From: an uncultured Pelagibacteraceae bacterium
Lineage (GTDB): Bacteria > Pseudomonadota > Alphaproteobacteria > Pelagibacterales > Pelagibacteraceae
Length of the DNA: 64,000 nucleotides
NCBI GenBank assembly: GCA_902521805.1
Contig: CABYTL010000005.1
Coordinates: forward strand, 1 to 64,000
Direction of reading: 5' to 3'
Shown: positions 1 to 64,000 of the stretch, piece after piece
Layout of the letters: the number at the start of each line of letters is the position of its first letter
Numbering within the stretch: position 1 is the stretch's first letter
The notes under the pieces: model-generated
Told to the model about the DNA's origin: nothing
The model's input: only the letters and a program-made list of their open reading frames with translations
Database searches by the model: none
Translations under genes and position numbers: made by a program

Positions 1-560
1 TCTAAGTCTATTAAATTAAATATTGTTTTAGACTCAACCTCATTGGAAAGTGCTGGCGTACCATTCTTTTTTGTATTTTCATAAAGCTGATCATAATTAC
101 CAATATGGGCTTTTGCTAGTTCTAGGGCACCATTTTCCTCATTACATTTATCAATAGCTACTAAAGCACTAATAAAAAAATCTCCATATTCGTACCATCC
201 TTTTTTTTTTTCATCATCTGAATTTATAAATTCAAAAATACCATCATAATGGGCAAAAAAACCCTCCCCACCTGGAGGTTTTGCATTGAATTTATCTTTG
301 AATATAAGAAATTCTTTATTAAAAACATTTTTTAAAAGTGTTAGAATTTTTTTGTTTAAATCAATTAAATTTTCACCTTTATCGTATAATTTTTCAATTC
401 TTCTTAGATTATTAGAATTATCAAAATACTTAACTGTATCTGGTGAGTTATTGATTTCATCAAGCAATTTAAAAATAAAATTTTTTTTAACAAAATTTTT
501 AACAATAAAATACCCATCGGTTTCATATTTTTGTTTGAAATCTAAAATATCAACACTCAT
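1..560 (-). CDS. Phytanoyl-CoA dioxygenase (PhyH) family protein, partial
   Basis: This reading frame starts with ATG at 560 and runs off the left edge, leaving 186 codons of the N-terminal part. It looks like an Fe(II)/2-oxoglutarate oxygenase of the PhyH family. The HxD iron-binding pair is visible as HYD at residues 104-106, preceded by the glycine/proline stretch KPPGGEG, and a CNEENGALELAKAH segment near residues 139-152 matches the family's NGxL...H core. The distal iron-binding His and the 2-oxoglutarate Arg would lie beyond the window. Only 11 nt separate it from the upstream manC stop, so it is probably the last visible gene of a valS-ilvD-manC-phyH transcript. The substrate cannot be told. 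PhyH proteins act on acyl-CoAs, small metabolites and sugar-linked groups, and the manC neighbour makes a surface-sugar substrate possible but unproven. Confidence 0.8.
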   Translation of the reverse strand, partial: MSVDILDFKQKYETDGYFIVKNFVKKNFIFKLLDEINNSPDTVKYFDNSNNLRRIEKLYDKGENLIDLNKKILTLLKNVFNKEFLIFKDKFNAKPPGGEGFFAHYDGIFEFINSDDEKKKGWYEYGDFFISALVAIDKCNEENGALELAKAHIGNYDQLYENTKKNGTPALSNEVESKTIFNLIDL

Positions 561-571
561 ATATATTCTAA

Positions 572-1777
572 TTACTTAACTCTTCCATAGATGTCACTAT
601 ATCTTATAATATCAGTTTCTTTTAATAAAGATCCTATTTGTGCTTCTAATATTTTTATAGGCGTTTTACTTGAATTTTGAATTCTATGTACAGCTTTTTT
701 TGGAATGAATATATGTTCAAATGGTTTTTTAATAAATCTTTCATTATTTAATGTAATTACAGGTTTGCCCATTGTGATCAACCAATGTTCAGACCTATGA
801 TTATGTTTTTGTAAGCTTAGAATTCCTTTTGGTTTAATAAATATTTCTTTTATTAAAAATTTCTTTCCCTTAAATAAATTGGTGTATTTACCCCAAGGAC
901 GGTAATAGATATTTTTTTTTCTTATATACTTATTCTTATGTTTATCATAAATTTTTAAAATTTCTTTCCAACTACCCAAATCAGACCAGGGGATATTTAG
1001 TTTAATCGAATTAATTTTTCTTGTTTTTTCTAAAATTGCTTTATCAAAAGATTTGTTTGGACTTTTTATAAATGACGATTTATTTAGATGATAAATGTTA
1101 TTTTTTGTTTTTGCATTTCTAACAGCATTAAAGCAGTTTCTATAAATTAATTTTTGATATTTCTTAAAATTATAGATAATAGAGTCTTTTCTTAATAGAA
1201 ATATTCCTGAATTCCAAATGCCTTTTTTCCTAATAATCTTTTTTGCATTTACTTCTGTAGGTTTTTCAATAAATTTTGTTACTCTATTTATATTTCCGCT
1301 AATCTTTGTAGTTAAAAAATATCCATATTCAATGGAGGGAGAAGTAGGTTTAATTCCAAAAATAAAAATATTTTGACCAGTTAAATTTTTTTTATTTCTA
1401 CTAATTAAATTGTTAAATACTTTTACTTTTTCAATTAAGTGATCAGCTGAAAAAAATATTAATGGTTGTTCATTTGGTATATCGTCTAAAAGAGCTGTGC
1501 TCAAAATTGCTGGTGCAGTATTTTTTTTAAACGGTTCTAATATTATTTTATATTTTTTTATATTTTTTTTTTTCAAATGATATTTGACGATATTTAGATA
1601 TTTTTTATTTGTGCTGATTATAGGTGTGTCAAAAACGGTTGATTTAATTCTATCTAATGTTTTTCCAAATAATGTCCAATTTCCAAAGTCTATAAATTGT
1701 TTTGCTTGATTATTTCTTTTTGTAGACCAAAGTCGAGTACCAGCACCACCACATAAAATAACTGGCCTAATTTTCAT
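572..1777 (-). CDS. manC: Mannose-1-phosphate guanylyltransferase with C-terminal cupin (ManC/AlgA type)
   Basis: The protein joins GTP and mannose-1-phosphate to give GDP-mannose for glycan synthesis. The N-terminal nucleotidyltransferase shows CGGAGTRLWS at residues 9-18 and a KFIEKP segment typical of sugar-nucleotide transferases. The last ~110 residues are a mannose-6-phosphate isomerase type II cupin, starting at RPWGKY and containing the QKHNHRSEHW histidine cluster. At 401 aa it is shorter than the roughly 470 aa usual for bifunctional ManC/AlgA proteins, so I cannot say whether the isomerase activity is kept. I chose the ATG at 1775-1777, which overlaps the ilvD stop as TGATG. One codon further upstream there is only a TTG. 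The gene is translationally coupled to ilvD and followed 11 nt later by the dioxygenase gene. Confidence 0.85.
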   Translation of the reverse strand: MKIRPVILCGGAGTRLWSTKRNNQAKQFIDFGNWTLFGKTLDRIKSTVFDTPIISTNKKYLNIVKYHLKKKNIKKYKIILEPFKKNTAPAILSTALLDDIPNEQPLIFFSADHLIEKVKVFNNLISRNKKNLTGQNIFIFGIKPTSPSIEYGYFLTTKISGNINRVTKFIEKPTEVNAKKIIRKKGIWNSGIFLLRKDSIIYNFKKYQKLIYRNCFNAVRNAKTKNNIYHLNKSSFIKSPNKSFDKAILEKTRKINSIKLNIPWSDLGSWKEILKIYDKHKNKYIRKKNIYYRPWGKYTNLFKGKKFLIKEIFIKPKGILSLQKHNHRSEHWLITMGKPVITLNNERFIKKPFEHIFIPKKAVHRIQNSSKTPIKILEAQIGSLLKETDIIRYSDIYGRVK

Positions 1778-3495
1778 CAAATCTTAGAGTACTCTCTAAC
1801 TTCTTTTCTTTTACCAGGATGTGTGGGTGCGCCTAAATATGCCGGGCCTACTGTTTGAGCGTATTTCCAAATAGTACCTGATCCAAAATTTAATTTTTTT
1901 GCTCTCCATTTCTTTTTTCTTAAAGCTAATTCAACTTTAGACAATCTTACGTTAATAGTTCCTTTTTTTGCATCGATGTCTATAATATCTCCATTACGTA
2001 ATAGAGCAATTGGTCCGCCTAAAGCTGCCTCTGGACCTACATGTCCAACACAAAAGCCTCTAGTGGCTCCTGAAAACCTGCCATCTGTAATTAATGCAAC
2101 TTTTTCTCCTTTACCTTGACCATAAATAGCACCAGTTGTAGAAAGCATTTCTCTCATTCCCGGACCACCTACAGGACCCTCATACCTAATAATAATAACA
2201 TCTCCATTTTTGTAACTTTTGCTTTGAACTGCTTTCATTGCGCTCTCCTCATCGTCAAAACATCTTGCCTTTCCTGTAAATTGCAATTTTTGTAATCCTG
2301 CAATTTTTACAATAGCACCATCAGGTGCTAAATTTCCTTTTAATCCTACTACTCCACCTGTAGGAGATAATGGATTCTTAAAAGATCTCATAACTTTTTG
2401 TTTTGAATTAAATTTAATATTTTTCAAATTTTCTTTCATTGTTTTTCCAGTAACTGTAATGCAATCACCGTGTATGTAACCACCTTCGTAAAGTGTCTTT
2501 AAAAGCATAGGCACTCCTCCTGCTAGCCACATATCTTTTGCAACATATTTTCCACCAGGTTTTAGATCTGCGAGATACGGTGTTCTTTTAAATATTTTTG
2601 CAACATCCATTAAATCAAATTTAACGCCTGCTTCATTTGCAATAGCAGGTAAATGTAATCCAGCATTTGTAGAGCCACCAGTAGCTGCAACAATTGTTGC
2701 TGCATTTTCCAATGCTTTTCTAGTTACAATATCTCTTGGTTTTATTTTTTTTGCTAATAATTGCATCACCATTTTACCGCTATCTTTTGCATATTTATCT
2801 CTTTCTTCATATGGAGCTGGTGTTCCAGCTGAATACGGTAACGCTAAACCAATTGCCTCAGATACACAGGCCATAGTATTTGCAGTAAATTGACCACCAC
2901 AAGCGCCTGCTGTAGGACACGCAACTAGTTCTAATTTTCTTAATTCTTTTGCAGACATTCTGCCTGATGAATATTTACCAACAGCTTCAAAAACATCAAC
3001 TACTGTAACATCTTTACCTTTATACTTCCCAGGAAGTATTGAACCTCCATAAATAAATACACTTGGCACATTAAGTCTTACCATTGACATCATTAGACCA
3101 GGTAAAGATTTATCACATCCTGCTATTCCAACTAACGCATCATAACAATGTCCTCTAACTGTAAGTTCTGCTGAGTCTGCAATTACTTCTCTAGAAATTA
3201 AAGAGGACTTCATTCCTTCATGACCCATTGCAATACCATCAGTAACTGTAATTGTACAAAATTCCCTAGGAGTACCTCCAGATGCTCTCACTCCTTTTTT
3301 TACTGATTGTGCTTGTCTCATTAAAGCTATATTACATGGAGCAGCTTCATTCCAAGTTGATACGACGCCTACAAAAGGTTTTGAGACATCTTTTTCAGTC
3401 TCACCCATAGCATAATAAAAAGATCTATGAGGCGCCCTATCTGGACCTAAAGATGTATGTCGACTAGGTAGTTTTTTTTTATTAAATTTCCGCAT
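1777..3495 (-). CDS. ilvD: Dihydroxy-acid dehydratase
   Basis: IlvD dehydrates 2,3-dihydroxy-isovalerate and its methylvalerate homologue to the keto acids that become valine, leucine and isoleucine. The 572-aa protein is full length. Three cysteines sit where the iron-sulfur ligands are expected: C54 in AAPCN, C127 in GCDKSLPG, and C199 in [16 protein letters not shown]. The C-terminal [14 protein letters not shown] segment is also characteristic. Its ATG overlaps the valS stop by one base (TAATG), and its own stop overlaps the manC start, so it sits in a tightly coupled operon. Having a branched-chain biosynthesis enzyme beside valyl-tRNA synthetase makes functional sense. No attenuator or leader is visible because the valS coding region runs directly into it. 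Confidence 0.97.
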
Positions 3496-6122
3496 TATAA
3501 GCTCTCGATTGTAAACGATATTTTTTTGATATCATTTTTTAAATTACTATAGTTAGTTTTTTCTTGTTCAACAATATTTTTTGGAGCCCTGTCAGTAAAA
3601 CTTTTATTTGATAATCGTTGTGAAATCTTATTAAATTCATCTTGAAATTTGCTTTGTCTTTTTTGTAGATTCTTTTTAATTAAATTTAAATCTACAGTTT
3701 TATCAAAATAAATCTTAAATATATCACCAGAAATAATCAATGTTGCTGATGGTTTATTTTGATCATTTTCATAAAAATTATTGATACGCCCTAATTTTTT
3801 TAAAATATTATCATTTTTTATAATCAAAAGTTTGTTTTTTTTATCTATTTTATTTGTAGAAATATCAACAAATGAACCTGGACTTATATTAAGTTCATTT
3901 TTAAATGATCTTAATTCGGAAATAAAATTAATAATTTTTTCAACATCTCTTTGGGAATGATCTAGTTTTAATTTATCAGAAGGCCAGTTTTTATGCATAA
4001 GAAAATCTTTGTTTGATTTATCAAGTTTATTTTTTAACCATATTTCTTCTGTAACAAATGGTATAAAAGGATGCAGCATTACAAGTATTTGTTTAAAAAC
4101 ATATGCCGAAACAGCTTTAACTTCATTAATTTGATTTTTATTATTAGAATTAAGAATAGTTTTAGAAAGTTCGATATACCAATCACAATAAGAATGCCAA
4201 GCAAATTTATAAGCATTCTTTGCTGCTTCATCGAATCTATAATCTTTTATATTTTTTTGTATCTTATTTTTTGCATTGAATAATTCAGAATAAATCCATT
4301 TATTAATATTTAATTTTATCTTAGGAGCTTTATCTGTCTTATCAAAATCACATTTATTAGATATCAAGAAATTATTTGCATTCCATAATTTATTTAAAAA
4401 ATTTCTATAACCTTTAACACGATCTTCAGATAATTTAACATCGGTTCCTGGTGAAGCCATTGATAACAATGTAAATCTAAGAGCATCTGCACTGTATTTT
4501 TTAATTAAATCTAGTGGATCAATTACATTTCCTTTAGATTTAGACATTTTTTGACCCTTTTCATCTCTTACTAAAGCATGAACATAAATATCTTTAAAAG
4601 GTTCTTTTTTAAGAAATTTCATTCCAAACATAATCATTCTTGCTACCCAGAAAAAAATAATATCAAATCCAGTGACAAGAACTGTTGTCGGATAAAATTT
4701 TTTAATATAATCTTTTTTGTCTGGCCAACCTAATGTAGCAAATGGCCATAAACCTGATGAAAACCATGTATCTAAAACATCAGGATCTCTGACTAATTTT
4801 ACATCTTTCTTAAAATATTTCTTAGCTAATTTATTTGCCTCCTTTTCATTTATTGCTACAAAAATTTTTTTGTTTGGTCCATACCATGCTGGTATTTGAT
4901 GACCCCACCATAGTTGTCTTGAAATACACCATGGTTCTATATTATTCATCCATTGAAAATAAGTTTTTTGCCAATTAGATGGAAAAAAATTAATTTTTTT
5001 TATTTTAACTATTTTTTTAGCATTAACGGCTAATTTTTTTGCATCAACAAACCATTGTTCAGTTAAAAATGGTTCAATAATAGAGTTTGATCTATCACCA
5101 AAAGGAACTTTATTTTTTATGTTTTTTTCTTCAACTAAATACTCATTTTCTTTTAAATCATTTAAGAGCTTTTTACGTGCAACAAATCTATCTAAACCTA
5201 TATAGTCTTTAGGAGCGTTGTCATTTATCTTTCCCTCTTCAGTAAAAATATTTATTATATCCAATTTGTTTCTTTGACCTACATCATAATCATTGAAATC
5301 GTGAGCTGGGGTTATTTTTAGAGCTCCAGTGCCTTGTTCAGGGTCAGCGTAATTATCTTTTATAATTTTTATTTTTCTACCTACAATTGGTATAATTACT
5401 GATTTACCCACATAATCGATGTATCTCTTATCTTTTGGATTTACAGCAACTGCCGTGTCTCCTAGCATCGTCTCAGGTCTAGTAGTTGCTATAGTAATAA
5501 ATTTAGAGGAATTTTCGATAGGGTACTTAATATAATAAATCTTTGAATTCATCTCTCTTTGATCAACTTCTAAGTCTGAAATAGCAGTTTTTAAAACAGT
5601 GTCCCAATTTACTAATTTTTCAGCTTTATAAATTATTCTTTCTTTATATAGCTCTACAAAAACTTTTATTACCGACTTGGATAAATTGTCATCCATTGTA
5701 AATGCATTTCTCGACCAATCACATGAACAGCCTAATTTTTTTAATTGATTAATAATTATGTCTCCATATTCATTTTTCCATTCCCATACTTTTTCAATAA
5801 ATTTTTCTCTTCCGAGGCTGCTCTTACTTAAATTTTCTTTTTCAATCTTTTTTTCAACAAGTGCTTGAGTTGCTATACCTGCATGATCTGTTCCTGGTTG
5901 CCATAAAGTCTCATAATTATTCATTCTATAATATCGAATTAATAGATCTTGAATTGAATTATTTAAAGCATGCCCCATATGCAAACTTCCAGTTACATTT
6001 GGAGGAGGTATGACTACTGAGTATTTTTTTTTATTTTTTTTTGGTTTAAATAAACCATTTTTTTCCCAATAACTATAGATTTTATCCTCTGTTTTAGAAT
6101 GATCGTATTTATTGTTATCCAT
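3495..6122 (-). CDS. valS: Valyl-tRNA synthetase
   Basis: This class I synthetase charges tRNA-Val. The ATP-binding HMGH motif is at residues 48-51 and KMSKS at residues 525-529. Between them lies the CP1 editing domain, including the [15 protein letters not shown] segment. The C-terminal ~60 residues are lysine-rich and probably form the usual ValS coiled-coil arm. I take the start at ATG 6120-6122, giving 875 aa. A TTG six codons further upstream could extend the frame, but the ATG version begins [19 protein letters not shown], where family homology begins. The gene lies 58 nt downstream of the licD-like gene on the same strand and overlaps ilvD by one base. Confidence 0.96.
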
Positions 6123-6180
6123 TATACATTTTTTTGGCAAAAATGATTTTAAATAAATCTAATAAAGTTTATTTAAGAAA

Positions 6181-6825
6181 TCATTTTAATTTAAATAGTT
6201 TCTTTATAATTATAGTAAAATTATAAATTTTCATTAAAAATTTTTCTATATATATTGTTAAGAATAAAGTTTTCTTTTTATAATTTTTCGTTAAATACAC
6301 TTTTTTATTGGAAGTTCTAAGTGGGGTTTTCCAATTTCCATAAACAAAAGTAAGATATTCCTCAAGATTAGTAGGACAATTAAATTTACGCCCCAAAAAA
6401 TTTAACTTTGAAAATTTCTTTAAAAATTTATACGGTATAGATAGCTCTTTCCTCCAATAAACATCTCTTATTTTTGAGTATTTAAATGCGTAAATTGTAT
6501 AACCAGTAACTTTTTTTGGATAAAAACCTATAAAATCTATTTTTAAATTATCCTTATCTCTTATAATTTTATCTATTTTAAAATTAGCTTTTTGAAGTTT
6601 GTCAGATATTAGATTTATTTTGGGAAGTAACTCATTATCAAATACACTTATCTCAACATCCCAATCCCATTTTATGAAATCATTATCTCTGACTGCACCT
6701 AAAAGAACTCCTGATGTAAGAAAATAATTGATCTTTAATACATCTAAAATATCACAAATCTTTAAGAATTCTTTTCTTCTAGTAAGTAATTCGTTATTTG
6801 TTCTGACTCTAACTTTTGGATCCAT
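6181..6825 (-). CDS. LicD-family transferase-like protein
   Basis: This 214-aa protein resembles the LicD/fukutin nucleotidyltransferase-fold family, whose characterised members attach phosphocholine or related phospho-groups to surface glycans. The diagnostic region is TSGVLLGAVR (37-46) followed by WDWDVEISVF, which carries the aspartate pair D54/D56 expected to bind metal. A second conserved patch near residues 155-173 reads CPTNLEEYLTFVYGNWKTP. The C-terminal ~35 residues are lysine-rich and hydrophobic, possibly membrane-associating. It is transcribed toward valS and lies divergent from the sulfotransferase-like gene. With manC and the dioxygenase it suggests a surface-decoration cluster wrapped around valS-ilvD. 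The acceptor and donor are unknown. Confidence 0.72.
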   Translation of the reverse strand: MDPKVRVRTNNELLTRRKEFLKICDILDVLKINYFLTSGVLLGAVRDNDFIKWDWDVEISVFDNELLPKINLISDKLQKANFKIDKIIRDKDNLKIDFIGFYPKKVTGYTIYAFKYSKIRDVYWRKELSIPYKFLKKFSKLNFLGRKFNCPTNLEEYLTFVYGNWKTPLRTSNKKVYLTKNYKKKTLFLTIYIEKFLMKIYNFTIIIKKLFKLK

Positions 6826-6990
6826 ATAAATATGATAATTTGGGATAATTAATTATTTATAATAGATATTATCAAAAGTCATTAATGAATTTAAATTTAA
6901 CATCAATTATAGTAGTTTTAATCTATAAATGAATAAACAACTAAAAAGTAATATTTTATCAATATGTAAATAAGTTAAGACAGTCAAAAT
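6826..6990. other. Divergent intergenic region between licD-like and sulfotransferase-like genes
   Basis: This 165-nt spacer is extremely AT-rich and must hold the promoters for both flanking genes, which point away from each other. I see several small AT palindromes but no convincing -35/-10 pair on either strand, and no open frame or stable GC-containing hairpin. Confidence 0.6.
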
Positions 6991-7914
6991 ATGAAAAATT
7001 TAATTTATAAGATTAAGAACAAATTGTTCAGTTATTCTGAAGAAGCAAAAAAAATTAAAACACCAAGTTATAAGGAATTGATAAAATATAAAAATTTTAA
7101 GAAAGAAGATAATAATATTTTTGCACTAAGTTTCGGTTCAGGAAGAAGTGGTCAAAATTGGTTTTCAAAAATATTTAATTGTCATTTAAATTGGGTAGGA
7201 ACTTGTGAACGTTTTGCCGAATATGAGGCATTTTATAGATATATCTGTTATTATAATTTACCAATTCATAAAGATGGTTTTTTTAATCTAATTGAATTAT
7301 CATCAAAAAAAGATATGGCTCTGTATGGAAATAGTTTTATTTCATCTCCATATTTCTCATTGGGTGCTTATGAACTGACTGATAAACTTAAACCAAATTA
7401 TATTTTTTTTAATATAAGAAACCCTATTGAAACCGTAGAATCTCTCTTTGAAAAAGGATGGTATTCAGGCATTGAAGGACAGAAAAAAATTAGAAGTCCT
7501 TTGATTGATATATCAGATAGTCAATATAGGTCATTTTCTAGAATTGTCCCTAATGATGAATTTTTAGAGGAATGGCTAAAATTATCTCGAATTGGAAAAA
7601 TCACTTGGTTTTGGTCAACGATTAATAAAACGATCTACAATGATTTTAACAAAATACAAAATGTTGATAAGTTTTTTGTTAAGTTGGAGGATGTAAATCA
7701 AAATTATGATATCTATGAAAAACTTTCTATGAAATTTGATTTTGAAAATAAAATGACAAAAACTCAATTTTATAACGTAATTAATAAAGCAACCAATAAT
7801 GATATTGGTATAAAATATTTGTATAAAGATTGGAATGATCTTGAAAAAAAAGAATTTGAAAAAATCGTGTCTGAAATATTTCCTTATTATGATAAAATAA
7901 AAACTAATATTTAA
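6991..7914 (+). CDS. Sulfotransferase-like protein
   Basis: The 307-aa product carries the P-loop-like 5'-phosphosulfate-binding motif of PAPS-dependent sulfotransferases, GSGRSGQNW at residues 49-57, right after a beta-strand (FALSF). A candidate 3'-phosphate-binding segment, RNPIETVESLF, begins at R143. There is no signal peptide or membrane segment, so it is expected to be cytosolic. Sulfotransferases of this loose family modify sugars, lipids or small metabolites, and the substrate cannot be read from sequence. It faces away from the licD-like gene and runs toward tRNA-Cys, with no terminator visible after it. It could belong to the same glycan-modification function as licD and manC, but this is inferred from proximity only. 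Confidence 0.72.
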   Translation: MKNLIYKIKNKLFSYSEEAKKIKTPSYKELIKYKNFKKEDNNIFALSFGSGRSGQNWFSKIFNCHLNWVGTCERFAEYEAFYRYICYYNLPIHKDGFFNLIELSSKKDMALYGNSFISSPYFSLGAYELTDKLKPNYIFFNIRNPIETVESLFEKGWYSGIEGQKKIRSPLIDISDSQYRSFSRIVPNDEFLEEWLKLSRIGKITWFWSTINKTIYNDFNKIQNVDKFFVKLEDVNQNYDIYEKLSMKFDFENKMTKTQFYNVINKATNNDIGIKYLYKDWNDLEKKEFEKIVSEIFPYYDKIKTNI

Positions 7915-7962
7915 TTACATACTTAATAATAATCTTGTAATAAAATAAAACGTTGATAATAG

Positions 7963-7968
7963 TACAAT
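7963..7968 (+). promoter_or_regulatory. Possible -10 element for tRNA-Cys
   Basis: TACAAT matches the sigma-70 -10 consensus at five of six positions and lies 21 nt before the tRNA-Cys 5' end, a sensible distance. No good -35 hexamer is present at 16-18 nt upstream, so support is weak. Confidence 0.25.
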
Positions 7969-7989
7969 TGTTAAAGTGAGACAGAAAAT

Positions 7990-8063
7990 GGCAACGTGGC
8001 GGAATGGTTACGCAGAGGATTGCAAATCCTTGTATCCCGGTTCGATTCCGGGCGTTGCCTCCA
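7990..8063 (+). tRNA. tRNA-Cys (GCA)
   Basis: A complete cloverleaf can be folded. The acceptor stem GGCAACG pairs with CGTTGCC, the T arm carries GGTTCGATTCC, and the anticodon loop reads TTGCAAA, giving anticodon GCA. The 3' CCA is encoded. It is 74 nt long and lies 49 nt before tRNA-Asn on the same strand, so the two are probably co-transcribed. Confidence 0.96.
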
Positions 8064-8112
8064 AAAAAATCTTGTTTTAATTTTAAAAAAAAGTAAGTTG
8101 ATTTGTTAATAT

Positions 8113-8188
8113 TCCTCGGTAGCTCAGTTGGTAGAGCAGTTGACTGTTAATCAATTGGTCGCAGGTTCGAGTCCTGCCCGAGGAGCCA
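8113..8188 (+). tRNA. tRNA-Asn (GTT)
   Basis: The acceptor stem TCCTCGG pairs with CCGAGGA. The D arm contains AGCTCAGTTGGTAGAGC, the T arm carries GGTTCGAGTCC, and the anticodon loop centre is GTT. CCA is encoded. Its 3' end is only 8 nt from the stop codon of the convergent XRE regulator gene, with no terminator hairpin between them. Confidence 0.96.
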
Positions 8189-8196
8189 AAAATTGA

Positions 8197-8568
8197 CTAC
8201 CCAACTTTTGCAGATAAATTATTCGATAGGTTAAATGATTTATTTAACTTTAATTTTTGATCACTTGTAAGTTCAGAATAAAGTTTTACTAAAAAATTAT
8301 AATTAACATTCATGTGGCCTTCTTGAGATTTTTCTAAATTAATCAAATATTCTGAAAAATCTTCAAAAAAATAATTAATTGGTACTTTTAAATAATTAGA
8401 TAGTTGTAACAATCGAATTGAACTTACTCCATTAGTACCTTTTTCATATTTTTGAATTTGTTGAAAAGTGACGTTTATTGCTTTAGCAACTTTTGTTTGG
8501 GTTAAACCCAATGCTAATCTTCTAAGTTTAAGCTTATTACCCAAATGCTTGTTGAAATTATCTTCCAT
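8197..8568 (-). CDS. XRE-family helix-turn-helix regulator (PhrR-like)
   Basis: This is a 123-aa DNA-binding protein with a Cro/CI-type helix-turn-helix at about residues 10-65. The region reads LGNKLKLRRLALGLTQTKVA followed by VTFQQIQKYEKGTNGV, a wording shared by the small alphaproteobacterial PhrR-like XRE regulators. The C-terminal half has no recognisable ligand domain. It lies downstream of aapP on the same strand after a 163-nt gap, so it likely has its own promoter, and its 3' end meets tRNA-Asn head-on. A short inverted repeat at 8679-8693 in its upstream region could be its operator. The target genes are not evident. Control of the adjacent aap operon is an untested possibility. Confidence 0.85.
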   Translation of the reverse strand: MEDNFNKHLGNKLKLRRLALGLTQTKVAKAINVTFQQIQKYEKGTNGVSSIRLLQLSNYLKVPINYFFEDFSEYLINLEKSQEGHMNVNYNFLVKLYSELTSDQKLKLNKSFNLSNNLSAKVG

Positions 8569-8731
8569 TAAGACCCCTCTTAATTTTATTTAAAAAGTTA
8601 TTCAACTAGTTTTTAATACCTACTGCAACTATATTTTTATTTATTTTTAGGGTAAAAACCGATTATTTCTAAAATATGTCAAGCATTACTTGATCTATTA
8701 ATTGAGAAATATTCCTTGAAATATGTATTGA
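8569..8731. other. Upstream region of the XRE regulator gene
   Basis: This 163-nt AT-rich spacer separates the aapP stop from the XRE start. On the minus strand it contains a perfect TTGACA (8677-8682), but no acceptable -10 follows at 16-18 nt. No T-tract terminator for the aap operon is obvious. Confidence 0.5.
8679..8693. repeat. Inverted repeat TCAAG-N5-CTTGA upstream of the XRE gene
   Basis: Perfect 5-bp arms are separated by CATTA on the plus strand, about 110 nt before the regulator's start codon. The repeat overlaps the TTGACA hexamer on the minus strand. Many XRE regulators bind such sites and repress their own gene. Arms this short can also occur by chance. Confidence 0.35.
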
Positions 8732-9466
8732 CTATAGTATCTGGCTAAGAAAAAGTTTTGTTCTTTCGCTCTTAGGGTTAGCAAAAAATTCCTTTGTATC
8801 AGCCTTTTCCACAATCATTCCTTCGTCCATAAATATCATTTGGTCAGCAACTTCCTTAGCAAATCCCATTTCATGGGTAACAACTATCATTGTCATTCCT
8901 TCTTTTGCTAAATTAACCATTACATCGAGCACTTCTTTGATCATTTCAGGATCTAATGCTGATGTAGGCTCGTCAAAAAGCATTATTTTTGGTTTCATAC
9001 ATAAAGCTCTAGCTATTGCTACCCTTTGTTGCTGTCCTCCAGATAACTGACCAGGATATTTTTGTGCTTGATCTAATATTTGAACTCTTTCTAAATGCTC
9101 TAAAGCTAACTTTTCAGCATCATTTTTTGGCATTTTTTTTACCCAAATTGGTGCCAATGTGCAGTTATCTATTACTGATAAATGTGGGAATAAATTAAAC
9201 TGTTGAAATACCATTCCAACCTCTGATCTTATTTGCTCTATATTTTTTGTGTCTTCAGTAAGAGTATTGCCGTCAACAATTATATCTCCTTCTTGGTGTT
9301 CTTCTAATCTATTTATACATCTTATTAGTGTAGACTTTCCTGAGCCAGAGGGGCCACAAACAACAATTTTTTGTTTAGGTTTTACTTCTAAATTAATTTC
9401 TTTTAAAACTTGAAAGTCTCCAAACCATTTATTTACATTATTAATTTGGATTATATTATCTGACAT
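8732..9466 (-). CDS. aapP: General L-amino acid ABC transporter, ATP-binding subunit
   Basis: AapP is the ATPase that powers import of amino acids through AapQ/AapM. It is a 244-aa polar amino-acid-type ABC protein with Walker [10 protein letters not shown] at 38-46, the Q-loop in [10 protein letters not shown], the LSGGQQQR signature at 141-148, Walker B IMLFDEP at 161-167, and the switch His in VVTHEMGFA. It is the last gene of aapJQMP, 6 nt after aapM. The [14 protein letters not shown] wording is typical of the GlnQ/AapP/HisP group. Placement after the two large permeases and AapJ makes AapP the best name. Confidence 0.93.
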
Positions 9467-9472
9467 TATTAA

Positions 9473-10915
9473 TTATCTATCTGTTTTGTATTTTTCTTCT
9501 AAATTATAACTATATTTACTCATTGCATAACAAATAATCCAGAAAATTATTGCTGCAAATACATAGCCTTCCATAGCGAATCCCAACCATTCAGGATTAG
9601 TTTTAGCTAAGTTAAGCATTCCTACTATTTCTAATAAACCTACTACAAAGATTAATGGAGTATCCTTAACTAAAGCTAAAAAAGTATTTGCAATTCCTGG
9701 TATAACTAGTTTTAAGGCCTGAGGTAAAATTACAAATACGTGCATTCTCCAATATCCCATTCCTAATGATTTTGCAGCTTCGTATTGGCCTCTAGGAAGC
9801 GCTTGTAAACCCCCTCGTATAACTTCAGCAACGTATGCTGCTTCAAATAATGAAATAGCTATTATACATCTTACTAATTTATCTATAAAAAAATCTGCTG
9901 GTAAAAACATTGGAAACATTACAGCAGACATAAATAATACTGTAATTAAAGGAACTCCTCTCCAAAATTCAATAAAGCCTATAGATATATATCTAATTAG
10001 AGGAAAGCCAGATCTTCTTCCAAGCGCAAAAGCCATACCTATTGGAAAACAAAAAATTAAGCAGAAAAAAGAAATTATAAATGTAAGTGATAAACCTCCC
10101 CAAGCACCAGTTTCTACCCAATTAAGTCCGTCTAATTTTCCTAATTCAATTATTTCTTCATAAAAAATAAAGTATTTTAATAAAATATAAAGAAGAAAAG
10201 GAACAATTAGGAAATAATAAAACTTAAATTTATTAGGAATAAAAAAACCAACAATAATAGATAAAATTGCTGCAATTATTCCATATGAAAAATCAAAAAA
10301 AACTGGACCTCCTGAAATAAAGAAAAAGATGAATAAAAATGCTATAAACGGATAAATTACAACGTAGTAGAGTGTTAAGTATTTTTTAAATCTATCTGTT
10401 GCAAAATATCCAACTGACCCAAGTAGGGCTAAGGCTATAAAAGATAAATTTATTCTCCATTGTTCACCATTTGGATACATCCCATACATAAATCTTCTCA
10501 TCCAAACTTTTATATAAGTCCAACAAGCCCCTGAACCAGTACAAACGTCTTTTGAGTCCCCGCCAAAACTAGCGTCTATAACAAACCAACTCATTGCAGA
10601 AGGAATAGATTTAATAATTATAAAAATTATTAATAAAGATAAAACTGCATTAAAATTATTGGTATTTATATGTTTATTTAAGAGATCTAAATTCTTAATT
10701 CCACTATATTCTATTCTAATCAAATGAAGACCGATAAAACCAAACGTTAAGGGCAATATAAAACTTAAAAAATTTGGAAGAAATCCTGTTAAATTTATCT
10801 TAAAAAATGAGTTTAAAAAAACATCTAAAATACTAACGAAAAATAAAAATGATCCAAAATATAAATAATTATATAAATTAGACTTATCAGGTTTTAAAAA
10901 GTTAATTTTTGACAT
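9473..10915 (-). CDS. aapM: General L-amino acid ABC transporter, permease AapM
   Basis: This 480-aa inner-membrane permease pairs with AapQ. The C-terminal half is the binding-protein-dependent transport domain, with the EAA loop near residue 380 (YEAAKSLGMGYWRMHVFVIL) that contacts the ATPase. A mid-protein segment with CTGSGACWTYI is typical of AapM. The N-terminus holds about 80 extra residues with two or three hydrophobic helices before the point where, from memory, family members usually begin (the helix before WFVIDASFGGD). Its ATG overlaps the aapQ stop by one base, so the two are co-translated. Confidence 0.9.
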   Translation of the reverse strand: MSKINFLKPDKSNLYNYLYFGSFLFFVSILDVFLNSFFKINLTGFLPNFLSFILPLTFGFIGLHLIRIEYSGIKNLDLLNKHINTNNFNAVLSLLIIFIIIKSIPSAMSWFVIDASFGGDSKDVCTGSGACWTYIKVWMRRFMYGMYPNGEQWRINLSFIALALLGSVGYFATDRFKKYLTLYYVVIYPFIAFLFIFFFISGGPVFFDFSYGIIAAILSIIVGFFIPNKFKFYYFLIVPFLLYILLKYFIFYEEIIELGKLDGLNWVETGAWGGLSLTFIISFFCLIFCFPIGMAFALGRRSGFPLIRYISIGFIEFWRGVPLITVLFMSAVMFPMFLPADFFIDKLVRCIIAISLFEAAYVAEVIRGGLQALPRGQYEAAKSLGMGYWRMHVFVILPQALKLVIPGIANTFLALVKDTPLIFVVGLLEIVGMLNLAKTNPEWLGFAMEGYVFAAIIFWIICYAMSKYSYNLEEKYKTDR

Positions 10916-12066
10916 TACTTTTCCTTAATTGCTATTCTTTTGTTATACCAATTCATTAAAACCGAAATTGAAATACTTAAGCTTAAATAAGTAAACATTG
11001 TAATAGATACAATTTCTATAGCCTTACCAGTCTGCATTAGAGCAGTGCCAGCGAATACTAAAACTATATCTGGATAAGCAATAGCTGCTGCTAATGAGGA
11101 GTTTTTAGTAAGATTTAGATATTGATTTGTAGTTGGTGGAATTATTATTCTTAAAGCTTGAGGCATTACAACAAGCTTCAGAACCTGATTTGGTGTTAAA
11201 CCAATTGATGCGGCAGCTTCTTTTTGTCCTTTACCAACTCCTTGTACTCCTGCTCTAACACACTCAGCAATGAAAGTTGCTGTATAAAGAGACAAAGCTA
11301 ATGTTAAGGCTATTAACTCGGGGGGTAAACTAAGACCGCCATCAAAAACAAATGAGGTAGTTGCTAATTGTTTTAATTTAGGAATTTCAAAAGATAAACT
11401 AACACCACCAATTAAAAAACTTAAAAGAGGAAAAATTAAAATTAATCCTATCGATATAAATAAAACTGGTATTTGTTTACCTTGAGACTCTTGAACTTTT
11501 TTCGCATATGTTTTAATAAATATAACAGATATAAAAGCAGCAACTAAAGAGTAAAAAAATATACTAAAATTTTCCCATATAAAAGCAGGAACATACAAGC
11601 CTTTAATAGTTAAAAAAAATACTCCAAACGTAGATTCTGCTTCTTGAGGTAAAGGCAAAGTTCTCAGAGCAGCAAAATACCAAAAAAATAATTGTAAAAG
11701 TAATGGAATATTTCTGAAAAATTCTACATAAAATGCAGCAAATTTATTTATTAAATAGTTCGATGATAGTCTTGCAATCCCAACTATTATTCCAAGAATT
11801 GTTGCTAAAAAAATTCCTATAACTGATACCAATATGGTATTAAGTAGACCTACTAAATACGCTCTAAAATAAGAATGAGATCCATCATATTCTATTAAGG
11901 AAAATTGAACATCAAATGAAGCTTCTTGAGATAAAAAACCATAACCAAAATCAATACCTCTATTTTCCATATTTACTTGAGCATTGTATGTAAAAAAACC
12001 AAAAATTAAGACGACAGCTAAGACTGTAATTAATTGTGGGCCAAGATCTTTAACTTTAAAATTCAC
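10915..12066 (-). CDS. aapQ: General L-amino acid ABC transporter, permease AapQ
   Basis: AapQ is the second membrane subunit of the amino-acid importer. The 383-aa sequence has a first transmembrane helix near residues 12-27. A periplasmic stretch follows, then the paired helices of the transport domain. The EAA loop reads EAAASIGLTPNQVLKLVV around residue 293. The FYVEFFRNIPLLLQLFFWYF segment is characteristic of HisM/AapQ permeases. It lies 75 nt downstream of aapJ, beyond a strong hairpin (12093-12122), so it is probably made at a lower level than the binding protein. Confidence 0.92.
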   Translation of the reverse strand: MNFKVKDLGPQLITVLAVVLIFGFFTYNAQVNMENRGIDFGYGFLSQEASFDVQFSLIEYDGSHSYFRAYLVGLLNTILVSVIGIFLATILGIIVGIARLSSNYLINKFAAFYVEFFRNIPLLLQLFFWYFAALRTLPLPQEAESTFGVFFLTIKGLYVPAFIWENFSIFFYSLVAAFISVIFIKTYAKKVQESQGKQIPVLFISIGLILIFPLLSFLIGGVSLSFEIPKLKQLATTSFVFDGGLSLPPELIALTLALSLYTATFIAECVRAGVQGVGKGQKEAAASIGLTPNQVLKLVVMPQALRIIIPPTTNQYLNLTKNSSLAAAIAYPDIVLVFAGTALMQTGKAIEIVSITMFTYLSLSISISVLMNWYNKRIAIKEK

Positions 12067-12092
12067 AATGGGGATAATATATGAGTTTATAA

Positions 12093-12122
12093 AAAAAGGG
12101 CTAGAAAAATCTAGCCCTTTTT
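12093..12122 (-). terminator. Intercistronic hairpin between aapJ and aapQ
   Basis: A perfect 12-bp inverted repeat (AAAAAGGGCTAG / CTAGCCCTTTTT) encloses a 6-nt loop. On the minus strand it ends in a run of seven T, so it has the form of an intrinsic terminator. It lies 19 nt past the aapJ stop and 26 nt before aapQ. Such elements after a binding-protein gene typically cause partial termination or protect the upstream mRNA from 3' decay, so AapJ exceeds its permeases. Confidence 0.85.
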
Positions 12123-12141
12123 AAGTAATTAATAACCTAAG

Positions 12142-13182
12142 TTATCTTGATGGCGGAACGTATAAAATACCACCTTTAGTCCATAATTCATTTGGACCTC
12201 TGTCTGGTAAAATACCAGTGTCAGCTATATTTCTTTTATAACTTTCACCATAATTTCCAACTTGTTTGATAATCCTTAAGTTCCACTCGTTATCTAAACC
12301 GAATGCTGCACCCATTTCACCTTCAGCGCCAACTAATCTTTTAATAGCTGGATTATCAGAAGTTTTCATTGAGTCTGCATTTGCTGATGTAATACCATAT
12401 TCCTCAGCTTCAATCATAGTATTTAAAGACCATCTAACGATATCTTCCCATACTGCATCGCCTTGTCTTACAACTGGACCTAATGGCTCCTTAGATATAG
12501 TTTCTGGTAATACAACATGTTCATCAGGATTGCTTAGCTTTATTCTTTGAGCAGCTAAACCTGATTTATCTGTAGTGTATGTATCACATCTTCCAGCATC
12601 ATAAGCTGCAACAACTTCGTCAGCTTTTTCAAAAGTTACTGGTTCATAAGATATTCCTTTTGAATTAAAGAAATCTCTCATATTAAGCTCAGTTGTTGTA
12701 CCTAAATTTGTACAAGCTGAGATTCCATTTTTGAATTGACTTGTTGAAGTGATACCTGAACTTTTTCTAACCATGAAACCTTGACCATCGTAGAAGTTTA
12801 CTCCAACGAAAGTAAGTCCAATATCTGCATCTCTTGAAAGAGTCCAAGTTGTGTTTCTTGATAAGATATCAATCTCACCAGAAGTTAAAGCCGTAAATCT
12901 TTCTTTAGCACTTAGTGGTGTAAACTTAACTTTGTTTGCATCACCTAATACTGCAGCAGCTACTGCTCTACATACATCAACGTCTACACCAGTCCAATTT
13001 CCTGCTGCATCAGCATTAGAAAAACCTGGAAGACCTTGAGATACTCCACATCTCACAAAACCCTTTTTTTGAGTGTTTTTAAGTGTCTTTGATTTTTTAG
13101 CAGCCATAGTTTCTGTTGTAAAAGTAAACAACACTGCAACCATAGCAACTAATGAAGTTAATTGTTTTAAGTATTTAAACAT
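12142..13182 (-). CDS. aapJ: General L-amino acid ABC transporter, periplasmic binding protein
   Basis: AapJ captures amino acids in the periplasm and delivers them to AapQM. The 346-aa protein opens with a signal peptide (charged MFKYLKQ, a hydrophobic core, then ETMAAKK around residue 28). The mature protein is a family 3 solute-binding fold: GFVRCGVSQGLPGF, then DVDVCRAVAAAVLGD, FTALTSGEIDILSRNTTWTL, and the closing GPNELWTKGGILYVPP that marks the AapJ/YhdW group. A clear ribosome-binding site (GGAAGA) precedes the ATG. Codon choice seems less AT-extreme than in its neighbours, as expected for a highly expressed gene. Regulatory structure lies on both sides: a 5' hairpin and palindrome, and a 3' terminator-like stem. 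Confidence 0.95.
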   Translation of the reverse strand: MFKYLKQLTSLVAMVAVLFTFTTETMAAKKSKTLKNTQKKGFVRCGVSQGLPGFSNADAAGNWTGVDVDVCRAVAAAVLGDANKVKFTPLSAKERFTALTSGEIDILSRNTTWTLSRDADIGLTFVGVNFYDGQGFMVRKSSGITSTSQFKNGISACTNLGTTTELNMRDFFNSKGISYEPVTFEKADEVVAAYDAGRCDTYTTDKSGLAAQRIKLSNPDEHVVLPETISKEPLGPVVRQGDAVWEDIVRWSLNTMIEAEEYGITSANADSMKTSDNPAIKRLVGAEGEMGAAFGLDNEWNLRIIKQVGNYGESYKRNIADTGILPDRGPNELWTKGGILYVPPSR

Positions 13183-13205
13183 TATTCTTCCTTTTGTTTG
13201 TTTTT

Positions 13206-13219
13206 ATTTGTTAACAAAT
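13206..13219. promoter_or_regulatory. 14-bp perfect palindrome in the aapJ leader
   Basis: ATTTGTTAACAAAT is a perfect palindrome 24 nt before the aapJ ATG, immediately adjacent to the hairpin at 13220-13241. It could be an operator or part of the leader structure. Long AT palindromes are not rare in such a genome, so function is uncertain. Confidence 0.4.
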
Positions 13220-13241
13220 AATTCAAAATTGCTTTTGAATT
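13220..13241 (-). promoter_or_regulatory. Hairpin with GCAA tetraloop in the aapJ 5' leader
   Basis: On the minus strand AATTCAAAA and TTTTGAATT form a perfect 9-bp stem closed by GCAA, a GNRA tetraloop. If the candidate promoter just upstream is right, the hairpin begins at about the first transcribed nucleotide, the position where 5' stem-loops protect mRNAs from decay. Confidence 0.55.
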
Positions 13242-13246
13242 TTCAT

Positions 13247-13276
13247 AATTTAAACATGTAAGAAAAAACTCTTCAA
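13247..13276 (-). promoter_or_regulatory. Candidate promoter of aapJ
   Basis: On the minus strand TTGAAG (13276-13271) and TAAATT (13252-13247) are separated by 18 nt. Each matches the sigma-70 consensus at four of six positions. The implied start of transcription is near 13240. It lies between the tRNA-Arg 3' end and aapJ, where a promoter is expected. Confidence 0.35.
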
Positions 13277-13338
13277 GAAGAATTTAATTGATTACTATTG
13301 TGGTATTTTGGCCTATGAAACCCATTTTGATCAAATAA

Positions 13339-13415
13339 TGGCGCGCCCTGGAGGATTCGAACCTCCGACCCTCGGTTTAGAAAACCGATGCTCTATCCAG
13401 CTGAGCTAAGGGCGC
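13339..13415 (-). tRNA. tRNA-Arg (TCT)
   Basis: On the minus strand the acceptor stem GCGCCCT pairs with AGGGCGC. The D arm has TAGCTCAGCTGGATAGAGC, the T arm GGTTCGAATCC, and the anticodon loop TTTCTAA gives anticodon TCT for AGA codons, the favoured Arg codon here. CCA is encoded. It lies 27 nt downstream of trkH on the same strand and may be processed from the trkH transcript. Confidence 0.95.
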
Positions 13416-13442
13416 ATATATTCATACGTATATAATATATAA

Positions 13443-14849
13443 TTAATCTTTAAAAAGAAATTTTTTAATAATAATTAGAAATGTTAACAATTCAATTCTT
13501 CCTATTATCATAAATAAAATTAACGAATATTTGGCTAAATAATTAAGATTATAGAAATCAAAATTTGATAATCCATATGAAGAAGAATTTACGGTGTTCA
13601 TTATTGTTAAAATTGAAAGTTTAAAAGCACTTTCGAACTCTATTTGACTTAAACTAAGTAATATAGCTAGGCTGAATAAAGAAATAATAAATATAATAAT
13701 TGTTAAAAAATATTTATTTATTTCTTTAAAATCAAAGTTTATTTTTGTAAATGATAATTTATTCATAAATATATTTTTTGGTCTACTAAAAGATAAAATT
13801 TGATTCATAGAATATTTAAATAATGAATAAACTTTAATAAATCTCAAACCAGAACTCGTAGAAAAAAATGAACCTCCAATAATAACAAGTATTAGATATA
13901 AGATATTTAACTTAGATTGATTATAATTCAAAGAGAAGCCAATATTTGACATGCTGCTTGATAAAGAAAGAAGATTTATTGAAAAATTTTCATTAAATGA
14001 AAAAAAAAGAAAAAAAATTGAAACTACGAATAAATAATAAAATATTAAATGTAAGTCCTCATAAAAAAAATTTAAATTTTTTCTTTTAATAAAGAAGATG
14101 TTGTAAGTAAAAAAAATACTAAAATAAGAAAATAATAATAATATAGAAAAAATAATAATTTGAGTATTATTTTTAAGAATACTTGAAAGCTCATTGGTTG
14201 GAAGAAAACCTCCAGATGATATAATTGAAAATGCCAAGTTAAGAGAGTCAAAGTCTCTAATTGATAAAATTTTAAGAGTTATGAATATTATAAATGTTAG
14301 AAAGGAGTATAATAGAAATATTTTAGTTGATTGTTTTAATATTTCAGAACTATCAAAAGATAAATAATTTGTTAAAGATTTTTTAAAACTTTCATCATAA
14401 ATATCTATTAAATAAATGATAGAGAATAAAAAATACAGTCCACCGATCCATTGTATCGATGATCTCCACAAAATTAGGCTTTGATCTATAAGTTTGATAT
14501 TTTCAAACATAGTAAATCCGGTAGAAGTAAAACCTGATACAGCCTCGAAATAAGAGTTTAAAAATGTTAGATTATAAATACTAAAATAAAATGGTAGAGA
14601 TAATATGATTGGTAATGTTAAATATCCAAAAAAAACAGTTAAAATTTTTTCAAAAATACTAATTTTCTTGCTGTTATTATCAAATTTATAAAATAATAAG
14701 GCAATTAATAATGATGCGGTTAGACTTATGTAATAAGTATTAAGATTTAAATATAAATTAAAATAATAAGAATAAATTACATTTAAAAATGAAAAAATTG
14801 TTATTAATCCAAAAAAGAAACTAAGGTATCTAATTCTTAAGCTAATCAT
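13443..14849 (-). CDS. trkH: Trk-type potassium uptake channel subunit TrkH
   Basis: TrkH is the membrane pore for potassium uptake, gated by TrkA. The 468-aa sequence is almost entirely hydrophobic, with about ten helices arranged as four membrane-pore-membrane repeats. The selectivity-filter loops can be seen as SGFTSTGFTMF (near 105), SIISSGGFLPTNE (near 210), SSSMSNIGFSLNY (near 298) and a more divergent fourth loop, NTVNSSSYGLSNFD (near 425). Each has the expected glycine. It follows trkA by 10 nt, and ntrX and ntrY lie upstream, giving a ntrY-ntrX-trkA-trkH transcription unit. Identity to well-studied TrkH looks low, but the trkA neighbour supports the call. Confidence 0.88.
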   Translation of the reverse strand: MISLRIRYLSFFFGLITIFSFLNVIYSYYFNLYLNLNTYYISLTASLLIALLFYKFDNNSKKISIFEKILTVFFGYLTLPIILSLPFYFSIYNLTFLNSYFEAVSGFTSTGFTMFENIKLIDQSLILWRSSIQWIGGLYFLFSIIYLIDIYDESFKKSLTNYLSFDSSEILKQSTKIFLLYSFLTFIIFITLKILSIRDFDSLNLAFSIISSGGFLPTNELSSILKNNTQIIIFSILLLFSYFSIFFTYNIFFIKRKNLNFFYEDLHLIFYYLFVVSIFFLFFSFNENFSINLLSLSSSMSNIGFSLNYNQSKLNILYLILVIIGGSFFSTSSGLRFIKVYSLFKYSMNQILSFSRPKNIFMNKLSFTKINFDFKEINKYFLTIIIFIISLFSLAILLSLSQIEFESAFKLSILTIMNTVNSSSYGLSNFDFYNLNYLAKYSLILFMIIGRIELLTFLIIIKKFLFKD

Positions 14850-14859
14850 TTAATGTTTA

Positions 14860-16245
14860 CTAATTTAGCCTAAATATACTTTCAACAATTGGGATTGTAT
14901 CTTTTTTAGCTAGAAAGACTACATTATCTTTTTTTTGAAATACAAAATCAGAACTTGGTATAATTACTTTTTTATCTCTTAGTACAGCTCCGATTCTTAT
15001 TTCATCTGGTAAGTTAGTGTTTTTTATCTCTTTATTAATTAACTCAGATGATTCTGCTATTTCTGCTTCTATAACTTCATATTCGCCGTTTGAAATTGTG
15101 TATGCATTTTCAATAGTTCCTTTGTGAATATGTTTTAATATACTTGAAACAGTATTCATTCTAGGATCAATTATATCATCAATCTTTAATGATGACTGAA
15201 GAAGAGAATAATTCGGTTTATTAATTAAAGCCATTGTTCTTTTATCTTCAATGTCTTTTTGATCTTTTGCAAATTTTTCAACAAGAACACTAACCATTAA
15301 ATTGTCCTCATCATCGTTAGTCAAAGCTAGCACTGTTTCTGTCTCTCCTAAATTAGCTTCCTCTAAAGCTTCTTCATCTAAACCATCTCCATTAATTATA
15401 ATCGTATTATTTAGATTATTAGCTAAGTATTCAGCTCTCTCTTTATTTTTTTCCACTATTTTAACTCTTGCAGAGTCTAAACTCTCCTCTAGATTTTTGG
15501 CTAGATTATATCCAATATTTCCACCTCCAATGATCAAAATTTTTTTAGAGATTTTTTCCTCGTGTCCAAAAGCATTTAATGTTTCTTCCATTTGTAATGA
15601 ATTTATTATTACATAAATCTTATCATCACATTTTATCTGATCAGTTTTTTTTGGAATAAAAGTTTTATCGTTTCTTATTATTGCTACAATATTTGCATCA
15701 AGTTGTGGATATTTTTTTGTTAACTCGTTAAGTTTATAATTTATTAATTTACAATTATCTTTTACCAATATTTCAAGTAATCTTATCTTATTATCAGAAA
15801 AAGGGACACTATCTAAAGCCCCAGGTGCCTCTAGTTTTCTTTGTATTGACTTAGCAATTTCAATTTCAGGAGAAATAATAACATCGATTGGCAAATTTTC
15901 TTTATTATAAACTCGTGTAAATTTAGGATTCAAATAGTCTTGTGACCGAATACGAGCAATTTTTTTTTGAATATTAAATATTGAATATGCGATTTGGCAA
16001 ATCAACATATTAATCTCGTCATTTCTAGTAACAGCAATTATCATATCTGCTTCGGACGCATTCGATTTTTCAAGTATTGAGGGATAAGTACCTTTGCCTA
16101 CTATTGCTTTTACATCTAAACTATCATTTATCTTTTGAATATCTTCACTAGATTGGTCTATTACTGTGATAGAATGACCTTGTTCACTTAACAACTTGGC
16201 AATAGTGAACCCTACCCTCCCAGCACCACAAATAATGATATTCAT
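14860..16245 (-). CDS. trkA: Trk system potassium regulatory subunit TrkA
   Basis: TrkA is the cytosolic nucleotide-sensing ring that opens TrkH. The 461-aa protein has two tandem RCK units. The first begins MNIIICGAGRVGFTIAKLL with a GxGxxG nucleotide-binding fold and the acidic D30 after the second strand. The second repeats it as ILIIGGGNIGYNLAKNLEE near residue 235. Each is followed by a TrkA_C ligand domain ending in short beta segments (near 135-220 and 375-460). The start lies directly next to the ntrX stop with no spacer. The trkA neighbour after ntrYX is common in alphaproteobacteria. Confidence 0.95.
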   Translation of the reverse strand: MNIIICGAGRVGFTIAKLLSEQGHSITVIDQSSEDIQKINDSLDVKAIVGKGTYPSILEKSNASEADMIIAVTRNDEINMLICQIAYSIFNIQKKIARIRSQDYLNPKFTRVYNKENLPIDVIISPEIEIAKSIQRKLEAPGALDSVPFSDNKIRLLEILVKDNCKLINYKLNELTKKYPQLDANIVAIIRNDKTFIPKKTDQIKCDDKIYVIINSLQMEETLNAFGHEEKISKKILIIGGGNIGYNLAKNLEESLDSARVKIVEKNKERAEYLANNLNNTIIINGDGLDEEALEEANLGETETVLALTNDDEDNLMVSVLVEKFAKDQKDIEDKRTMALINKPNYSLLQSSLKIDDIIDPRMNTVSSILKHIHKGTIENAYTISNGEYEVIEAEIAESSELINKEIKNTNLPDEIRIGAVLRDKKVIIPSSDFVFQKKDNVVFLAKKDTIPIVESIFRLN

Positions 16246-17601
16246 TTAATTAAATTCTTTTATTCCTAATCCTTTGAGTTTTCGATGAAGCGCACTTCTT
16301 TCCATTCCAACAAAATTGGCTGTTTTTGAGATATTTCCATTAAATTTTTTTAATTGAATACTTAAATACTCTTTTTCAAACTTTTCTCTAGCTTCTTTTA
16401 GTGGGACAGAAAGGCTATTTTCTGTAATTTTTTCCTGAAAATTCTCATTTTTAAGGGACTCTTTGATAATATTTGATATTTTATCTTTGCTTTCTGGTTG
16501 TAGAATTGCAATTCTCTCAATTAAATTTCTTAGTTCTCTAACGTTACCTTTCCAATTGTGATTTAATATGTAGCTATTATTATCATCAATCTCCAAAGAT
16601 TTAATATTATAATTTTCTGAAATAATCTTTGAAAAATATTTAATCAATAAAGGGATATCAGAGATTCTGTTATTAAGAGGTTCTATATAAATTTCAAAAA
16701 CACTTATTCTATGATATAGATCCTCTCTAAAATTCCCTAAATCTATTTCATTTTTTAAATCCTTGTTAGAGGAGCAGATCAATCTTACATCAACTTTAAT
16801 ATCATTTAATCCGTTTATTCTTTTAAACTTTTGATCAATTAATACTCTTAAAATTTTTGATTGTATTTCTAAAGGAATATCAGAAATATGGTCAATAAGT
16901 AATGTTCCATCATTTGCTTTTTCAAGTGCGCCATAGGAAATAGAACCGTCTATTTTTTCTTCTCCAAACAATTCTAACTCATATTTGTTATTATCTAACA
17001 ATGCACCATTAAGTATAATAAATGGTTTATCTTTTCTTTTAGAATTTTTATGAATTTTTCTTGCGATAAGTTCCTTGCCTGATCCTGAAGGACCATTGAT
17101 AAAAATTCTACTATCTGTAACAGAAATTTTTTCAATTTGATCTCTAATTGTGGATATATTTTTACTATCACCAATTAGATCATAGGATGAAAAAAGTTTA
17201 GTCTCGTATTCTTTATTTTGAGTTTTTAAATTCAAATTTTCTACAGCTCTACTAATAAAATTTAATAATCTAGTTTGATCGAAGGGTTTCTCAACAAATT
17301 CAAATGCCCCATGTTTTAAAGACTCTATTGCCATTTCAATATTAGCATGTCCAGAAATCATAATAACAGGCACATCTTTATCTTTTGATTTTATGTGAGC
17401 AAGGAGTTGAATACCATCATTGTCTCCTTTATCTAATTTTACATCTAATATAGCAACATCAGGCATTTTTTTATCAATTTCGCTTAAGGCTTGATTATAA
17501 TTAGCAGCTACTCTAGTTGAATAGCCCGCTTCAAATATAAGATCGTTTAAAATATTTCTTATATCAACATTGTCATCAACAATAAGTATTTCAGCTGTCA
17601 T
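16246..17601 (-). CDS. ntrX: NtrX-type response regulator with degenerate AAA+ domain
   Basis: NtrX is the partner of the NtrY sensor kinase. The 451-aa protein has a receiver domain with phospho-acceptor D53 (AILDVKL), a central AAA+ domain (about 145-380) and a C-terminal Fis-type helix-turn-helix (KFNGNISKTANFVGMERSAL). Walker A is intact (GPSGSGKE, 170-177), and the arginine-finger region FREDLYHR and GNVRELRN are kept. The sigma-54-contacting GAFTGA loop is missing, as in NtrX proteins generally. The Walker B segment reads LLIDHIS, with H238 where most relatives have the catalytic Glu. This suggests a regulator that binds nucleotide but hydrolyses it poorly, acting as a direct sigma-70 regulator. 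It overlaps ntrY by 11 nt. Confidence 0.92.
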   Translation of the reverse strand: MTAEILIVDDNVDIRNILNDLIFEAGYSTRVAANYNQALSEIDKKMPDVAILDVKLDKGDNDGIQLLAHIKSKDKDVPVIMISGHANIEMAIESLKHGAFEFVEKPFDQTRLLNFISRAVENLNLKTQNKEYETKLFSSYDLIGDSKNISTIRDQIEKISVTDSRIFINGPSGSGKELIARKIHKNSKRKDKPFIILNGALLDNNKYELELFGEEKIDGSISYGALEKANDGTLLIDHISDIPLEIQSKILRVLIDQKFKRINGLNDIKVDVRLICSSNKDLKNEIDLGNFREDLYHRISVFEIYIEPLNNRISDIPLLIKYFSKIISENYNIKSLEIDDNNSYILNHNWKGNVRELRNLIERIAILQPESKDKISNIIKESLKNENFQEKITENSLSVPLKEAREKFEKEYLSIQLKKFNGNISKTANFVGMERSALHRKLKGLGIKEFN

Positions 17602-19381
17602 TTAAATTAAAAGTTATTGCTATTCTAGCACCATCGCTAATTGGGATAAATTCGATTTTTCCATTATGATCATTAATAATTTTGTTTACTATTGAAAGAC
17701 CTAATCCAGTGCCATCTTTTTTTGTAGTAAAGTACGGGTTCAATATATCCTTAATGTTATTTTTTAAAAGACTAAAACCAGTGCCGTTATCTGTTATAGT
17801 TACTATTATATTGTCGTTATTTTCTATAATTTCAATAGATATTTCTTTATTAAAATTGGGGCTTTTTTCTTCTTTTTGCTTAATACTCTCTATTGAATTC
17901 TTAATAAGATTAAAAAAAACTCTACTTAGTTGTTCTTTGTCTCCTTTAAAAATAATTTTTTGAGAATTTGTTATTATCTTTATTTTAATATTCTTATCAA
18001 GTTCAGAAACTAAACTAACATTGTCCTTAACTATTTGAAATATATTATTTTCTTTTAAAATAGGTTTTGGCATCCTAGCAAAATCTGAAAATTCGTTTAC
18101 TAAATTCCCTATCTGTTTAATTTGATTATTGATAATTTGAAGATTTTCTTCAAAATTTGACTTATCTTTATCATCGACTTTATCAAAATATTTTGTTTTG
18201 ATTCGATCTATTGATAATTGGATTGGTGTTAACGGATTTTTTATTTCATGTGCGAGTTTTCTTGCAAGATTACCCCATGCTTCGTGCCTCTCATTAATGA
18301 TTAATTTCTCTTGTTGTGATTTTAATTGATTAATCATTAAGTTAAAATTTGAATTTAATTTTTCTAAATCTTTATCAGTTTTGATTTCAGGGACTTTAAT
18401 ATCAAGGTCACCTTTACCTATTGCTGATGAGGCAAAAATTAAATTATTAATTGATCTAAAAAATCTTGATGAAAATCGAATTGCTATAGTAATTGAGATA
18501 AACATTAACAAAGTAACAACTATTAAATAAATAATTGCAAAAGAAATTTTTATACCAGTGCTTTTTTCCTCAACAGTATAATAAAAATTGATAGCTTCCT
18601 CAGATTCTGTTAAATAATTGGAAATATTTTTATCCAAATATTTAACCACATATAAAAATCTATTTTCGAATGCTTGTAATCTAATTATTGCAGCAGATAT
18701 ATTTTCAGGCGCATTTATTATTTTTAAAGGACGATCATCCTCTAGGACTAGTTTAAGAGCTTCATCTAAAGGTGGTTTATAATCATTTTTATTATCTAAG
18801 TTAGAAAACAAAAGTTTTTTATTTTCATCAATTATATGAATTTCATCTATATTTCTAATTAGTTTTTGTGTTTTTAAAAATCTTTTATATTCATTTGAGT
18901 TATCATTTAAAAATTTTGCACTTTTATTGGTATCAAATGCAATTAAAACAATATCTGCATTAACTTTATTTCTAACTTCTTCAACATAACTTTTAGCTAA
19001 TTCATATGAGTTATTAACAACGGTAGTAACTTTCTTATCAAAATATTTTTCTAAAGCGAATGAGAACAAAAACAATGAAAAGATCGAAATTAGAATTGAT
19101 GGTATAAGAGTAAATAGGGAAAAATAAGTTATGTATTTTTTGTTTGAAGTAATACCGTCTTTATCTATGTCGGTTCTTATGGACTTTTTTATTTCAAAAA
19201 ATATAAAGATAAATAATAAAATTAATAAGAAAATATTTGCAATAAGTAAATATTTAAGATTTTGTTGATTTAAGTCTATAAAACTTCTGTCAATAAATGT
19301 TAAAAATGTAAATAAACCTGCAAATAGAGTAATTAGAAATAATATGATAATAAGTATATTCTTTTGTAAAAACTCGCTCAT
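17591..19381 (-). CDS. ntrY: NtrY-type sensor histidine kinase, short form
   Basis: This is the membrane kinase that phosphorylates NtrX. At 596 aa it is shorter than typical NtrY (around 750 aa). Hydrophobic helices lie near residues 9-30, 43-62, 84-110 and 280-301. An extracytoplasmic region spans about 112-278, a HAMP linker about 302-357, then the HisKA motif LARKLAHEIKNPLTP with H378. The ATPase domain has NLIKNSIES (N box), DNGTGFS, and GTGLGLSIV. No room remains for the PAS domain that usually sits between HAMP and HisKA, so cytosolic sensing by PAS or haem seems lost. Only 27 nt separate its start from the divergent ispDF. Confidence 0.92.
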   Translation of the reverse strand: MSEFLQKNILIIILFLITLFAGLFTFLTFIDRSFIDLNQQNLKYLLIANIFLLILLFIFIFFEIKKSIRTDIDKDGITSNKKYITYFSLFTLIPSILISIFSLFLFSFALEKYFDKKVTTVVNNSYELAKSYVEEVRNKVNADIVLIAFDTNKSAKFLNDNSNEYKRFLKTQKLIRNIDEIHIIDENKKLLFSNLDNKNDYKPPLDEALKLVLEDDRPLKIINAPENISAAIIRLQAFENRFLYVVKYLDKNISNYLTESEEAINFYYTVEEKSTGIKISFAIIYLIVVTLLMFISITIAIRFSSRFFRSINNLIFASSAIGKGDLDIKVPEIKTDKDLEKLNSNFNLMINQLKSQQEKLIINERHEAWGNLARKLAHEIKNPLTPIQLSIDRIKTKYFDKVDDKDKSNFEENLQIINNQIKQIGNLVNEFSDFARMPKPILKENNIFQIVKDNVSLVSELDKNIKIKIITNSQKIIFKGDKEQLSRVFFNLIKNSIESIKQKEEKSPNFNKEISIEIIENNDNIIVTITDNGTGFSLLKNNIKDILNPYFTTKKDGTGLGLSIVNKIINDHNGKIEFIPISDGARIAITFNLNDS

Positions 19382-19408
19382 AATTTAGGGATAATATAGT
19401 AACTATAA

Positions 19409-20512
19409 ATGAACAACTACTTTATAATTCTTTCTGCTGGATCTGGAAAAAGATTTAATCTGAAAAAGCCAAAACAATATTTTAATTATAAAAACAAACA
19501 ATTATTTGAACATTCTGTCGAAAAAGCATTGAATTCTAAGCTTTTTAAAAAAATCATTTTAGTTATAGATAACCCAAAAAGAATACATAAAAAATACCTG
19601 AAGAATATTTTAATTATAAAAGGTGGAAAAGAACGATTTGACTCTACTCTGATAGCTCTTAGAAAAATCAAAAAATATAAACCTAAGTATGTATTTATTC
19701 ATGATGCTGCAAGACCAAATTTTTCAATTAAATTGTTAAAAAATTTAATGAAGAATTTAAAAAAAAACAAAGCTGTTGTTCCAGCTGTTTATTCTAGAGA
19801 TTCTATAAAGTACAAAATAAAAAACCAATATTATAATTTAGAAAAAAAAGATTCTTTATTAACTCAAACTCCTCAGGCTTTTAAATTTAAAGAACTATAT
19901 GCTATTGCTAAAAAGCAAAAAATTAAAGTTAGTGATGAAGCTTCACTTTTCATTAATAAAAAAATAAAAATTAAGTTTATCTCTGGAGAAATTCAAAATA
20001 ATAAAATAACTTATTTAGATGATATTAAAATTCCAAAAACTTTTTTTGGTATAGGGTTTGATATTCATAGATTAGTTAAAAAACAAAAACTTTATTTAGG
20101 TGGAGTTAAAATACCTTTCCACTCCGGTTTAAAAGGACATTCTGATGGTGATGTTATAATACATACTATTATTGATGCAATACTAGGTGCTACAAGAAAA
20201 AAAGATATTGGTTCTTATTTTCCTAATACAAAAAAATTCAAAGGAATAAGATCAACAATGATGATTAAACCTATCATAGACAACTTTTATAAATCAAATT
20301 TTATCATAAATAATCTAGATATTAATCTAATTTGCGAAAAACCAAGAGTTTCAAGGTATCGAACAAAAATTATCAATTCTATATCAAAACTAATTAAGTT
20401 AAATAAAGATAAAATTAATCTTAAAGGTAAAACTGTAGAAAAATTAGGTTTAATAGGTAATGAAAAAGCCATCGCCTGTGAAGCTATAATTTCAATTTCA
20501 AAAAATGATTAA
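19409..20512 (+). CDS. ispDF: Bifunctional IspD/IspF isoprenoid enzyme
   Basis: This fusion carries out two steps of the non-mevalonate isoprenoid pathway: cytidylylation of methylerythritol phosphate (IspD) and formation of the cyclodiphosphate (IspF). IspD occupies residues 1-205, with SAGSGKRFNLKKPKQY near the start and FIHDAARP around 97. IspF runs from about 211 to 367 with the zinc ligands D218 and H220 (GFDIH) and the GHSDGDVIIH segment. The fusion is common in alphaproteobacteria. The product connects to dxr at 42314-43480 in the same window. It overlaps pgpA by 8 nt and starts a short plus-strand operon, with little room for a promoter outside the ntrY coding region. Confidence 0.96.
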   Translation: MNNYFIILSAGSGKRFNLKKPKQYFNYKNKQLFEHSVEKALNSKLFKKIILVIDNPKRIHKKYLKNILIIKGGKERFDSTLIALRKIKKYKPKYVFIHDAARPNFSIKLLKNLMKNLKKNKAVVPAVYSRDSIKYKIKNQYYNLEKKDSLLTQTPQAFKFKELYAIAKKQKIKVSDEASLFINKKIKIKFISGEIQNNKITYLDDIKIPKTFFGIGFDIHRLVKKQKLYLGGVKIPFHSGLKGHSDGDVIIHTIIDAILGATRKKDIGSYFPNTKKFKGIRSTMMIKPIIDNFYKSNFIINNLDINLICEKPRVSRYRTKIINSISKLIKLNKDKINLKGKTVEKLGLIGNEKAIACEAIISISKND

Positions 20513-20999
20513 AATATTAAATACATTATTTGTAACGATGTTTGGATTAGGAAGAATAAAATTAATTCCTGGAACTATAGGATCCTTAGTAACAATCATT
20601 ATTCTTTATATTTGTTTTCATATATTAAATATATCTCAAAACTTAATCTTATTTGGATTGATAATTGTATTTATCTACTCTTTTAAAGCTATTGCTTCAC
20701 ACATAAAAAATAAAAAGAATAAAGATCCTAAAGAAGTGATAATTGATGAGTTTATTGGGCAATCAATACCAGTTTATTTATATGAAATTTCACACGGAGT
20801 AGATAAATCTTCTTATGAAGCTGTATTATTTTATAGCATTTGTTTTATATTATTTCGAATTTTTGATATCTTAAAACCTTTCCCAGTAAGTTTTTTTGAT
20901 AGAAATTATAAAAATAGTTTTGGGGTGATTATGGATGATGTTTGTGCCGGATTTTATGTTGTATTATCATTAATTTGTTTTATGGTTTTAATTAATTAA
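20505..20999 (+). CDS. pgpA: Phosphatidylglycerophosphatase A
   Basis: PgpA removes the phosphate from phosphatidylglycerophosphate to give phosphatidylglycerol, at the inner membrane. The 164-aa protein shows the family opening GLGRIKLIPGTIGSL (15-29), the central DEFIGQSIP (acidic metal-binding residues near 79), and DILKPFPVSFFDR toward the end, followed by GVIMDDVCAGFY. Three or four hydrophobic helices are visible. It overlaps ispDF by 8 nt and precedes pncC by 8 nt. Confidence 0.93.
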   Translation: MIKILNTLFVTMFGLGRIKLIPGTIGSLVTIIILYICFHILNISQNLILFGLIIVFIYSFKAIASHIKNKKNKDPKEVIIDEFIGQSIPVYLYEISHGVDKSSYEAVLFYSICFILFRIFDILKPFPVSFFDRNYKNSFGVIMDDVCAGFYVVLSLICFMVLIN

Positions 21000-21007
21000 T
21001 TTATTAG

Positions 21008-21469
21008 ATGAAATTTCTTGTAAAAAAATTAGCAAAAAAAAAACTTAGAATCTCTGTTGTAGAATCCTGCACTGGGGGGTTATTAGCAAGTGCAATTACT
21101 TCGGTGAGTGGAGCCTCAAAGGTATTTAATTTGGGATTAGTTACATATTCTAATCATGCAAAAATTAAAGTTTTAAAAATAAATAAAGATATAATTAGAA
21201 ATTATGGAGCTGTAAGTCATGAGTGCTGCTCAGCTATGGTAAATAATTTATCAAAAATTTCTAAAGCAAATATTAATGTTTCTATAACTGGAATTGCAGG
21301 CCCAAAAGGTGGTTCAAAGCAAAAACCCATTGGATTGGTTTATATAGGTATAAAAAAAGGCAATAAAACACAAATCTATAAAAATCTTTTTAAATCAAAA
21401 AAAAGAGGTCTAATTCAAAGAGCTACTGTTAAAAAAACATTTAACTTAATCTTAAGGCTTCTTAAATAA
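21008..21469 (+). CDS. pncC: Nicotinamide-nucleotide amidase (CinA C-terminal domain protein)
   Basis: This 153-aa protein is a stand-alone CinA C-terminal domain, which deamidates nicotinamide mononucleotide to recycle NAD. Hallmarks are VVESCTGGLLASAITSVSGA (the SxT/GG nucleophile region, near residues 18-37), LVTYSNHAK, and TGIAGPKGGSKQKPIGLV. The N-terminal MoCF-like half of full-length CinA is absent, as in most short proteobacterial homologues. Its 3' end overlaps the convergent ratA gene by 18 nt, leaving no room for a conventional terminator. Confidence 0.93.
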   Translation: MKFLVKKLAKKKLRISVVESCTGGLLASAITSVSGASKVFNLGLVTYSNHAKIKVLKINKDIIRNYGAVSHECCSAMVNNLSKISKANINVSITGIAGPKGGSKQKPIGLVYIGIKKGNKTQIYKNLFKSKKRGLIQRATVKKTFNLILRLLK

Positions 21470-21901
21470 TTCTTCAGCTCTCTTTTGAAACGCATCTGCT
21501 ATTTTCTCTAAACCGTATTGAAAAGATACTATCATTAAAGAATTTAAAAACTTATTTTTAATTTCAAAATCTATATCGAAAGTAATTTCTGTTGCTTTTT
21601 CTTTTTCTGTAAATTTCCAATTATTTGATAAATGATTTAAAGGACCTTCAATATTTTTCACATAAATAGAATCCTCTTTTTTATTAAATATTACATCACT
21701 TTTATAAGTATCTTTGAAAAGTCCTTTTCCAATTGTTAAATCAGCAATTATCTTTTGAGTGTCTTTTTCATCTTCATTTTTATGAATTTTTGCATCATAA
21801 CAGAAAGGTACAAATTCAGGATATTTCTCTATGTCAAGAACTAAGTTAATTAAATCATTTTTTTTACATTCAATTAACCTCTTTACAGAAGCTTTAGGCA
21901 T
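21452..21901 (-). CDS. ratA: RatA/Coq10-type START-domain protein
   Basis: The 149-aa product belongs to the polyketide-cyclase/START family that includes mitochondrial Coq10 and bacterial RatA. Characteristic wording includes LVLDIEKYPEFVPFCYDAKI (21-40), where YPEFVPxC is the family signature, and GPLNHLSNNWKF around 90. In alphaproteobacteria this gene usually follows lipA, as here, with a one-base overlap of stop and start. Coq10 relatives bind ubiquinone and support its use in respiration, while RatA is described as a ribosome-association toxin. Context (lipA, ubiquinone-based respiration) favours the Coq10 role, but sequence alone does not decide. Confidence 0.88.
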   Translation of the reverse strand: MPKASVKRLIECKKNDLINLVLDIEKYPEFVPFCYDAKIHKNEDEKDTQKIIADLTIGKGLFKDTYKSDVIFNKKEDSIYVKNIEGPLNHLSNNWKFTEKEKATEITFDIDFEIKNKFLNSLMIVSFQYGLEKIADAFQKRAEELFKKP

Positions 21902-22833
21902 TAATTAATTCTTAATCTTTTTTTTTGTAATTTAGCAAAATCTTCATCAGCATGATATGAAGATCTAGTTAAAGGTGATGATGAAACTAAAAGAAATCCT
22001 TTTGATTTAGCAATTAATTTTAATTCTTTAAATTCATTTGGATGATAGTATTTTTTTAAAGGATGATGTTTGACAGAAGGTTGAAGATATTGGCCTATGG
22101 TTAAAAAATCAACATCTGCAGTTCTTAAGTCATCCATCACTTGTAAAATTTCATCAAATTCTTCTCCAAGACCTACCATTATTCCAGATTTGGTAAAAAC
22201 TTTGTTATTATATTTTTTAGCATTTTTTAATAATTCAAGTGAAGCAAAATATCTGGCTCCTGGTCTCACTTTCAAATAAAGTCTAGGAACTGTTTCAATA
22301 TTATGATTAAAAACATCAGGATTTGCCTCTAAAATTTTTTTATAAGAATCTCCTTTTCTCAAAAAATCTGGAGTTAAAACTTCTATAGTTGTTTTTGGAT
22401 TTTTTTTTCTAGTTGTTTCAATTACTTTTTTAAAATGATTTGATCCACCATCTTTCAAGTCATCTCTATCGACTGAAGTAATAACTACATGTCTTAAAGA
22501 AAGTTTATTTACTGCATTAGCTATTTTAATGTCCTCATATAAATCTAATTTTTCAGGTTTTCCTGTTTTAACATCACAGAAAGCACATGCTCTAGTGCAA
22601 GTGTCTCCCATAATCATAAAGGTTGCATGTCTTTTACTCCAGCATTCAGTTATATTTGGGCAATTTGCTTCCTGACAAACAGTCACTAGATTACTTTTAT
22701 TGACGACTGTTTTTGTAAGAAAGAACTCTCGACTGTCCACAAGTTTTGATCTAATCCAATCAGGTTTTTTTTTTATAGGATTAATAGGATTTTTCACTTT
22801 CTCAGGGTGTCGAGGTTTTAAATTATTTTTCAT
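21901..22833 (-). CDS. lipA: Lipoyl synthase
   Basis: LipA inserts two sulfurs into octanoyl groups on lipoate-dependent enzymes. It is a radical SAM protein of 310 aa. The auxiliary cluster cysteines are C53, C58 and C64 ([12 protein letters not shown]), and the radical SAM cluster cysteines are C79, C83 and C86 (CTRACAFC). The C-terminal [13 protein letters not shown] holds the serine that ligates the auxiliary cluster. It overlaps ftsB by 11 nt and ratA by one base. In many alphaproteobacteria the pyruvate dehydrogenase genes that need lipoate sit between ftsB and lipA. They are absent here. Confidence 0.97.
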
Positions 22834-23125
22834 TATTTTTTAAAATATAAATTTTCTCTTTTTTTTTACCAAAAAGAAACCGTTCTCTAATCAAAATCTC
22901 CACAAAATCAAGATCAAGATTGTCACTTAGTAAAGAATTTTTAAAATCCAGTTCATCAATATTTTTTATTAAATTTCTCTCTTTGATTTTAAGATCTTTT
23001 AGTATTCCTCTTTTTTCATGATAAGAAATTAAGCCTCTTTCACCGGACATCAAGCTGAAGAAAAAATATAAAATTAAGAATGTTGAAATTAATAGAAAAT
23101 AATTTTTTTTAAGATTCTTTATCAT
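22823..23125 (-). CDS. ftsB: FtsB/DivIC-family septum formation initiator
   Basis: This 100-aa protein fits the small bitopic cell-division protein FtsB. It has a short cytosolic lysine-rich N-terminus, one transmembrane helix (about residues 10-27) and then a coiled-coil-like stretch (about 38-65) rich in Leu, Lys and Glu. The C-terminal part has [17 protein letters not shown], matching the family's ending where a conserved Arg/Leu pattern precedes a glycine. It follows enolase by 2 nt, the standard alphaproteobacterial arrangement, which supports the call more than the weakly conserved sequence does. Confidence 0.82.
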
Positions 23126-23127
23126 CG

Positions 23128-24381
23128 TTAAATTTTATTCATTCTAGCACTTTTTCCAAGCTCTTCTTCAATGCGTAATAATTGATTATACTTTGCTACT
23201 CTCTCTGATCTTGCTAATGAACCAGTTTTAATCTGATTAGAATTAGTCCCAACTGCTAAGTCTGCTATAAAAGTATCTTCACTATCTCCAGATCTATGAG
23301 AAATTATTGTTTTATAACCAATTGCTTGGGCAAACTTAATTACATCAATTGTCTCTGAAACTGTTCCTATTTGATTTAATTTTATTAATATTGCGTTTGA
23401 TGAAATATTCAAGAAACCTTTTTTTAATCTTTCCAAATTTGTAACATATAAATCATCTCCAATAATTTGAATATTTTTTACTGATTTCATAAACTTATTC
23501 CATGATTGCCAATCATTTTCAGCAAAAGGATCCTCTATAGAAGCTATCTTATATTTCTTAATCATTTTCTTGTACTCTAAAATCGTTTTTTCAACAGAAA
23601 TATATTTTTTTGAGTGAATTGAATACTTTTTATTCTTTTTTAACTCATTGGCTGCAACATCTAGGCAAATTGAAACATCTTTTCCATTTTTAAATCCAGA
23701 TCTTCTTATTGCGGAAACAATATGATCTAATGCTTGGTTATTGTTACTGATCATAGGAGCAAAACCACCTTCATCACCCACAGAAATTGAAAGACCTTTA
23801 TTTTTTAACAATTTGCTTAAATTTTTAATAATTAAGTAACACATTCTGGTTGCCTCTGAAAAACTTTTAGCTTTATCCGGCCTAATCATAAATTCCTGAA
23901 TTCTTAATCCATTATTTGCATGCGCTCCCCCATTAATGATATTCATTAATGGATAAGGCATCAAAAAATTTTTTTTTACTAAAAAATTTTTATATAAAGG
24001 TATCTTTTTTATTTTAGCTGATAGTTTCTTCGTGGCCATAGAAACTGCTAAAATCGCATTTGCACCTAATTTAGTTTTTTGTCTAGTGCCATCTAAATTA
24101 ATCATTATAGTGTCTATTCTTTCTTGATCATGTACACTATAACCTTTTAATTTTTTAGATATTTTTGAATTAACTAAATTAACTGCATTAAATACACTTT
24201 TCCCAAGATATTTTTTATTTTTTTTATCTCTTTTTTCATAAGCCTCATATGTTCCAGTTGAAGCTCCAGAAGGGCATATTGCACTGGCACTAAATTTTAT
24301 TGTATAAATTTCAGCTTCTATAGTAGGATTTCCTCTACTATCATAAATTTGACGAGCTTTAACTTTAATAATTTTACTCAC
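23128..24381 (-). CDS. eno: Enolase
   Basis: Enolase converts 2-phosphoglycerate to phosphoenolpyruvate in glycolysis and gluconeogenesis. The 417-aa protein is full length, beginning with the family's RQIYDSRGNPTIEAEI. It has GGAHANNGLRIQEFMI near 150, the magnesium-binding IEDPFAENDW near 283, and KLNQIGTVSET plus SHRSGDSEDTFIADLAVG toward the end. It lies between kdsA (4-nt overlap) and ftsB (2-nt gap), so PEP production sits beside PEP use by KdsA. Confidence 0.97.
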   Translation of the reverse strand: MSKIIKVKARQIYDSRGNPTIEAEIYTIKFSASAICPSGASTGTYEAYEKRDKKNKKYLGKSVFNAVNLVNSKISKKLKGYSVHDQERIDTIMINLDGTRQKTKLGANAILAVSMATKKLSAKIKKIPLYKNFLVKKNFLMPYPLMNIINGGAHANNGLRIQEFMIRPDKAKSFSEATRMCYLIIKNLSKLLKNKGLSISVGDEGGFAPMISNNNQALDHIVSAIRRSGFKNGKDVSICLDVAANELKKNKKYSIHSKKYISVEKTILEYKKMIKKYKIASIEDPFAENDWQSWNKFMKSVKNIQIIGDDLYVTNLERLKKGFLNISSNAILIKLNQIGTVSETIDVIKFAQAIGYKTIISHRSGDSEDTFIADLAVGTNSNQIKTGSLARSERVAKYNQLLRIEEELGKSARMNKI

Positions 24382-25205
24382 TTATTCTTTATTAAATTAT
24401 CTATGTCATTCAATTGCTTTAACAAATCATCTAATTTGTTTATTGGTAACATGTTTGGACCATCTGATGGAGCTTGGTCTGGATTTTGATGAGTTTCAAT
24501 GAAAACTCCAGCTACACCTACTGCTACAGCTGCTCTTGCAAGATACTCAACAAACTCTCTTTCTCCTCCAGATGAGTTTCCTCTTCCACCTGGCTGTTGA
24601 ACTGAATGTGTTGCATCAAATATAACTGGATAACCATTTTTAGCCATTATAGGTAAAGATCTCATGTCTGAAACTAGTGTATTATATCCAAAGCTAGCTC
24701 CTCTCTCTGTTACTAAAATATTACTATTACCAGAGTCTGAAATTTTTTTTGTTACGTTAACCATATCCCAGGGTGCTAAAAACTGACCTTTCTTAACATT
24801 TATTATTTTATTTGTTTTTGCTGCAGATATTAAAAGATCTGTCTGTCTACACAAAAAAGCGGGTATTTGTAAAATGTCTACATGATTAGAAACTGTTGAA
24901 CACTGTTCCACATTATGAATATCTGTCAAAATTGGTACTTTTAATTCCTTTTTAATTCGGTCAAAAACTGGCAACGAAGCATCTAGACCAACACCTCTTT
25001 TGCCTTTTAAGCTTGTCCGATTTGCTTTATCGAATGATGTTTTATAAATAAAGCCAAGATTATATTTTTTTGTTATTTCTTTAATCTTTCCTGCCATATC
25101 CATTGCATGCTGTTCAGACTCAAGTTGGCAAGGACCTGCAATAATACAAATTTTATTTTCGTTTGATATTTGTAGTTTTCCACAATTAACTTTTAAGCTG
25201 TTCAT
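24378..25205 (-). CDS. kdsA: 3-deoxy-D-manno-octulosonate 8-phosphate synthase
   Basis: KdsA condenses PEP with arabinose-5-phosphate to make KDO-8-phosphate for the lipopolysaccharide core. At 275 aa it is typical. Conserved stretches are IAGPCQLES (22-30), the active-site IPAFLCRQTDLL near 116, and DATHSVQQPGGRG near 198, followed by the IETHQNPDQAPSDGPNM segment. Overlaps of 4 nt with pyrG upstream and eno downstream indicate translational coupling. CTP from PyrG is needed to activate KDO, so the pairing is logical. Together with the lpx genes it shows the organism makes lipid A and probably a KDO core. Confidence 0.97.
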   Translation of the reverse strand: MNSLKVNCGKLQISNENKICIIAGPCQLESEQHAMDMAGKIKEITKKYNLGFIYKTSFDKANRTSLKGKRGVGLDASLPVFDRIKKELKVPILTDIHNVEQCSTVSNHVDILQIPAFLCRQTDLLISAAKTNKIINVKKGQFLAPWDMVNVTKKISDSGNSNILVTERGASFGYNTLVSDMRSLPIMAKNGYPVIFDATHSVQQPGGRGNSSGGEREFVEYLARAAVAVGVAGVFIETHQNPDQAPSDGPNMLPINKLDDLLKQLNDIDNLIKNK

Positions 25206-26818
25206 TTAAGATTTTTTGCTGCCTTGATAAATGATGAGAATAAAGGATGAGGAGCCAAAGGTCTAGATTTAAATTCAGGATGAAATTGAACTCCTATAAA
25301 CCATGGATGATTATTAAGTTCAATAATCTCTGGTAATTTGTTGTCAGGGGACAAACCAGAGAAAATCATACCTTTTTTCTCAAATTTATTCTTATAAGCA
25401 ATATTTACCTCATATCTATGTCTGTGCCTTTCTTTAATTATGGTGCTTTTATACATTTTTTGAATTTTAGAATTTTTTTTTAGTTTAGCATTATAAGAAC
25501 CCAGTCTCATCGTCCCGCCTAGATTTTTTTCTGTACCTTTAATTTTTTTACCGTTTTTTGTCCATTCATTAATTAGACCTATAATTGGCAATCCTCTTTT
25601 ATCAAATTCACTAGATGTAGCATTTTTAAGATCAAGCTTGTTTCTTGCAAACTCTATGATTGCCATTTGCATTCCATAACAAATTCCAAGAAATGGGATT
25701 TTATTTATTCTGGCATATTTTATAGCCTCAATTTTCCCGTCAGTTCCTCTTTTACCAAATCCACCTGGTATTAATATTCCTGAAATATTTTTCAATTTAT
25801 TTTTAATTTCGATAACTTTTAATTTTTCAGAATCTATTCTCACTAAATTTACTTTAATGTTATTAGCTATACCTCCATGAGTTAATGCTTCATCTAAAGA
25901 CTTGTATGCATCCTTCAAATTCACATATTTTCCAATTATTGCAATATTCAATTGTTTTTTATTGTTTAAAATAATTTTTGTAATTTTTTTCCACGGTCTT
26001 AAATTGACAGATTTTTTTGATTTTAATTTAAAATAATTTAAAACTTGAATATCTAATTTTTCTCTAAAAAAACTAATAGGTGCCTCATATATTGTTTTTA
26101 CATCAACAGTTTCAATTACATTTTTTATATCAACATTGCAAAATAAGGAGATTTTTCGTCTATGTTCTAAAGGTATTGATCTTTCAGATCTACAAATAAT
26201 TATATCTGGTTGAATACCAATACTTCTCAATTCTTTAACTGAATGTTGTGTGGGTTTAGTTTTAATTTCATCTGATGCTTTTAAATATGGTACTAAGGTT
26301 AAATGAATGAACAGTGCATTTTTTTTACCAACATCATTTGCGAATTGTCTAATAGCTTCAACAAAGGGTAAGCTCTCTATATCCCCTACTATTCCTCCAA
26401 TTTCACAAATTACAAAATCTTCTTTAGATGAGTCATTACTTATAAATTTTTTAATTCGATCGGTAATATGTGGAATAACTTGAACTGTTTTACCAAGATA
26501 CTCTCCTTTTCTCTCCTTTTTTAAAACATCACTATATATTTTACCTGTTGTGATATTGTCTGATTTTCTTGCAGAGACTCCCGAAAATCTTTCATAATGA
26601 CCTAGGTCTAAATCAGTTTCTGCACCGTCATCTGTTACAAAAACTTCTCCATGTTGAAAGGGACTCATCGTTCCTGGATCAACATTTAAGTATGGGTCTA
26701 ATTTTCTAATTCTAACTTTATAACCTCTTGACTGAAGCAAATATGCTAGAGATGCAGATGAGAGACCTTTACCTATGGATGAAACCACGCCGCCCGTGAC
26801 AAATATATATCGCGCCAT
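25202..26818 (-). CDS. pyrG: CTP synthase
   Basis: PyrG aminates UTP to CTP using glutamine. The 538-aa protein has an N-terminal synthetase domain with TGGVVSSIGKGLSSASLAYL (P-loop, residues 8-27) and the UTP-binding KLDPYLNVDPGTMSPFQHGE. The C-terminal glutamine amidotransferase domain (about 290-535) has nucleophile C380 in LGICYGMQ and the catalytic His-x-Glu in FHPEFKSRP near the end. It begins 44 nt after secG and overlaps kdsA by 4 nt. Confidence 0.97.
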   Translation of the reverse strand: MARYIFVTGGVVSSIGKGLSSASLAYLLQSRGYKVRIRKLDPYLNVDPGTMSPFQHGEVFVTDDGAETDLDLGHYERFSGVSARKSDNITTGKIYSDVLKKERKGEYLGKTVQVIPHITDRIKKFISNDSSKEDFVICEIGGIVGDIESLPFVEAIRQFANDVGKKNALFIHLTLVPYLKASDEIKTKPTQHSVKELRSIGIQPDIIICRSERSIPLEHRRKISLFCNVDIKNVIETVDVKTIYEAPISFFREKLDIQVLNYFKLKSKKSVNLRPWKKITKIILNNKKQLNIAIIGKYVNLKDAYKSLDEALTHGGIANNIKVNLVRIDSEKLKVIEIKNKLKNISGILIPGGFGKRGTDGKIEAIKYARINKIPFLGICYGMQMAIIEFARNKLDLKNATSSEFDKRGLPIIGLINEWTKNGKKIKGTEKNLGGTMRLGSYNAKLKKNSKIQKMYKSTIIKERHRHRYEVNIAYKNKFEKKGMIFSGLSPDNKLPEIIELNNHPWFIGVQFHPEFKSRPLAPHPLFSSFIKAAKNLK

Positions 26819-26862
26819 GGAAGTATCTTATAGCCAATAAAAAAAGAATTGGAAAGAGTTAA

Positions 26863-27162
26863 TTAATTATTTTCCGGAATTGAAGGAGTATCCTCAGTTT
26901 TTTCCTCTATAGTGTCCAAAACTGAACTTGAAGGTGTTAGCTCACCTCTTGAGACTATAGTTAAAGCAAGACTACAAATTATAAACAAAGTGGCAACAAA
27001 TGCGGTAGCTTTAGTCATAAAATTCCCAGCTGATTTAGAAAACATTAAGTTTTCTTGAGAAACGCCAATACCAAGTGCACCTCCCTCTGATTTTTGCATT
27101 AAAACTAAAAGGACAAGAATAATTGCAAAAACAATATTTAATACTAATAAAATATTTTCCAT
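26863..27162 (-). CDS. secG: Preprotein translocase subunit SecG
   Basis: SecG is the small accessory subunit of the SecYEG translocon. The 99-aa protein has two transmembrane helices (about 3-22 and 52-71) around the conserved loop LMQKSEGGALGIG, and the family's phenylalanine/serine-rich segment SKSAGNFMTKATAF. The C-terminal 25 residues are acidic and low-complexity. It follows tpiA by 5 nt, the usual tpiA-secG-pyrG order of alphaproteobacteria. Confidence 0.93.
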   Translation of the reverse strand: MENILLVLNIVFAIILVLLVLMQKSEGGALGIGVSQENLMFSKSAGNFMTKATAFVATLFIICSLALTIVSRGELTPSSSVLDTIEEKTEDTPSIPENN

Positions 27163-27167
27163 GCGGA

Positions 27168-27902
27168 TTAATTATAGGTTTTTTTTATTATATCAATTAA
27201 ATTCTTGGAGTCTTGTGATGCACCTCCAATTAAAAAACCATCAACATTCTCTATACGTCTTAGATTTTGGATATTTTTTGGATTGACTGATCCACCATAT
27301 AAAACTTTAACATTTTTTAATCTATTTTTTATATATTTTATTATATCAAACAATTCAGTCTCTTTAGGTGTTATGCCACTGCCTATAGCCCAAACAGGTT
27401 CATATGCAATTAATATGTTTCTCTTATTTTTTATTTTTTTTAATCCTTTTTTAATTTGATTATTAATAACTTTTTTTGTATTTTTTTTCTTTTTTTGTTT
27501 AAAGGTTTCTCCTATACAAAAAATAACTTTAAGTCCTGATTTAATACAACTTTTAACTTTTAAATTAATTAGCTCATCTTTTTCTCCCAACAGTCTATTT
27601 TCTGAGTGACCCAAAATAACATATTTTGCACCTGCATCTTTAAGCATTTTAGAATTTATCTGACCCGTATAAGCTCCATAATTTTGACTATGATGGCAAT
27701 TTTGACCACCTATATCAATTGATGTTTTTTTAAATATTTCGGACATTGGATGTATTAAAGTTGAAGGAGGACAATAGATTAGTCTAAATTTATTTTTTTT
27801 GAATTTTTTGACAAAAGTGATTACCTTTTTTAATGATTTTAATGTTTTGTATTTTCCAAACATTTTCCAATTTCCAATAAAATATATATATTTATTTGTC
27901 AT
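27168..27902 (-). CDS. tpiA: Triosephosphate isomerase
   Basis: TpiA interconverts dihydroxyacetone phosphate and glyceraldehyde-3-phosphate. The 244-aa TIM barrel keeps K13 in GNWKMFGK, catalytic H99 in LGHSEN, catalytic E168 in AYEPVWAIGSG, and the phosphate-binding YGGSVNPKN. The LGHSENR segment differs from the usual GHSERR by one residue, and the loop between strands is very lysine-rich (KQKKKKNTKK), fitting the AT-rich codon bias. It is the first gene of the tpiA-secG-pyrG-kdsA-eno-ftsB-lipA-ratA unit and diverges from the ppiD-like gene across 58 nt. Confidence 0.96.
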   Translation of the reverse strand: MTNKYIYFIGNWKMFGKYKTLKSLKKVITFVKKFKKNKFRLIYCPPSTLIHPMSEIFKKTSIDIGGQNCHHSQNYGAYTGQINSKMLKDAGAKYVILGHSENRLLGEKDELINLKVKSCIKSGLKVIFCIGETFKQKKKKNTKKVINNQIKKGLKKIKNKRNILIAYEPVWAIGSGITPKETELFDIIKYIKNRLKNVKVLYGGSVNPKNIQNLRRIENVDGFLIGGASQDSKNLIDIIKKTYN

Positions 27903-27960
27903 AATTACATTTTTAATCTATAGATTTGAATTTACAGATCAATACATAAATAAAGCTTAA
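27903..27960. other. Divergent promoter region between tpiA and ppiD-like gene
   Basis: This 58-nt AT-rich spacer must direct two long operons in opposite directions. Weak hexamers can be picked out on both strands (for example TTGAAT then TAAATA, 15 nt apart, on the plus strand), but the spacing is poor and I do not assign exact promoters. Confidence 0.4.
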
Positions 27961-29379
27961 ATGAGTATCAGAAAATATCTTAATAAAAATAAAATTGGGG
28001 CAATAGTACTAATAATTATAATCGTTATCGCATTTGGTTTTGGTGGTTTTGGTGGTGGTTTTTTATCTAACAACCAAAATAATATCGCAAAAATTAATAA
28101 AACAAATATTACCAAAAAAGATTTAATTAATTATATAAATCAAAACGGTATTTCTCAAAAGGCTATTGAAGAAAATTTAGAAGATAATATTATTGAAGAA
28201 TTATTGTCAGGTTTGATATCGTCAACATTACTTAACTTGGAAATAAAAGATTTTAACATTTTATATTCTGAAAATTCACTTTCAAAAAACATTAGATCTA
28301 ATAAAAATTTTATTGACAAAGAAGGTAACTTTCAAAGAATAAAATATGAAAAATTTTTACTAGAAAACAATTTATCGGCGCCCTTCTTTGAAAAAAGATT
28401 AAAGGATAGACAACTACAAAAAAAATTATTTGATTTCATTGGGTCTGGAACCGTGTCACCTGAATTTTTAGTCTCAAAACTTTTTGAAGATGAAAATAAA
28501 AAGCTTCAGATAGAATATTTCGATTTAGATAACGTTTATAAAGCTAAAAAAGATATTTCTGATAAAGAATTTTTAACGTTTATTGAAAAAAATAAAAAGC
28601 AATTAGAAATTGAATATATTGATTTTAGATATTCAATCATTAATCCAAAAAATTTGTTAGGATTAAATGAATTTAATCAAGAATTTTTTGATAAAATAGA
28701 TGAAATCGAAAACAATGTGCTAAATAATATAGCTTATGAAACAATCATTTCAAAATTTGATTTAAATTCAAATCTAGTAAAAAACTATAGATATTTGGAT
28801 GATACCGATAATATTGAAAAAAAAATTTATGAAGGAAGAAATAATAAATTTGATATCTTTGAGAATAAAGATGATTTTATATTATACGAAATCATAAGTT
28901 TACAAAAAAAAAATCCTGATATTAATGATGAACAAATAAAAAATGAAATTTTAGAATTAATTACACAAAAAAATAAATTTGAATATAATAGAGAATTAAT
29001 AAAAAAAATTAATGATGAAAACTTTTCAAAAATTGATTTTCTTAATTTGGGAAAAAGCAAAATTCAATCTTTAACTTTAAACTCTATCAAAGATAATAAT
29101 AAATTTGAGATAAACTCAATTAAAATGCTATATTCTCTTCCAGAAAATTCATTTGCATTAATAAATGACGAAAATAATAAAATATATCTTGCTAAAGTTG
29201 GTAATTATGAAAATTTTAAAATAGATTATTCATCAGAAGAATATAGATCATTCATAAGTAAGGAAAATACTAAAATTAGAAATAATATCTTAAAATCTTA
29301 TGATTATTTTCTTAATGACAAATATAAAGTTGATATAAATCAATTAGCAATTAATAATGTTAAGAATATGTTTCAATGA
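27961..29379 (+). CDS. PpiD/SurA-like membrane-anchored periplasmic chaperone
   Basis: The 472-aa protein has an N-terminal membrane anchor (about residues 12-36, glycine-rich at its end) followed by a SurA_N-type chaperone domain that includes the RQLQKKLFDFIGSG segment near 150. This is the architecture of PpiD, the SecYEG-associated periplasmic foldase. I could not find the parvulin PPIase core expected in the middle. Residues 200-330 are acidic and lysine-rich without its conserved motifs, and E. coli PpiD is about 620 aa. It may be a chaperone without isomerase activity. It overlaps trpE by 4 nt, the standard alphaproteobacterial neighbour. Confidence 0.75.
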   Translation: MSIRKYLNKNKIGAIVLIIIIVIAFGFGGFGGGFLSNNQNNIAKINKTNITKKDLINYINQNGISQKAIEENLEDNIIEELLSGLISSTLLNLEIKDFNILYSENSLSKNIRSNKNFIDKEGNFQRIKYEKFLLENNLSAPFFEKRLKDRQLQKKLFDFIGSGTVSPEFLVSKLFEDENKKLQIEYFDLDNVYKAKKDISDKEFLTFIEKNKKQLEIEYIDFRYSIINPKNLLGLNEFNQEFFDKIDEIENNVLNNIAYETIISKFDLNSNLVKNYRYLDDTDNIEKKIYEGRNNKFDIFENKDDFILYEIISLQKKNPDINDEQIKNEILELITQKNKFEYNRELIKKINDENFSKIDFLNLGKSKIQSLTLNSIKDNNKFEINSIKMLYSLPENSFALINDENNKIYLAKVGNYENFKIDYSSEEYRSFISKENTKIRNNILKSYDYFLNDKYKVDINQLAINNVKNMFQ

Positions 29380-30836
29380 TGATAAATCGAAGCTTCAAAG
29401 ATTTTAGGTTTCGACACAGAAGCAAAGAAAATCAAATAATCTACACTTCAAAAAAAGTAAAAAACGATAATGAGGTTTTAAATTTAATTAATAACTTTTT
29501 AGAAGAAAAAAATAGTTTTATTTTTGAGTCAGTTGAGAAAGGTAAAATAAAAGGAAGATATACTATTTTTGGCAAAAATCCTGATAAAATTTGGGAGTTT
29601 AACAACAATAAATCATACTTGATTCAAAATAATAAAAAAAAAAATTTAAAAGATAAACCTCATCAATTAATTGAAAAAATTATTGAAGATTTCAAATTTG
29701 AAACTCCAAAAAATTTACCTAAGATTTGTTCACTTATTTCAGGATACTTTTCTTACGACTCTATAAGGTATATAGAAAAGATTCCCAATAAATGTAAAAA
29801 TGATCTTAATTTACCAGATGTAAGACTTCTACGTCCTAGAACACTTGTTATTCATGACAATCTTAAGAAAGAAATGTATTTTATAAGTAATATTTTTCAG
29901 GATGAAAAAATTAAAAATTATCAAAAAAAATACGATGATATTAAAACTGATTTATTTAGATTAATAGTTCAATCATCAATTAGAAATATTAATAATAAAC
30001 CATATCGGAAAACTAAAAATATAAAGGTTAAATCAAACACTTCTAAAAATAAATTTTTAGCCATGGTTATAAAAGCTAAAAAATACATAAAATTAGGCGA
30101 TATTTTTCAAGTAGTTTTAAGTCAAAGATTTGAGGCTAAATTAACAAAAAAACCAATAGATATTTATAAAAAACTTAGAGTTACAAACCCTTCTCCTTTT
30201 ATGTTTTTCTTTAACTTCAATGATTTTCAAATAATTGGTGCTAGCCCAGAAATATTAGTTAGATTAAGAAATAATAAAATTACAGTAAGACCTATTGCAG
30301 GAACAAGGCCACGTGGAAAATCGTTAAAAGAGGATCGTTTTTATGAAAAAGATCTTCTAAGAGATAAAAAAGAATTATCAGAACATTTAATGTTATTAGA
30401 CCTTGGACGAAATGATGCCGGTAAAGTTTCAAAAATAAATTCTGTAAAAGTAACTGAAAGCTTTATAATTGAGAAATATTCTCATGTGATGCATATAGTT
30501 TCCAATGTCGTGGGAGAATATAATAAAAAATTTTCAAAATTTAAGTCATTGTTAGCAGGTTTTCCAGCCGGAACTGTTTCTGGAGCTCCTAAAATAAGAG
30601 CTATGGAAATAATTGATGAGTTAGAAACAACAAAAAGAAAAGTTTATGCAGGCGGAATTGGATATTTTTCAGCAAACGGAGAATTCGATACATGTATAGC
30701 TTTAAGAACGGCGGTTGCAAAAAAAAATAAATTTTATGTACAAGCTGGAGCTGGTATTGTTGCTGATAGTAAACCTTTAAAAGAATATGAAGAAACAGTA
30801 AATAAAGCAAAAGCCTTAATTAATGCATTAAAATGA
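29376..30836 (+). CDS. trpE: Anthranilate synthase component I
   Basis: TrpE converts chorismate to anthranilate using ammonia from TrpG. The 486-aa protein has the N-terminal domain with its regulatory region (ESVEKGKIKGRYTIFG, near 48-63) and the chorismate-binding domain with FQVVLSQRFE, NPSPFMFFF, and IAGTRPRGK around 310. The later GAPKIRAMEIIDELE and AGAGIVADSKP are catalytic signatures. The start is ATG at 29376 or the next codon, overlapping the ppiD stop. TrpG overlaps its end by 4 nt. No leader-peptide attenuator is possible because the upstream gene runs into it. Confidence 0.97.
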   Translation: MMINRSFKDFRFRHRSKENQIIYTSKKVKNDNEVLNLINNFLEEKNSFIFESVEKGKIKGRYTIFGKNPDKIWEFNNNKSYLIQNNKKKNLKDKPHQLIEKIIEDFKFETPKNLPKICSLISGYFSYDSIRYIEKIPNKCKNDLNLPDVRLLRPRTLVIHDNLKKEMYFISNIFQDEKIKNYQKKYDDIKTDLFRLIVQSSIRNINNKPYRKTKNIKVKSNTSKNKFLAMVIKAKKYIKLGDIFQVVLSQRFEAKLTKKPIDIYKKLRVTNPSPFMFFFNFNDFQIIGASPEILVRLRNNKITVRPIAGTRPRGKSLKEDRFYEKDLLRDKKELSEHLMLLDLGRNDAGKVSKINSVKVTESFIIEKYSHVMHIVSNVVGEYNKKFSKFKSLLAGFPAGTVSGAPKIRAMEIIDELETTKRKVYAGGIGYFSANGEFDTCIALRTAVAKKNKFYVQAGAGIVADSKPLKEYEETVNKAKALINALK

Positions 30837-31402
30837 AAAAAATAATATTAATTGATAATTATGATAGTTTTACATTTAATCTTTACCATTATTTGTCGTC
30901 ATTAAAAGTTAATGTAGATGTGATTAGAAATGATAAAATTTCTGCAAAAGAAATCGTAAAAAGAAAGTATAACAAAATAGTAATTTCACCAGGACCGGGT
31001 AATCCTAATCAATCAGGTAATTGTCTTAAAATTGTAAAATCTTTATATAAAAAGATACCTATACTTGGAGTTTGCTTGGGTCATCAGATAATAGGACAGA
31101 TATTTGGTTCAAAAATTATTCAGGCAAAAAAGTTAATGCACGGAAAAACGAGTAAGATTGTGTCAAAAAAAATTGGTGTACTTAGAAATCTTCCTAAAAC
31201 TTTTGAGGCAACTCGTTATCATAGCTTAATTATTGATAAGAAATCACTGTCAAAAGATCTTGAAATTACTGCTGAAACTAAAGATGGTTTAATAATGGGT
31301 GTAAGACATAAAAAATACCATGTTCATGGAGTGCAATTTCACCCTGAAAGTATTAAAACTAAAATTGGTATTAAAATTTTAAAAAACTTTATTAAAATTT
31401 AA
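30833..31402 (+). CDS. trpG: Anthranilate synthase component II (glutamine amidotransferase)
   Basis: TrpG supplies ammonia from glutamine to TrpE. The 189-aa class I amidotransferase has IDNYDSFTFNLYHYL at the start, the oxyanion strand SPGPGNP (52-58), nucleophile C81 in LGVCLGHQ, and the His/Glu of the triad, H170 and E172, in FHPES. It starts inside the trpE stop (ATGA-type overlap), giving a 1:1 coupled pair. A dual role as PabA for folate cannot be ruled out from sequence. Confidence 0.96.
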   Translation: MKKIILIDNYDSFTFNLYHYLSSLKVNVDVIRNDKISAKEIVKRKYNKIVISPGPGNPNQSGNCLKIVKSLYKKIPILGVCLGHQIIGQIFGSKIIQAKKLMHGKTSKIVSKKIGVLRNLPKTFEATRYHSLIIDKKSLSKDLEITAETKDGLIMGVRHKKYHVHGVQFHPESIKTKIGIKILKNFIKI

Positions 31403-31407
31403 TAATT

Positions 31408-32400
31408 ATGAAATCATTTATAGAAAAAATTAAGAGTAAAGAAAATTTATCTTTTGAAGAAAGCAAAGCAGCTTTTGGATTATTAATGGAAGGCAAGGCT
31501 GAAGATCAAGAGGTATATGATTTTCTGACACTTTTATCAAATAAGGGTGAAGCATCAGATGAAATAGCTGGTGGAGTTTTTGTTCTTAGGAATATGTCTA
31601 AGAGAGTAAATGTAGAAAATTGTATTGATACGTGCGGAACTGGTGGAGATGGCATGAATACACTTAATATATCAACAGCCTCTGCATTATTACTTGCAAG
31701 TATGGGTGTTAAAGTGGCAAAGCATGGAAATAAAGCTGTATCTTCTAAGTGTGGATCAGGTGATGTTTTGGAGGCTTTAAATATAAGAATTGATTTAGAA
31801 CCAAATGATATAGAGATACAAATTAATAAAAATAATTTTGGTTTTATGTTTGCTCCTAATTATCATAGTGCAATGAAGTTTGTTGGACCTACTAGAAAAA
31901 AAATTGGGAAAAGAACTATATTTAATATGATTGGACCACTAAGTAGCCCTGCTTTAGTAAAAAGACAAGTTGTTGGTGTTTTTGATACAAAGCTCTTAAG
32001 GATATTTGCAAATGCTTTAAATAATTTAGATATTAAATTTGCATGGATTGTAAATAGTGAAGATGGTTTAGACGAGATTTCACCTTATGCTAAAACTAAT
32101 GTTATTCAATTAAAAGATAGTAAGATTTCTGAAATTATTATTGATCCAAAAGAATTAGATGTGAATGCAGATAAATTTGAAAGTCTTGTGGGAGATGATG
32201 CAAAATTTAATGCAAATAAAATGATTGATATATTTAAAGGTAAAGATAATGATTTTTCCAAAGCTGTTTGCTTAAATGCTGCAGCAGGTCTAATTGTAAA
32301 TGAAACTCATAAAAATTTTGCTGATGCTTATAATAATGCAAGAGAACATATTTTATCAAATAAAGTTATTAAACATTTAGAAAAAATTCAAAATGGCTGA
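31408..32400 (+). CDS. trpD: Anthranilate phosphoribosyltransferase
   Basis: TrpD attaches phosphoribose from PRPP to anthranilate. The 330-aa protein shows the PRPP-binding CGTGGDG (near 74-80), then NISTASALLLASMGVKVAKH, the GNKAVSSKCGSGDVLEALN segment, and GPTRKKIGKRTIFNMIGPLS near 165. It lies 5 nt after trpG and overlaps trpC by 8 nt. All stretches needed for activity look intact. Confidence 0.97.
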   Translation: MKSFIEKIKSKENLSFEESKAAFGLLMEGKAEDQEVYDFLTLLSNKGEASDEIAGGVFVLRNMSKRVNVENCIDTCGTGGDGMNTLNISTASALLLASMGVKVAKHGNKAVSSKCGSGDVLEALNIRIDLEPNDIEIQINKNNFGFMFAPNYHSAMKFVGPTRKKIGKRTIFNMIGPLSSPALVKRQVVGVFDTKLLRIFANALNNLDIKFAWIVNSEDGLDEISPYAKTNVIQLKDSKISEIIIDPKELDVNADKFESLVGDDAKFNANKMIDIFKGKDNDFSKAVCLNAAAGLIVNETHKNFADAYNNAREHILSNKVIKHLEKIQNG

Positions 32401-33184
32401 AAATGTTCTTGAAAAGATAATTGATAAGAAAATTGAAAAAATAGTAAATTTAAAAAAAACTATTTCACTGGAATCATTAGATGAATTAATTAATACAAAT
32501 AAAACATTTATCAGTTTCAAAGAAAAAATTGAAAATAATATAAAAGAAGACAATTTTTCAGTTATTGCTGAAATTAAAAAAGCTAGTCCTTCAGCGGGAG
32601 TCATTATCAAAGATTACGATCCTGTAAAAATAGCTGGTGTATATAATGCTAATAAAGCTACTTGTTTATCAGTTTTAACTGAAGAAGATTTTTTTTTAGG
32701 AAACTTAATACATATTAGTAAGATTAAACAAAAAGTTAATTTACCAATTTTATGTAAAGACTTTTTTGTAGATAAATTTCAAGTACCTTTAGCAAAAAGT
32801 TACGGAGCTGATGCAATATTAATTATATTAGCTGGTGTTAGTGATAAACTTGGTGATGATTTATACAACGAAGCTCTTAAATTAAACATGTCAATAATTG
32901 TTGAAGTTCATACTATTGAAGAAGCAAAACGTGCTTTAAGATTTAAAGATGCTTTGATAGGTATAAATAATAGAAATCTAAAAACTTTAAAAACTGATAT
33001 AAATACAACTTTTGATATTCATGATGTTTTAGTTAATCACTCTGGTCCATTAATTTCTGAGAGTGGAATTAAAACAAAAGAAGAATTGCTAGAACTTTCT
33101 AATAAAACGACCATTAAAACTTTTTTAATTGGTGAATCACTTTTGAAGGATTTGGATAATAATTCTATTTTTTCAGTTCTTTAG
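32393..33184 (+). CDS. trpC: Indole-3-glycerol phosphate synthase
   Basis: TrpC closes the indole ring of the tryptophan pathway. The 263-aa TIM barrel has VIAEIKKASPSAGVI (catalytic lysine near 60), LPILCKDFFVDKFQV, and a GINNRNLKTLKTD segment near 198, followed by ISESGIKTKEE. It is the last trp gene here: trpF, trpB and trpA are not in the window. In many alphaproteobacteria moaC and moeA follow trpC, but here the next gene is lexA after 90 nt. Confidence 0.96.
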   Translation: MAENVLEKIIDKKIEKIVNLKKTISLESLDELINTNKTFISFKEKIENNIKEDNFSVIAEIKKASPSAGVIIKDYDPVKIAGVYNANKATCLSVLTEEDFFLGNLIHISKIKQKVNLPILCKDFFVDKFQVPLAKSYGADAILIILAGVSDKLGDDLYNEALKLNMSIIVEVHTIEEAKRALRFKDALIGINNRNLKTLKTDINTTFDIHDVLVNHSGPLISESGIKTKEELLELSNKTTIKTFLIGESLLKDLDNNSIFSVL

Positions 33185-33221
33185 TTAAAAAATCTCCCTA
33201 TTTTATTAGCTTTTTTTACTA

Positions 33222-33250
33222 TTGTGAATTGTAGAGAACTTTTGTAGAAC
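33222..33250 (+). promoter_or_regulatory. Candidate lexA promoter
   Basis: TTGTGA (33222-33227) and TAGAAC (33245-33250) are 17 nt apart, each a four-of-six match to sigma-70 hexamers. The -10 falls inside the SOS box, so LexA binding would block RNA polymerase. The implied start of transcription is about 17 nt before the ATG. Confidence 0.35.
33236..33250 (+). promoter_or_regulatory. SOS box (GAAC-N7-GAAC) upstream of lexA
   Basis: GAAC TTTTGTA GAAC is an exact match to the direct-repeat LexA operator of alphaproteobacteria (GTTC-N7-GTTC read on the other strand). It sits 24 nt before the lexA start codon, the expected place for autoregulation. Confidence 0.85.
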
Positions 33251-33274
33251 AGATTTTGTACGATATTTGTTCTT

Positions 33275-33952
33275 ATGCTAACAAAAAAACAAAAAAACCT
33301 GCTTTTATTCATCAACAAGAAGTTGAGAAGCTCAGGTGTATCTCCCTCTTATGAAGAAATGAAACAATCATTAAACTTAAAATCTAAATCAGGAATTCAT
33401 AGACTAATTAGTGCATTAGAGGAAAGAGGATTCATTAAAAGACTTGCTCATAAAGCAAGAGCATTAGAGGTAATTAAATTACCAGAAACAGCTTCAGCTA
33501 ATGATATTTACAACAATTTTTCACCTAGCGTTATTAAAGGTGGTTTAGATGATGATAAACCCATGTCTGATGATGTAGAAGTGCCAGTTTTAGGAAAAAT
33601 AGCTGCTGGAACTCCAGTTGAAGCAATTCAAAATGAGGTATCTAGAATTCCTTTGCCAAGTAATTTAGAAAAAAATGGTGATTACTTCGGTCTTAAAGTT
33701 CAAGGAGACTCAATGATTGAAGCTGGAATAAATGAAGGTGATACTGTCATTATTAAAAGAACTGATACAGCTGATAATGGAAAAATAGTTGTTGCTTTAA
33801 TTGATGAACATGAGGCTATGCTAAAAAGAATTAGAAGAAAAGGTAAGGTAGTAGCACTTGAGAGTGCAAATAAAAACTATGAGACTAAAATTTTTGGTCC
33901 AGATAGAGTTAAAGTACAGGGCGTGTTAGTATCTTTATATAGAAACTTCTAG
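33275..33952 (+). CDS. lexA: LexA repressor
   Basis: LexA represses DNA-damage genes and cuts itself when RecA filaments form. The 225-aa protein has the winged helix-turn-helix domain (1-70, with SPSYEEMKQSLNLKSKSGIH), an alphaproteobacterial-style linker, the cleavage site A111-G112 (KIAAGTP), and a serine/lysine dyad S146 (QGDSM) and K184 (EAMLKRI). An SOS box lies 24 nt upstream, so it controls itself. Presence of an intact LexA suggests a working SOS response despite genome reduction. It sits between trpC and gltX, with 22 nt to gltX. Confidence 0.97.
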   Translation: MLTKKQKNLLLFINKKLRSSGVSPSYEEMKQSLNLKSKSGIHRLISALEERGFIKRLAHKARALEVIKLPETASANDIYNNFSPSVIKGGLDDDKPMSDDVEVPVLGKIAAGTPVEAIQNEVSRIPLPSNLEKNGDYFGLKVQGDSMIEAGINEGDTVIIKRTDTADNGKIVVALIDEHEAMLKRIRRKGKVVALESANKNYETKIFGPDRVKVQGVLVSLYRNF

Positions 33953-33974
33953 TAAAATAGTCTAAACATTTTCA

Positions 33975-35375
33975 ATGAAAAAAGTGGCAACAAGATTTGC
34001 TCCATCTCCTACTGGTCCTTTGCATATCGGTGGTGTGAGAACAGCTTTATTTAATTGGCTATATTCAAAAAACCAAGAAGGCAATTTTTATCTCAGAGTG
34101 GAAGATACTGATAAAGAAAGATCTAAAGACGAATATAAAGATCAAATAATTAAATCTCTTAAATGGATTGGTATTAATTATGACGGAGAAGAGTATATAC
34201 AATCTAAAAAAGTTGAAGATCATATCAAAGTTGCAAATGAATTACTTAAAAGTGGTTTTGCATATAAATGTTATTGCTCAGGCGAAGAAATAGAAGAACA
34301 AAAGAAAAGAGCAAGACAAAAAAAAATTCCTTATATATATGATAGAAAATGGAGAGATAAGAAAGAAACTGATGCTCCTAAAGATATAAAACCGGTTATC
34401 AGATTTAAAAGTAAAATAGATGGAACATCTATATTAAAAGATTTAGTTCAAGGTGATGTTGAAATTGACAATAATACTATTGAAGATTTTATTATCTTAA
34501 GAAATGATGGAACTCCAACTTACAATTTATCAGCATCAGTCGATGATTATCAAATGGATATGACACACATAATTAGAGGCGATGATCATAAGATCAATAC
34601 TTTTAAACAAATTCAAATTTATCAAGCCATGAAATGGGAGTTACCTTCTTTTGCTCATATACCTTTGATTCACACAATTGAAGGTAAAAAACTATCAAAA
34701 CGAGATAAAGCTTCAACGTTAGATGATTATTCTAAAATTGGTATTATGCCAGATGCACTAAGGAATTACCTTCTTAGATTAGGTTGGTCTTATAAAGATA
34801 AAGAAATATTTACATTAGATGAAAGTATTAAGCATTTTAATCTTGAAGGAATTGGTAAATCTCCTTCAAAACTAGATATGAGTAGAATTTTATCAATGAA
34901 TGAGCGCTATATTAAGAATATTGATGAGAATGATTTATTCAATCAATTAACTGAATATTGCAAATTACATAAAAGTGAAATTAAATCAGATAAGAAAGAT
35001 AATATTAAAAAATCCCTAACCTTCCTAAAAAATAAAGCTAAAACCTTGGAAGATATATTTAATAATTTTCAATATATAATAGTAGATGAGGTTAATTTTA
35101 ATCAAGATGACATCAAGTTAATTGATGATAAGGCCAAAAAAGTCATATCAGATTTCAGTGCTAAACTAAGCGAAGTTGATAAACTAAGCAGAGAAACATT
35201 AGAGCCAATAGTAAACGAATTAATTAAATCAAACGATACTAATTTCAAAGGGGTTGGGCAGCCTTTAAGAATAGCTTTAACAGGTTCAAAATTTGGACCT
35301 GGAATATATGACATAATTATTTCTCTTGGAAAAGAAGAAGTATCAAAAAGATTAACTAATAAGAAACTTAGTTAA
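33975..35375 (+). CDS. gltX: Glutamyl-tRNA synthetase
   Basis: GltX charges tRNA-Glu (and tRNA-Gln in organisms using the amidotransferase route). The 466-aa class I enzyme opens with RFAPSPTGPLHIGGVRTALF, where HIGG replaces HIGH as usual for GluRS, and has the KLSKR loop near 240 (EGKKLSKRDKAS). The C-terminal anticodon-binding domain ends with GSKFGPGIYDIIISLGKEE. It lies 22 nt after lexA. Its last 24 nt overlap the convergent lpxB gene, and gltA, often placed here in alphaproteobacteria, is absent. Confidence 0.97.
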   Translation: MKKVATRFAPSPTGPLHIGGVRTALFNWLYSKNQEGNFYLRVEDTDKERSKDEYKDQIIKSLKWIGINYDGEEYIQSKKVEDHIKVANELLKSGFAYKCYCSGEEIEEQKKRARQKKIPYIYDRKWRDKKETDAPKDIKPVIRFKSKIDGTSILKDLVQGDVEIDNNTIEDFIILRNDGTPTYNLSASVDDYQMDMTHIIRGDDHKINTFKQIQIYQAMKWELPSFAHIPLIHTIEGKKLSKRDKASTLDDYSKIGIMPDALRNYLLRLGWSYKDKEIFTLDESIKHFNLEGIGKSPSKLDMSRILSMNERYIKNIDENDLFNQLTEYCKLHKSEIKSDKKDNIKKSLTFLKNKAKTLEDIFNNFQYIIVDEVNFNQDDIKLIDDKAKKVISDFSAKLSEVDKLSRETLEPIVNELIKSNDTNFKGVGQPLRIALTGSKFGPGIYDIIISLGKEEVSKRLTNKKLS

Positions 35376-36488
35376 TACTGATGAAGCTTCATCAGAAGAT
35401 GAGGTTTTTGATCTGATTTTAGCTAAAGTTTCCTCACAATCATTAATTTGCTTTTTCATTAATTCTGGATTTTTTAAAAAATAAATAACAGAATTGTAAA
35501 TCTCTTTAGCATTACACTCTTTTTGTATTAATTCTGGAATTATTTCTTTGTTATTAATTATATTAATGATGTTAGCAAACTTTATTTTTACAAGCATTTT
35601 AACAATTAAAAAATTCAAAAAATTCATTTTATAGATGATTATAGAAGGAACATTAGCATTACAGATTTCAAGAGAAACTGTGCCAGATTTAGAAACTGCA
35701 AAAATAGATTCATTTAGTATTTGTTTTTTTATATTTTCATCAGAAATAACTTCAACATTATTCAGATTTACATTATTAATTTTTTCATTAATTAAATCTT
35801 TATTCTCATCGGTTGCATGAAATACAAAAGTAAAATTATCAAATTTTGTATTCATCATATTTATAAAATTTATTAATATAGGTAAAAGTAAATTTACTTC
35901 AGATGATCTACTTCCAGAGAAAAGAGAGATGATTTTTTTTTTATTTGATATGATGCTAGAAAGATCTATTTTATCTTTTGATACTTGTTCTAATAATGGA
36001 TGTCCCACAAAAGTATTTGGGATATTCTCTTTATCAAAATATTTTTTTTCAAAATCAAATAATAATAAAATATGATCTAAAAACTTTTTAAACTTTTTTA
36101 CTCTTCCCTCTCGCCATACCCATACTTGTGGAGCTACATAATGAACAGTTTTAATCTTACTATTTAAATTTTTAACTTTTTCAGCAATTCTTAATGTAAA
36201 ATCAGGACTATCAACACTAAACAAAATATCTGGGTTAAATTTTATTATCTCCTCTACAGTTTTATTTATTCTATTCTTTATTTTGAAAATATTTAAAAAA
36301 ACACTCGTGAAGCCAATGTAAGTGATTTCTTTAAGATCAAAAATAGATTTTATTCCCAATGAATCTAAATGTGTTCCACCAACACAAGAATACTCAATAT
36401 TTGGATTATTTTTTTGAAGTTTAGATATAACTTTAGAAGCAAGTTTATCTCCAGAAGGTTCACCAGTTAATATAAAAATTTTTTTCAT
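35352..36488 (-). CDS. lpxB: Lipid-A-disaccharide synthase
   Basis: LpxB joins UDP-diacylglucosamine and lipid X into the lipid A disaccharide at the inner membrane. The 378-aa GT-B glycosyltransferase starts with the diagnostic ILTGEPSGDKLASKVI, has PDILFSVDSPDFTLRIA near 90, VHYVAPQVWVWREGRVKK near 113, and a C-terminal GTVSLEICNANVPSIIIYK. It is the last gene of the long minus-strand run, starting with a 4-nt overlap to lpxI and ending in a 24-nt convergent overlap with gltX. Confidence 0.96.
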   Translation of the reverse strand: MKKIFILTGEPSGDKLASKVISKLQKNNPNIEYSCVGGTHLDSLGIKSIFDLKEITYIGFTSVFLNIFKIKNRINKTVEEIIKFNPDILFSVDSPDFTLRIAEKVKNLNSKIKTVHYVAPQVWVWREGRVKKFKKFLDHILLLFDFEKKYFDKENIPNTFVGHPLLEQVSKDKIDLSSIISNKKKIISLFSGSRSSEVNLLLPILINFINMMNTKFDNFTFVFHATDENKDLINEKINNVNLNNVEVISDENIKKQILNESIFAVSKSGTVSLEICNANVPSIIIYKMNFLNFLIVKMLVKIKFANIINIINNKEIIPELIQKECNAKEIYNSVIYFLKNPELMKKQINDCEETLAKIRSKTSSSDEASSVLTKFLIS

Positions 36489-37279
36489 TTTACTAAAATA
36501 AACATCTTGTTTTTATTGACAAAATCAATGCAGGCTTTTTTTTCTAAAAAAATATTTTGCTTTTTTTTAAGAACTATTCCTTTAAGTCCTGTAATCTTAC
36601 ATTGCTTAAAAGTATTTAAACCAACTGTTGGTAAATCTATTCTTAAATCTTGTTTCTTTTTTGGAAATTTAACTAAAACTCCTTGATTTCTAATTTTTTT
36701 ACTTCTGCTTTTTTCAAGCATTTTTTTTGTTCCACCTTTTCCTTCAATAGCAACAACTTTTTGATTTCTTACTACGACCCCTTGGCTAAAATTATATTGT
36801 TTTAGATTATTTAGTATTTTAATTGCTTTATTAATATCTAATATATCTTGTTTATTTGCTATAATCTTTGAGTGATTACCTTTTTTTAAAGATAACTCTG
36901 GATTGAATATTAATGAATTTACTGTTTTTATTTTGTTTTGAGCTAATATTTTAATGATTTCTTTAAGTATTGCTGCATCTCCAAGTTTAGATGCTTTGAT
37001 TATTCTAGGTATATAATAAATTCCCATAAAATCTAATCTAAGTTTTGAAAAGTTAGGCTTGTTTACTTTTCCTGCAAATAAGACTTTTTTACAGTTATTT
37101 TCCTTAAGAATATTAATGATTTTACCAAATTGACCAATGGATACTGAATAAGATTTGTTATCTTTTCTAAATTTTTTTGATTTCGATAGATCAATTATTA
37201 AATATTTAATTTTCTTTTTTTTAACAGTTTTAAGAATTTCCTTTGGAAAATCAGTATCACCAAAAATTAAACCAATCAT
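36485..37279 (-). CDS. lpxI: UDP-2,3-diacylglucosamine pyrophosphatase LpxI
   Basis: LpxI hydrolyses UDP-diacylglucosamine to lipid X, replacing LpxH in alphaproteobacteria. The 264-aa protein shows the family pattern: GLIFGDTDFPKEI, VSIGQFGKIINILKENNCK, FAGKVNKPNF near 70-80, the GVVVRNQKVVAIEGKGGT segment, and LRIDLPTVGLNTFKQC near 219, which includes the catalytic aspartate region. Its position between lpxA and lpxB is the classic clue for LpxI. It is lysine-rich, like most proteins in this window. The gap to lpxA is 1 nt. Confidence 0.93.
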   Translation of the reverse strand: MIGLIFGDTDFPKEILKTVKKKKIKYLIIDLSKSKKFRKDNKSYSVSIGQFGKIINILKENNCKKVLFAGKVNKPNFSKLRLDFMGIYYIPRIIKASKLGDAAILKEIIKILAQNKIKTVNSLIFNPELSLKKGNHSKIIANKQDILDINKAIKILNNLKQYNFSQGVVVRNQKVVAIEGKGGTKKMLEKSRSKKIRNQGVLVKFPKKKQDLRIDLPTVGLNTFKQCKITGLKGIVLKKKQNIFLEKKACIDFVNKNKMFILVK

Positions 37280-37280
37280 C

Positions 37281-38057
37281 TTAAGAATATGGTGTGCAAA
37301 TAGATCTTTTTTTATCTTTTGTTATAAAGTCAATTACATTCTTAACTAATGGATTCTCTTGAAAAGAACCATTTAATTTACTTATATTTTCATTGATATT
37401 TTTTGTAGCAAATATCTCCTTATAAGCTTCACTTAAACCTAAAATGTCTTTATTATCATACTTAGCTCTTCTTAATCCTATTAAGTTCAATCCTTGTAAT
37501 GAGTTTCTATTCCCAATTGATAATCCATATGGAATTACGTCATGCAGCACACCTGTCATCCCACCAATCATTGCCATTTTACCAATTCTTGTAAATTGTT
37601 GAACTGCAGAGTTCCCTCCTATAACAACATTATCTTCAATAATTGCATGTCCTCCCAGTGGAACATTATTTGCAATTATTACATTATTTCCAACCTGACA
37701 ATCATGAGCGATATGAGATGAGATCATAAATAAACAATTATTTCCAATAACTGTTTTACCACCGCCACCAACTGTACCTGGATTTATAGTCACGTATTCT
37801 CTTATTCTATTATTATCTCCTATTATCAAATTTGTAGATTCTCCATTATATTTTAAGTCTTGTGGATCGTTTATTGATACAAAAGGATAAATTTTATTTC
37901 CTTTACCAATTTTAACATTTCCTGAAATATTTACGTGAGATTGAATAATTGTACTTTCCCCAATCTCAACATTTGGGCCTATTACACAATAAGGTCCTAC
38001 TTGAACATTTTTATCTAATTTTGCTTTTGAATCAATGATTGCAGTTTTATCTATCAT
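37281..38057 (-). CDS. lpxA: UDP-N-acetylglucosamine acyltransferase
   Basis: LpxA adds the first acyl chain to UDP-GlcNAc in lipid A synthesis. The 258-aa protein is a left-handed beta-helix built from hexapeptide repeats such as VQVGPYCVIGPNVEIGE. The catalytic histidine lies in SSHIAHDCQVGNNVII near 118, and the C-terminal helical part contains LNLIGLRRAKYD. It overlaps lpxD by 4 nt and precedes lpxI by 1 nt. Length and repeat number are normal. Confidence 0.96.
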   Translation of the reverse strand: MIDKTAIIDSKAKLDKNVQVGPYCVIGPNVEIGESTIIQSHVNISGNVKIGKGNKIYPFVSINDPQDLKYNGESTNLIIGDNNRIREYVTINPGTVGGGGKTVIGNNCLFMISSHIAHDCQVGNNVIIANNVPLGGHAIIEDNVVIGGNSAVQQFTRIGKMAMIGGMTGVLHDVIPYGLSIGNRNSLQGLNLIGLRRAKYDNKDILGLSEAYKEIFATKNINENISKLNGSFQENPLVKNVIDFITKDKKRSICTPYS

Positions 38058-39034
38058 TTATTATCTTTTAAAAATTGTCTTAAATCTTTTGAGGGATATC
38101 CCATAACTTTACTATTGTCTGGAATGTCTTTAATCACTCCACTACCACCACCAATTTGAACATTATTTCCAATTTTAAGATGTCCTGAAATACCGGCTTG
38201 TCCTCCTATCATTACATTGTCGCCTAAAGTAGAACTTCCTGCAAAACCAACTTGTCCAGCAATGATGCAGTTGTTACCAATTTTATTATTATGTGCTACG
38301 TGAATTTGATTATCTAAATACGTATTTTTACCTATCACTGTGTTAGACATAGATCCTCTATCTATAGTAGATCCGCATCCAATTTCCGAATTTTCTCCAA
38401 TAATTACTATTCCTATATGAGGGTACCTGATGTTTTTATCTTTATTAGGAAAAAAACCAAATCCTTTTTTTCCAATAACACATCCATCAAGGACGTTTAC
38501 ATTATCTTCAATAATTGAATTTCTAATTATAACATTAGATCCTATTGAACAGTTAGATCCAATATTAACATTTTTTTCTATAATTGAATTATGACCTATT
38601 GAACAATTTTTTCCTATTATTACGTTTGAACCAATTAAAACATTTTGTCCATGATTTATATTATTCTCAAATTTTAAGTCCTCAATTTTCTTTGCTGAAT
38701 TATCAAAATCATCATTTATAGAATCTGGATAAAACTTAGAAGTTATTTTAGATAAAGCTAATAATACATTTTCAACTAAAATAACTTTACAACTATCAGG
38801 TAAGTAACTTGATAGATTTTTAAGTGTTAAACAGTAAGTTGCTTTAGTTTTAGATGCCATTGAATGATAAATTTTTTTATGAAAAAAAGTCAGATGACCT
38901 TCCTTAGCAGAATTCAAATCTCCTATATCATAAACTAAATCATCTTTAAAATTTATCTTTTCGTATAATTTTTGATCTTTTAAAATATCTAAGATTTTAA
39001 GAGGTCCATGATTTTTAAAAAAAGGGTTATTCAC
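38054..39034 (-). CDS. lpxD: UDP-3-O-acylglucosamine N-acyltransferase
   Basis: LpxD adds the amide-linked acyl chain to the glucosamine precursor of lipid A. The 326-aa protein has an N-terminal uridine-binding domain (about 1-105) containing AKEGHLTFFHKKIYH, then about ten hexapeptide turns (IGSNVIIGKNCSIG and similar), with the catalytic His in IHVAHNNKIGNNCI near 243 and the ending DIPDNSKVMGYPSKD. It starts 48 nt after fabZ, the largest spacer in this lipid A block. That spacer holds a long inverted repeat. Confidence 0.96.
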   Translation of the reverse strand: MNNPFFKNHGPLKILDILKDQKLYEKINFKDDLVYDIGDLNSAKEGHLTFFHKKIYHSMASKTKATYCLTLKNLSSYLPDSCKVILVENVLLALSKITSKFYPDSINDDFDNSAKKIEDLKFENNINHGQNVLIGSNVIIGKNCSIGHNSIIEKNVNIGSNCSIGSNVIIRNSIIEDNVNVLDGCVIGKKGFGFFPNKDKNIRYPHIGIVIIGENSEIGCGSTIDRGSMSNTVIGKNTYLDNQIHVAHNNKIGNNCIIAGQVGFAGSSTLGDNVMIGGQAGISGHLKIGNNVQIGGGSGVIKDIPDNSKVMGYPSKDLRQFLKDNK

Positions 39035-39077
39035 AATTTGTTAATATCAAAATATTTAAATATTGATTATCAACAAT
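39035..39077. repeat. Long imperfect inverted repeat filling the fabZ-lpxD spacer
   Basis: The spacer folds on itself from AATTTGTT at its left edge to AACAATT at its right, through ATATCAA / TTGAT and a central ATATTTAAATAT. A few bulges interrupt it. It is nearly all A/T, and no T-tract follows, so it is not a standard terminator. It may be a processing or stability element, or a rearrangement scar. Confidence 0.55.
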
Positions 39078-39082
39078 TATTT

Positions 39083-39529
39083 CTAATTATTTTTATCTAC
39101 AATTGTTGCAGACCATTGAGCATCAGCCATTCTTTTTCCCTGAACAAAAGCCTCACCTTTATATTTCCATACTCTTCCATGAGACCTTACGGCTTCAATT
39201 TTTAACTCAAGTTTACAATCAGGAACAACTGGATTTCTAAATCTTGCTTTTTCAACACTCATTAAAAAAACTAATTTATCCTCAAATTCTTTTCTATCAA
39301 TTCCATGAGCAGTAAGCGCTGCTGCTGCTTGGCCAAATGCCTCAACAATAAGAACACCAGGCACTACTGGATTATTTGGAAAATGACCATTAACAAAAAA
39401 AGCATCTTTTTTTACGTACATTATGGCTGTTGCTGATTTAAGTTTTACAATGTTGGTTAATTCATCTATTAATAACATTGGTTCTCGATGTGGAATTAGA
39501 TTAGCTATTTCGGATTTATTCAATTTCAT
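39083..39529 (-). CDS. fabZ: 3-hydroxyacyl-ACP dehydratase FabZ
   Basis: FabZ dehydrates 3-hydroxyacyl-ACP in fatty acid synthesis and competes with LpxA/LpxD for that substrate. The 148-aa hot-dog fold begins with IANLIPHREPMLLIDEL and has the catalytic His in NGHFPNNPVVPGVLIVEA, with the Glu of the same stretch completing the active site. The RFRNPVVPDCKLELKIE segment is typical. It lies 2 nt after skp and before lpxD. The more common alphaproteobacterial order puts lpxD first. Confidence 0.96.
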   Translation of the reverse strand: MKLNKSEIANLIPHREPMLLIDELTNIVKLKSATAIMYVKKDAFFVNGHFPNNPVVPGVLIVEAFGQAAAALTAHGIDRKEFEDKLVFLMSVEKARFRNPVVPDCKLELKIEAVRSHGRVWKYKGEAFVQGKRMADAQWSATIVDKNN

Positions 39530-39531
39530 TT

Positions 39532-40053
39532 TTATTTTATCAATTTGACGTTATTTGAGTTTATAATTTTTAAAATTTCATCTGTGATGTCTAATTTTTT
39601 TGAGCCGAGTAAAATATCTTCTTTTTTAATAATAATATCTATTGAATTTTTAGTTGAATAATCATTTAAAATTTTTCTTAATTCTTTAGAAAAATTGGAT
39701 CTTACTTCTCTTCTTAGATTATTAATTTCTTTCTTTTGAATTTCAACTTTTTTATTAAATTCTTTTATCTCATCATCAATTTCAGTAAATTTTTCATTAT
39801 AATCGGTCTCTGATAAAATATTTTTCTGTTTTATCAATTTATCTTTTTTTATATCAACATCTTTTTTAAATTGATTTAAATTATTTTCTAATATTTTAAT
39901 TTTTTTTTCTATAGATGTATTTGCTTTATTGCCTGAAACAGAATTATTAAAAACATAATTAACATTCAAATAGACAATCTTATCATTTGCAAATATAAAA
40001 TTATCAAGATTTATTATTGAGAATATTAAAAGTATATAAACAAAAAATTTCAT
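39532..40053 (-). CDS. skp: OmpH/Skp-like periplasmic chaperone
   Basis: Skp holds unfolded outer-membrane proteins on their way to BamA. The 173-aa product has a signal peptide (hydrophobic residues 3-22, cleavage near FANDK). A short N-terminal beta-strand (IVYLNVNYVF) follows, then a long, highly charged alpha-helical coiled region (about 45-125) rich in Lys/Glu/Asp that forms the tentacles. The C-terminal ILNDYSTKNSIDIIIKKEDI closes the body domain. Sequence identity is low, as always for Skp, but position between bamA and the lipid A genes is diagnostic. It overlaps bamA by one base. Confidence 0.88.
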   Translation of the reverse strand: MKFFVYILLIFSIINLDNFIFANDKIVYLNVNYVFNNSVSGNKANTSIEKKIKILENNLNQFKKDVDIKKDKLIKQKNILSETDYNEKFTEIDDEIKEFNKKVEIQKKEINNLRREVRSNFSKELRKILNDYSTKNSIDIIIKKEDILLGSKKLDITDEILKIINSNNVKLIK

Positions 40054-42302
40054 TAAAAGGTTGTTCCAAGATTGAACCTAAAAGTTTCAGTTTTATCCGA
40101 TGAAGCTTTTGTGATTGGTTGAGTAAATGAAAAACTTAATGGACCAACTGGTGTTAAAACATTTAATCCAATTCCTGTTGAACTTCTAATTTTTGAATTA
40201 TCAAGTGAACTATCATAATCAACGCCCCAGACATTTGCTATATCAATAAAATAATTAAAATCAAAGTTCTCTAAAGTCGTTAATATTCCGGGAATGTTGG
40301 TAGAGAGATTTAAAGTGGAAATATAGTTTCCACCTATATAATCATTATTGTCAACTGGGCCAACTTTACCTTTCTCAAAACCACGAAGCCTATTATATGG
40401 TACATTTGCTCTTTTAGAAACTCTTACATCTGATCCATCAAAACCATTTATTGCTCTCAAATACAAACTTGCTCTTCCTACCATTTCTGATGATTCATTT
40501 AATTCTTTGTAGCTAGTATAAATTAATGTGTTTGAAACTTCGTTGTTTTCTGCAACAACTGGTAGCTCTTGATAAAATGTAGTTAAAGAGCCTTTTTTTG
40601 TGTTGTATGAAGAGTCCCTAATATCGTAATCTAATCCATAATTAAAATAAAAATCTGTATAACTACCTTCTTGTTTTTTTATATTACTCGACGCCGTGTT
40701 ATTTGTTGATAAATCCTCAATCATAAAATCTATTTCGGGACTAAAAAAAAGATTTTCATATTGTTCATATTTTGTACCTACAGAGAAACCTATTTCATCA
40801 GTTTCATAACCATATAAGGATAAAAAATCACTATTAATAGATTTTAAAGAGGTAAAAAGGGTATTATCTGTATAAGCAAAATTAGGTTTAGAATATACGA
40901 TCTCTCCCTTTATCGAGTCTTCGGATAATTCAAAATTAGTATTTAAATTAATTCCTTTGCCAAGAAAATTTCTCTCTATTATGCCACCACCTGTTACAAC
41001 ACCATCAGTTCCTACTCCAGCGGCTAAAGATATTTCACCAGTTGGTTGTTCTTCAACTGTAATATCAACTACTTTTAGATTCTCATTCGATCCATCTTTA
41101 ATATCTGACTTAACATTTTTAAAAATTCTTAGTGATCTTATATCATTTAAAGATTTATTGAATAAAAGATTATTAAGTGGATCTCCTTCATCTACAATTA
41201 ATTTATTCCTTATAACTTCCTCTATTGTTGAATAATTTCCAAGAATATTTATTCTTTCAACATAATATTTGTTTGAGTCAGAAACAATAAAATTTAAATT
41301 TAATTTATTCCCATTAATAATTTCCTCTTGAACTTTAGCGTCAATGAAATCATACAAACGATTCGAGGCTATTAGTTCAATCTCATTTAAAATATTATTT
41401 ATAACTTTGAGAGAATAATTTTTATTAATACTTTTTTCAAAAATATCATTAATATTTTCAAAATCATCTTTGATATAGTCTTCTGGTAATTTTAATGTTA
41501 AACTGTTAATTAAAAATTTATTTCCTGCATCTATATTATATGTAAGATTAAAAGATGAATTTTTTTTATTCAATTCAACAAAATTATCTAAAATTTTGAC
41601 ATTATAAAAACCTCTATTTTTATAAAAATTTTCTAATAATCTTTTATCCAAATCAATTAAATTTTGATTTAGAAATACTTTATTAGATATAAATTTCCAA
41701 AATTTATGTTCTTCAGAAGCGATAATTTCTAGTAACTTTTTATCTTTAAATTTTTTGTTACCAATAAATGAAATATTCTTAATTTTAGCTTTTTCACCTA
41801 AGTCAATATCTATATTCAATCTGATAGTGTTTAGATTCTCATTTTTGGCAATACTTGTTTTGATACTAGAAAAATAATAACCATTTGTTTTCAGTATATT
41901 ATTGATCAAGCTCACATCTTTATTTAAATAAAATTCATTAAATGAAACTCTCTCTTTCAAATAAATATTTTCACTGATAAATTCTAAAAAACTTTTCTTT
42001 TTTACTCCTGTTATTTCTAACTCTTCAATTATCGGATTCTCATTTAAATCAATTATAAGTTTATTATTTTCGAATGATATACTGATATCTTCAAAAAAAT
42101 TTGTGTCGTAAAGATTTTTGATAGATTTATTTATTAAATCATCATTAATCTCATTTCCAATATCTAATTTACTAAAAACTATGACAGATTCTTTTGAAAA
42201 TCTCTTGTTACCATTAACCTCAATTTCATTAATTATTTGAGAAAATAATAATGTCGAAGATAGAAAAAATATTATTAGAGTTTTGACTATTAATTTTGAC
42301 AT
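40053..42302 (-). CDS. bamA: Outer membrane protein assembly factor BamA
   Basis: BamA inserts beta-barrel proteins into the outer membrane. The 749-aa precursor has a signal peptide (MSKLIVKTLIIFFLSSTLLFSQ covers residues 1-22 with cleavage near 22). Five POTRA-like repeats follow, to about residue 410, recognisable by INEIEVNGNKRFSKESV and later VERINILGNYSTIEEVIRNK. The C-terminal barrel carries RVSKRANVPYNRLRGFEKG (the L6 VRGF-like loop, here LRGF) and ends in phenylalanine (RFNLGTTF), the usual outer-membrane signal. It begins 11 nt after dxr; the protease gene rseP that often separates them is absent. Confidence 0.95.
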   Translation of the reverse strand: MSKLIVKTLIIFFLSSTLLFSQIINEIEVNGNKRFSKESVIVFSKLDIGNEINDDLINKSIKNLYDTNFFEDISISFENNKLIIDLNENPIIEELEITGVKKKSFLEFISENIYLKERVSFNEFYLNKDVSLINNILKTNGYYFSSIKTSIAKNENLNTIRLNIDIDLGEKAKIKNISFIGNKKFKDKKLLEIIASEEHKFWKFISNKVFLNQNLIDLDKRLLENFYKNRGFYNVKILDNFVELNKKNSSFNLTYNIDAGNKFLINSLTLKLPEDYIKDDFENINDIFEKSINKNYSLKVINNILNEIELIASNRLYDFIDAKVQEEIINGNKLNLNFIVSDSNKYYVERINILGNYSTIEEVIRNKLIVDEGDPLNNLLFNKSLNDIRSLRIFKNVKSDIKDGSNENLKVVDITVEEQPTGEISLAAGVGTDGVVTGGGIIERNFLGKGINLNTNFELSEDSIKGEIVYSKPNFAYTDNTLFTSLKSINSDFLSLYGYETDEIGFSVGTKYEQYENLFFSPEIDFMIEDLSTNNTASSNIKKQEGSYTDFYFNYGLDYDIRDSSYNTKKGSLTTFYQELPVVAENNEVSNTLIYTSYKELNESSEMVGRASLYLRAINGFDGSDVRVSKRANVPYNRLRGFEKGKVGPVDNNDYIGGNYISTLNLSTNIPGILTTLENFDFNYFIDIANVWGVDYDSSLDNSKIRSSTGIGLNVLTPVGPLSFSFTQPITKASSDKTETFRFNLGTTF

Positions 42303-42313
42303 AAAAATTAACC

Positions 42314-43480
42314 TTATATACCTAAAATATCTAATTTTAAACTCACATATTCCCTAGTTTTATAGATATCATTAATATTTTTGATAGGTATTTTTTTTAG
42401 TTTAGTAAAATTACTATGATTTGAATATCTACAAATTGATCTTATTAATGTTAAAAAGTTTATCTTATTTTCTAGAAATTTTTTTACGAAATAATCGTTA
42501 ATTGTAACTAGTGCAGTCTCATATAAAGAATTTATATTTGGTAAAGAATTTAAAATTTTAATTGTTGGAAATTTGTTATGGTTAATTTTTCTGAAATCTA
42601 AATTATTTAAAATATTTAAATTTAAATTTTTAGAAGTAATTTTTTTTGAGATATTATAATATATAGAATTATGAATTGGTATTTTCATATCTGGATCATG
42701 TGCCAAAATTTTTATTTGACCATTGTTAAATTTAATCAAAGCGTGAATGTATGATTTTGGGTGAATTAAAATCGAAATTTTTTTATAATTAATATTAAAG
42801 ATATTTTTAGCTTCTATTACTTCAAATACCTTGTTCATCATTGTTGCAGAATCAATTGATATTTTTTTTCCCATTCTCCAGTTAGGATGTTTTAAAGCAT
42901 CTTTAACTGATACATTTAATAATTTTGAGTTTGAATAATCTAAAAAAGGACCTCCAGAAGCAGTAATATAAATTTTTTCGATTGTATCTATTTTCTTATA
43001 TTTGATAATTTCAGATATTGAAAAATGTTCAGAGTCTATTGGAATAAAATTTGTTTTAAACTTTTTTAATTTTTTTGTAATCAACCCCCATCCACAAATT
43101 AAAGATTCTTTATTAACTACAGCTATATTTTGAGAATATTCTATCAATTTTAAAGTTGGTTTTAATCCATCTAAACCAATTATTGAAATCATCCCATAAT
43201 AAATTTTATGTTTACTTAAAATCTTATCTAATATTGAAAAAGAATTGTGTATTTTAATATTTAATTTTTTATATTTTTTTTTTGCATTTAAAAATTTTTT
43301 CTGATCATTAATTATAATATTTTTGACTTTAAATTCTTTTGCTTGTTGGATAATTTTCGCAACATTGCCATTTGTAGATAACAATTTGATTTGAAAATTT
43401 ATTTTGTCTTTTCTTAAGACAGATAAAGTATTTTTGCCAATAGAACCTGTGGAGCCCAATATTACAATATTTTTTCTCAT
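42314..43480 (-). CDS. dxr: 1-deoxy-D-xylulose 5-phosphate reductoisomerase
   Basis: Dxr makes methylerythritol phosphate, the first committed step of the pathway continued by IspDF elsewhere in the window. The 388-aa enzyme has the NADPH-binding ILGSTGSIGKNTLSVL at the start, IPIDSEHFSISEII near 148, the substrate-binding ASGGPFLDYSN near 177, HPNWRMGKKISIDSATMMNK near 197-216, and a C-terminal helical domain. It overlaps cdsA by 4 nt. The active-site residues appear intact. The later part is more divergent and lysine/asparagine-rich. Confidence 0.96.
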   Translation of the reverse strand: MRKNIVILGSTGSIGKNTLSVLRKDKINFQIKLLSTNGNVAKIIQQAKEFKVKNIIINDQKKFLNAKKKYKKLNIKIHNSFSILDKILSKHKIYYGMISIIGLDGLKPTLKLIEYSQNIAVVNKESLICGWGLITKKLKKFKTNFIPIDSEHFSISEIIKYKKIDTIEKIYITASGGPFLDYSNSKLLNVSVKDALKHPNWRMGKKISIDSATMMNKVFEVIEAKNIFNINYKKISILIHPKSYIHALIKFNNGQIKILAHDPDMKIPIHNSIYYNISKKITSKNLNLNILNNLDFRKINHNKFPTIKILNSLPNINSLYETALVTINDYFVKKFLENKINFLTLIRSICRYSNHSNFTKLKKIPIKNINDIYKTREYVSLKLDILGI

Positions 43481-44109
43481 AATAAAATTGATACAACTAA
43501 ATATATACTGGGGAAAACAAAAATCATTCCATCTATTCTATCCAATATGCCACCATGTCCAGGTAAGATATTCCCTGTATTTTTAATTTTATATAATCTT
43601 TTAAAATAAGAAATTATTAAATCTCCAGCTTGGCTTAAACCTGAAATTAGTATTACTATGAGAATAAATTCCAATTGATTTGCATCAATTACACCTGGTT
43701 CATAAACAGAAATAAATAAATTGGAAAAAATTGTTGCTAATAAAAAACTTCCCATCATACCAGTATAGGTTTTGTTTGGACTTATTTTAATCAATCTTGG
43801 ACCTTTAAATAATTTTCCAAAAATATATCCACCTAAATCAGTTGAGATACATACAATTACGATTGTAAAAAAATATACTAAATCTTTTTCCCTAAGAAAA
43901 TATGTTGAATAAAAAGAAAATATTAAAAAAAATATTCCAAACACTCTTAATTCCATATTTTTAGCCATCTTTAACCATTCATATGATGAGATGATAAAAA
44001 TAATTGTAAGAAAAGAAATAAAGAAAAGTGACCCTTTAATTATTAGAAAAAATGATAAAGGTATTAAAATTACTGAACTTAATATTCTTTTCTGGAGTTC
44101 TAATGTCAT
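43477..44109 (-). CDS. cdsA: Phosphatidate cytidylyltransferase
   Basis: CdsA makes CDP-diacylglycerol, the precursor of all phospholipids and the starting point for the pathway that PgpA serves. The 210-aa membrane protein has about six hydrophobic helices and ends with the family signature GDLIISYFKRLYKIK followed by PGHGGILDRIDGMIFVFP. It is shorter at the N-terminus than many homologues (about 260-280 aa), as often seen in reduced genomes. Stop and start overlaps with uppS (1 nt) and dxr (4 nt) indicate a single operon. Confidence 0.94.
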   Translation of the reverse strand: MTLELQKRILSSVILIPLSFFLIIKGSLFFISFLTIIFIISSYEWLKMAKNMELRVFGIFFLIFSFYSTYFLREKDLVYFFTIVIVCISTDLGGYIFGKLFKGPRLIKISPNKTYTGMMGSFLLATIFSNLFISVYEPGVIDANQLEFILIVILISGLSQAGDLIISYFKRLYKIKNTGNILPGHGGILDRIDGMIFVFPSIYLVVSILL

Positions 44110-44783
44110 TATATTTTTCCAAAATTTCTTTTTATATTTCTGTATTTATTCAATATTCTATTATAATCTTTTTGATTAAAATCAGGCCAAAATTTTTTTT
44201 CAAAAAAAATTTCTGAATAAGCAAGTTGCCATAATAAAAAATTACTTAATCTTTTTGTATTTCCAGTTCTAATCAATAAGTCTGGGTCTGGTGTCTTATA
44301 TGTTTGTAAATATCTGTTGATATTTTTTTCTGAGATTTTTTTTTTATCTTTTTTAATATTCTTAAATGCATTTATCAATTCAAATTTTGAACCATAATTA
44401 AGTGCAAGATTAATTTGCAATTTTGTATTTTTAGATGTTTTTTTTTCTGATTGGTTCAAAATATTATTCAACTTTTTAGAAAAATTTTTTACTCCAATTA
44501 TTTTTAATTTTATATTTTGATTATTTAATTCTTCGATTTTATTTATTAAAAAAGTTTCTAATAATTTAAATAGATAATTAATTTCTTTTTTAGGTCTTCT
44601 CCAATTTTCTGTTGAAAATGCATATAATGTTAAAAATTTTATCCTGTGTTTTATCGTTTCTTTAATTATTTTTTCAACTGTATCTAGGCCTGCTCTATGT
44701 CCAGCATTTCTTGAATTTTTATTTTTTAATCCCCATCTACCATTACCATCCATTATAATGGCTACGTGACTTAAAGGATTCAT
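44109..44783 (-). CDS. uppS: Undecaprenyl pyrophosphate synthase
   Basis: UppS elongates farnesyl pyrophosphate to the C55 lipid carrier used for peptidoglycan and surface polysaccharide. The 224-aa protein begins with VAIIMDGNGRWG (catalytic Asp at residue 12), followed by the RNAGHRAGLDTVEKII segment, LYAFSTENWRRPKKE near 69, and the C-terminal DLLIRTGNTKRLSNFLLWQL. It overlaps frr by 4 nt and cdsA by one base. Confidence 0.96.
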   Translation of the reverse strand: MNPLSHVAIIMDGNGRWGLKNKNSRNAGHRAGLDTVEKIIKETIKHRIKFLTLYAFSTENWRRPKKEINYLFKLLETFLINKIEELNNQNIKLKIIGVKNFSKKLNNILNQSEKKTSKNTKLQINLALNYGSKFELINAFKNIKKDKKKISEKNINRYLQTYKTPDPDLLIRTGNTKRLSNFLLWQLAYSEIFFEKKFWPDFNQKDYNRILNKYRNIKRNFGKI

Positions 44784-45331
44784 ATTGTCATAATTTCTTT
44801 TTCTTTAGATGATACTTTTTCATCTACGATAGAAATATGTTTATCTGTAATTGTTTGCACGTTTTTTTCAAAAGATTTTTCCTCATCTTCTCCAATTTTT
44901 TTTGACTTTAATAAGTTTTTTAATTCTTCGTTAGCTTCTCGTCTAATGTTTCTAATTGAAACTTTACATTTTTCACCTGAGGCTTTAATTATTTTTTTTA
45001 ATTCTATTCTTCTTTCTTCATTTAATTCAGGGATAGGTAGTCTTATCAATTGACCATCTATTTGAGGATTTAATCCAAGTTCAGATTTTTTAATTGCAGC
45101 ATCTACTAGATTTACGTTATTTTGATCCCAGATTTGAATATTTATCATTCGTGGTTCAGGAGTTGTTATACTGCCTACTTGATTAATTGGCATTTGTTGA
45201 CCATATACGTCAACTCTAATTAAGTCCAACATTGCAGCATTAGCTCTGCCGGTTCTTAGAGAGGATAATTCTTTAGTGAAAACCTCAATCGCCTTATCCA
45301 TTTTAAGACTATATGACTTATCATTAAACAT
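44780..45331 (-). CDS. frr: Ribosome recycling factor
   Basis: Frr, with EF-G, splits ribosomes after termination. The 183-aa protein has the hallmark ELSSLRTGRANAAMLD (25-40), VYGQQMPINQVGSI, and RLPIPELNEERRIEL near 112, plus a C-terminal long helix (KKIGEDEEKSFEKNVQ). Its ATG immediately follows the tsf stop (TAAATG). In most proteobacteria pyrH lies between tsf and frr; it is missing here. Confidence 0.96.
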   Translation of the reverse strand: MFNDKSYSLKMDKAIEVFTKELSSLRTGRANAAMLDLIRVDVYGQQMPINQVGSITTPEPRMINIQIWDQNNVNLVDAAIKKSELGLNPQIDGQLIRLPIPELNEERRIELKKIIKASGEKCKVSIRNIRREANEELKNLLKSKKIGEDEEKSFEKNVQTITDKHISIVDEKVSSKEKEIMTI

Positions 45332-46183
45332 TTATTCACCTATTTTAAATCTTACAAACTCTTTAATCTTTAAGTCTGAAATAGAGAGTTCTTTTAAAAT
45401 ATCTTGAACTTTTTTGTTTGGTTCCATCACCCACGGTTGAGTAAGCAAAGAATTTTCCTCTTTAAATTTGTTCATTTTGCCTACACTTATCTTTTTAATT
45501 ATATCATCTGGTTTACCAGAATTCTTAAGTTCTTCAGCAACCAATTCTTGTTCTTTGTCTATAACAGATTGATCGATTGAGTTTTGATCTAAAGCAAGAG
45601 GATTTGAGGCAGCTATATGCATTGAAAGTTGTTTGCCGAAATTTTTGACTTTATCTGAGATATCTCTGGTTTCCAAAGAAACTGCTACGGCTAACTTTGC
45701 TAAATTATCCTTCACAACTGTATGTAAATATTTTGAATTTACAGAACCAACATTTTCTATTGTTTTAGTTTTACCAATTGTAATTTTTTCTCCAATTTTT
45801 GAAATTAATCCTACGAGATTGTCATCTACTGATTGTCCATTGGCCATTTTAACTTTTTTTAAATTTTCTAAATTTGAATTAACTTGATTGTTTAGATTGC
45901 TTAATTCTTGAACAAAATTTATAAAATCTTCATTTTTAGCTACAAAATCAGTTTCACAGTTCACCTCAATTAGAGATATTTTTATATCATCTCCACTTAC
46001 AGCAATTACACCTTCTTTAGCTTCTCGAGACATTTTTTTTGAAGCTTTTGTAATTCCTTTAACTCTTAAAATCTCAATTGCTTTATCAAGATCTCCTTTA
46101 GATTCCTTAATTGCTAAATTACAATCTTTAAACCCTGCACCTGTAGCTTCTCTTAATTTTTTTACTTTTTCAATATCACTCAT
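45332..46183 (-). CDS. tsf: Elongation factor Ts
   Basis: EF-Ts exchanges GDP for GTP on EF-Tu. The 283-aa protein has the N-terminal UBA-like domain ([20 protein letters not shown]) with the TGAGFKDC motif that contacts EF-Tu, then [14 protein letters not shown] near 75, two core subdomains with [11 protein letters not shown] near 188, and [18 protein letters not shown] near the end. The TAATG overlap with the rpsB stop shows that both are co-translated, so the rpsB leader should control both. Confidence 0.97.
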
Positions 46184-46992
46184 TAATTAAGTGACCCTTT
46201 GATATTTTTTGAAAATTTATTTTCTAATTTTTCTCTATCTAGTTCTTGTATTGTTTTGGTCGATTTTTCTTCTTTTTTGTTATCTAATTTTTTATCTAGC
46301 TTTGGAGCAGTTTGTTTTGATGAAATTATTGTCTCTTTTATCAAATTACAATAAAGATCAATTGATCTTCTAGCGTCATCATTACCTGGAATTGGAAAAT
46401 CAATTCCATCAGGATTTGAGTTACTGTCTAGGATAGCAATTATTGGAATTCCTAACTTTACGGATTCTTGTATAGCTAATGACTCATAATTTGTATCAAT
46501 AATAAACACAAGATCTGGTATCTTTTTCATTTCTGAAATCCCACCTAAAGATCTTTGTAATTTATCTTTTTTTACACTCATCTTTAATAATTCTTTTTTA
46601 GTAAATCCTCTATTCTCAGAAACAAGATCTGTTTCTAATTTTTTCAGTTTTTTTATTGAATTTGATATTGTCCCCCAATTGGTTAACATTCCACCTAACC
46701 ATCTGTAATTAACAAAATATTGATCTGTTTCCTTAGCAAGTTCTGCTATCGCTTCTGAAGCTTGTTTTTTAGTTGAAACAAAAAGTATTTTTCCATTATT
46801 TGAAATTGTTTCGTGAACTTTTTGTAAAGCTATTTTAGTTAATTCTAATGTTTGTGTTAAATCAATTATGTGAATTGAATCTCTTTTTCCAAAAATATAT
46901 TTTTTCATTTTTGGATTCCATCGCAATGTTTTATGTCCTAAATGAACACCAGCTTCTAGTAATTGTTGAATAGTAACGTTAGGTATCTTCAT
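46183..46992 (-). CDS. rpsB: 30S ribosomal protein S2
   Basis: S2 is a late-binding small-subunit protein. I take the start at ATG 46990-46992, giving 269 aa, because [20 protein letters not shown] aligns with the conserved start of S2 proteins. In-frame GTG and ATG codons 8-12 codons upstream would add residues that no family member needs, and they fall inside the structured leader. Conserved segments include [37 protein letters not shown] and the [16 protein letters not shown] region. The C-terminal ~45 residues are lysine-rich and low in complexity. In E. coli, S2 represses its own rpsB-tsf mRNA, and the leader here has features that could do the same. Confidence 0.95.
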
Positions 46993-47000
46993 ATTTATTC

Positions 47001-47061
47001 CCGGTTGAGCCACCATAGTAATTTCCACTTAAGGACCGGAGGTATAAAACCAAATACTATG
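47001..47061 (-). ncRNA. Putative structured leader of rpsB with H-type pseudoknot
   Basis: On the minus strand CAUAGUA (47061-47055) can pair with UACUAUG (47020-47014), 7 bp. CCGGU (47039-47035), located in that loop, can pair with ACCGG (47005-47001), 5 bp, downstream of the first stem. The crossing pattern defines a pseudoknot. Its last strand abuts the GGGA just before the rpsB AUG and could hide the ribosome-binding site. A short GGU/ACC mini-stem may lie in loop 1. This is folding by eye, without covariation. Confidence 0.5.
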
Positions 47062-47084
47062 TGCGTGTTAGTTAATTTACGGGG

Positions 47085-47113
47085 TATTTACTAATTTTTT
47101 ATAGATTAAACAA
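47085..47113 (-). promoter_or_regulatory. Candidate promoter of the rpsB-tsf unit
   Basis: On the minus strand TTGTTT (47113-47108) and TAAATA (47090-47085) are separated by exactly 17 nt. It lies between the dnaE stop and the rpsB leader and would start transcription near 47078, giving a leader of about 85 nt that includes the whole putative pseudoknot. Confidence 0.5.
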
Positions 47114-47120
47114 GTAATAA

Positions 47121-50100
47121 TTATTCAATATTTAAGCTAATTTCTTTATTTCTTAAAATATTAACAGATTTTCTATCAATGTTCCTCGGTGTCTTAAGCT
47201 TAAACTTATGAATTTCAGTCTCATTTTGTATGTTAATATTGACTAAAGTTTCTCCTTTTTCATCTAAAAAACTTTGAATATCTTTGAGTTGGTCCTGAGA
47301 TTTAAGGTTAAGAGTAATCTCTTTAATTTGTTTGCTAAACAAATCTTTAAGAGATGCAATTTTTCTAACATTTATTCTTTTTGTTTTCTCGTTATCAAAA
47401 GAAATAGTTTTGTTTAAAGTTAAGATTAATGATGAGCCTTCTTTTAAGATCTCCCTATTAAGCTCTAAAACATCTGAAAAAATAAATAATTCAAAGACAT
47501 TACTTAAATCTGTTAATTTTAGAACTGCATAAGAATTACCTTTTGCTGTTTTTCTTTCATGAATTTTTAATAAAGTAGCTGCAATATTATTTTCTTTTAA
47601 CTCATTATCATCATAAAATTTTTGATACTCTAGTATTTTATAATCAGCAAATATCTCTTTAAATTGATTTAGGGGATGATCAGATATAAAAAAACCAAGA
47701 GACTCAAATTCTTTAGATAGTCTTTCCTCAAAATGCCAGTCTTTAATATTTTGTATTATATCTGTTTGATTTTCTTCAATATCTCCAAATAAATCAATCT
47801 GATTTATAGACTTGGTGTCATAATCATTTTTAGATTTTGTTATTAAATTTGGTATAGACTTAAATATTGATTGTCTATTATTATTTAAGTTGTCGAAAGC
47901 ACCAGCTTTAACCAGTCCTTCTAACTGTAATTTGTTAATATCTTTTGGATTCACTCTTTTTATGAAATCAATGATAGATAAAAATTTTCCATTATCTAAT
48001 CTTTCTTTAACAATGTTGGAAATTGCTTCTGATCCTACAGCTTTAACTGCACCTAAAGCATAATAAAATTTATTATTTTCAGTTTTAAATTGAGAAAAAC
48101 ATTCGTTTATATTAGGCCTTACCACATTGATATTTAATCTTTTTAATTCTTCGTAAAATTCACTCAACTTATTTTGATTTGAAATGTCCATTGTCATTGA
48201 AGCTGCTATAAACTCTTTTGGAAAATAAGTTTTTAAATAAGCTGTTTGATAAGATATAATAGCATAAGCTGCGGCATGACTTTTATTAAAACCATATTCT
48301 GCAAATGGTTCTATCTTTAAAAAAATACCAGCTGCAACATCTTTGCTGATACCATTGTTGACTGCTCCAGCAATAAAATTTTGTTTTTGTTTTTCTAATT
48401 CAGCTCTTTTCTTTTTTCCCATGGCTCTTCTTAACAAATCAGCTTGTCCAGCTGTAAAACCGGATAACTTTTGTGCGATTTGCATAACTTGTTCTTGATA
48501 AATTATTACCCCATAGGTAGGCTTTAAAATGTCTTCTAAAAAGGGATGGAGATAATCGGGTTTTTTTCTACCATGTTTACAATCATTATAAATTTGAATA
48601 TTGCTCATTGGTCCTGGTCTGTATAAAGCAACTAATGCTATGATATCTTCTATATGATTTGGCTTCATATGAACAAGAGCATCTCTCATACCTGCGCTTT
48701 CAATTTGAAATAATCCAACAGTTTTACCTGATGACATAAGTTCAAAAACTTTTGGATCTTCAAAACTTATTTCTTCGATCTCAAAATTTTCATTTTTTTT
48801 TCTAATTAATTTTTGTGTATTACTTATTACTGTTAATGTTTTTAATCCTAAAAAATCAAACTTAACTAATCCAGCATTTTCAGCTGAGTACATGTCAAAT
48901 TGTGTTGAGGGCAATAATAAATCCGCTGAAGAGTCCTTGTATAAGGGAACTATATCTTTTAGTTTTTTATCAGCTATTACCACTCCAGCAGCGTGAGTTG
49001 CAACATTTCTATTAAGTCCCTCTAATTTTAATGATAATTCAGTAAGTTTTTTTACTTTTGGATCCTCATTGATCATTTTTTGTAATCTTGGTTCACCAGC
49101 AATACATTCTGATAAAGTTTGTGGTCTTGATGGATCAAATGGTATCATTTTTGAAATATTATCGACAAATCCGTAGGCAAAACCTAAAACTCTTCCGACA
49201 TCTCTGATAACCATTCTTGCTTTTAATTTTCCAAACGTGATTATATGTGCAACACTATCTTTATATTTTCGATTAAGATATTCAAAAACTAAATCTCTTT
49301 TTTCCTCGCAAAAATCTATATCGAAATCAGGCATTGAAATTCTATCCGGATTTAAAAACCTTTCAAAAATTAGATTATATTTAATGGGGTCTACATCAGT
49401 AATCGACAAACACCATGCAACAAGAGAACCAGCGCCTGAACCCCTTCCTGGTCCTACAGGTATATCATTATTCTTTGCCCATTTTATATAATCTGATACA
49501 ATAAGAAAATAACTTGAATAATCCATTTTAATAATTATTTCTAATTCATGATACAATCGATCTTTATAAATTAAAAAATTTTTATCATTTTCGATTTGTT
49601 CAGGATTCAATCTAAAATATTTTATAAATTTTTCTTTTAATCCATTGATAGAGTCTTTCTTAATTATATCATTTGCATTTCCATCTTCTAAAGAACTGAT
49701 ATTTGGTAAAATTGGTTTTGAAAAAAGTGGCCTAAAACTACACCTTAAAGGAAAATTATAATTATTTTCAAGTGCCTCTGGTAAATCAAAAAATAATGCT
49801 GACATTTCTTTGTCATTTTTTAAATAATGCTCAGAACTATACCTAATTCTATTTTTTTCGTTTAGATAAGTTTTGTTGCCGATACAAATTAAAGCATCAT
49901 GTGCTTCGTGCATATCCTTTCTTAAATAAAAAACTTCATTCGTTGCGATTAATGGTATCTTTAATTTTTCAGATGAATTAAGATTATATCGTTCAAAAGC
50001 TTGTTCATTTCGATCATTGTGTCTTTGAATTTCAATGTAAAATCTATCTTCAAATTTTTTTTTAAAAATCTTATAAAGATTTGATATTTCAGAAAACTTA

Positions 50101-50540
50101 CCTTTATCAAATAATTTTCCAAATAGACCATAGGATGTACCAGAGAAAACAGAAATTCCATAATTATCAGTTTCTATCAAACTATTCAAATCTAGATGAG
50201 GTTCAGACTCTTCGTTATTATTTAAATAAGAGTTAGATGAAAGTTCAATAATCTTCTTATAACCCTCTTCATTAAGAGCAAAAAGAGGTATTAAACCAAT
50301 GGTATTTTGAAATTTAAAATAAATTTGCGTTCCAATTATAGGTTGTGTTCCAACTTTTGAGAGTTTCTCAGAAAATTCAATTGCACCACACATATTCGAG
50401 GTATCACATAATCCTAGTGTTTTTAATTTCAATTCTTTAGCTTGATCTTTTAAATCATCAATTTTTAAAGCTCCTTCACAGATTGAGAATTGTGAATGAA
50501 TTTTTAAATTGTTAAAATTTTTATTTTTAGACTCGCCCAT
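47121..50540 (-). CDS. dnaE: DNA polymerase III alpha subunit
   Basis: DnaE is the replicative polymerase. The 1139-aa protein has the N-terminal PHP domain (LKIHSQFSICEGALKIDDL, though metal-binding histidines look partly lost as in other proteobacteria). The polymerase core contains PVGPGRGSGAGSLVAW near 352 and the catalytic aspartates in PDFDIDFCEEKRD near 395. HAAGVVIADK, then GLFQIESAGMRD and ALYRPGPMSN follow. The later ADLLRRAMGKK and GFNKSHAAAYA are also diagnostic. A C-terminal OB-fold region includes VLKLTDLSNVFELFIF. It overlaps lolD by 14 nt and is somewhat shorter than the E. coli enzyme (1160 aa). Confidence 0.97.
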   Translation of the reverse strand: MGESKNKNFNNLKIHSQFSICEGALKIDDLKDQAKELKLKTLGLCDTSNMCGAIEFSEKLSKVGTQPIIGTQIYFKFQNTIGLIPLFALNEEGYKKIIELSSNSYLNNNEESEPHLDLNSLIETDNYGISVFSGTSYGLFGKLFDKGKFSEISNLYKIFKKKFEDRFYIEIQRHNDRNEQAFERYNLNSSEKLKIPLIATNEVFYLRKDMHEAHDALICIGNKTYLNEKNRIRYSSEHYLKNDKEMSALFFDLPEALENNYNFPLRCSFRPLFSKPILPNISSLEDGNANDIIKKDSINGLKEKFIKYFRLNPEQIENDKNFLIYKDRLYHELEIIIKMDYSSYFLIVSDYIKWAKNNDIPVGPGRGSGAGSLVAWCLSITDVDPIKYNLIFERFLNPDRISMPDFDIDFCEEKRDLVFEYLNRKYKDSVAHIITFGKLKARMVIRDVGRVLGFAYGFVDNISKMIPFDPSRPQTLSECIAGEPRLQKMINEDPKVKKLTELSLKLEGLNRNVATHAAGVVIADKKLKDIVPLYKDSSADLLLPSTQFDMYSAENAGLVKFDFLGLKTLTVISNTQKLIRKKNENFEIEEISFEDPKVFELMSSGKTVGLFQIESAGMRDALVHMKPNHIEDIIALVALYRPGPMSNIQIYNDCKHGRKKPDYLHPFLEDILKPTYGVIIYQEQVMQIAQKLSGFTAGQADLLRRAMGKKKRAELEKQKQNFIAGAVNNGISKDVAAGIFLKIEPFAEYGFNKSHAAAYAIISYQTAYLKTYFPKEFIAASMTMDISNQNKLSEFYEELKRLNINVVRPNINECFSQFKTENNKFYYALGAVKAVGSEAISNIVKERLDNGKFLSIIDFIKRVNPKDINKLQLEGLVKAGAFDNLNNNRQSIFKSIPNLITKSKNDYDTKSINQIDLFGDIEENQTDIIQNIKDWHFEERLSKEFESLGFFISDHPLNQFKEIFADYKILEYQKFYDDNELKENNIAATLLKIHERKTAKGNSYAVLKLTDLSNVFELFIFSDVLELNREILKEGSSLILTLNKTISFDNEKTKRINVRKIASLKDLFSKQIKEITLNLKSQDQLKDIQSFLDEKGETLVNINIQNETEIHKFKLKTPRNIDRKSVNILRNKEISLNIE

Positions 50541-51213
50541 TAATGGTTTTTATATTACCATCTATCATCTCTAATAAACAATCAGACTTATTTGCAAAAA
50601 ATCTATTATGAGTTGCAAAAATTATTAATCTTTGTGAATTTATTTGTTTTTTCAACAAATAGAATATTTCTTGGGAGGTATTTTTGTCAAGACTTCCTGT
50701 TGGTTCATCCGCTAAAATAATTTTAGGTTCATTGATTAAAGCTCTTGCAATAGCTACTCTTTGTTTTTCTCCACCAGAGAGTTCGGTCGGATAATGCTCC
50801 ATTCTGTTTGAAAGGCCAACATTTTTTAATATTTTTTTTGATTTGGATTTTGCCTCTTCTATTTTATTGCCTGATGCTAAACTTGATAGATAAACATTTT
50901 CTAAAGCAGTAAAATCAGATAATAAATTATCTTGTTGATAGATTATGCCTATATTATTCGCCCTAAACATATCATTATTTTTCTTTTTATTGAAATCAAT
51001 TTGTTTGCTTTCAAATTTGATTGAACCATTTGAAGGCCTATCAATTAAAGACATAAGATTAAGTAAAGTTGATTTGCCAGATCCTGAGGGACCCATTAAA
51101 GAGTATATTTTTCCTGCTTTGAATTTATAATTTATCTTTTTTAAAACTTTAATATTTTTTTTTGTATTAAAAGATTTTGTTAAATTAGATAATTCTATAA
51201 TAATCTTATTCAT
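50527..51213 (-). CDS. lolD: Lipoprotein-releasing system ATPase LolD
   Basis: LolD powers extraction of lipoproteins from the inner membrane by LolC/E. The 228-aa ABC protein has Walker [10 protein letters not shown] (41-49), the Q-loop in IIYQQDNLLSDFTALENV, the [15 protein letters not shown] signature, Walker B KIILADEP and the H-loop ATHNRFF. It overlaps lolC by 8 nt and dnaE by 14 nt. The pairing with an FtsX-type permease and the order proS-lolC-lolD-dnaE is the alphaproteobacterial norm. Confidence 0.93.
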   Translation of the reverse strand: MNKIIIELSNLTKSFNTKKNIKVLKKINYKFKAGKIYSLMGPSGSGKSTLLNLMSLIDRPSNGSIKFESKQIDFNKKKNNDMFRANNIGIIYQQDNLLSDFTALENVYLSSLASGNKIEEAKSKSKKILKNVGLSNRMEHYPTELSGGEKQRVAIARALINEPKIILADEPTGSLDKNTSQEIFYLLKKQINSQRLIIFATHNRFFANKSDCLLEMIDGNIKTINGRV

Positions 51214-52438
51214 ATTTTAATGATTTTACAGGATCGAGTTTTGCAGCTTTAATAGCGGGAAAAATAGAAACTAAAATAGTTATTACAATTGAACATATTG
51301 AAATCAAAAAAATTGAATTAATATTTATTTCAGATGGCATAGTACTTAAAAAATATATTTCCTCAGGAAATAAAGTAACATCAAAAATAGAACTTATAAA
51401 TTCTCTTATATTTTCAACATAAATAGAAAAAATAACACCAAGTAAAATTCCAAATAATGTTGCGGATGTCCCGATTATAACTCCGATTAGAAAAAAAATT
51501 TTAATAATTGAATGATTTAATACGCCAATTGATTTGAGTATTGCTATATCTCTAGTTTTATTTTTTACCAATATTGTTAAACCTGAAATAATATTAAAAG
51601 CTGCTACAATTATAATTAAAGATAAAATTATGAACATTACATTTCTCTCAACTTTTAAAGCAGAAAATAATGATCTGTTCATATCTGCCCAAGTATAAAC
51701 TAAATCATTAGGAAATATATTTTGAACTATTTTTTTTTGATTTTCAATATTTTTTGGATCTCTTAAAAAAATTTCTAAATTACGTTCATTTTTCGTAAAA
51801 TTAGAAAATTCTTCTAATGTTTCTAAATTAATAAATGCAATATTATTATCAAAGTCTACTAGACCGCTATCAAAAATAGATGAAACTATAAAAGTTTTCT
51901 GTTTTGGCAAATTTCCTATGATTGTTTGTAAGCCTGAAGATGACATAATTGTAATATTATCTCCTATTTGTAGATCAAGAGCGTAACTAAGTTCTTTTCC
52001 AATAGATATGAAATTATTTTTAAGTATTTTATTTTTACCAGAAAAATTTTTTTTATTTATTAATTCTAGTTTTGAAAAATCTTTTTCAAGATATCCCCTA
52101 AGTAAAATTCCTTTTGAATTTTTTTCTCTTATTATTATTGCTTCACTTGAATTACTTAAAATTAAATCTTTTGCTAACAATCTTAAATTATCAAAATTTT
52201 TTTCCTCAATATTTATAGATCCTTCATAGGATTTAACTGTAATATGTGGATTAAATCCTATGATTTTATTTATTAATTCAGTTCTAAATCCATTCATGAC
52301 TGACATCACTATAATTAGTACAGCTACACCTAAGCTTATTCCAATAAAAGAAAAAATTGAGATAACATTTAGAAAACCATCTTTTTTTCTGGCTTTTAAA
52401 AATCTGAACGTAACTTCCTTTTCTAGAGTAGAAATCAA
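51206..52438 (-). CDS. lolC: Lipoprotein-releasing system permease LolC/E
   Basis: This membrane subunit partners LolD in lipoprotein release. The 410-aa protein has one N-terminal helix (about 24-46, after EKEVTFRFLKARKKDGFLNV), a large periplasmic MacB-like domain (about 50-260), and three C-terminal helices in an FtsX domain (about 265-400). The VMNGFRTELINKIIGFNPHI segment near 47-66 is typical of LolC/LolE. There is only one such permease gene here, so the transporter probably works as a homodimer, as in alphaproteobacteria with a single LolF-like protein. Overlaps: 4 nt with proS, 8 nt with lolD. Confidence 0.92.
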   Translation of the reverse strand: MISTLEKEVTFRFLKARKKDGFLNVISIFSFIGISLGVAVLIIVMSVMNGFRTELINKIIGFNPHITVKSYEGSINIEEKNFDNLRLLAKDLILSNSSEAIIIREKNSKGILLRGYLEKDFSKLELINKKNFSGKNKILKNNFISIGKELSYALDLQIGDNITIMSSSGLQTIIGNLPKQKTFIVSSIFDSGLVDFDNNIAFINLETLEEFSNFTKNERNLEIFLRDPKNIENQKKIVQNIFPNDLVYTWADMNRSLFSALKVERNVMFIILSLIIIVAAFNIISGLTILVKNKTRDIAILKSIGVLNHSIIKIFFLIGVIIGTSATLFGILLGVIFSIYVENIREFISSIFDVTLFPEEIYFLSTMPSEININSIFLISICSIVITILVSIFPAIKAAKLDPVKSLKYE

Positions 52439-53769
52439 ATTTTTTCTTTTTCTTTTTTAATTATTTTAATGACTTCGTCTAACTTAATATGTGTAGATTT
52501 TTTTCCAGTTTCTTTAAATTCTAATGTATCTCCATCAGCTTGATTTCCAATAATTATCTGAAAAGGTGAGCCTATCAAATTCATTTTTTTTAATTTTGAA
52601 GATAAATTTTCATCAGAGTCATCTATGATAGCTTCAATGTTATTTTTGATAAATTCAGTATTTATTTTTATACTTTTTTCAAGCGCAGTGTTATCATTTT
52701 TGTTGATCATCGGAATAATTGATACATCATATGGAGCAATAGAAATTGGCCATTTCATGACTTCATTTTTGTCATCATATTTAGCTTCAATTATTGCACC
52801 AACTAACCTAGATACACCCACTCCATATGATCCCATTTTAACAAAGACTTTTTTTCCTCCAGTTAAATCAACTGAAGCTCCCATGGGTTTTGAATATTTG
52901 TCACCAAAATAAAATATATGACCAACTTCTATACCTTTTGTGATTAATCTATCTTGTTCTGTAACTTTTTTTTCAAACTCTTCATTATTAAATTTCTCGT
53001 CCGTAACAGCATAAAATTTTTCATATTTTTTTCTAAGTTCTTCCAGTGATTGTTTTTCAAGTTTTGTGTCATCACTATTAACTTCAAATATTTTTTTATC
53101 AGTAAATATTTTGCTTTCACCTGTTTCTGCTAAAATAACAAATTCATGAGAAAGATTGCCCCCAATAGGACCTGTCTCAGCAGCCATTGGTATTGCTACT
53201 AAATCTAAACGTTTAAAAGTTCTCAAATATGAGAGAAAAAATTTATTATATGAAAAAAAAGCTGCATCATCTGAGATATCAAATGAATATGCATCCTTCA
53301 TATAAAATTCTCTACATCTCATAATTCCAAATCTAGGTCTAACTTCATCTCTAAATTTCCATTGAATATGATAAAGTAATTGTGGTAAAGATTTATAAGA
53401 TTTAACTGAAGCTCTAAAAATATCAGTGACTAATTCCTCATTAGTTGGTCCATAAAGCATTTCTCTATTTTGTCGATCTTTAATTCTTAACATTTCTTGA
53501 CCGTAATCTTCGTAACGACCACTTTCTTTCCAAATTTCACTTGATTGAATTGTTGGCATTAAAATTTCTTGTGCACCAATTTTGTTTTGTTCATCCCTTA
53601 CAATCTGTTCTATTTTTTTCATAACTTTAAATCCTAAAGGAAGCCAAGAATATATACCTGAGGATGATTGTTTTATCATTCCAACTCTGAGCATAAGTTG
53701 ATGGGATTTTATTTTTGCTTCTGAAGGATTGTTTTTAAGTATTGGAATAAATGATTTAGTAAAATACAT
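52435..53769 (-). CDS. proS: Prolyl-tRNA synthetase, short alphaproteobacterial type
   Basis: ProS charges tRNA-Pro. The 444-aa class II enzyme shows SSGIYSWLPLGFKVM near 35, the motif 2 region RDEVRPRFGIMRCREFYMKD near 139-158, and motif 3 in GSYGVGVSRLVGAIIEA near 328-344. The C-terminal anticodon-binding domain runs from about 350. It lacks the ~180-residue editing insertion of the E. coli enzyme, as is usual in alphaproteobacteria. It lies 1 nt after the DUF1467 gene and overlaps lolC by 4 nt. Confidence 0.96.
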   Translation of the reverse strand: MYFTKSFIPILKNNPSEAKIKSHQLMLRVGMIKQSSSGIYSWLPLGFKVMKKIEQIVRDEQNKIGAQEILMPTIQSSEIWKESGRYEDYGQEMLRIKDRQNREMLYGPTNEELVTDIFRASVKSYKSLPQLLYHIQWKFRDEVRPRFGIMRCREFYMKDAYSFDISDDAAFFSYNKFFLSYLRTFKRLDLVAIPMAAETGPIGGNLSHEFVILAETGESKIFTDKKIFEVNSDDTKLEKQSLEELRKKYEKFYAVTDEKFNNEEFEKKVTEQDRLITKGIEVGHIFYFGDKYSKPMGASVDLTGGKKVFVKMGSYGVGVSRLVGAIIEAKYDDKNEVMKWPISIAPYDVSIIPMINKNDNTALEKSIKINTEFIKNNIEAIIDDSDENLSSKLKKMNLIGSPFQIIIGNQADGDTLEFKETGKKSTHIKLDEVIKIIKKEKEKI

Positions 53770-53770
53770 T

Positions 53771-54016
53771 TTATGTAATTATATTTCTTAAATTTAAGTA
53801 TTCAAATTTCATTAATAGATATATTATAATAAAGATAATAGTAGTTATTCCAGTACAATATAGAAATTTTTTTAACATTTTTGGGTTTTCAGGAGATCCA
53901 GGATCTTCTCCTTCAATTTTAATTGGTTTTGACCTGTTTACATCTATTGGTAGAATAGCAAAAAAAATAACCCACCAAATTATTATATAAATTATAGCTA
54001 AACCAGTATAACTCAT
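53771..54016 (-). CDS. DUF1467-family small membrane protein
   Basis: This 81-aa protein has two predicted transmembrane helices (about 5-24 and 51-69) separated by a polar loop containing GEDPGSPENPKMLKK. The wording WWVIFFAILPIDV at the first helix and the PGSPENP-like loop match the DUF1467 family of alphaproteobacteria, which commonly precedes proS. Its function is unknown. Possible roles in membrane or respiratory biogenesis are speculation. It is packed 1 nt after rnj and 1 nt before proS, so it is surely a real, co-expressed gene. Confidence 0.85.
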   Translation of the reverse strand: MSYTGLAIIYIIIWWVIFFAILPIDVNRSKPIKIEGEDPGSPENPKMLKKFLYCTGITTIIFIIIYLLMKFEYLNLRNIIT

Positions 54017-54017
54017 A

Positions 54018-55676
54018 TTAGATATTAACTAAATTAATATTAACAAAAGGTTTTTTTCCTATTTTTTCTTTTGAAATTTTACGACAAGATATTTTCAACG
54101 CATCAATTAAATTGTACTCTTGTTTTTTATTTCCTAATTTGTAAGTTTTAATTATCTTTTCGATTGCATTTTCAATTCCAAACTTAAAATCATCAATATC
54201 CTCAATCGGCAAACCTTTAAAGCTTATAACTGGATTATTATGAATATTTCCTTTTGGTGTAATCAAAATTGTAACTTCCAAATAACCATTAGAACTGAGA
54301 TTTTTTCTGTCCTTTATGGATTGCGCATCTTCATCAACATTTATACTTCCGTCTAGATATAACCTTCCACTAGGTGCTTTATCGTAAACTTCTGGTTTAA
54401 CGCCAGGAAAAAGTTTAACAATATCACCATTTTGTACTTGAACAGTATGAGGAACTTGCATCTCTTTGGCGAAATTTATGTGTTCTATCATGTGTCTATG
54501 TTCACCATGAACGGGTATTATACATTGAGGCTTTACCCATTTATACATATCTTTCAAATCCTCTCTATTAGGATGACCTGAAACGTGAATAAATTCTGTT
54601 TCCTCGGATATTACTTCTATTCCTTCTTTCACAAGTTGATTATGGAGTTTATATAATTTTTTTTCATTCCCAGGAATAATTTTTGATGAAAAAATAGCTG
54701 AATCCCCTTTTTCTATATAAACATCAGGATGTGTATAATTTGAAATTCTCATCATAGCCCCCATCGGCTCACCTTGACTTCCAGTACATAAATATAAAAT
54801 TTTTTCTCTTGATAGGTTTTTTGCATCACGAGGATCAACAGGCTCAATTGTATTTTTTAAATAACCACACTGTCTTGCGGCTTTATAGATTTTGTGCATT
54901 GATCTTCCTACTAAAGAAATTTGTCTGCCTGTTTGTTCCGCACAATAAAATGCTGTTTCCATCCTCGCCACATTTGATGCAAATGATGTGATAATAATTT
55001 TTTTTTTCAATCGACTGACTATATTTAAAAGGTTTTTTCTCACATCTAACTCAGACCCTGATCTTCCAGCACTAAACACATTAGTTGAGTCACAAATCAT
55101 TGCTAAAACTCCTTCTTCACCAATTTCTTTTAATCTTCTAGAATTAATTTCATCACCTATAAGTGGAGTAGGATCAACCTTCCAATCACCTGTATGTAAA
55201 ATAATTCCACCAGGTGTTTTTATTCTTAAACCATTAGGTTCCAAGATTGAGTGAGTAAGAGTTATATATTCAATGTTAAATGGTTCGAGTTCAACATTTC
55301 CATTTAACTCAACAATTTTTAAATCATTGGTTATATCTATATTTTTTTCTTTAAATTTTTCCGTTATTAAAATTGCAGTGAATGGTGTAGCAAAAATTTT
55401 ACATCTTAGTTTGGGCCATAAGTGAGCTATCGCTCCAATATGATCCTCATGAGCATGTGTTAAAATTATCCCTAATAAATTGTCTTTACGTTCAACTATA
55501 AATCCTGGATCAGGATAAATTAAATCTATGCCTGGAACAGAATCATCTGCAAATGTTACTCCTATATCAACCATAATCCATTTATGATCTCCCGGTTGAC
55601 CATAGCCAAAAAGGTTCATGTTCATGCCTATTTCACCTGATCCACCTAGAGGACAAAAAAGAAGTTCTTCTTTCAT
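54018..55676 (-). CDS. rnj: Ribonuclease J
   Basis: RNase J is a metallo-beta-lactamase-fold ribonuclease with 5' exonuclease and endonuclease activity, used in mRNA and rRNA processing. The 552-aa protein has the zinc motif HxHxDH as H74, H76, D78, H79 (LTHAHEDHIG), then the ITLTHSILEPNGLRIKTPGG segment with HTGDWK near 166, and the beta-CASP motifs VHVSGHPNREDLK and PVHGEHRHM in the second half. The C-terminal domain is short. It overlaps coaX by one base and precedes the DUF1467 gene by 1 nt. Confidence 0.95.
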   Translation of the reverse strand: MKEELLFCPLGGSGEIGMNMNLFGYGQPGDHKWIMVDIGVTFADDSVPGIDLIYPDPGFIVERKDNLLGIILTHAHEDHIGAIAHLWPKLRCKIFATPFTAILITEKFKEKNIDITNDLKIVELNGNVELEPFNIEYITLTHSILEPNGLRIKTPGGIILHTGDWKVDPTPLIGDEINSRRLKEIGEEGVLAMICDSTNVFSAGRSGSELDVRKNLLNIVSRLKKKIIITSFASNVARMETAFYCAEQTGRQISLVGRSMHKIYKAARQCGYLKNTIEPVDPRDAKNLSREKILYLCTGSQGEPMGAMMRISNYTHPDVYIEKGDSAIFSSKIIPGNEKKLYKLHNQLVKEGIEVISEETEFIHVSGHPNREDLKDMYKWVKPQCIIPVHGEHRHMIEHINFAKEMQVPHTVQVQNGDIVKLFPGVKPEVYDKAPSGRLYLDGSINVDEDAQSIKDRKNLSSNGYLEVTILITPKGNIHNNPVISFKGLPIEDIDDFKFGIENAIEKIIKTYKLGNKKQEYNLIDALKISCRKISKEKIGKKPFVNINLVNI

Positions 55677-56422
55677 TATTTTATAAGTTTTAAAATTTTT
55701 ATTAGGCCTTTAAGAGTTATATCTTTGTTTATATTTACTTTTGTTTTTATAGAGTTTTTTAACAATTTAGAAAATCCTCCTGTAATAACTACTTTAAAAG
55801 ATTTTCGAGTTTCTTTCTTAATTAATTTTACAATATTGTCAATTAATCCAATGTAGCCCCAAAAAAATCCTGATCTTACTGCAGTCACTGTATCTACACC
55901 AATAACTTTTTTTATATTTTTAAGGTTAATTTTTGGAATTAAGCTAGCCTTGTCTGATAATGTGTTTAAAGAAATCTTAATACCAGGAGCAATTATACCC
56001 CCTATATACTCATTTTTTATAATAACATCAAAAGTTGTCGCAGTGCCAAGATCTATAATTATATAATTATTATTTTCAGTGATTAAACTTATCGCATTTG
56101 TCAAACGATCAGAGCCTACTTGATTATAATTAACTTTTATCTTTAAAACTGAAGATAAATTCAGTTGTTTTATTTCATAACATCTTTTTTTTGTTTTAAT
56201 CTTCAAATATTTTTTTATCATTGTAAAAGATCTTGGTACAACACTACAAAATAGAATTTTATTAATTTTTGGAAAATATTTTTTAAATGAATTGAATTGT
56301 TTTTTTATTTTAGAGTTTGATAATCGCTCATTTGCAAAATTTATCCTTTTGATAATTTTGTTTTTGGGACCTACAAGACAAACTTTTATTTCTGTATTTC
56401 CAATGTCACCAATTAAATACAT
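55676..56422 (-). CDS. coaX: Type III pantothenate kinase
   Basis: CoaX phosphorylates pantothenate, the first step of coenzyme A synthesis, and is not feedback-inhibited like CoaA. The 248-aa ASKHA-fold protein has the phosphate-binding GDIGNTEIKVCLV (5-17), the substrate-binding VGSDRLTNA near 102, the second phosphate loop IDLGTATTFDV near 123, and GGIIAPGIKISLNTL near 139. It follows birA by 14 nt and overlaps rnj by one base. The birA-coaX-rnj order after nuoN is typical of alphaproteobacteria. Confidence 0.94.
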   Translation of the reverse strand: MYLIGDIGNTEIKVCLVGPKNKIIKRINFANERLSNSKIKKQFNSFKKYFPKINKILFCSVVPRSFTMIKKYLKIKTKKRCYEIKQLNLSSVLKIKVNYNQVGSDRLTNAISLITENNNYIIIDLGTATTFDVIIKNEYIGGIIAPGIKISLNTLSDKASLIPKINLKNIKKVIGVDTVTAVRSGFFWGYIGLIDNIVKLIKKETRKSFKVVITGGFSKLLKNSIKTKVNINKDITLKGLIKILKLIK

Positions 56423-56436
56423 AATTCTCTAATAAC

Positions 56437-56967
56437 CTAATTAAAAAATTTTGAAAATTTTTTCTCAAAAATTGATCTTAATAATCTAGCTACTAACTTA
56501 TAACTAATTTTTTTACCAGTAATTTCAAATAAATTTGTGGCTGGGTAATTTGGAATATTTGGGCTTTTTATAATATTGATACCTATACCCACAATAAGAT
56601 ATTTTTGATTATCTTTAATTATTATTTCCTGTAATATACCGCTAATTTTTCTATTCTTAATAAGTAAGTCATTAGGAGCTTTAAATATGATTTTTTTTTT
56701 ATAAAATTTGAAAATTGTTTTTCTAACTAAATTGCAATTCAATTTAGTTAATTCTTTTATAGAAATATTAATATTTTTAAGATTTAAAAAAAAACTTACA
56801 AATAAGTTGCCTTTAAATGAGATCCATTTTCTTCCATATTGACCTTTACCTTTTTTTTGTAAATCTGAAATAATCATTCCATAATTTATATTTGATTTTC
56901 TGATAATATCTATAGCTGTCAAATTTGTGCTTTGCACCTTTTTAAAATTAAATTTTTTAAATTTCAT
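56437..56967 (-). CDS. birA: Biotin-protein ligase, minimal form
   Basis: BirA attaches biotin to the biotin carrier protein of acetyl-CoA carboxylase. The 176-aa protein contains only the catalytic domain. The biotinyl-AMP loop reads KKGKGQYGRKWIS near 38, the substrate pocket KAPNDLLIKNRKISGILQE near 95 includes the catalytic lysine, and VGIGINI follows. There is no N-terminal DNA-binding domain, so it is not a repressor, and the usual C-terminal SH3-like domain (~45 residues) appears missing, leaving it shorter than most homologues (about 230-260 aa). It overlaps nuoN by one base. Confidence 0.9.
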   Translation of the reverse strand: MKFKKFNFKKVQSTNLTAIDIIRKSNINYGMIISDLQKKGKGQYGRKWISFKGNLFVSFFLNLKNINISIKELTKLNCNLVRKTIFKFYKKKIIFKAPNDLLIKNRKISGILQEIIIKDNQKYLIVGIGINIIKSPNIPNYPATNLFEITGKKISYKLVARLLRSIFEKKFSKFFN

Positions 56968-58385
56968 TAAATAATATTAATTCTTGACACAACTTCAATT
57001 AATTGACCTGGAGAAATAAAATAAAATAAGATTAATATTGTTGAAATCATTAAGGAAAATTTTAACCATAAGCTATGATCTTCATCATATTTTTTTTGCT
57101 CTTGATCAAAATAAATAATCTTAATTATTCTTAAATAATAGAAAGCAGCTATAACAGTGGACAATAGTCCAACAATTGCTAAAAAATACATTGATTGTTC
57201 AATTACTGCTTTAAAGATATATAGTTTAGCAAAAAAACCAGCTAATGGTGGGATGCCAGCCAAAGAAAATAAGATAACTAACAAAGATAAAGATAATAAT
57301 GGGTGATTTTTAGATAACCCAGATAAATCATCAATTTTTTCAAAATATTCATTATTTCTTTTCATCATAAGCAAGCATGAGAACAAACCTAAATTCATTA
57401 TTATATAAATCGTTAAATATATTATAGAGCTCTGAATTCCCTCATTTGACGCTGAAGCTAACCCTGCTAAAGCATATCCTACATGACCGATAGAACTATA
57501 AGCTATAAGTCTTTTAATATTTGTTTGGCCAATTGCAGCAATAGCCCCAAAAAGCATTGATGCGATTGAAAGGAAAATCAAAATCATTTGCCATTGTTCT
57601 ATTAAATTTTGAAATGGTATAAATAAAAACCTTATAAATACTGTTAAAGCTGCAATTTTTGGAACCATTGTGAAAAAAAGTGTAACAGTAGTTGGGGAAC
57701 CTTCATAAACATCAGGAGCCCACATGTGAAATGGTACTGCAGAAATTTTAAATGCCAAACCAACTAAAATAAATACTATTCCAAATGTTAAAGAGTACTC
57801 ATTTGAATTTAATTGAGATGAAATAACATCAAAATTAGTTGATCCTGAGAAACCATATATTAAAGAACATCCGTATAAAAGTAATCCTGACGATAAAGCA
57901 CTTAAAACAAAGTATTTTAAACCTGCCTCCGAAGATTTAATATTATCTCTGTTAAAAGTTGCAAGTACATAAAGTGCCAAAGATTGTAATTCTAGCCCCA
58001 TATAAAAAACAATCAAATCATTTGAGCTTATCATGATCATCATTCCTAGCACGGAACTCAAAATTAAAATGGGATACTCTATTTTCGAAATTTGAAATAT
58101 TTTTAAGTAATTTTTAGATATAGCTAGAACAATAAAAGCAGATAACAACGTAACCATCTTCATAAAAGAGGATAAATAATCAATTACAAAACTATCACCA
58201 AATAAAAAAAATTTTTTAATTTCGATTGTCTCATTAAATATTATCACTGTTGAAATTAGCAAAACTATAAGAGAAATATTTTGTATTAAATTTGAACTAT
58301 TTTTTTTGAATACACCTAGAATTAGTAAAAACATTATCGATAATGCTATAAATATTTCAGGAAGTACTAATTGTAAATTTTCCAT
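56967..58385 (-). CDS. nuoN: NADH-quinone oxidoreductase subunit N
   Basis: NuoN is one of three antiporter-like proton-pumping subunits of complex I. The 472-aa membrane protein has about 14 helices. The pump-core segments are visible: FYMGLELQSLALYVLATFNR with the glutamate near 132, KYFVLSALSSGLLLYG, FKISAVPFHMWAPDVYEGSP near 213, and IKRLIAYSSIGHVGYAL near 288. It follows nuoM by 1 nt and closes the nuo block, with birA overlapping its end. Confidence 0.96.
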   Translation of the reverse strand: MENLQLVLPEIFIALSIMFLLILGVFKKNSSNLIQNISLIVLLISTVIIFNETIEIKKFFLFGDSFVIDYLSSFMKMVTLLSAFIVLAISKNYLKIFQISKIEYPILILSSVLGMMIMISSNDLIVFYMGLELQSLALYVLATFNRDNIKSSEAGLKYFVLSALSSGLLLYGCSLIYGFSGSTNFDVISSQLNSNEYSLTFGIVFILVGLAFKISAVPFHMWAPDVYEGSPTTVTLFFTMVPKIAALTVFIRFLFIPFQNLIEQWQMILIFLSIASMLFGAIAAIGQTNIKRLIAYSSIGHVGYALAGLASASNEGIQSSIIYLTIYIIMNLGLFSCLLMMKRNNEYFEKIDDLSGLSKNHPLLSLSLLVILFSLAGIPPLAGFFAKLYIFKAVIEQSMYFLAIVGLLSTVIAAFYYLRIIKIIYFDQEQKKYDEDHSLWLKFSLMISTILILFYFISPGQLIEVVSRINII

Positions 58386-58386
58386 T

Positions 58387-59868
58387 TTATTTATTTGTTA
58401 GGTTAAAACTGTACATTGTTATTAAGTTATCAACTGATACTTCAATAGTATTGAATATAGGCTCAGGATAAAATCCAAAGAATAGTATTGGGATAGCTAA
58501 ACTTACCAAAATAAAGTACTCAGATTTATTTAAATCTATCATTTTCTCTAAGTCTTTATTAATTAATTTACCAAATACTACTCTTTTATAAAGCCAGAGA
58601 ATGTAGGCAGCACCTAGTATCACCCCTACACTAGCTATCACAGCAACTAGAATGTTATCATTAAAAACTCCCATTAAAATCAAAAACTCTCCAACAAAAC
58701 CAGTTGTACCTGGTAGGCCTAGGGATGCCAATGTAAACACCATAAAGAGAACTGAATACTTGGGTATAATTGATATTAATCCACCATAAGTATTAATTAA
58801 TCTTGAATGCATTCTGTCATAAACCACCCCGACACAAAGAAATAATGCAGCCGAAACTAATCCATGACTAAGCATTTGAATTATACTTCCTTCTATACCT
58901 TGCTGTTGAATGGTAAATATACCTAAAGTAACAAAGCCCATGTGAGCAACAGATGAATAAGCAATCAATTTTTTCATGTCATCTTGCATTAAAGCAATAA
59001 GAGAAGTAAAAATAATTGCTATTACACTTAAGAGATAGATTAATGGAGTGAATAATTCTGAAGCTAAAGGAAACAATCCTAAAGAAAATCTAATGAATCC
59101 GTAACCTGCCATTTTTAATAAAATAGCAGCAAGTAAAACTGAGCCTGCAGTTGGAGCTTCAACGTGAGCATCAGGTAGCCAAGTGTGAACTGGCCACATA
59201 GGAGTTTTGACGGCAAAAGAACTAAAAAATGCTAACCATAATAAATTTTGGTATTTTGGATCAATACCTAGTTGGTAAAGTTTAATAACATCCGTTGTCC
59301 CTGAAATCCAATAAATTGAAATTATTGCTACCAACATTAAAACTGAGCCAAGTAATGTGTACAAAAAAAATTTAAAAGCTGAGTAAACTCTTCTTTGGCC
59401 ACCCCAGATACCAATAATTAAAAACATTGGAATTAAGCCTGCTTCAAAAAATAAATAAAAAATTATTAAATCTAATGAGCAAAAAACTCCAATCATGAAA
59501 GACTCCATAATTAAAACAGCAATCAGAAAATCTCTTAACCTAAATTTAATACTATTGTTAATAGAGATGATACATAAAGGAGTTATAAAAGTTGTAAGAA
59601 CAATAAATAATATTGAAATTCCATCTACTCCAACTTTATAATTAACAAATCCTGCTACCCATTCTCTTTCCTCAACAAATTGAAATTCTGAAGTATTTTG
59701 ATCAAACAAATACCAAAGATAAATTGATAACATAAAATTTACCAATGAGGTAAATAAAGCTACGTATTTTACAGTAAAGTTACTTTCATTATTACTTTTA
59801 GTAAAAAATAAAAATAATGATCCTATTGTAGGTAATAGGATTAAAGCTGAAATTATGGGGAAATCCAT
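58387..59868 (-). CDS. nuoM: NADH-quinone oxidoreductase subunit M
   Basis: NuoM is the second antiporter-like subunit of complex I, here 493 aa with about 14 helices. Diagnostic stretches are VGVDGISILFIVLTTFITPL near 79, FYLFFEAGLIPMFLIIGIWG (glutamate near 146), KTPMWPVHTWLPDAHVEAPT near 226, and MKKLIAYSSVAHMGFV near 310. It overlaps nuoL by one base and lies 1 nt before nuoN. All the membrane lysines and glutamates needed for pumping seem to be in place by eye. Confidence 0.97.
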   Translation of the reverse strand: MDFPIISALILLPTIGSLFLFFTKSNNESNFTVKYVALFTSLVNFMLSIYLWYLFDQNTSEFQFVEEREWVAGFVNYKVGVDGISILFIVLTTFITPLCIISINNSIKFRLRDFLIAVLIMESFMIGVFCSLDLIIFYLFFEAGLIPMFLIIGIWGGQRRVYSAFKFFLYTLLGSVLMLVAIISIYWISGTTDVIKLYQLGIDPKYQNLLWLAFFSSFAVKTPMWPVHTWLPDAHVEAPTAGSVLLAAILLKMAGYGFIRFSLGLFPLASELFTPLIYLLSVIAIIFTSLIALMQDDMKKLIAYSSVAHMGFVTLGIFTIQQQGIEGSIIQMLSHGLVSAALFLCVGVVYDRMHSRLINTYGGLISIIPKYSVLFMVFTLASLGLPGTTGFVGEFLILMGVFNDNILVAVIASVGVILGAAYILWLYKRVVFGKLINKDLEKMIDLNKSEYFILVSLAIPILFFGFYPEPIFNTIEVSVDNLITMYSFNLTNK

Positions 59869-61781
59869 TATTTGATGATTAGAAATGTTAAGAAAGCTGA
59901 AAAACCTAATAACATTATAAAAGCATATTGGTAAATATATCCGCTTTGAAATTTATTTGCTTTAATAGAAAATTTTTTAATCAAAAATGATATTCCATCA
60001 GGACCAAACCGATCAATAATTCTTATATCAAAAAATTTCCATAAAAATAGTCCAATTCTTTTTGATGGATTAATAAATACGTGATCATATAATTCGTCAA
60101 AATACCATTTATTTAATAGAAATTTATATAATGGTTGATTATTTTTTGCTATGGCGTGTGGTAAATCTGTATTTTTAACAAAAAGATAATATGAAAGAGG
60201 TATTGAAATAGTAACCAATATTGGAGTCAAAATTAAAAACCAAAATGGTGGGTGTTCTTTGCTAAGAGGCTCTAAAAAAAAAATAGATTTACCCCAAAAG
60301 TCAATGGACTCACTGTAACCAATAAATAAATCTTTAAAAGCTATTCCAGCAAAAATAGAACCTATTGATAATATTATTAAAGGTATTAACATCACTAACG
60401 GTGACTCGTGTATTTCATGTGATTTAACTTCTTTATTATTATAATTTCCATGAAAAGTTTTAAATATCAGTCTCCATGAATAAATTGATGTTAAAACTGC
60501 TGTAAAAACTCCTATGCCTGCTGCATAATATCCAACGGTGTTTCCTCTTATATATGCAAATTCAATAATAGCATCTTTAGAATAAAATCCAGATAATAGG
60601 GGGAATCCTGTTAAAGCAAGAGTGCCTATTATCATTAGAATGTATGTGTATGGTAATTTCCTCCAAACTCCCCCCATAGAATTAATATTTTGTTCATCTT
60701 TAAATGCGTGAATAACAGATCCAGAACCTAAAAAAAGTAATGCTTTAAAAAATGCATGAGTAAACAAATGAAACATAGCCACATTATAAGCTCCTACTCC
60801 AGTTGCAAAAAACATATATCCCAATTGACTACAAGTAGAATATGCAATTATCTTTTTTATATCTGTTTGAACTAAAGCAACTGTTGCTGCAAAAATTGCA
60901 GTGACCATCCCTACAATTGTAATTACATTTAGTGCTAATTCAGAATATTCATATATTGGTGAGCATCTTACAACCAAAAAAACTCCAGCTGTAACCATCG
61001 TGGCAGCATGTATTAATGCTGATACAGGAGTAGGGCCTTCCATTGCATCTGGTAACCAAGTATGAAGTAAGATTTGAGCTGACTTACCCATTGCCCCAAT
61101 AAATAATAATAAGCAGATCAAATCAATAGCACTTGCATCTAATCCTAAAAAATTTAATTTTTTGTCTAAAACTGACGGTATTTGTTGAAAGACTTCATCA
61201 TAATTTACAGTTCCAAATAAATAGAATATTAAAAAAATTCCTAAAGCAAATCCAAAGTCTCCAACTCTATTTACTACAAAGGCCTTAATAGCTGCTGCAT
61301 TAGCACTTTCTTTTTTAAACCAAAATCCTATTAAAAAATATGAACAAAGACCAACACCCTCCCATCCAAAAAATAATTGAATAAAATTATCTGATGTAAC
61401 AAGCATTAACATGGCAAAAGTGAATAAAGATAAAAAAGCCATAAATCTGGGTTTATGAGGATCATTGGACATGTATCCAATTGAATAAATGTGAACTAAT
61501 GCTGATACTAAGGTTACCACAACCAACATTACTGCAGAAAGAGTGTCAATTTTCATTGACCAATTTACTTCGAGTGATCCGGAGTTAATCCATTTAGCAA
61601 TAATTATATTGTCTTCAAATTGATTTACTATCACATTATAAAATACGATGAGAGAAAGAAGCGCTGCTATGGAAACAAATAGACTTGTAACTATTTCAGA
61701 ATTTCTATCACCTATAAACCTGCCAAAAAAACCAGAAATTATTGATGCTAATAATGGTAAAAATATTATTGATAATTCCAT
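59868..61781 (-). CDS. nuoL: NADH-quinone oxidoreductase subunit L
   Basis: NuoL is the most distal pump subunit of complex I and carries the long lateral helix along the membrane arm. The 637-aa protein includes LFFGWEGVGLCSYFLIGFWF near 137, FVVNRVGDFGFALG, AQILLHTWLPDAMEGPTPVS near 235-254, and the IKKIIAYSTCSQLGYMF segment near 310. The C-terminal ~90 residues include LNKWYFDELYDHVFI followed by the final helices. It abuts nuoK with no spacer and overlaps nuoM by one base. Confidence 0.97.
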   Translation of the reverse strand: MELSIIFLPLLASIISGFFGRFIGDRNSEIVTSLFVSIAALLSLIVFYNVIVNQFEDNIIIAKWINSGSLEVNWSMKIDTLSAVMLVVVTLVSALVHIYSIGYMSNDPHKPRFMAFLSLFTFAMLMLVTSDNFIQLFFGWEGVGLCSYFLIGFWFKKESANAAAIKAFVVNRVGDFGFALGIFLIFYLFGTVNYDEVFQQIPSVLDKKLNFLGLDASAIDLICLLLFIGAMGKSAQILLHTWLPDAMEGPTPVSALIHAATMVTAGVFLVVRCSPIYEYSELALNVITIVGMVTAIFAATVALVQTDIKKIIAYSTCSQLGYMFFATGVGAYNVAMFHLFTHAFFKALLFLGSGSVIHAFKDEQNINSMGGVWRKLPYTYILMIIGTLALTGFPLLSGFYSKDAIIEFAYIRGNTVGYYAAGIGVFTAVLTSIYSWRLIFKTFHGNYNNKEVKSHEIHESPLVMLIPLIILSIGSIFAGIAFKDLFIGYSESIDFWGKSIFFLEPLSKEHPPFWFLILTPILVTISIPLSYYLFVKNTDLPHAIAKNNQPLYKFLLNKWYFDELYDHVFINPSKRIGLFLWKFFDIRIIDRFGPDGISFLIKKFSIKANKFQSGYIYQYAFIMLLGFSAFLTFLIIK

Positions 61782-62093
61782 TTAACCCTTAAGTTTATCT
61801 ATTTCTTCAACACGAATGGTTCCCGCATTTCTAAAATAAACAACAATTATCGCTAAACCAATTGCTGCTTCTGCTGCTGCCACAGTCAATATGAATAGGG
61901 TAAAAACTTGTCCTGCTAAGTCGTTAAGATAAATAGAGAATGATACTAAATTAATGTTTACAGCTAATAAGATTAATTCAATACTCATCAAAATTACAAT
62001 AATATTTTTCCTATTTAAAAATATTCCAATTATACCTATTGAGAAAATTATTGCCGCTAGAGTTAAATAATGTCCAAGTCCAATTTCAATCAT
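61782..62093 (-). CDS. nuoK: NADH-quinone oxidoreductase subunit K
   Basis: NuoK (103 aa) is a three-helix membrane subunit of complex I. The family signature is present: [20 protein letters not shown] (with the conserved glutamate near 38) then [12 protein letters not shown], and a second glutamate in [14 protein letters not shown] near 74. Helices lie at about 7-24, 30-51 and 60-86. It overlaps nuoJ by 8 nt and ends directly against nuoL. Confidence 0.96.
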
Positions 62094-62715
62094 CTATTTT
62101 AACTCCTTTATTTGATTCTACATTGAGAACCTCTACACCTTCACTTCTCTCGCGAGAAATTTGTTTTATGTAATTTTGTTTTTTAACACCTTCTCTTTGT
62201 CGAAAAGTCAAAACTATTGCTCCAATCATTGCCACTAAAAGTATCATTCCACTTATTTGAAAAATATGGATATAATCAGTGTATAATATTTGCCCTAATG
62301 AATGAGTATTGCTTACTGTGTCAGTAAAATTTAAATCTTTTTGATTGAATAAATCAGGTTTATACTTCCAGCCTCCTATTACAATTATTAGTTCAAAAAA
62401 TATAATTATACTTATTATTAATCCTATTGGAATGTGTCTTGAACTATAAGCAGATGAAAACCATTGATTTGTTTGCTGAGCAACATTTAGCATCATAACT
62501 ACAAACAAAAATAAAACTGCAACAGCGCCTACGTACACAATAAGCATTATCATACCTAGAAATTCTGCACCTATCATAATAAATAAACAAGATATGCTAA
62601 TAAAATCTAGAATTAAAAAAAAAACCGAATGAACTGTATTTTTTGAAACAGTCACCATAATAGCTGAAATTATTGCAATTGTAGAAAAAATATAAAAGAA
62701 AATTGCATGTGCCAT
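62086..62715 (-). CDS. nuoJ: NADH-quinone oxidoreductase subunit J
   Basis: NuoJ (209 aa) is a five-helix subunit at the junction of the membrane arm of complex I. The region [20 protein letters not shown] near 48-67, with its conserved glutamate and pi-bulge tyrosine, is diagnostic, followed by [11 protein letters not shown] helix near residues 155-170 ([20 protein letters not shown]) and a charged tail of about 35 residues complete it. It is 4 nt after nuoI and overlaps nuoK by 8 nt. Confidence 0.95.
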
Positions 62716-62719
62716 TTAT

Positions 62720-63205
62720 TTATCTATAAGGATTATCAGCTTTGATATTTGCAGCTAAAACATTTTCCCATCGATCTCCATTATCTAATAATTTTTCTTT
62801 TGTGTAATAAAGTTCTTCTCTTGTTTCGGTAGAAAATTCAAAATTTGGTCCTTGGACAATTGCATCTACTGGACAAGATTCTTCACATAAACCACAGTAA
62901 ATACATTTCATCATGTCAATATCGTACCTAGTTGTTTTCCTGCTACCATCTGAACTTTCAGTCGACTCAATTGTAATCGCTTGAGCAGGACAGACCGCCT
63001 CACATAGTTTGCAAGCTATACATCTTTCTTCCCCATTAGGATAACGACGTAGTGCATGTTCTCCTCTAAATCTTGGGCTAATTTTTCCTTTTTCAAATGG
63101 ATAATTTATAGTTTTTTTTGGTTTAAATAATTCCTTAATAGCAATAATTAATCCACTAATAAAATCTATCATAAATATAGTTTTTAAAAATCTAGATAAT
63201 TTCAT
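62720..63205 (-). CDS. nuoI: NADH-quinone oxidoreductase subunit I
   Basis: NuoI (161 aa) carries two [4Fe-4S] clusters that pass electrons toward the quinone site. Both ferredoxin motifs are intact: [16 protein letters not shown] near 62 and [16 protein letters not shown] near 101. The N-terminus has an amphipathic membrane-binding segment, and [15 protein letters not shown] before the first cluster is typical of the family. It abuts nuoH with no spacer and precedes nuoJ by 4 nt. Confidence 0.97.
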
Positions 63206-64000
63206 TTAATTTACTGGTAGAAGGTTAAAATAAAATAAGTAGCTAGCTGTTAAAACTACCCAGATCAATGAGAAAGGTAAAAATATTTTCCATCCTAATC
63301 TCATTAACTGATCATATCGATATCTTGGCACTATTGCTTTAACTAAAGCAAATAAAATGAATAAAAATAAAATTTTAAAAATTAACCACAATGCCCCTGG
63401 CACTAAATTAAAAGGAAATAAATCTATAGGAGATAACCAACCACCCAAAAATAAAATTGACCCCATAGCACACATTAAAAGGATGTTAGCATATTCACCT
63501 AGCCAAAACATTGCATACATCATTCCTGAATATTCAGTTTGATATCCAGCAACCAATTCGGCTTCTGCTTCTGGTAAATCAAAAGGTGGTCTATTAGTTT
63601 CTGCCAATGCTGAAATAAAAAAAATTACAAACATTGGAAATAATGGAATTACAAACCATAAATTTTTTTGAGCCAAAACAATTTCGTTTAAATTTAGAGA
63701 ACCAACGCATAAAAGGACATTTATAATAATAATACCAATTGATACCTCATAAGATACCATCTGGGCTGCTGAACGAATTGCACCTAAAAAAGGATATTTA
63801 GAGTTTGAAGCCCAACCTCCCATTATTATTCCGTAAACACCAAGAGATGAAACTGCAAATAAGTATAGAATACCAACATTTATATTTGCTATTACCTGGG
63901 TTTCGCTAAACGGAATAACAGCCCAAGCAATTAGAGCCAATGTCATTGTTATTATAGGTGCTAAAATGAAAATTACTTTATTTGAACTAGCTGGAATTAT
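63206..64000 (-). CDS. nuoH: NADH-quinone oxidoreductase subunit H, partial
   Basis: The frame is open past the right edge, so this is the C-terminal ~264 residues of NuoH. The first visible residues ([14 protein letters not shown]) fit an internal position of the protein, not its N-terminus, and the ATG at 63944-63946 is an internal methionine. NuoH forms part of the quinone-binding chamber and anchors the membrane arm. Key segments are [20 protein letters not shown] (quinone-chamber loop), [11 protein letters not shown], and [20 protein letters not shown], whose acidic residues line the proton path. The last part reads [17 protein letters not shown]. Confidence 0.97.

Follow-up and report, generated by a model that had tools for sequence, protein, structure and literature searches.

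The leader between dnaE and rpsB-tsf in the window (the whole stretch of 64,000 nt that was analysed) is, judged by comparison with its relatives, a real folded mRNA element. It is already known as the SAR11 rpsB motif, described in 2009, and is an ordinary member save for an unusual closeness to the start codon. With high confidence we identify it as that motif, with helices P1 and P2, a short putative P3 and a pseudoknot, to which ribosomal protein S2 would bind and so repress its own rpsB-tsf message. A published ribosomal-protein leader of SAR11, a group of very abundant marine bacteria, is thus confirmed from raw sequence.

Locus and Architecture of the Leader

The order on the minus strand is dnaE, leader, rpsB and tsf, as given by open reading frames and Pfam domains (Table 1), with a gap of 128 nt (46993-47120) between the dnaE stop and the ATG of rpsB. 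The first-pass annotation had placed two crossing stems in this gap, and both are present: a 7-bp stem, CAUAGUA (47061-47055) with UACUAUG (47020-47014), is crossed by CCGGU/ACCGG. Its observation that the second stem touches the GGGA before the start codon also holds, since the GGGA lies at 47002-46999 and the pseudoknot strand ends at 47001. The reading as an H-type pseudoknot is correct in that the 7-bp and 5-bp stems cross, but the element is no plain two-stem knot, because two short helices, P2 and a putative P3, and the outer end of P1 had been overlooked. P1 extends past the bulged A at 47062, and P2 and P3 sit in its loop, so that the structured rpsB-tsf leader as first described was right in both stems and incomplete in architecture, the actual one being P1, P2, P3 and the pseudoknot. 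P3, read by eye and too loosely aligned to enter the covariation count below, is longer in some relatives.

Table 1. Features of the dnaE-rpsB-tsf locus, with positions in the window
Feature	Position	Strand	Evidence
dnaE (DNA polymerase III alpha)	47121..50540	-	Pfam PF07733 and three further domains
Promoter-like pair: TTGTTT 47113-47108, 17 nt, TAAATA 47090-47085	47085..47113	-	Sequence
P1 5' strand CGCACAUAGUA, bulged A at 47062	47055..47065	-	RF01815 alignment, family alignment, covariation count
P2: GGU 47051-47049 with ACC 47043-47041	47041..47051	-	Covariation count
Pseudoknot 5' strand CCGGU	47035..47039	-	149/150 with exact partner; compensated differences outside the class
P3: CC 47034-47033 with GG 47026-47025, 2 bp in the window	47025..47034	-	Read by eye
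P1 3' strand UACUAUGGUG	47011..47020	-	Family alignment, covariation count
Pseudoknot 3' strand ACCGG, end 8 nt before ATG	47001..47005	-	Family loci; other classes
GGA, sole Shine-Dalgarno-like triplet; first G shared with the pseudoknot strand as its final base	46999..47001	-	Sequence
rpsB (ribosomal protein S2), ATG 46992-46990	46183..46992	-	Pfam PF00318 Ribosomal_S2, E 5.7e-87
tsf (elongation factor Ts)	45332..46183	-	Pfam PF00889 EF_TS, E 2.7e-60

The mechanical list of open reading frames carries rpsB as 46183-47028 on the minus strand, with GTG 47028 as its start. The start is likely ATG 46992 instead, where homology begins in an alignment of S2 homologues, and GTG 47028 is improbable for this reason. 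That the stretch is partly coding, with rpsB beginning at the in-frame GTG, has in our estimate a probability close to negligible: the frame is indeed open as far as 47028 in this genome, but in 91 of the 150 family loci described below the frame is closed by a stop no more than 12 codons 5' of the ATG (in the other 59 it is not), and S2 homology begins at the ATG. On these two grounds we set aside an S2 lengthened at its N-terminus from GTG 47028. In this genome, a gene caller could take part of the leader for S2.

Conservation and Covariation in the Family

From one sequence alone, the crossing stems barely exceed chance. When 5000 dinucleotide shuffles were made of the 121-nt stretch, 54% of them held a 7-bp stem and 5.5% held one that a 5-bp stem with 4 or more G/C crosses, and the fold energy of the single sequence is the same as that of the shuffles (z 0.11). 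It is the relatives that, by sequence comparison, decide for the reality of the element. Among 197 genomes of the family, 156 gave a match in a search for S2, and the DNA 5' of rpsB was taken blind to the motif at 149 loci from 148 genomes, which together with the window make 150 loci; this leader set covers 149 of the 156 S2-matching genomes, that is, all among the matches listed.

The core GGNGG...AACC is present in all 150 leaders, and the bulged A, C15, C17, G81 and G83 are invariant throughout the alignment. (The core parser misregistered a few rows: it scored the bulged A in 147 leaders, where the alignment gives 150, and returned 4 of 6 P1 pairs at two of the 150 loci.) The pseudoknot is exactly CCGGU/ACCGG in 149 leaders; the lone exception, locus L196 of genome G040, has ACCGA as the 3' strand.

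Covariation was counted over the 139 distinct rows of the 150, for P1, P2 and the pseudoknot together, with shuffled alignments and slid partners as controls. Standard pairs occupy 95.5% of cells, versus 88.0% in the shuffled and 31.9-51.1% in the slid controls; changes on both sides of a pair are found in 204 cells, versus 7-84 with slid partners; and the covariation score is 0.236, versus 0.098 shuffled and 0.021-0.069 slid. Two other measures are almost matched by slid controls, namely the number of pairs with changes on both sides (9, of which six in P1 and three in P2, versus 2-7) and the number of further pair types (23, versus 22 in one slid control). By helix, P1 has both-side changes in 6 of its 9 counted pairs with 94.3% of cells paired, and P2 in all 3 pairs with 92.3% of cells paired. 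The innermost pair of P1 is weak, being unpaired in 62 of the 139 rows. The position 47064/47012 was omitted from the pair count as often non-Watson-Crick (G-U in 129 of the 150 leaders, G-A in 17, U-C in three and A-A in one). The rows of L167, L176 and L186 are unpaired at columns 19/80 and 23/76, and by eye these leaders do pair if they are moved one base along next to the bulge. When RNAalifold was applied to the family alignment, it drew P2, the pseudoknot and two further pairs; P1 is absent from this drawing because crossing stems cannot be drawn together.

No both-side change was seen in the pseudoknot among the 139 distinct rows, and with CCGGU/ACCGG in 149 of the 150 leaders it cannot covary inside the family. 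The absence of compensatory change from both stems, which had been named in advance as the outcome that would speak against the element, is not what the relatives gave. The expectation of such changes in both stems is borne out for P1 within the family, while for the pseudoknot the family offers none and the compensated differences lie outside it.

Leaders in Other Families and Classes

P1 and P2, as aligned in the family, were used to build a covariance model. It matches one place in the window's own genome (83% complete, and part of the training set); across the order it matches 120 of the 147 genomes and leaves 27 without a match. From a second family of the order, outside the training of the model, 20 of the 32 matching genomes were fetched (L264-L283). 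All 20 fetched matches lie directly 5' of the rpsB start and have CCGGU/ACCGG 8-10 nt before the start codon; at L271 the script took a wrong site, and the locus was read by eye. The outer GGNGG is replaced by GGAUG in 18 of the 20. The outer part of P1 is therefore not universal, and its outer pairs seem to be dispensable in the second family.

More distant leaders were collected as the best matches to Rfam models, so that their agreement with the family is partly a matter of selection. The same-class set comprises the loci of the 30 best RF01815 matches, of which 27 were parsed and 3 were not, and the pseudoknot is CCGGU/ACCGG in all 27. The t44-type set of 31 consists of the 30 best t44 matches from other classes of the phylum, presumably Gammaproteobacteria, plus E. 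coli. Behind the same P1, the pseudoknot of these leaders is GGGGU/ACCCC in 25 cases, the group to which the E. coli leader belongs, CGGGU/ACCCG in two and UGGGU/ACCCG in four.

The E. coli rpsB leader, classified by Rfam as t44 (RF00127), has the same core as the window leader. All 31 t44-type leaders have C-N-C-A, with the A bulged, before P1 and G-G-N-G-G after it, as found by a parser that favours both C, and they likewise have a 5-bp pseudoknot ending in U-A. They differ in the pseudoknot itself, which is mostly GGGGU/ACCCC. Rfam splits the rpsB leaders that share this core into two families of type sRNA, RF01815 and RF00127.

Identity with the Published rpsB Motif

The guess that structured RNA before the Pelagibacter rpsB might already have been proposed proved right. 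The accessible sections of Meyer et al. 2009 (PMC2704228) present the "rpsB motif" of Cand. Pelagibacter ubique, where a 129-nt gap parts dnaE from rpsB, as P1, a 3-bp P2, a 2-bp P3 (missing in their discussion) and a pseudoknot; they count it among the shortest and state that P3 can be very short or missing. In the available part of a 2019 paper (PMC6429828) the rpsB RNA is found again, in the SAR11 strain HIMB5. As far as these sections of Meyer et al. go, the window leader shares with the motif the gap, the gene order, the P1 topped by P2 and, as read by eye, P3, and a pseudoknot that joins J2-3 to the segment 3' of P1; its 3-bp P2 and apparent 2-bp P3 are those of Cand. P. ubique, and no essential difference emerges beyond a score below the Rfam cut-off. 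It is a 5' leader of rpsB with a covarying P1, a P2 and a J2-3 pseudoknot, and it does not reach that cut-off.

The Rfam comparison proposed at the outset gave a divided answer. The rpsB family RF01815 aligns with the element from end to end (47065-46983), at 28.7 bits against a gathering cut-off of 40; the E-value is 7.4e-4 on the short stretch and 0.11 when the search spans the window. With curated cut-offs, only three tRNAs are reported in the whole window, and the leader element appears in E-value mode only. The t44 model matches nothing in 46800-47250 even at an E-value limit of 5 and, under strict filters, nothing in this genome. Within the family, RF01815 matches 118 of 197 genomes at E of 0.001 or less and exceeds the cut-off in none of them (the stricter filters of this search skipped the window's own genome, which was found by a separate search), whereas in the class 73 of the 171 matching genomes, among 289, are over the cut-off. 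The gathering cut-off is a curator's threshold and stands outside the published definition of the motif, and the very group that served to describe the motif falls short of it; the element is assigned to that motif, and not to RF01815 by score. Pipelines that use the RF01815 cut-off would miss it, as 0 of 197 family genomes pass. Two other sub-threshold Rfam matches in the window, a flavivirus hairpin at 6929-6966 on the plus strand (E 0.012) and DapZ at 12088-12158 on the minus strand (E 0.15), are most likely due to chance.

Among titles and abstract openings, with subscription papers largely beyond reach, no special SAR11 form of the rpsB leader was found in the literature. By description, and not by sequence, the element can also be likened to the rpsO and alpha-operon leaders, which serve other proteins (S15 and S4): according to the available part of a 2024 review (PMC10931766), these too let a ribosomal protein control its own translation by way of a pseudoknot.

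Regulation by S2 and Distance to the Start Codon

The first-pass annotation had named a leader element by which S2 of E. coli represses the rpsB-tsf mRNA that encodes it, and this is reported both by Meyer et al. 2009 (PMC2704228) and by the 2024 review (PMC10931766), in the parts available of each. In the accessible sections of the review, excess S2 represses rpsB-tsf and S1 is required; a small deletion of a conserved bulge may abolish control; in-cell probing found that the leader shares its architecture with the sites of S2 in 16S rRNA; and the E. coli ribosome site lies outside the operator. By analogy, S2 most likely represses its own rpsB-tsf mRNA in SAR11 as it does in E. coli, with S2 as the inferred ligand. 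By comparison with its relatives, the rpsB-tsf 5' UTR folds into P1 with its conserved bulged A, topped by the short P2 and putative P3 hairpins; the pseudoknot arises where the stretch that joins these two hairpins pairs with ACCGG just 3' of P1. S2 in excess of free 30S subunits would then bind the leader, helped in E. coli by S1, and the bound S2 would halt translation of its own message, with EF-Ts lowered as well. Since some 8 nt separate it from the start codon in the window, the pseudoknot may block initiation directly.

The last step concerns the one unusual property of the SAR11 leaders. From the end of the pseudoknot to the ATG there are 3-12 nt at the 150 family loci (median 8). The corresponding distance to the start codon is 12-20 nt in the same class and 15-25 nt in the t44-type set, figures that, like the Shine-Dalgarno counts for these two sets, come from the 20 of 30 and 21 of 31 loci parsed by the first parser. 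A Shine-Dalgarno-like match of at least 4 nt between pseudoknot and ATG occurs in 8 of the 150 SAR11 leaders and is lacking in 142, and it occurs in all 41 parsed loci of the two other sets. The best Shine-Dalgarno-like letters in 131 of the 150 leaders are a GGA from the end of the pseudoknot strand, and the 16S end of this genome is the usual CCUCC. Weak Shine-Dalgarno sequences are common in the window (among its 54 long open reading frames, taken with mechanical starts, the match is up to 3 nt in 34, absent in 8 and at least 4 nt in 12), and the loss is therefore not special to rpsB.

A pseudoknot ending 3-12 nt before the ATG makes direct masking of the ribosome site plausible in SAR11. 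The further proposal that SAR11 streamlining fused the operator with the ribosome site, so that S2, in contrast to E. coli, would act by masking this site directly, is tentative and has, as we see it, not quite an even chance of being right. Either way, the compact SAR11 form offers a small test object for a self-repression by S2 that the review, in its accessible part, calls "mechanistically unclear" (PMC10931766).

Alternatively, the leader could be a constitutive aid to initiation and no S2 operator at all, its pseudoknot recruiting S1 or keeping an mRNA almost devoid of a Shine-Dalgarno sequence open. Pseudoknots are high-affinity targets of S1 according to the available part of the review (PMC10931766), and the GGA is the sole Shine-Dalgarno-like triplet at the rpsB of the window. 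However, the same core stands before E. coli rpsB, where it is the reported site of repression by S2, and since weak Shine-Dalgarno sequences are common in the window, rpsB is in no need of special help; we consider this explanation unlikely.

Promoter and Transcript

The Rfam type is 'sRNA' for both families, RF01815 and t44, and in E. coli the element is annotated as 'putative small RNA T44', labels that would suit a small RNA acting in trans. Against such a role, at 150 of 150 loci the pseudoknot stops 3-12 nt short of the rpsB start, the model finds one place in this genome (83% complete), and a strict scan of 46900-47300 gave no terminator-like site. We regard a trans-acting small RNA as highly improbable, and it was set aside for its position at rpsB, its single place and the lack of a terminator. 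Transcription attenuation was likewise considered and then set aside.

For the leader as part of the rpsB-tsf mRNA, the first-pass annotation had proposed a promoter-like pair of ideal spacing. The 17-nt spacer stands, as does a leader of about 85 nt from the implied transcription start near 47078; the agreement with the sigma-70 consensus is less close, at three plus three matching positions, and a scan of the region by strict consensus returned no sigma-70 promoter. By a criterion fixed post hoc, after the window had been seen, TTG-(16-18)-TA within 60 nt before P1 is found at 150 of 150 loci versus 37.6 expected from shuffles. The best-scoring TTG/TA pair lies 0-29 nt before P1, so that its position differs in some rows.
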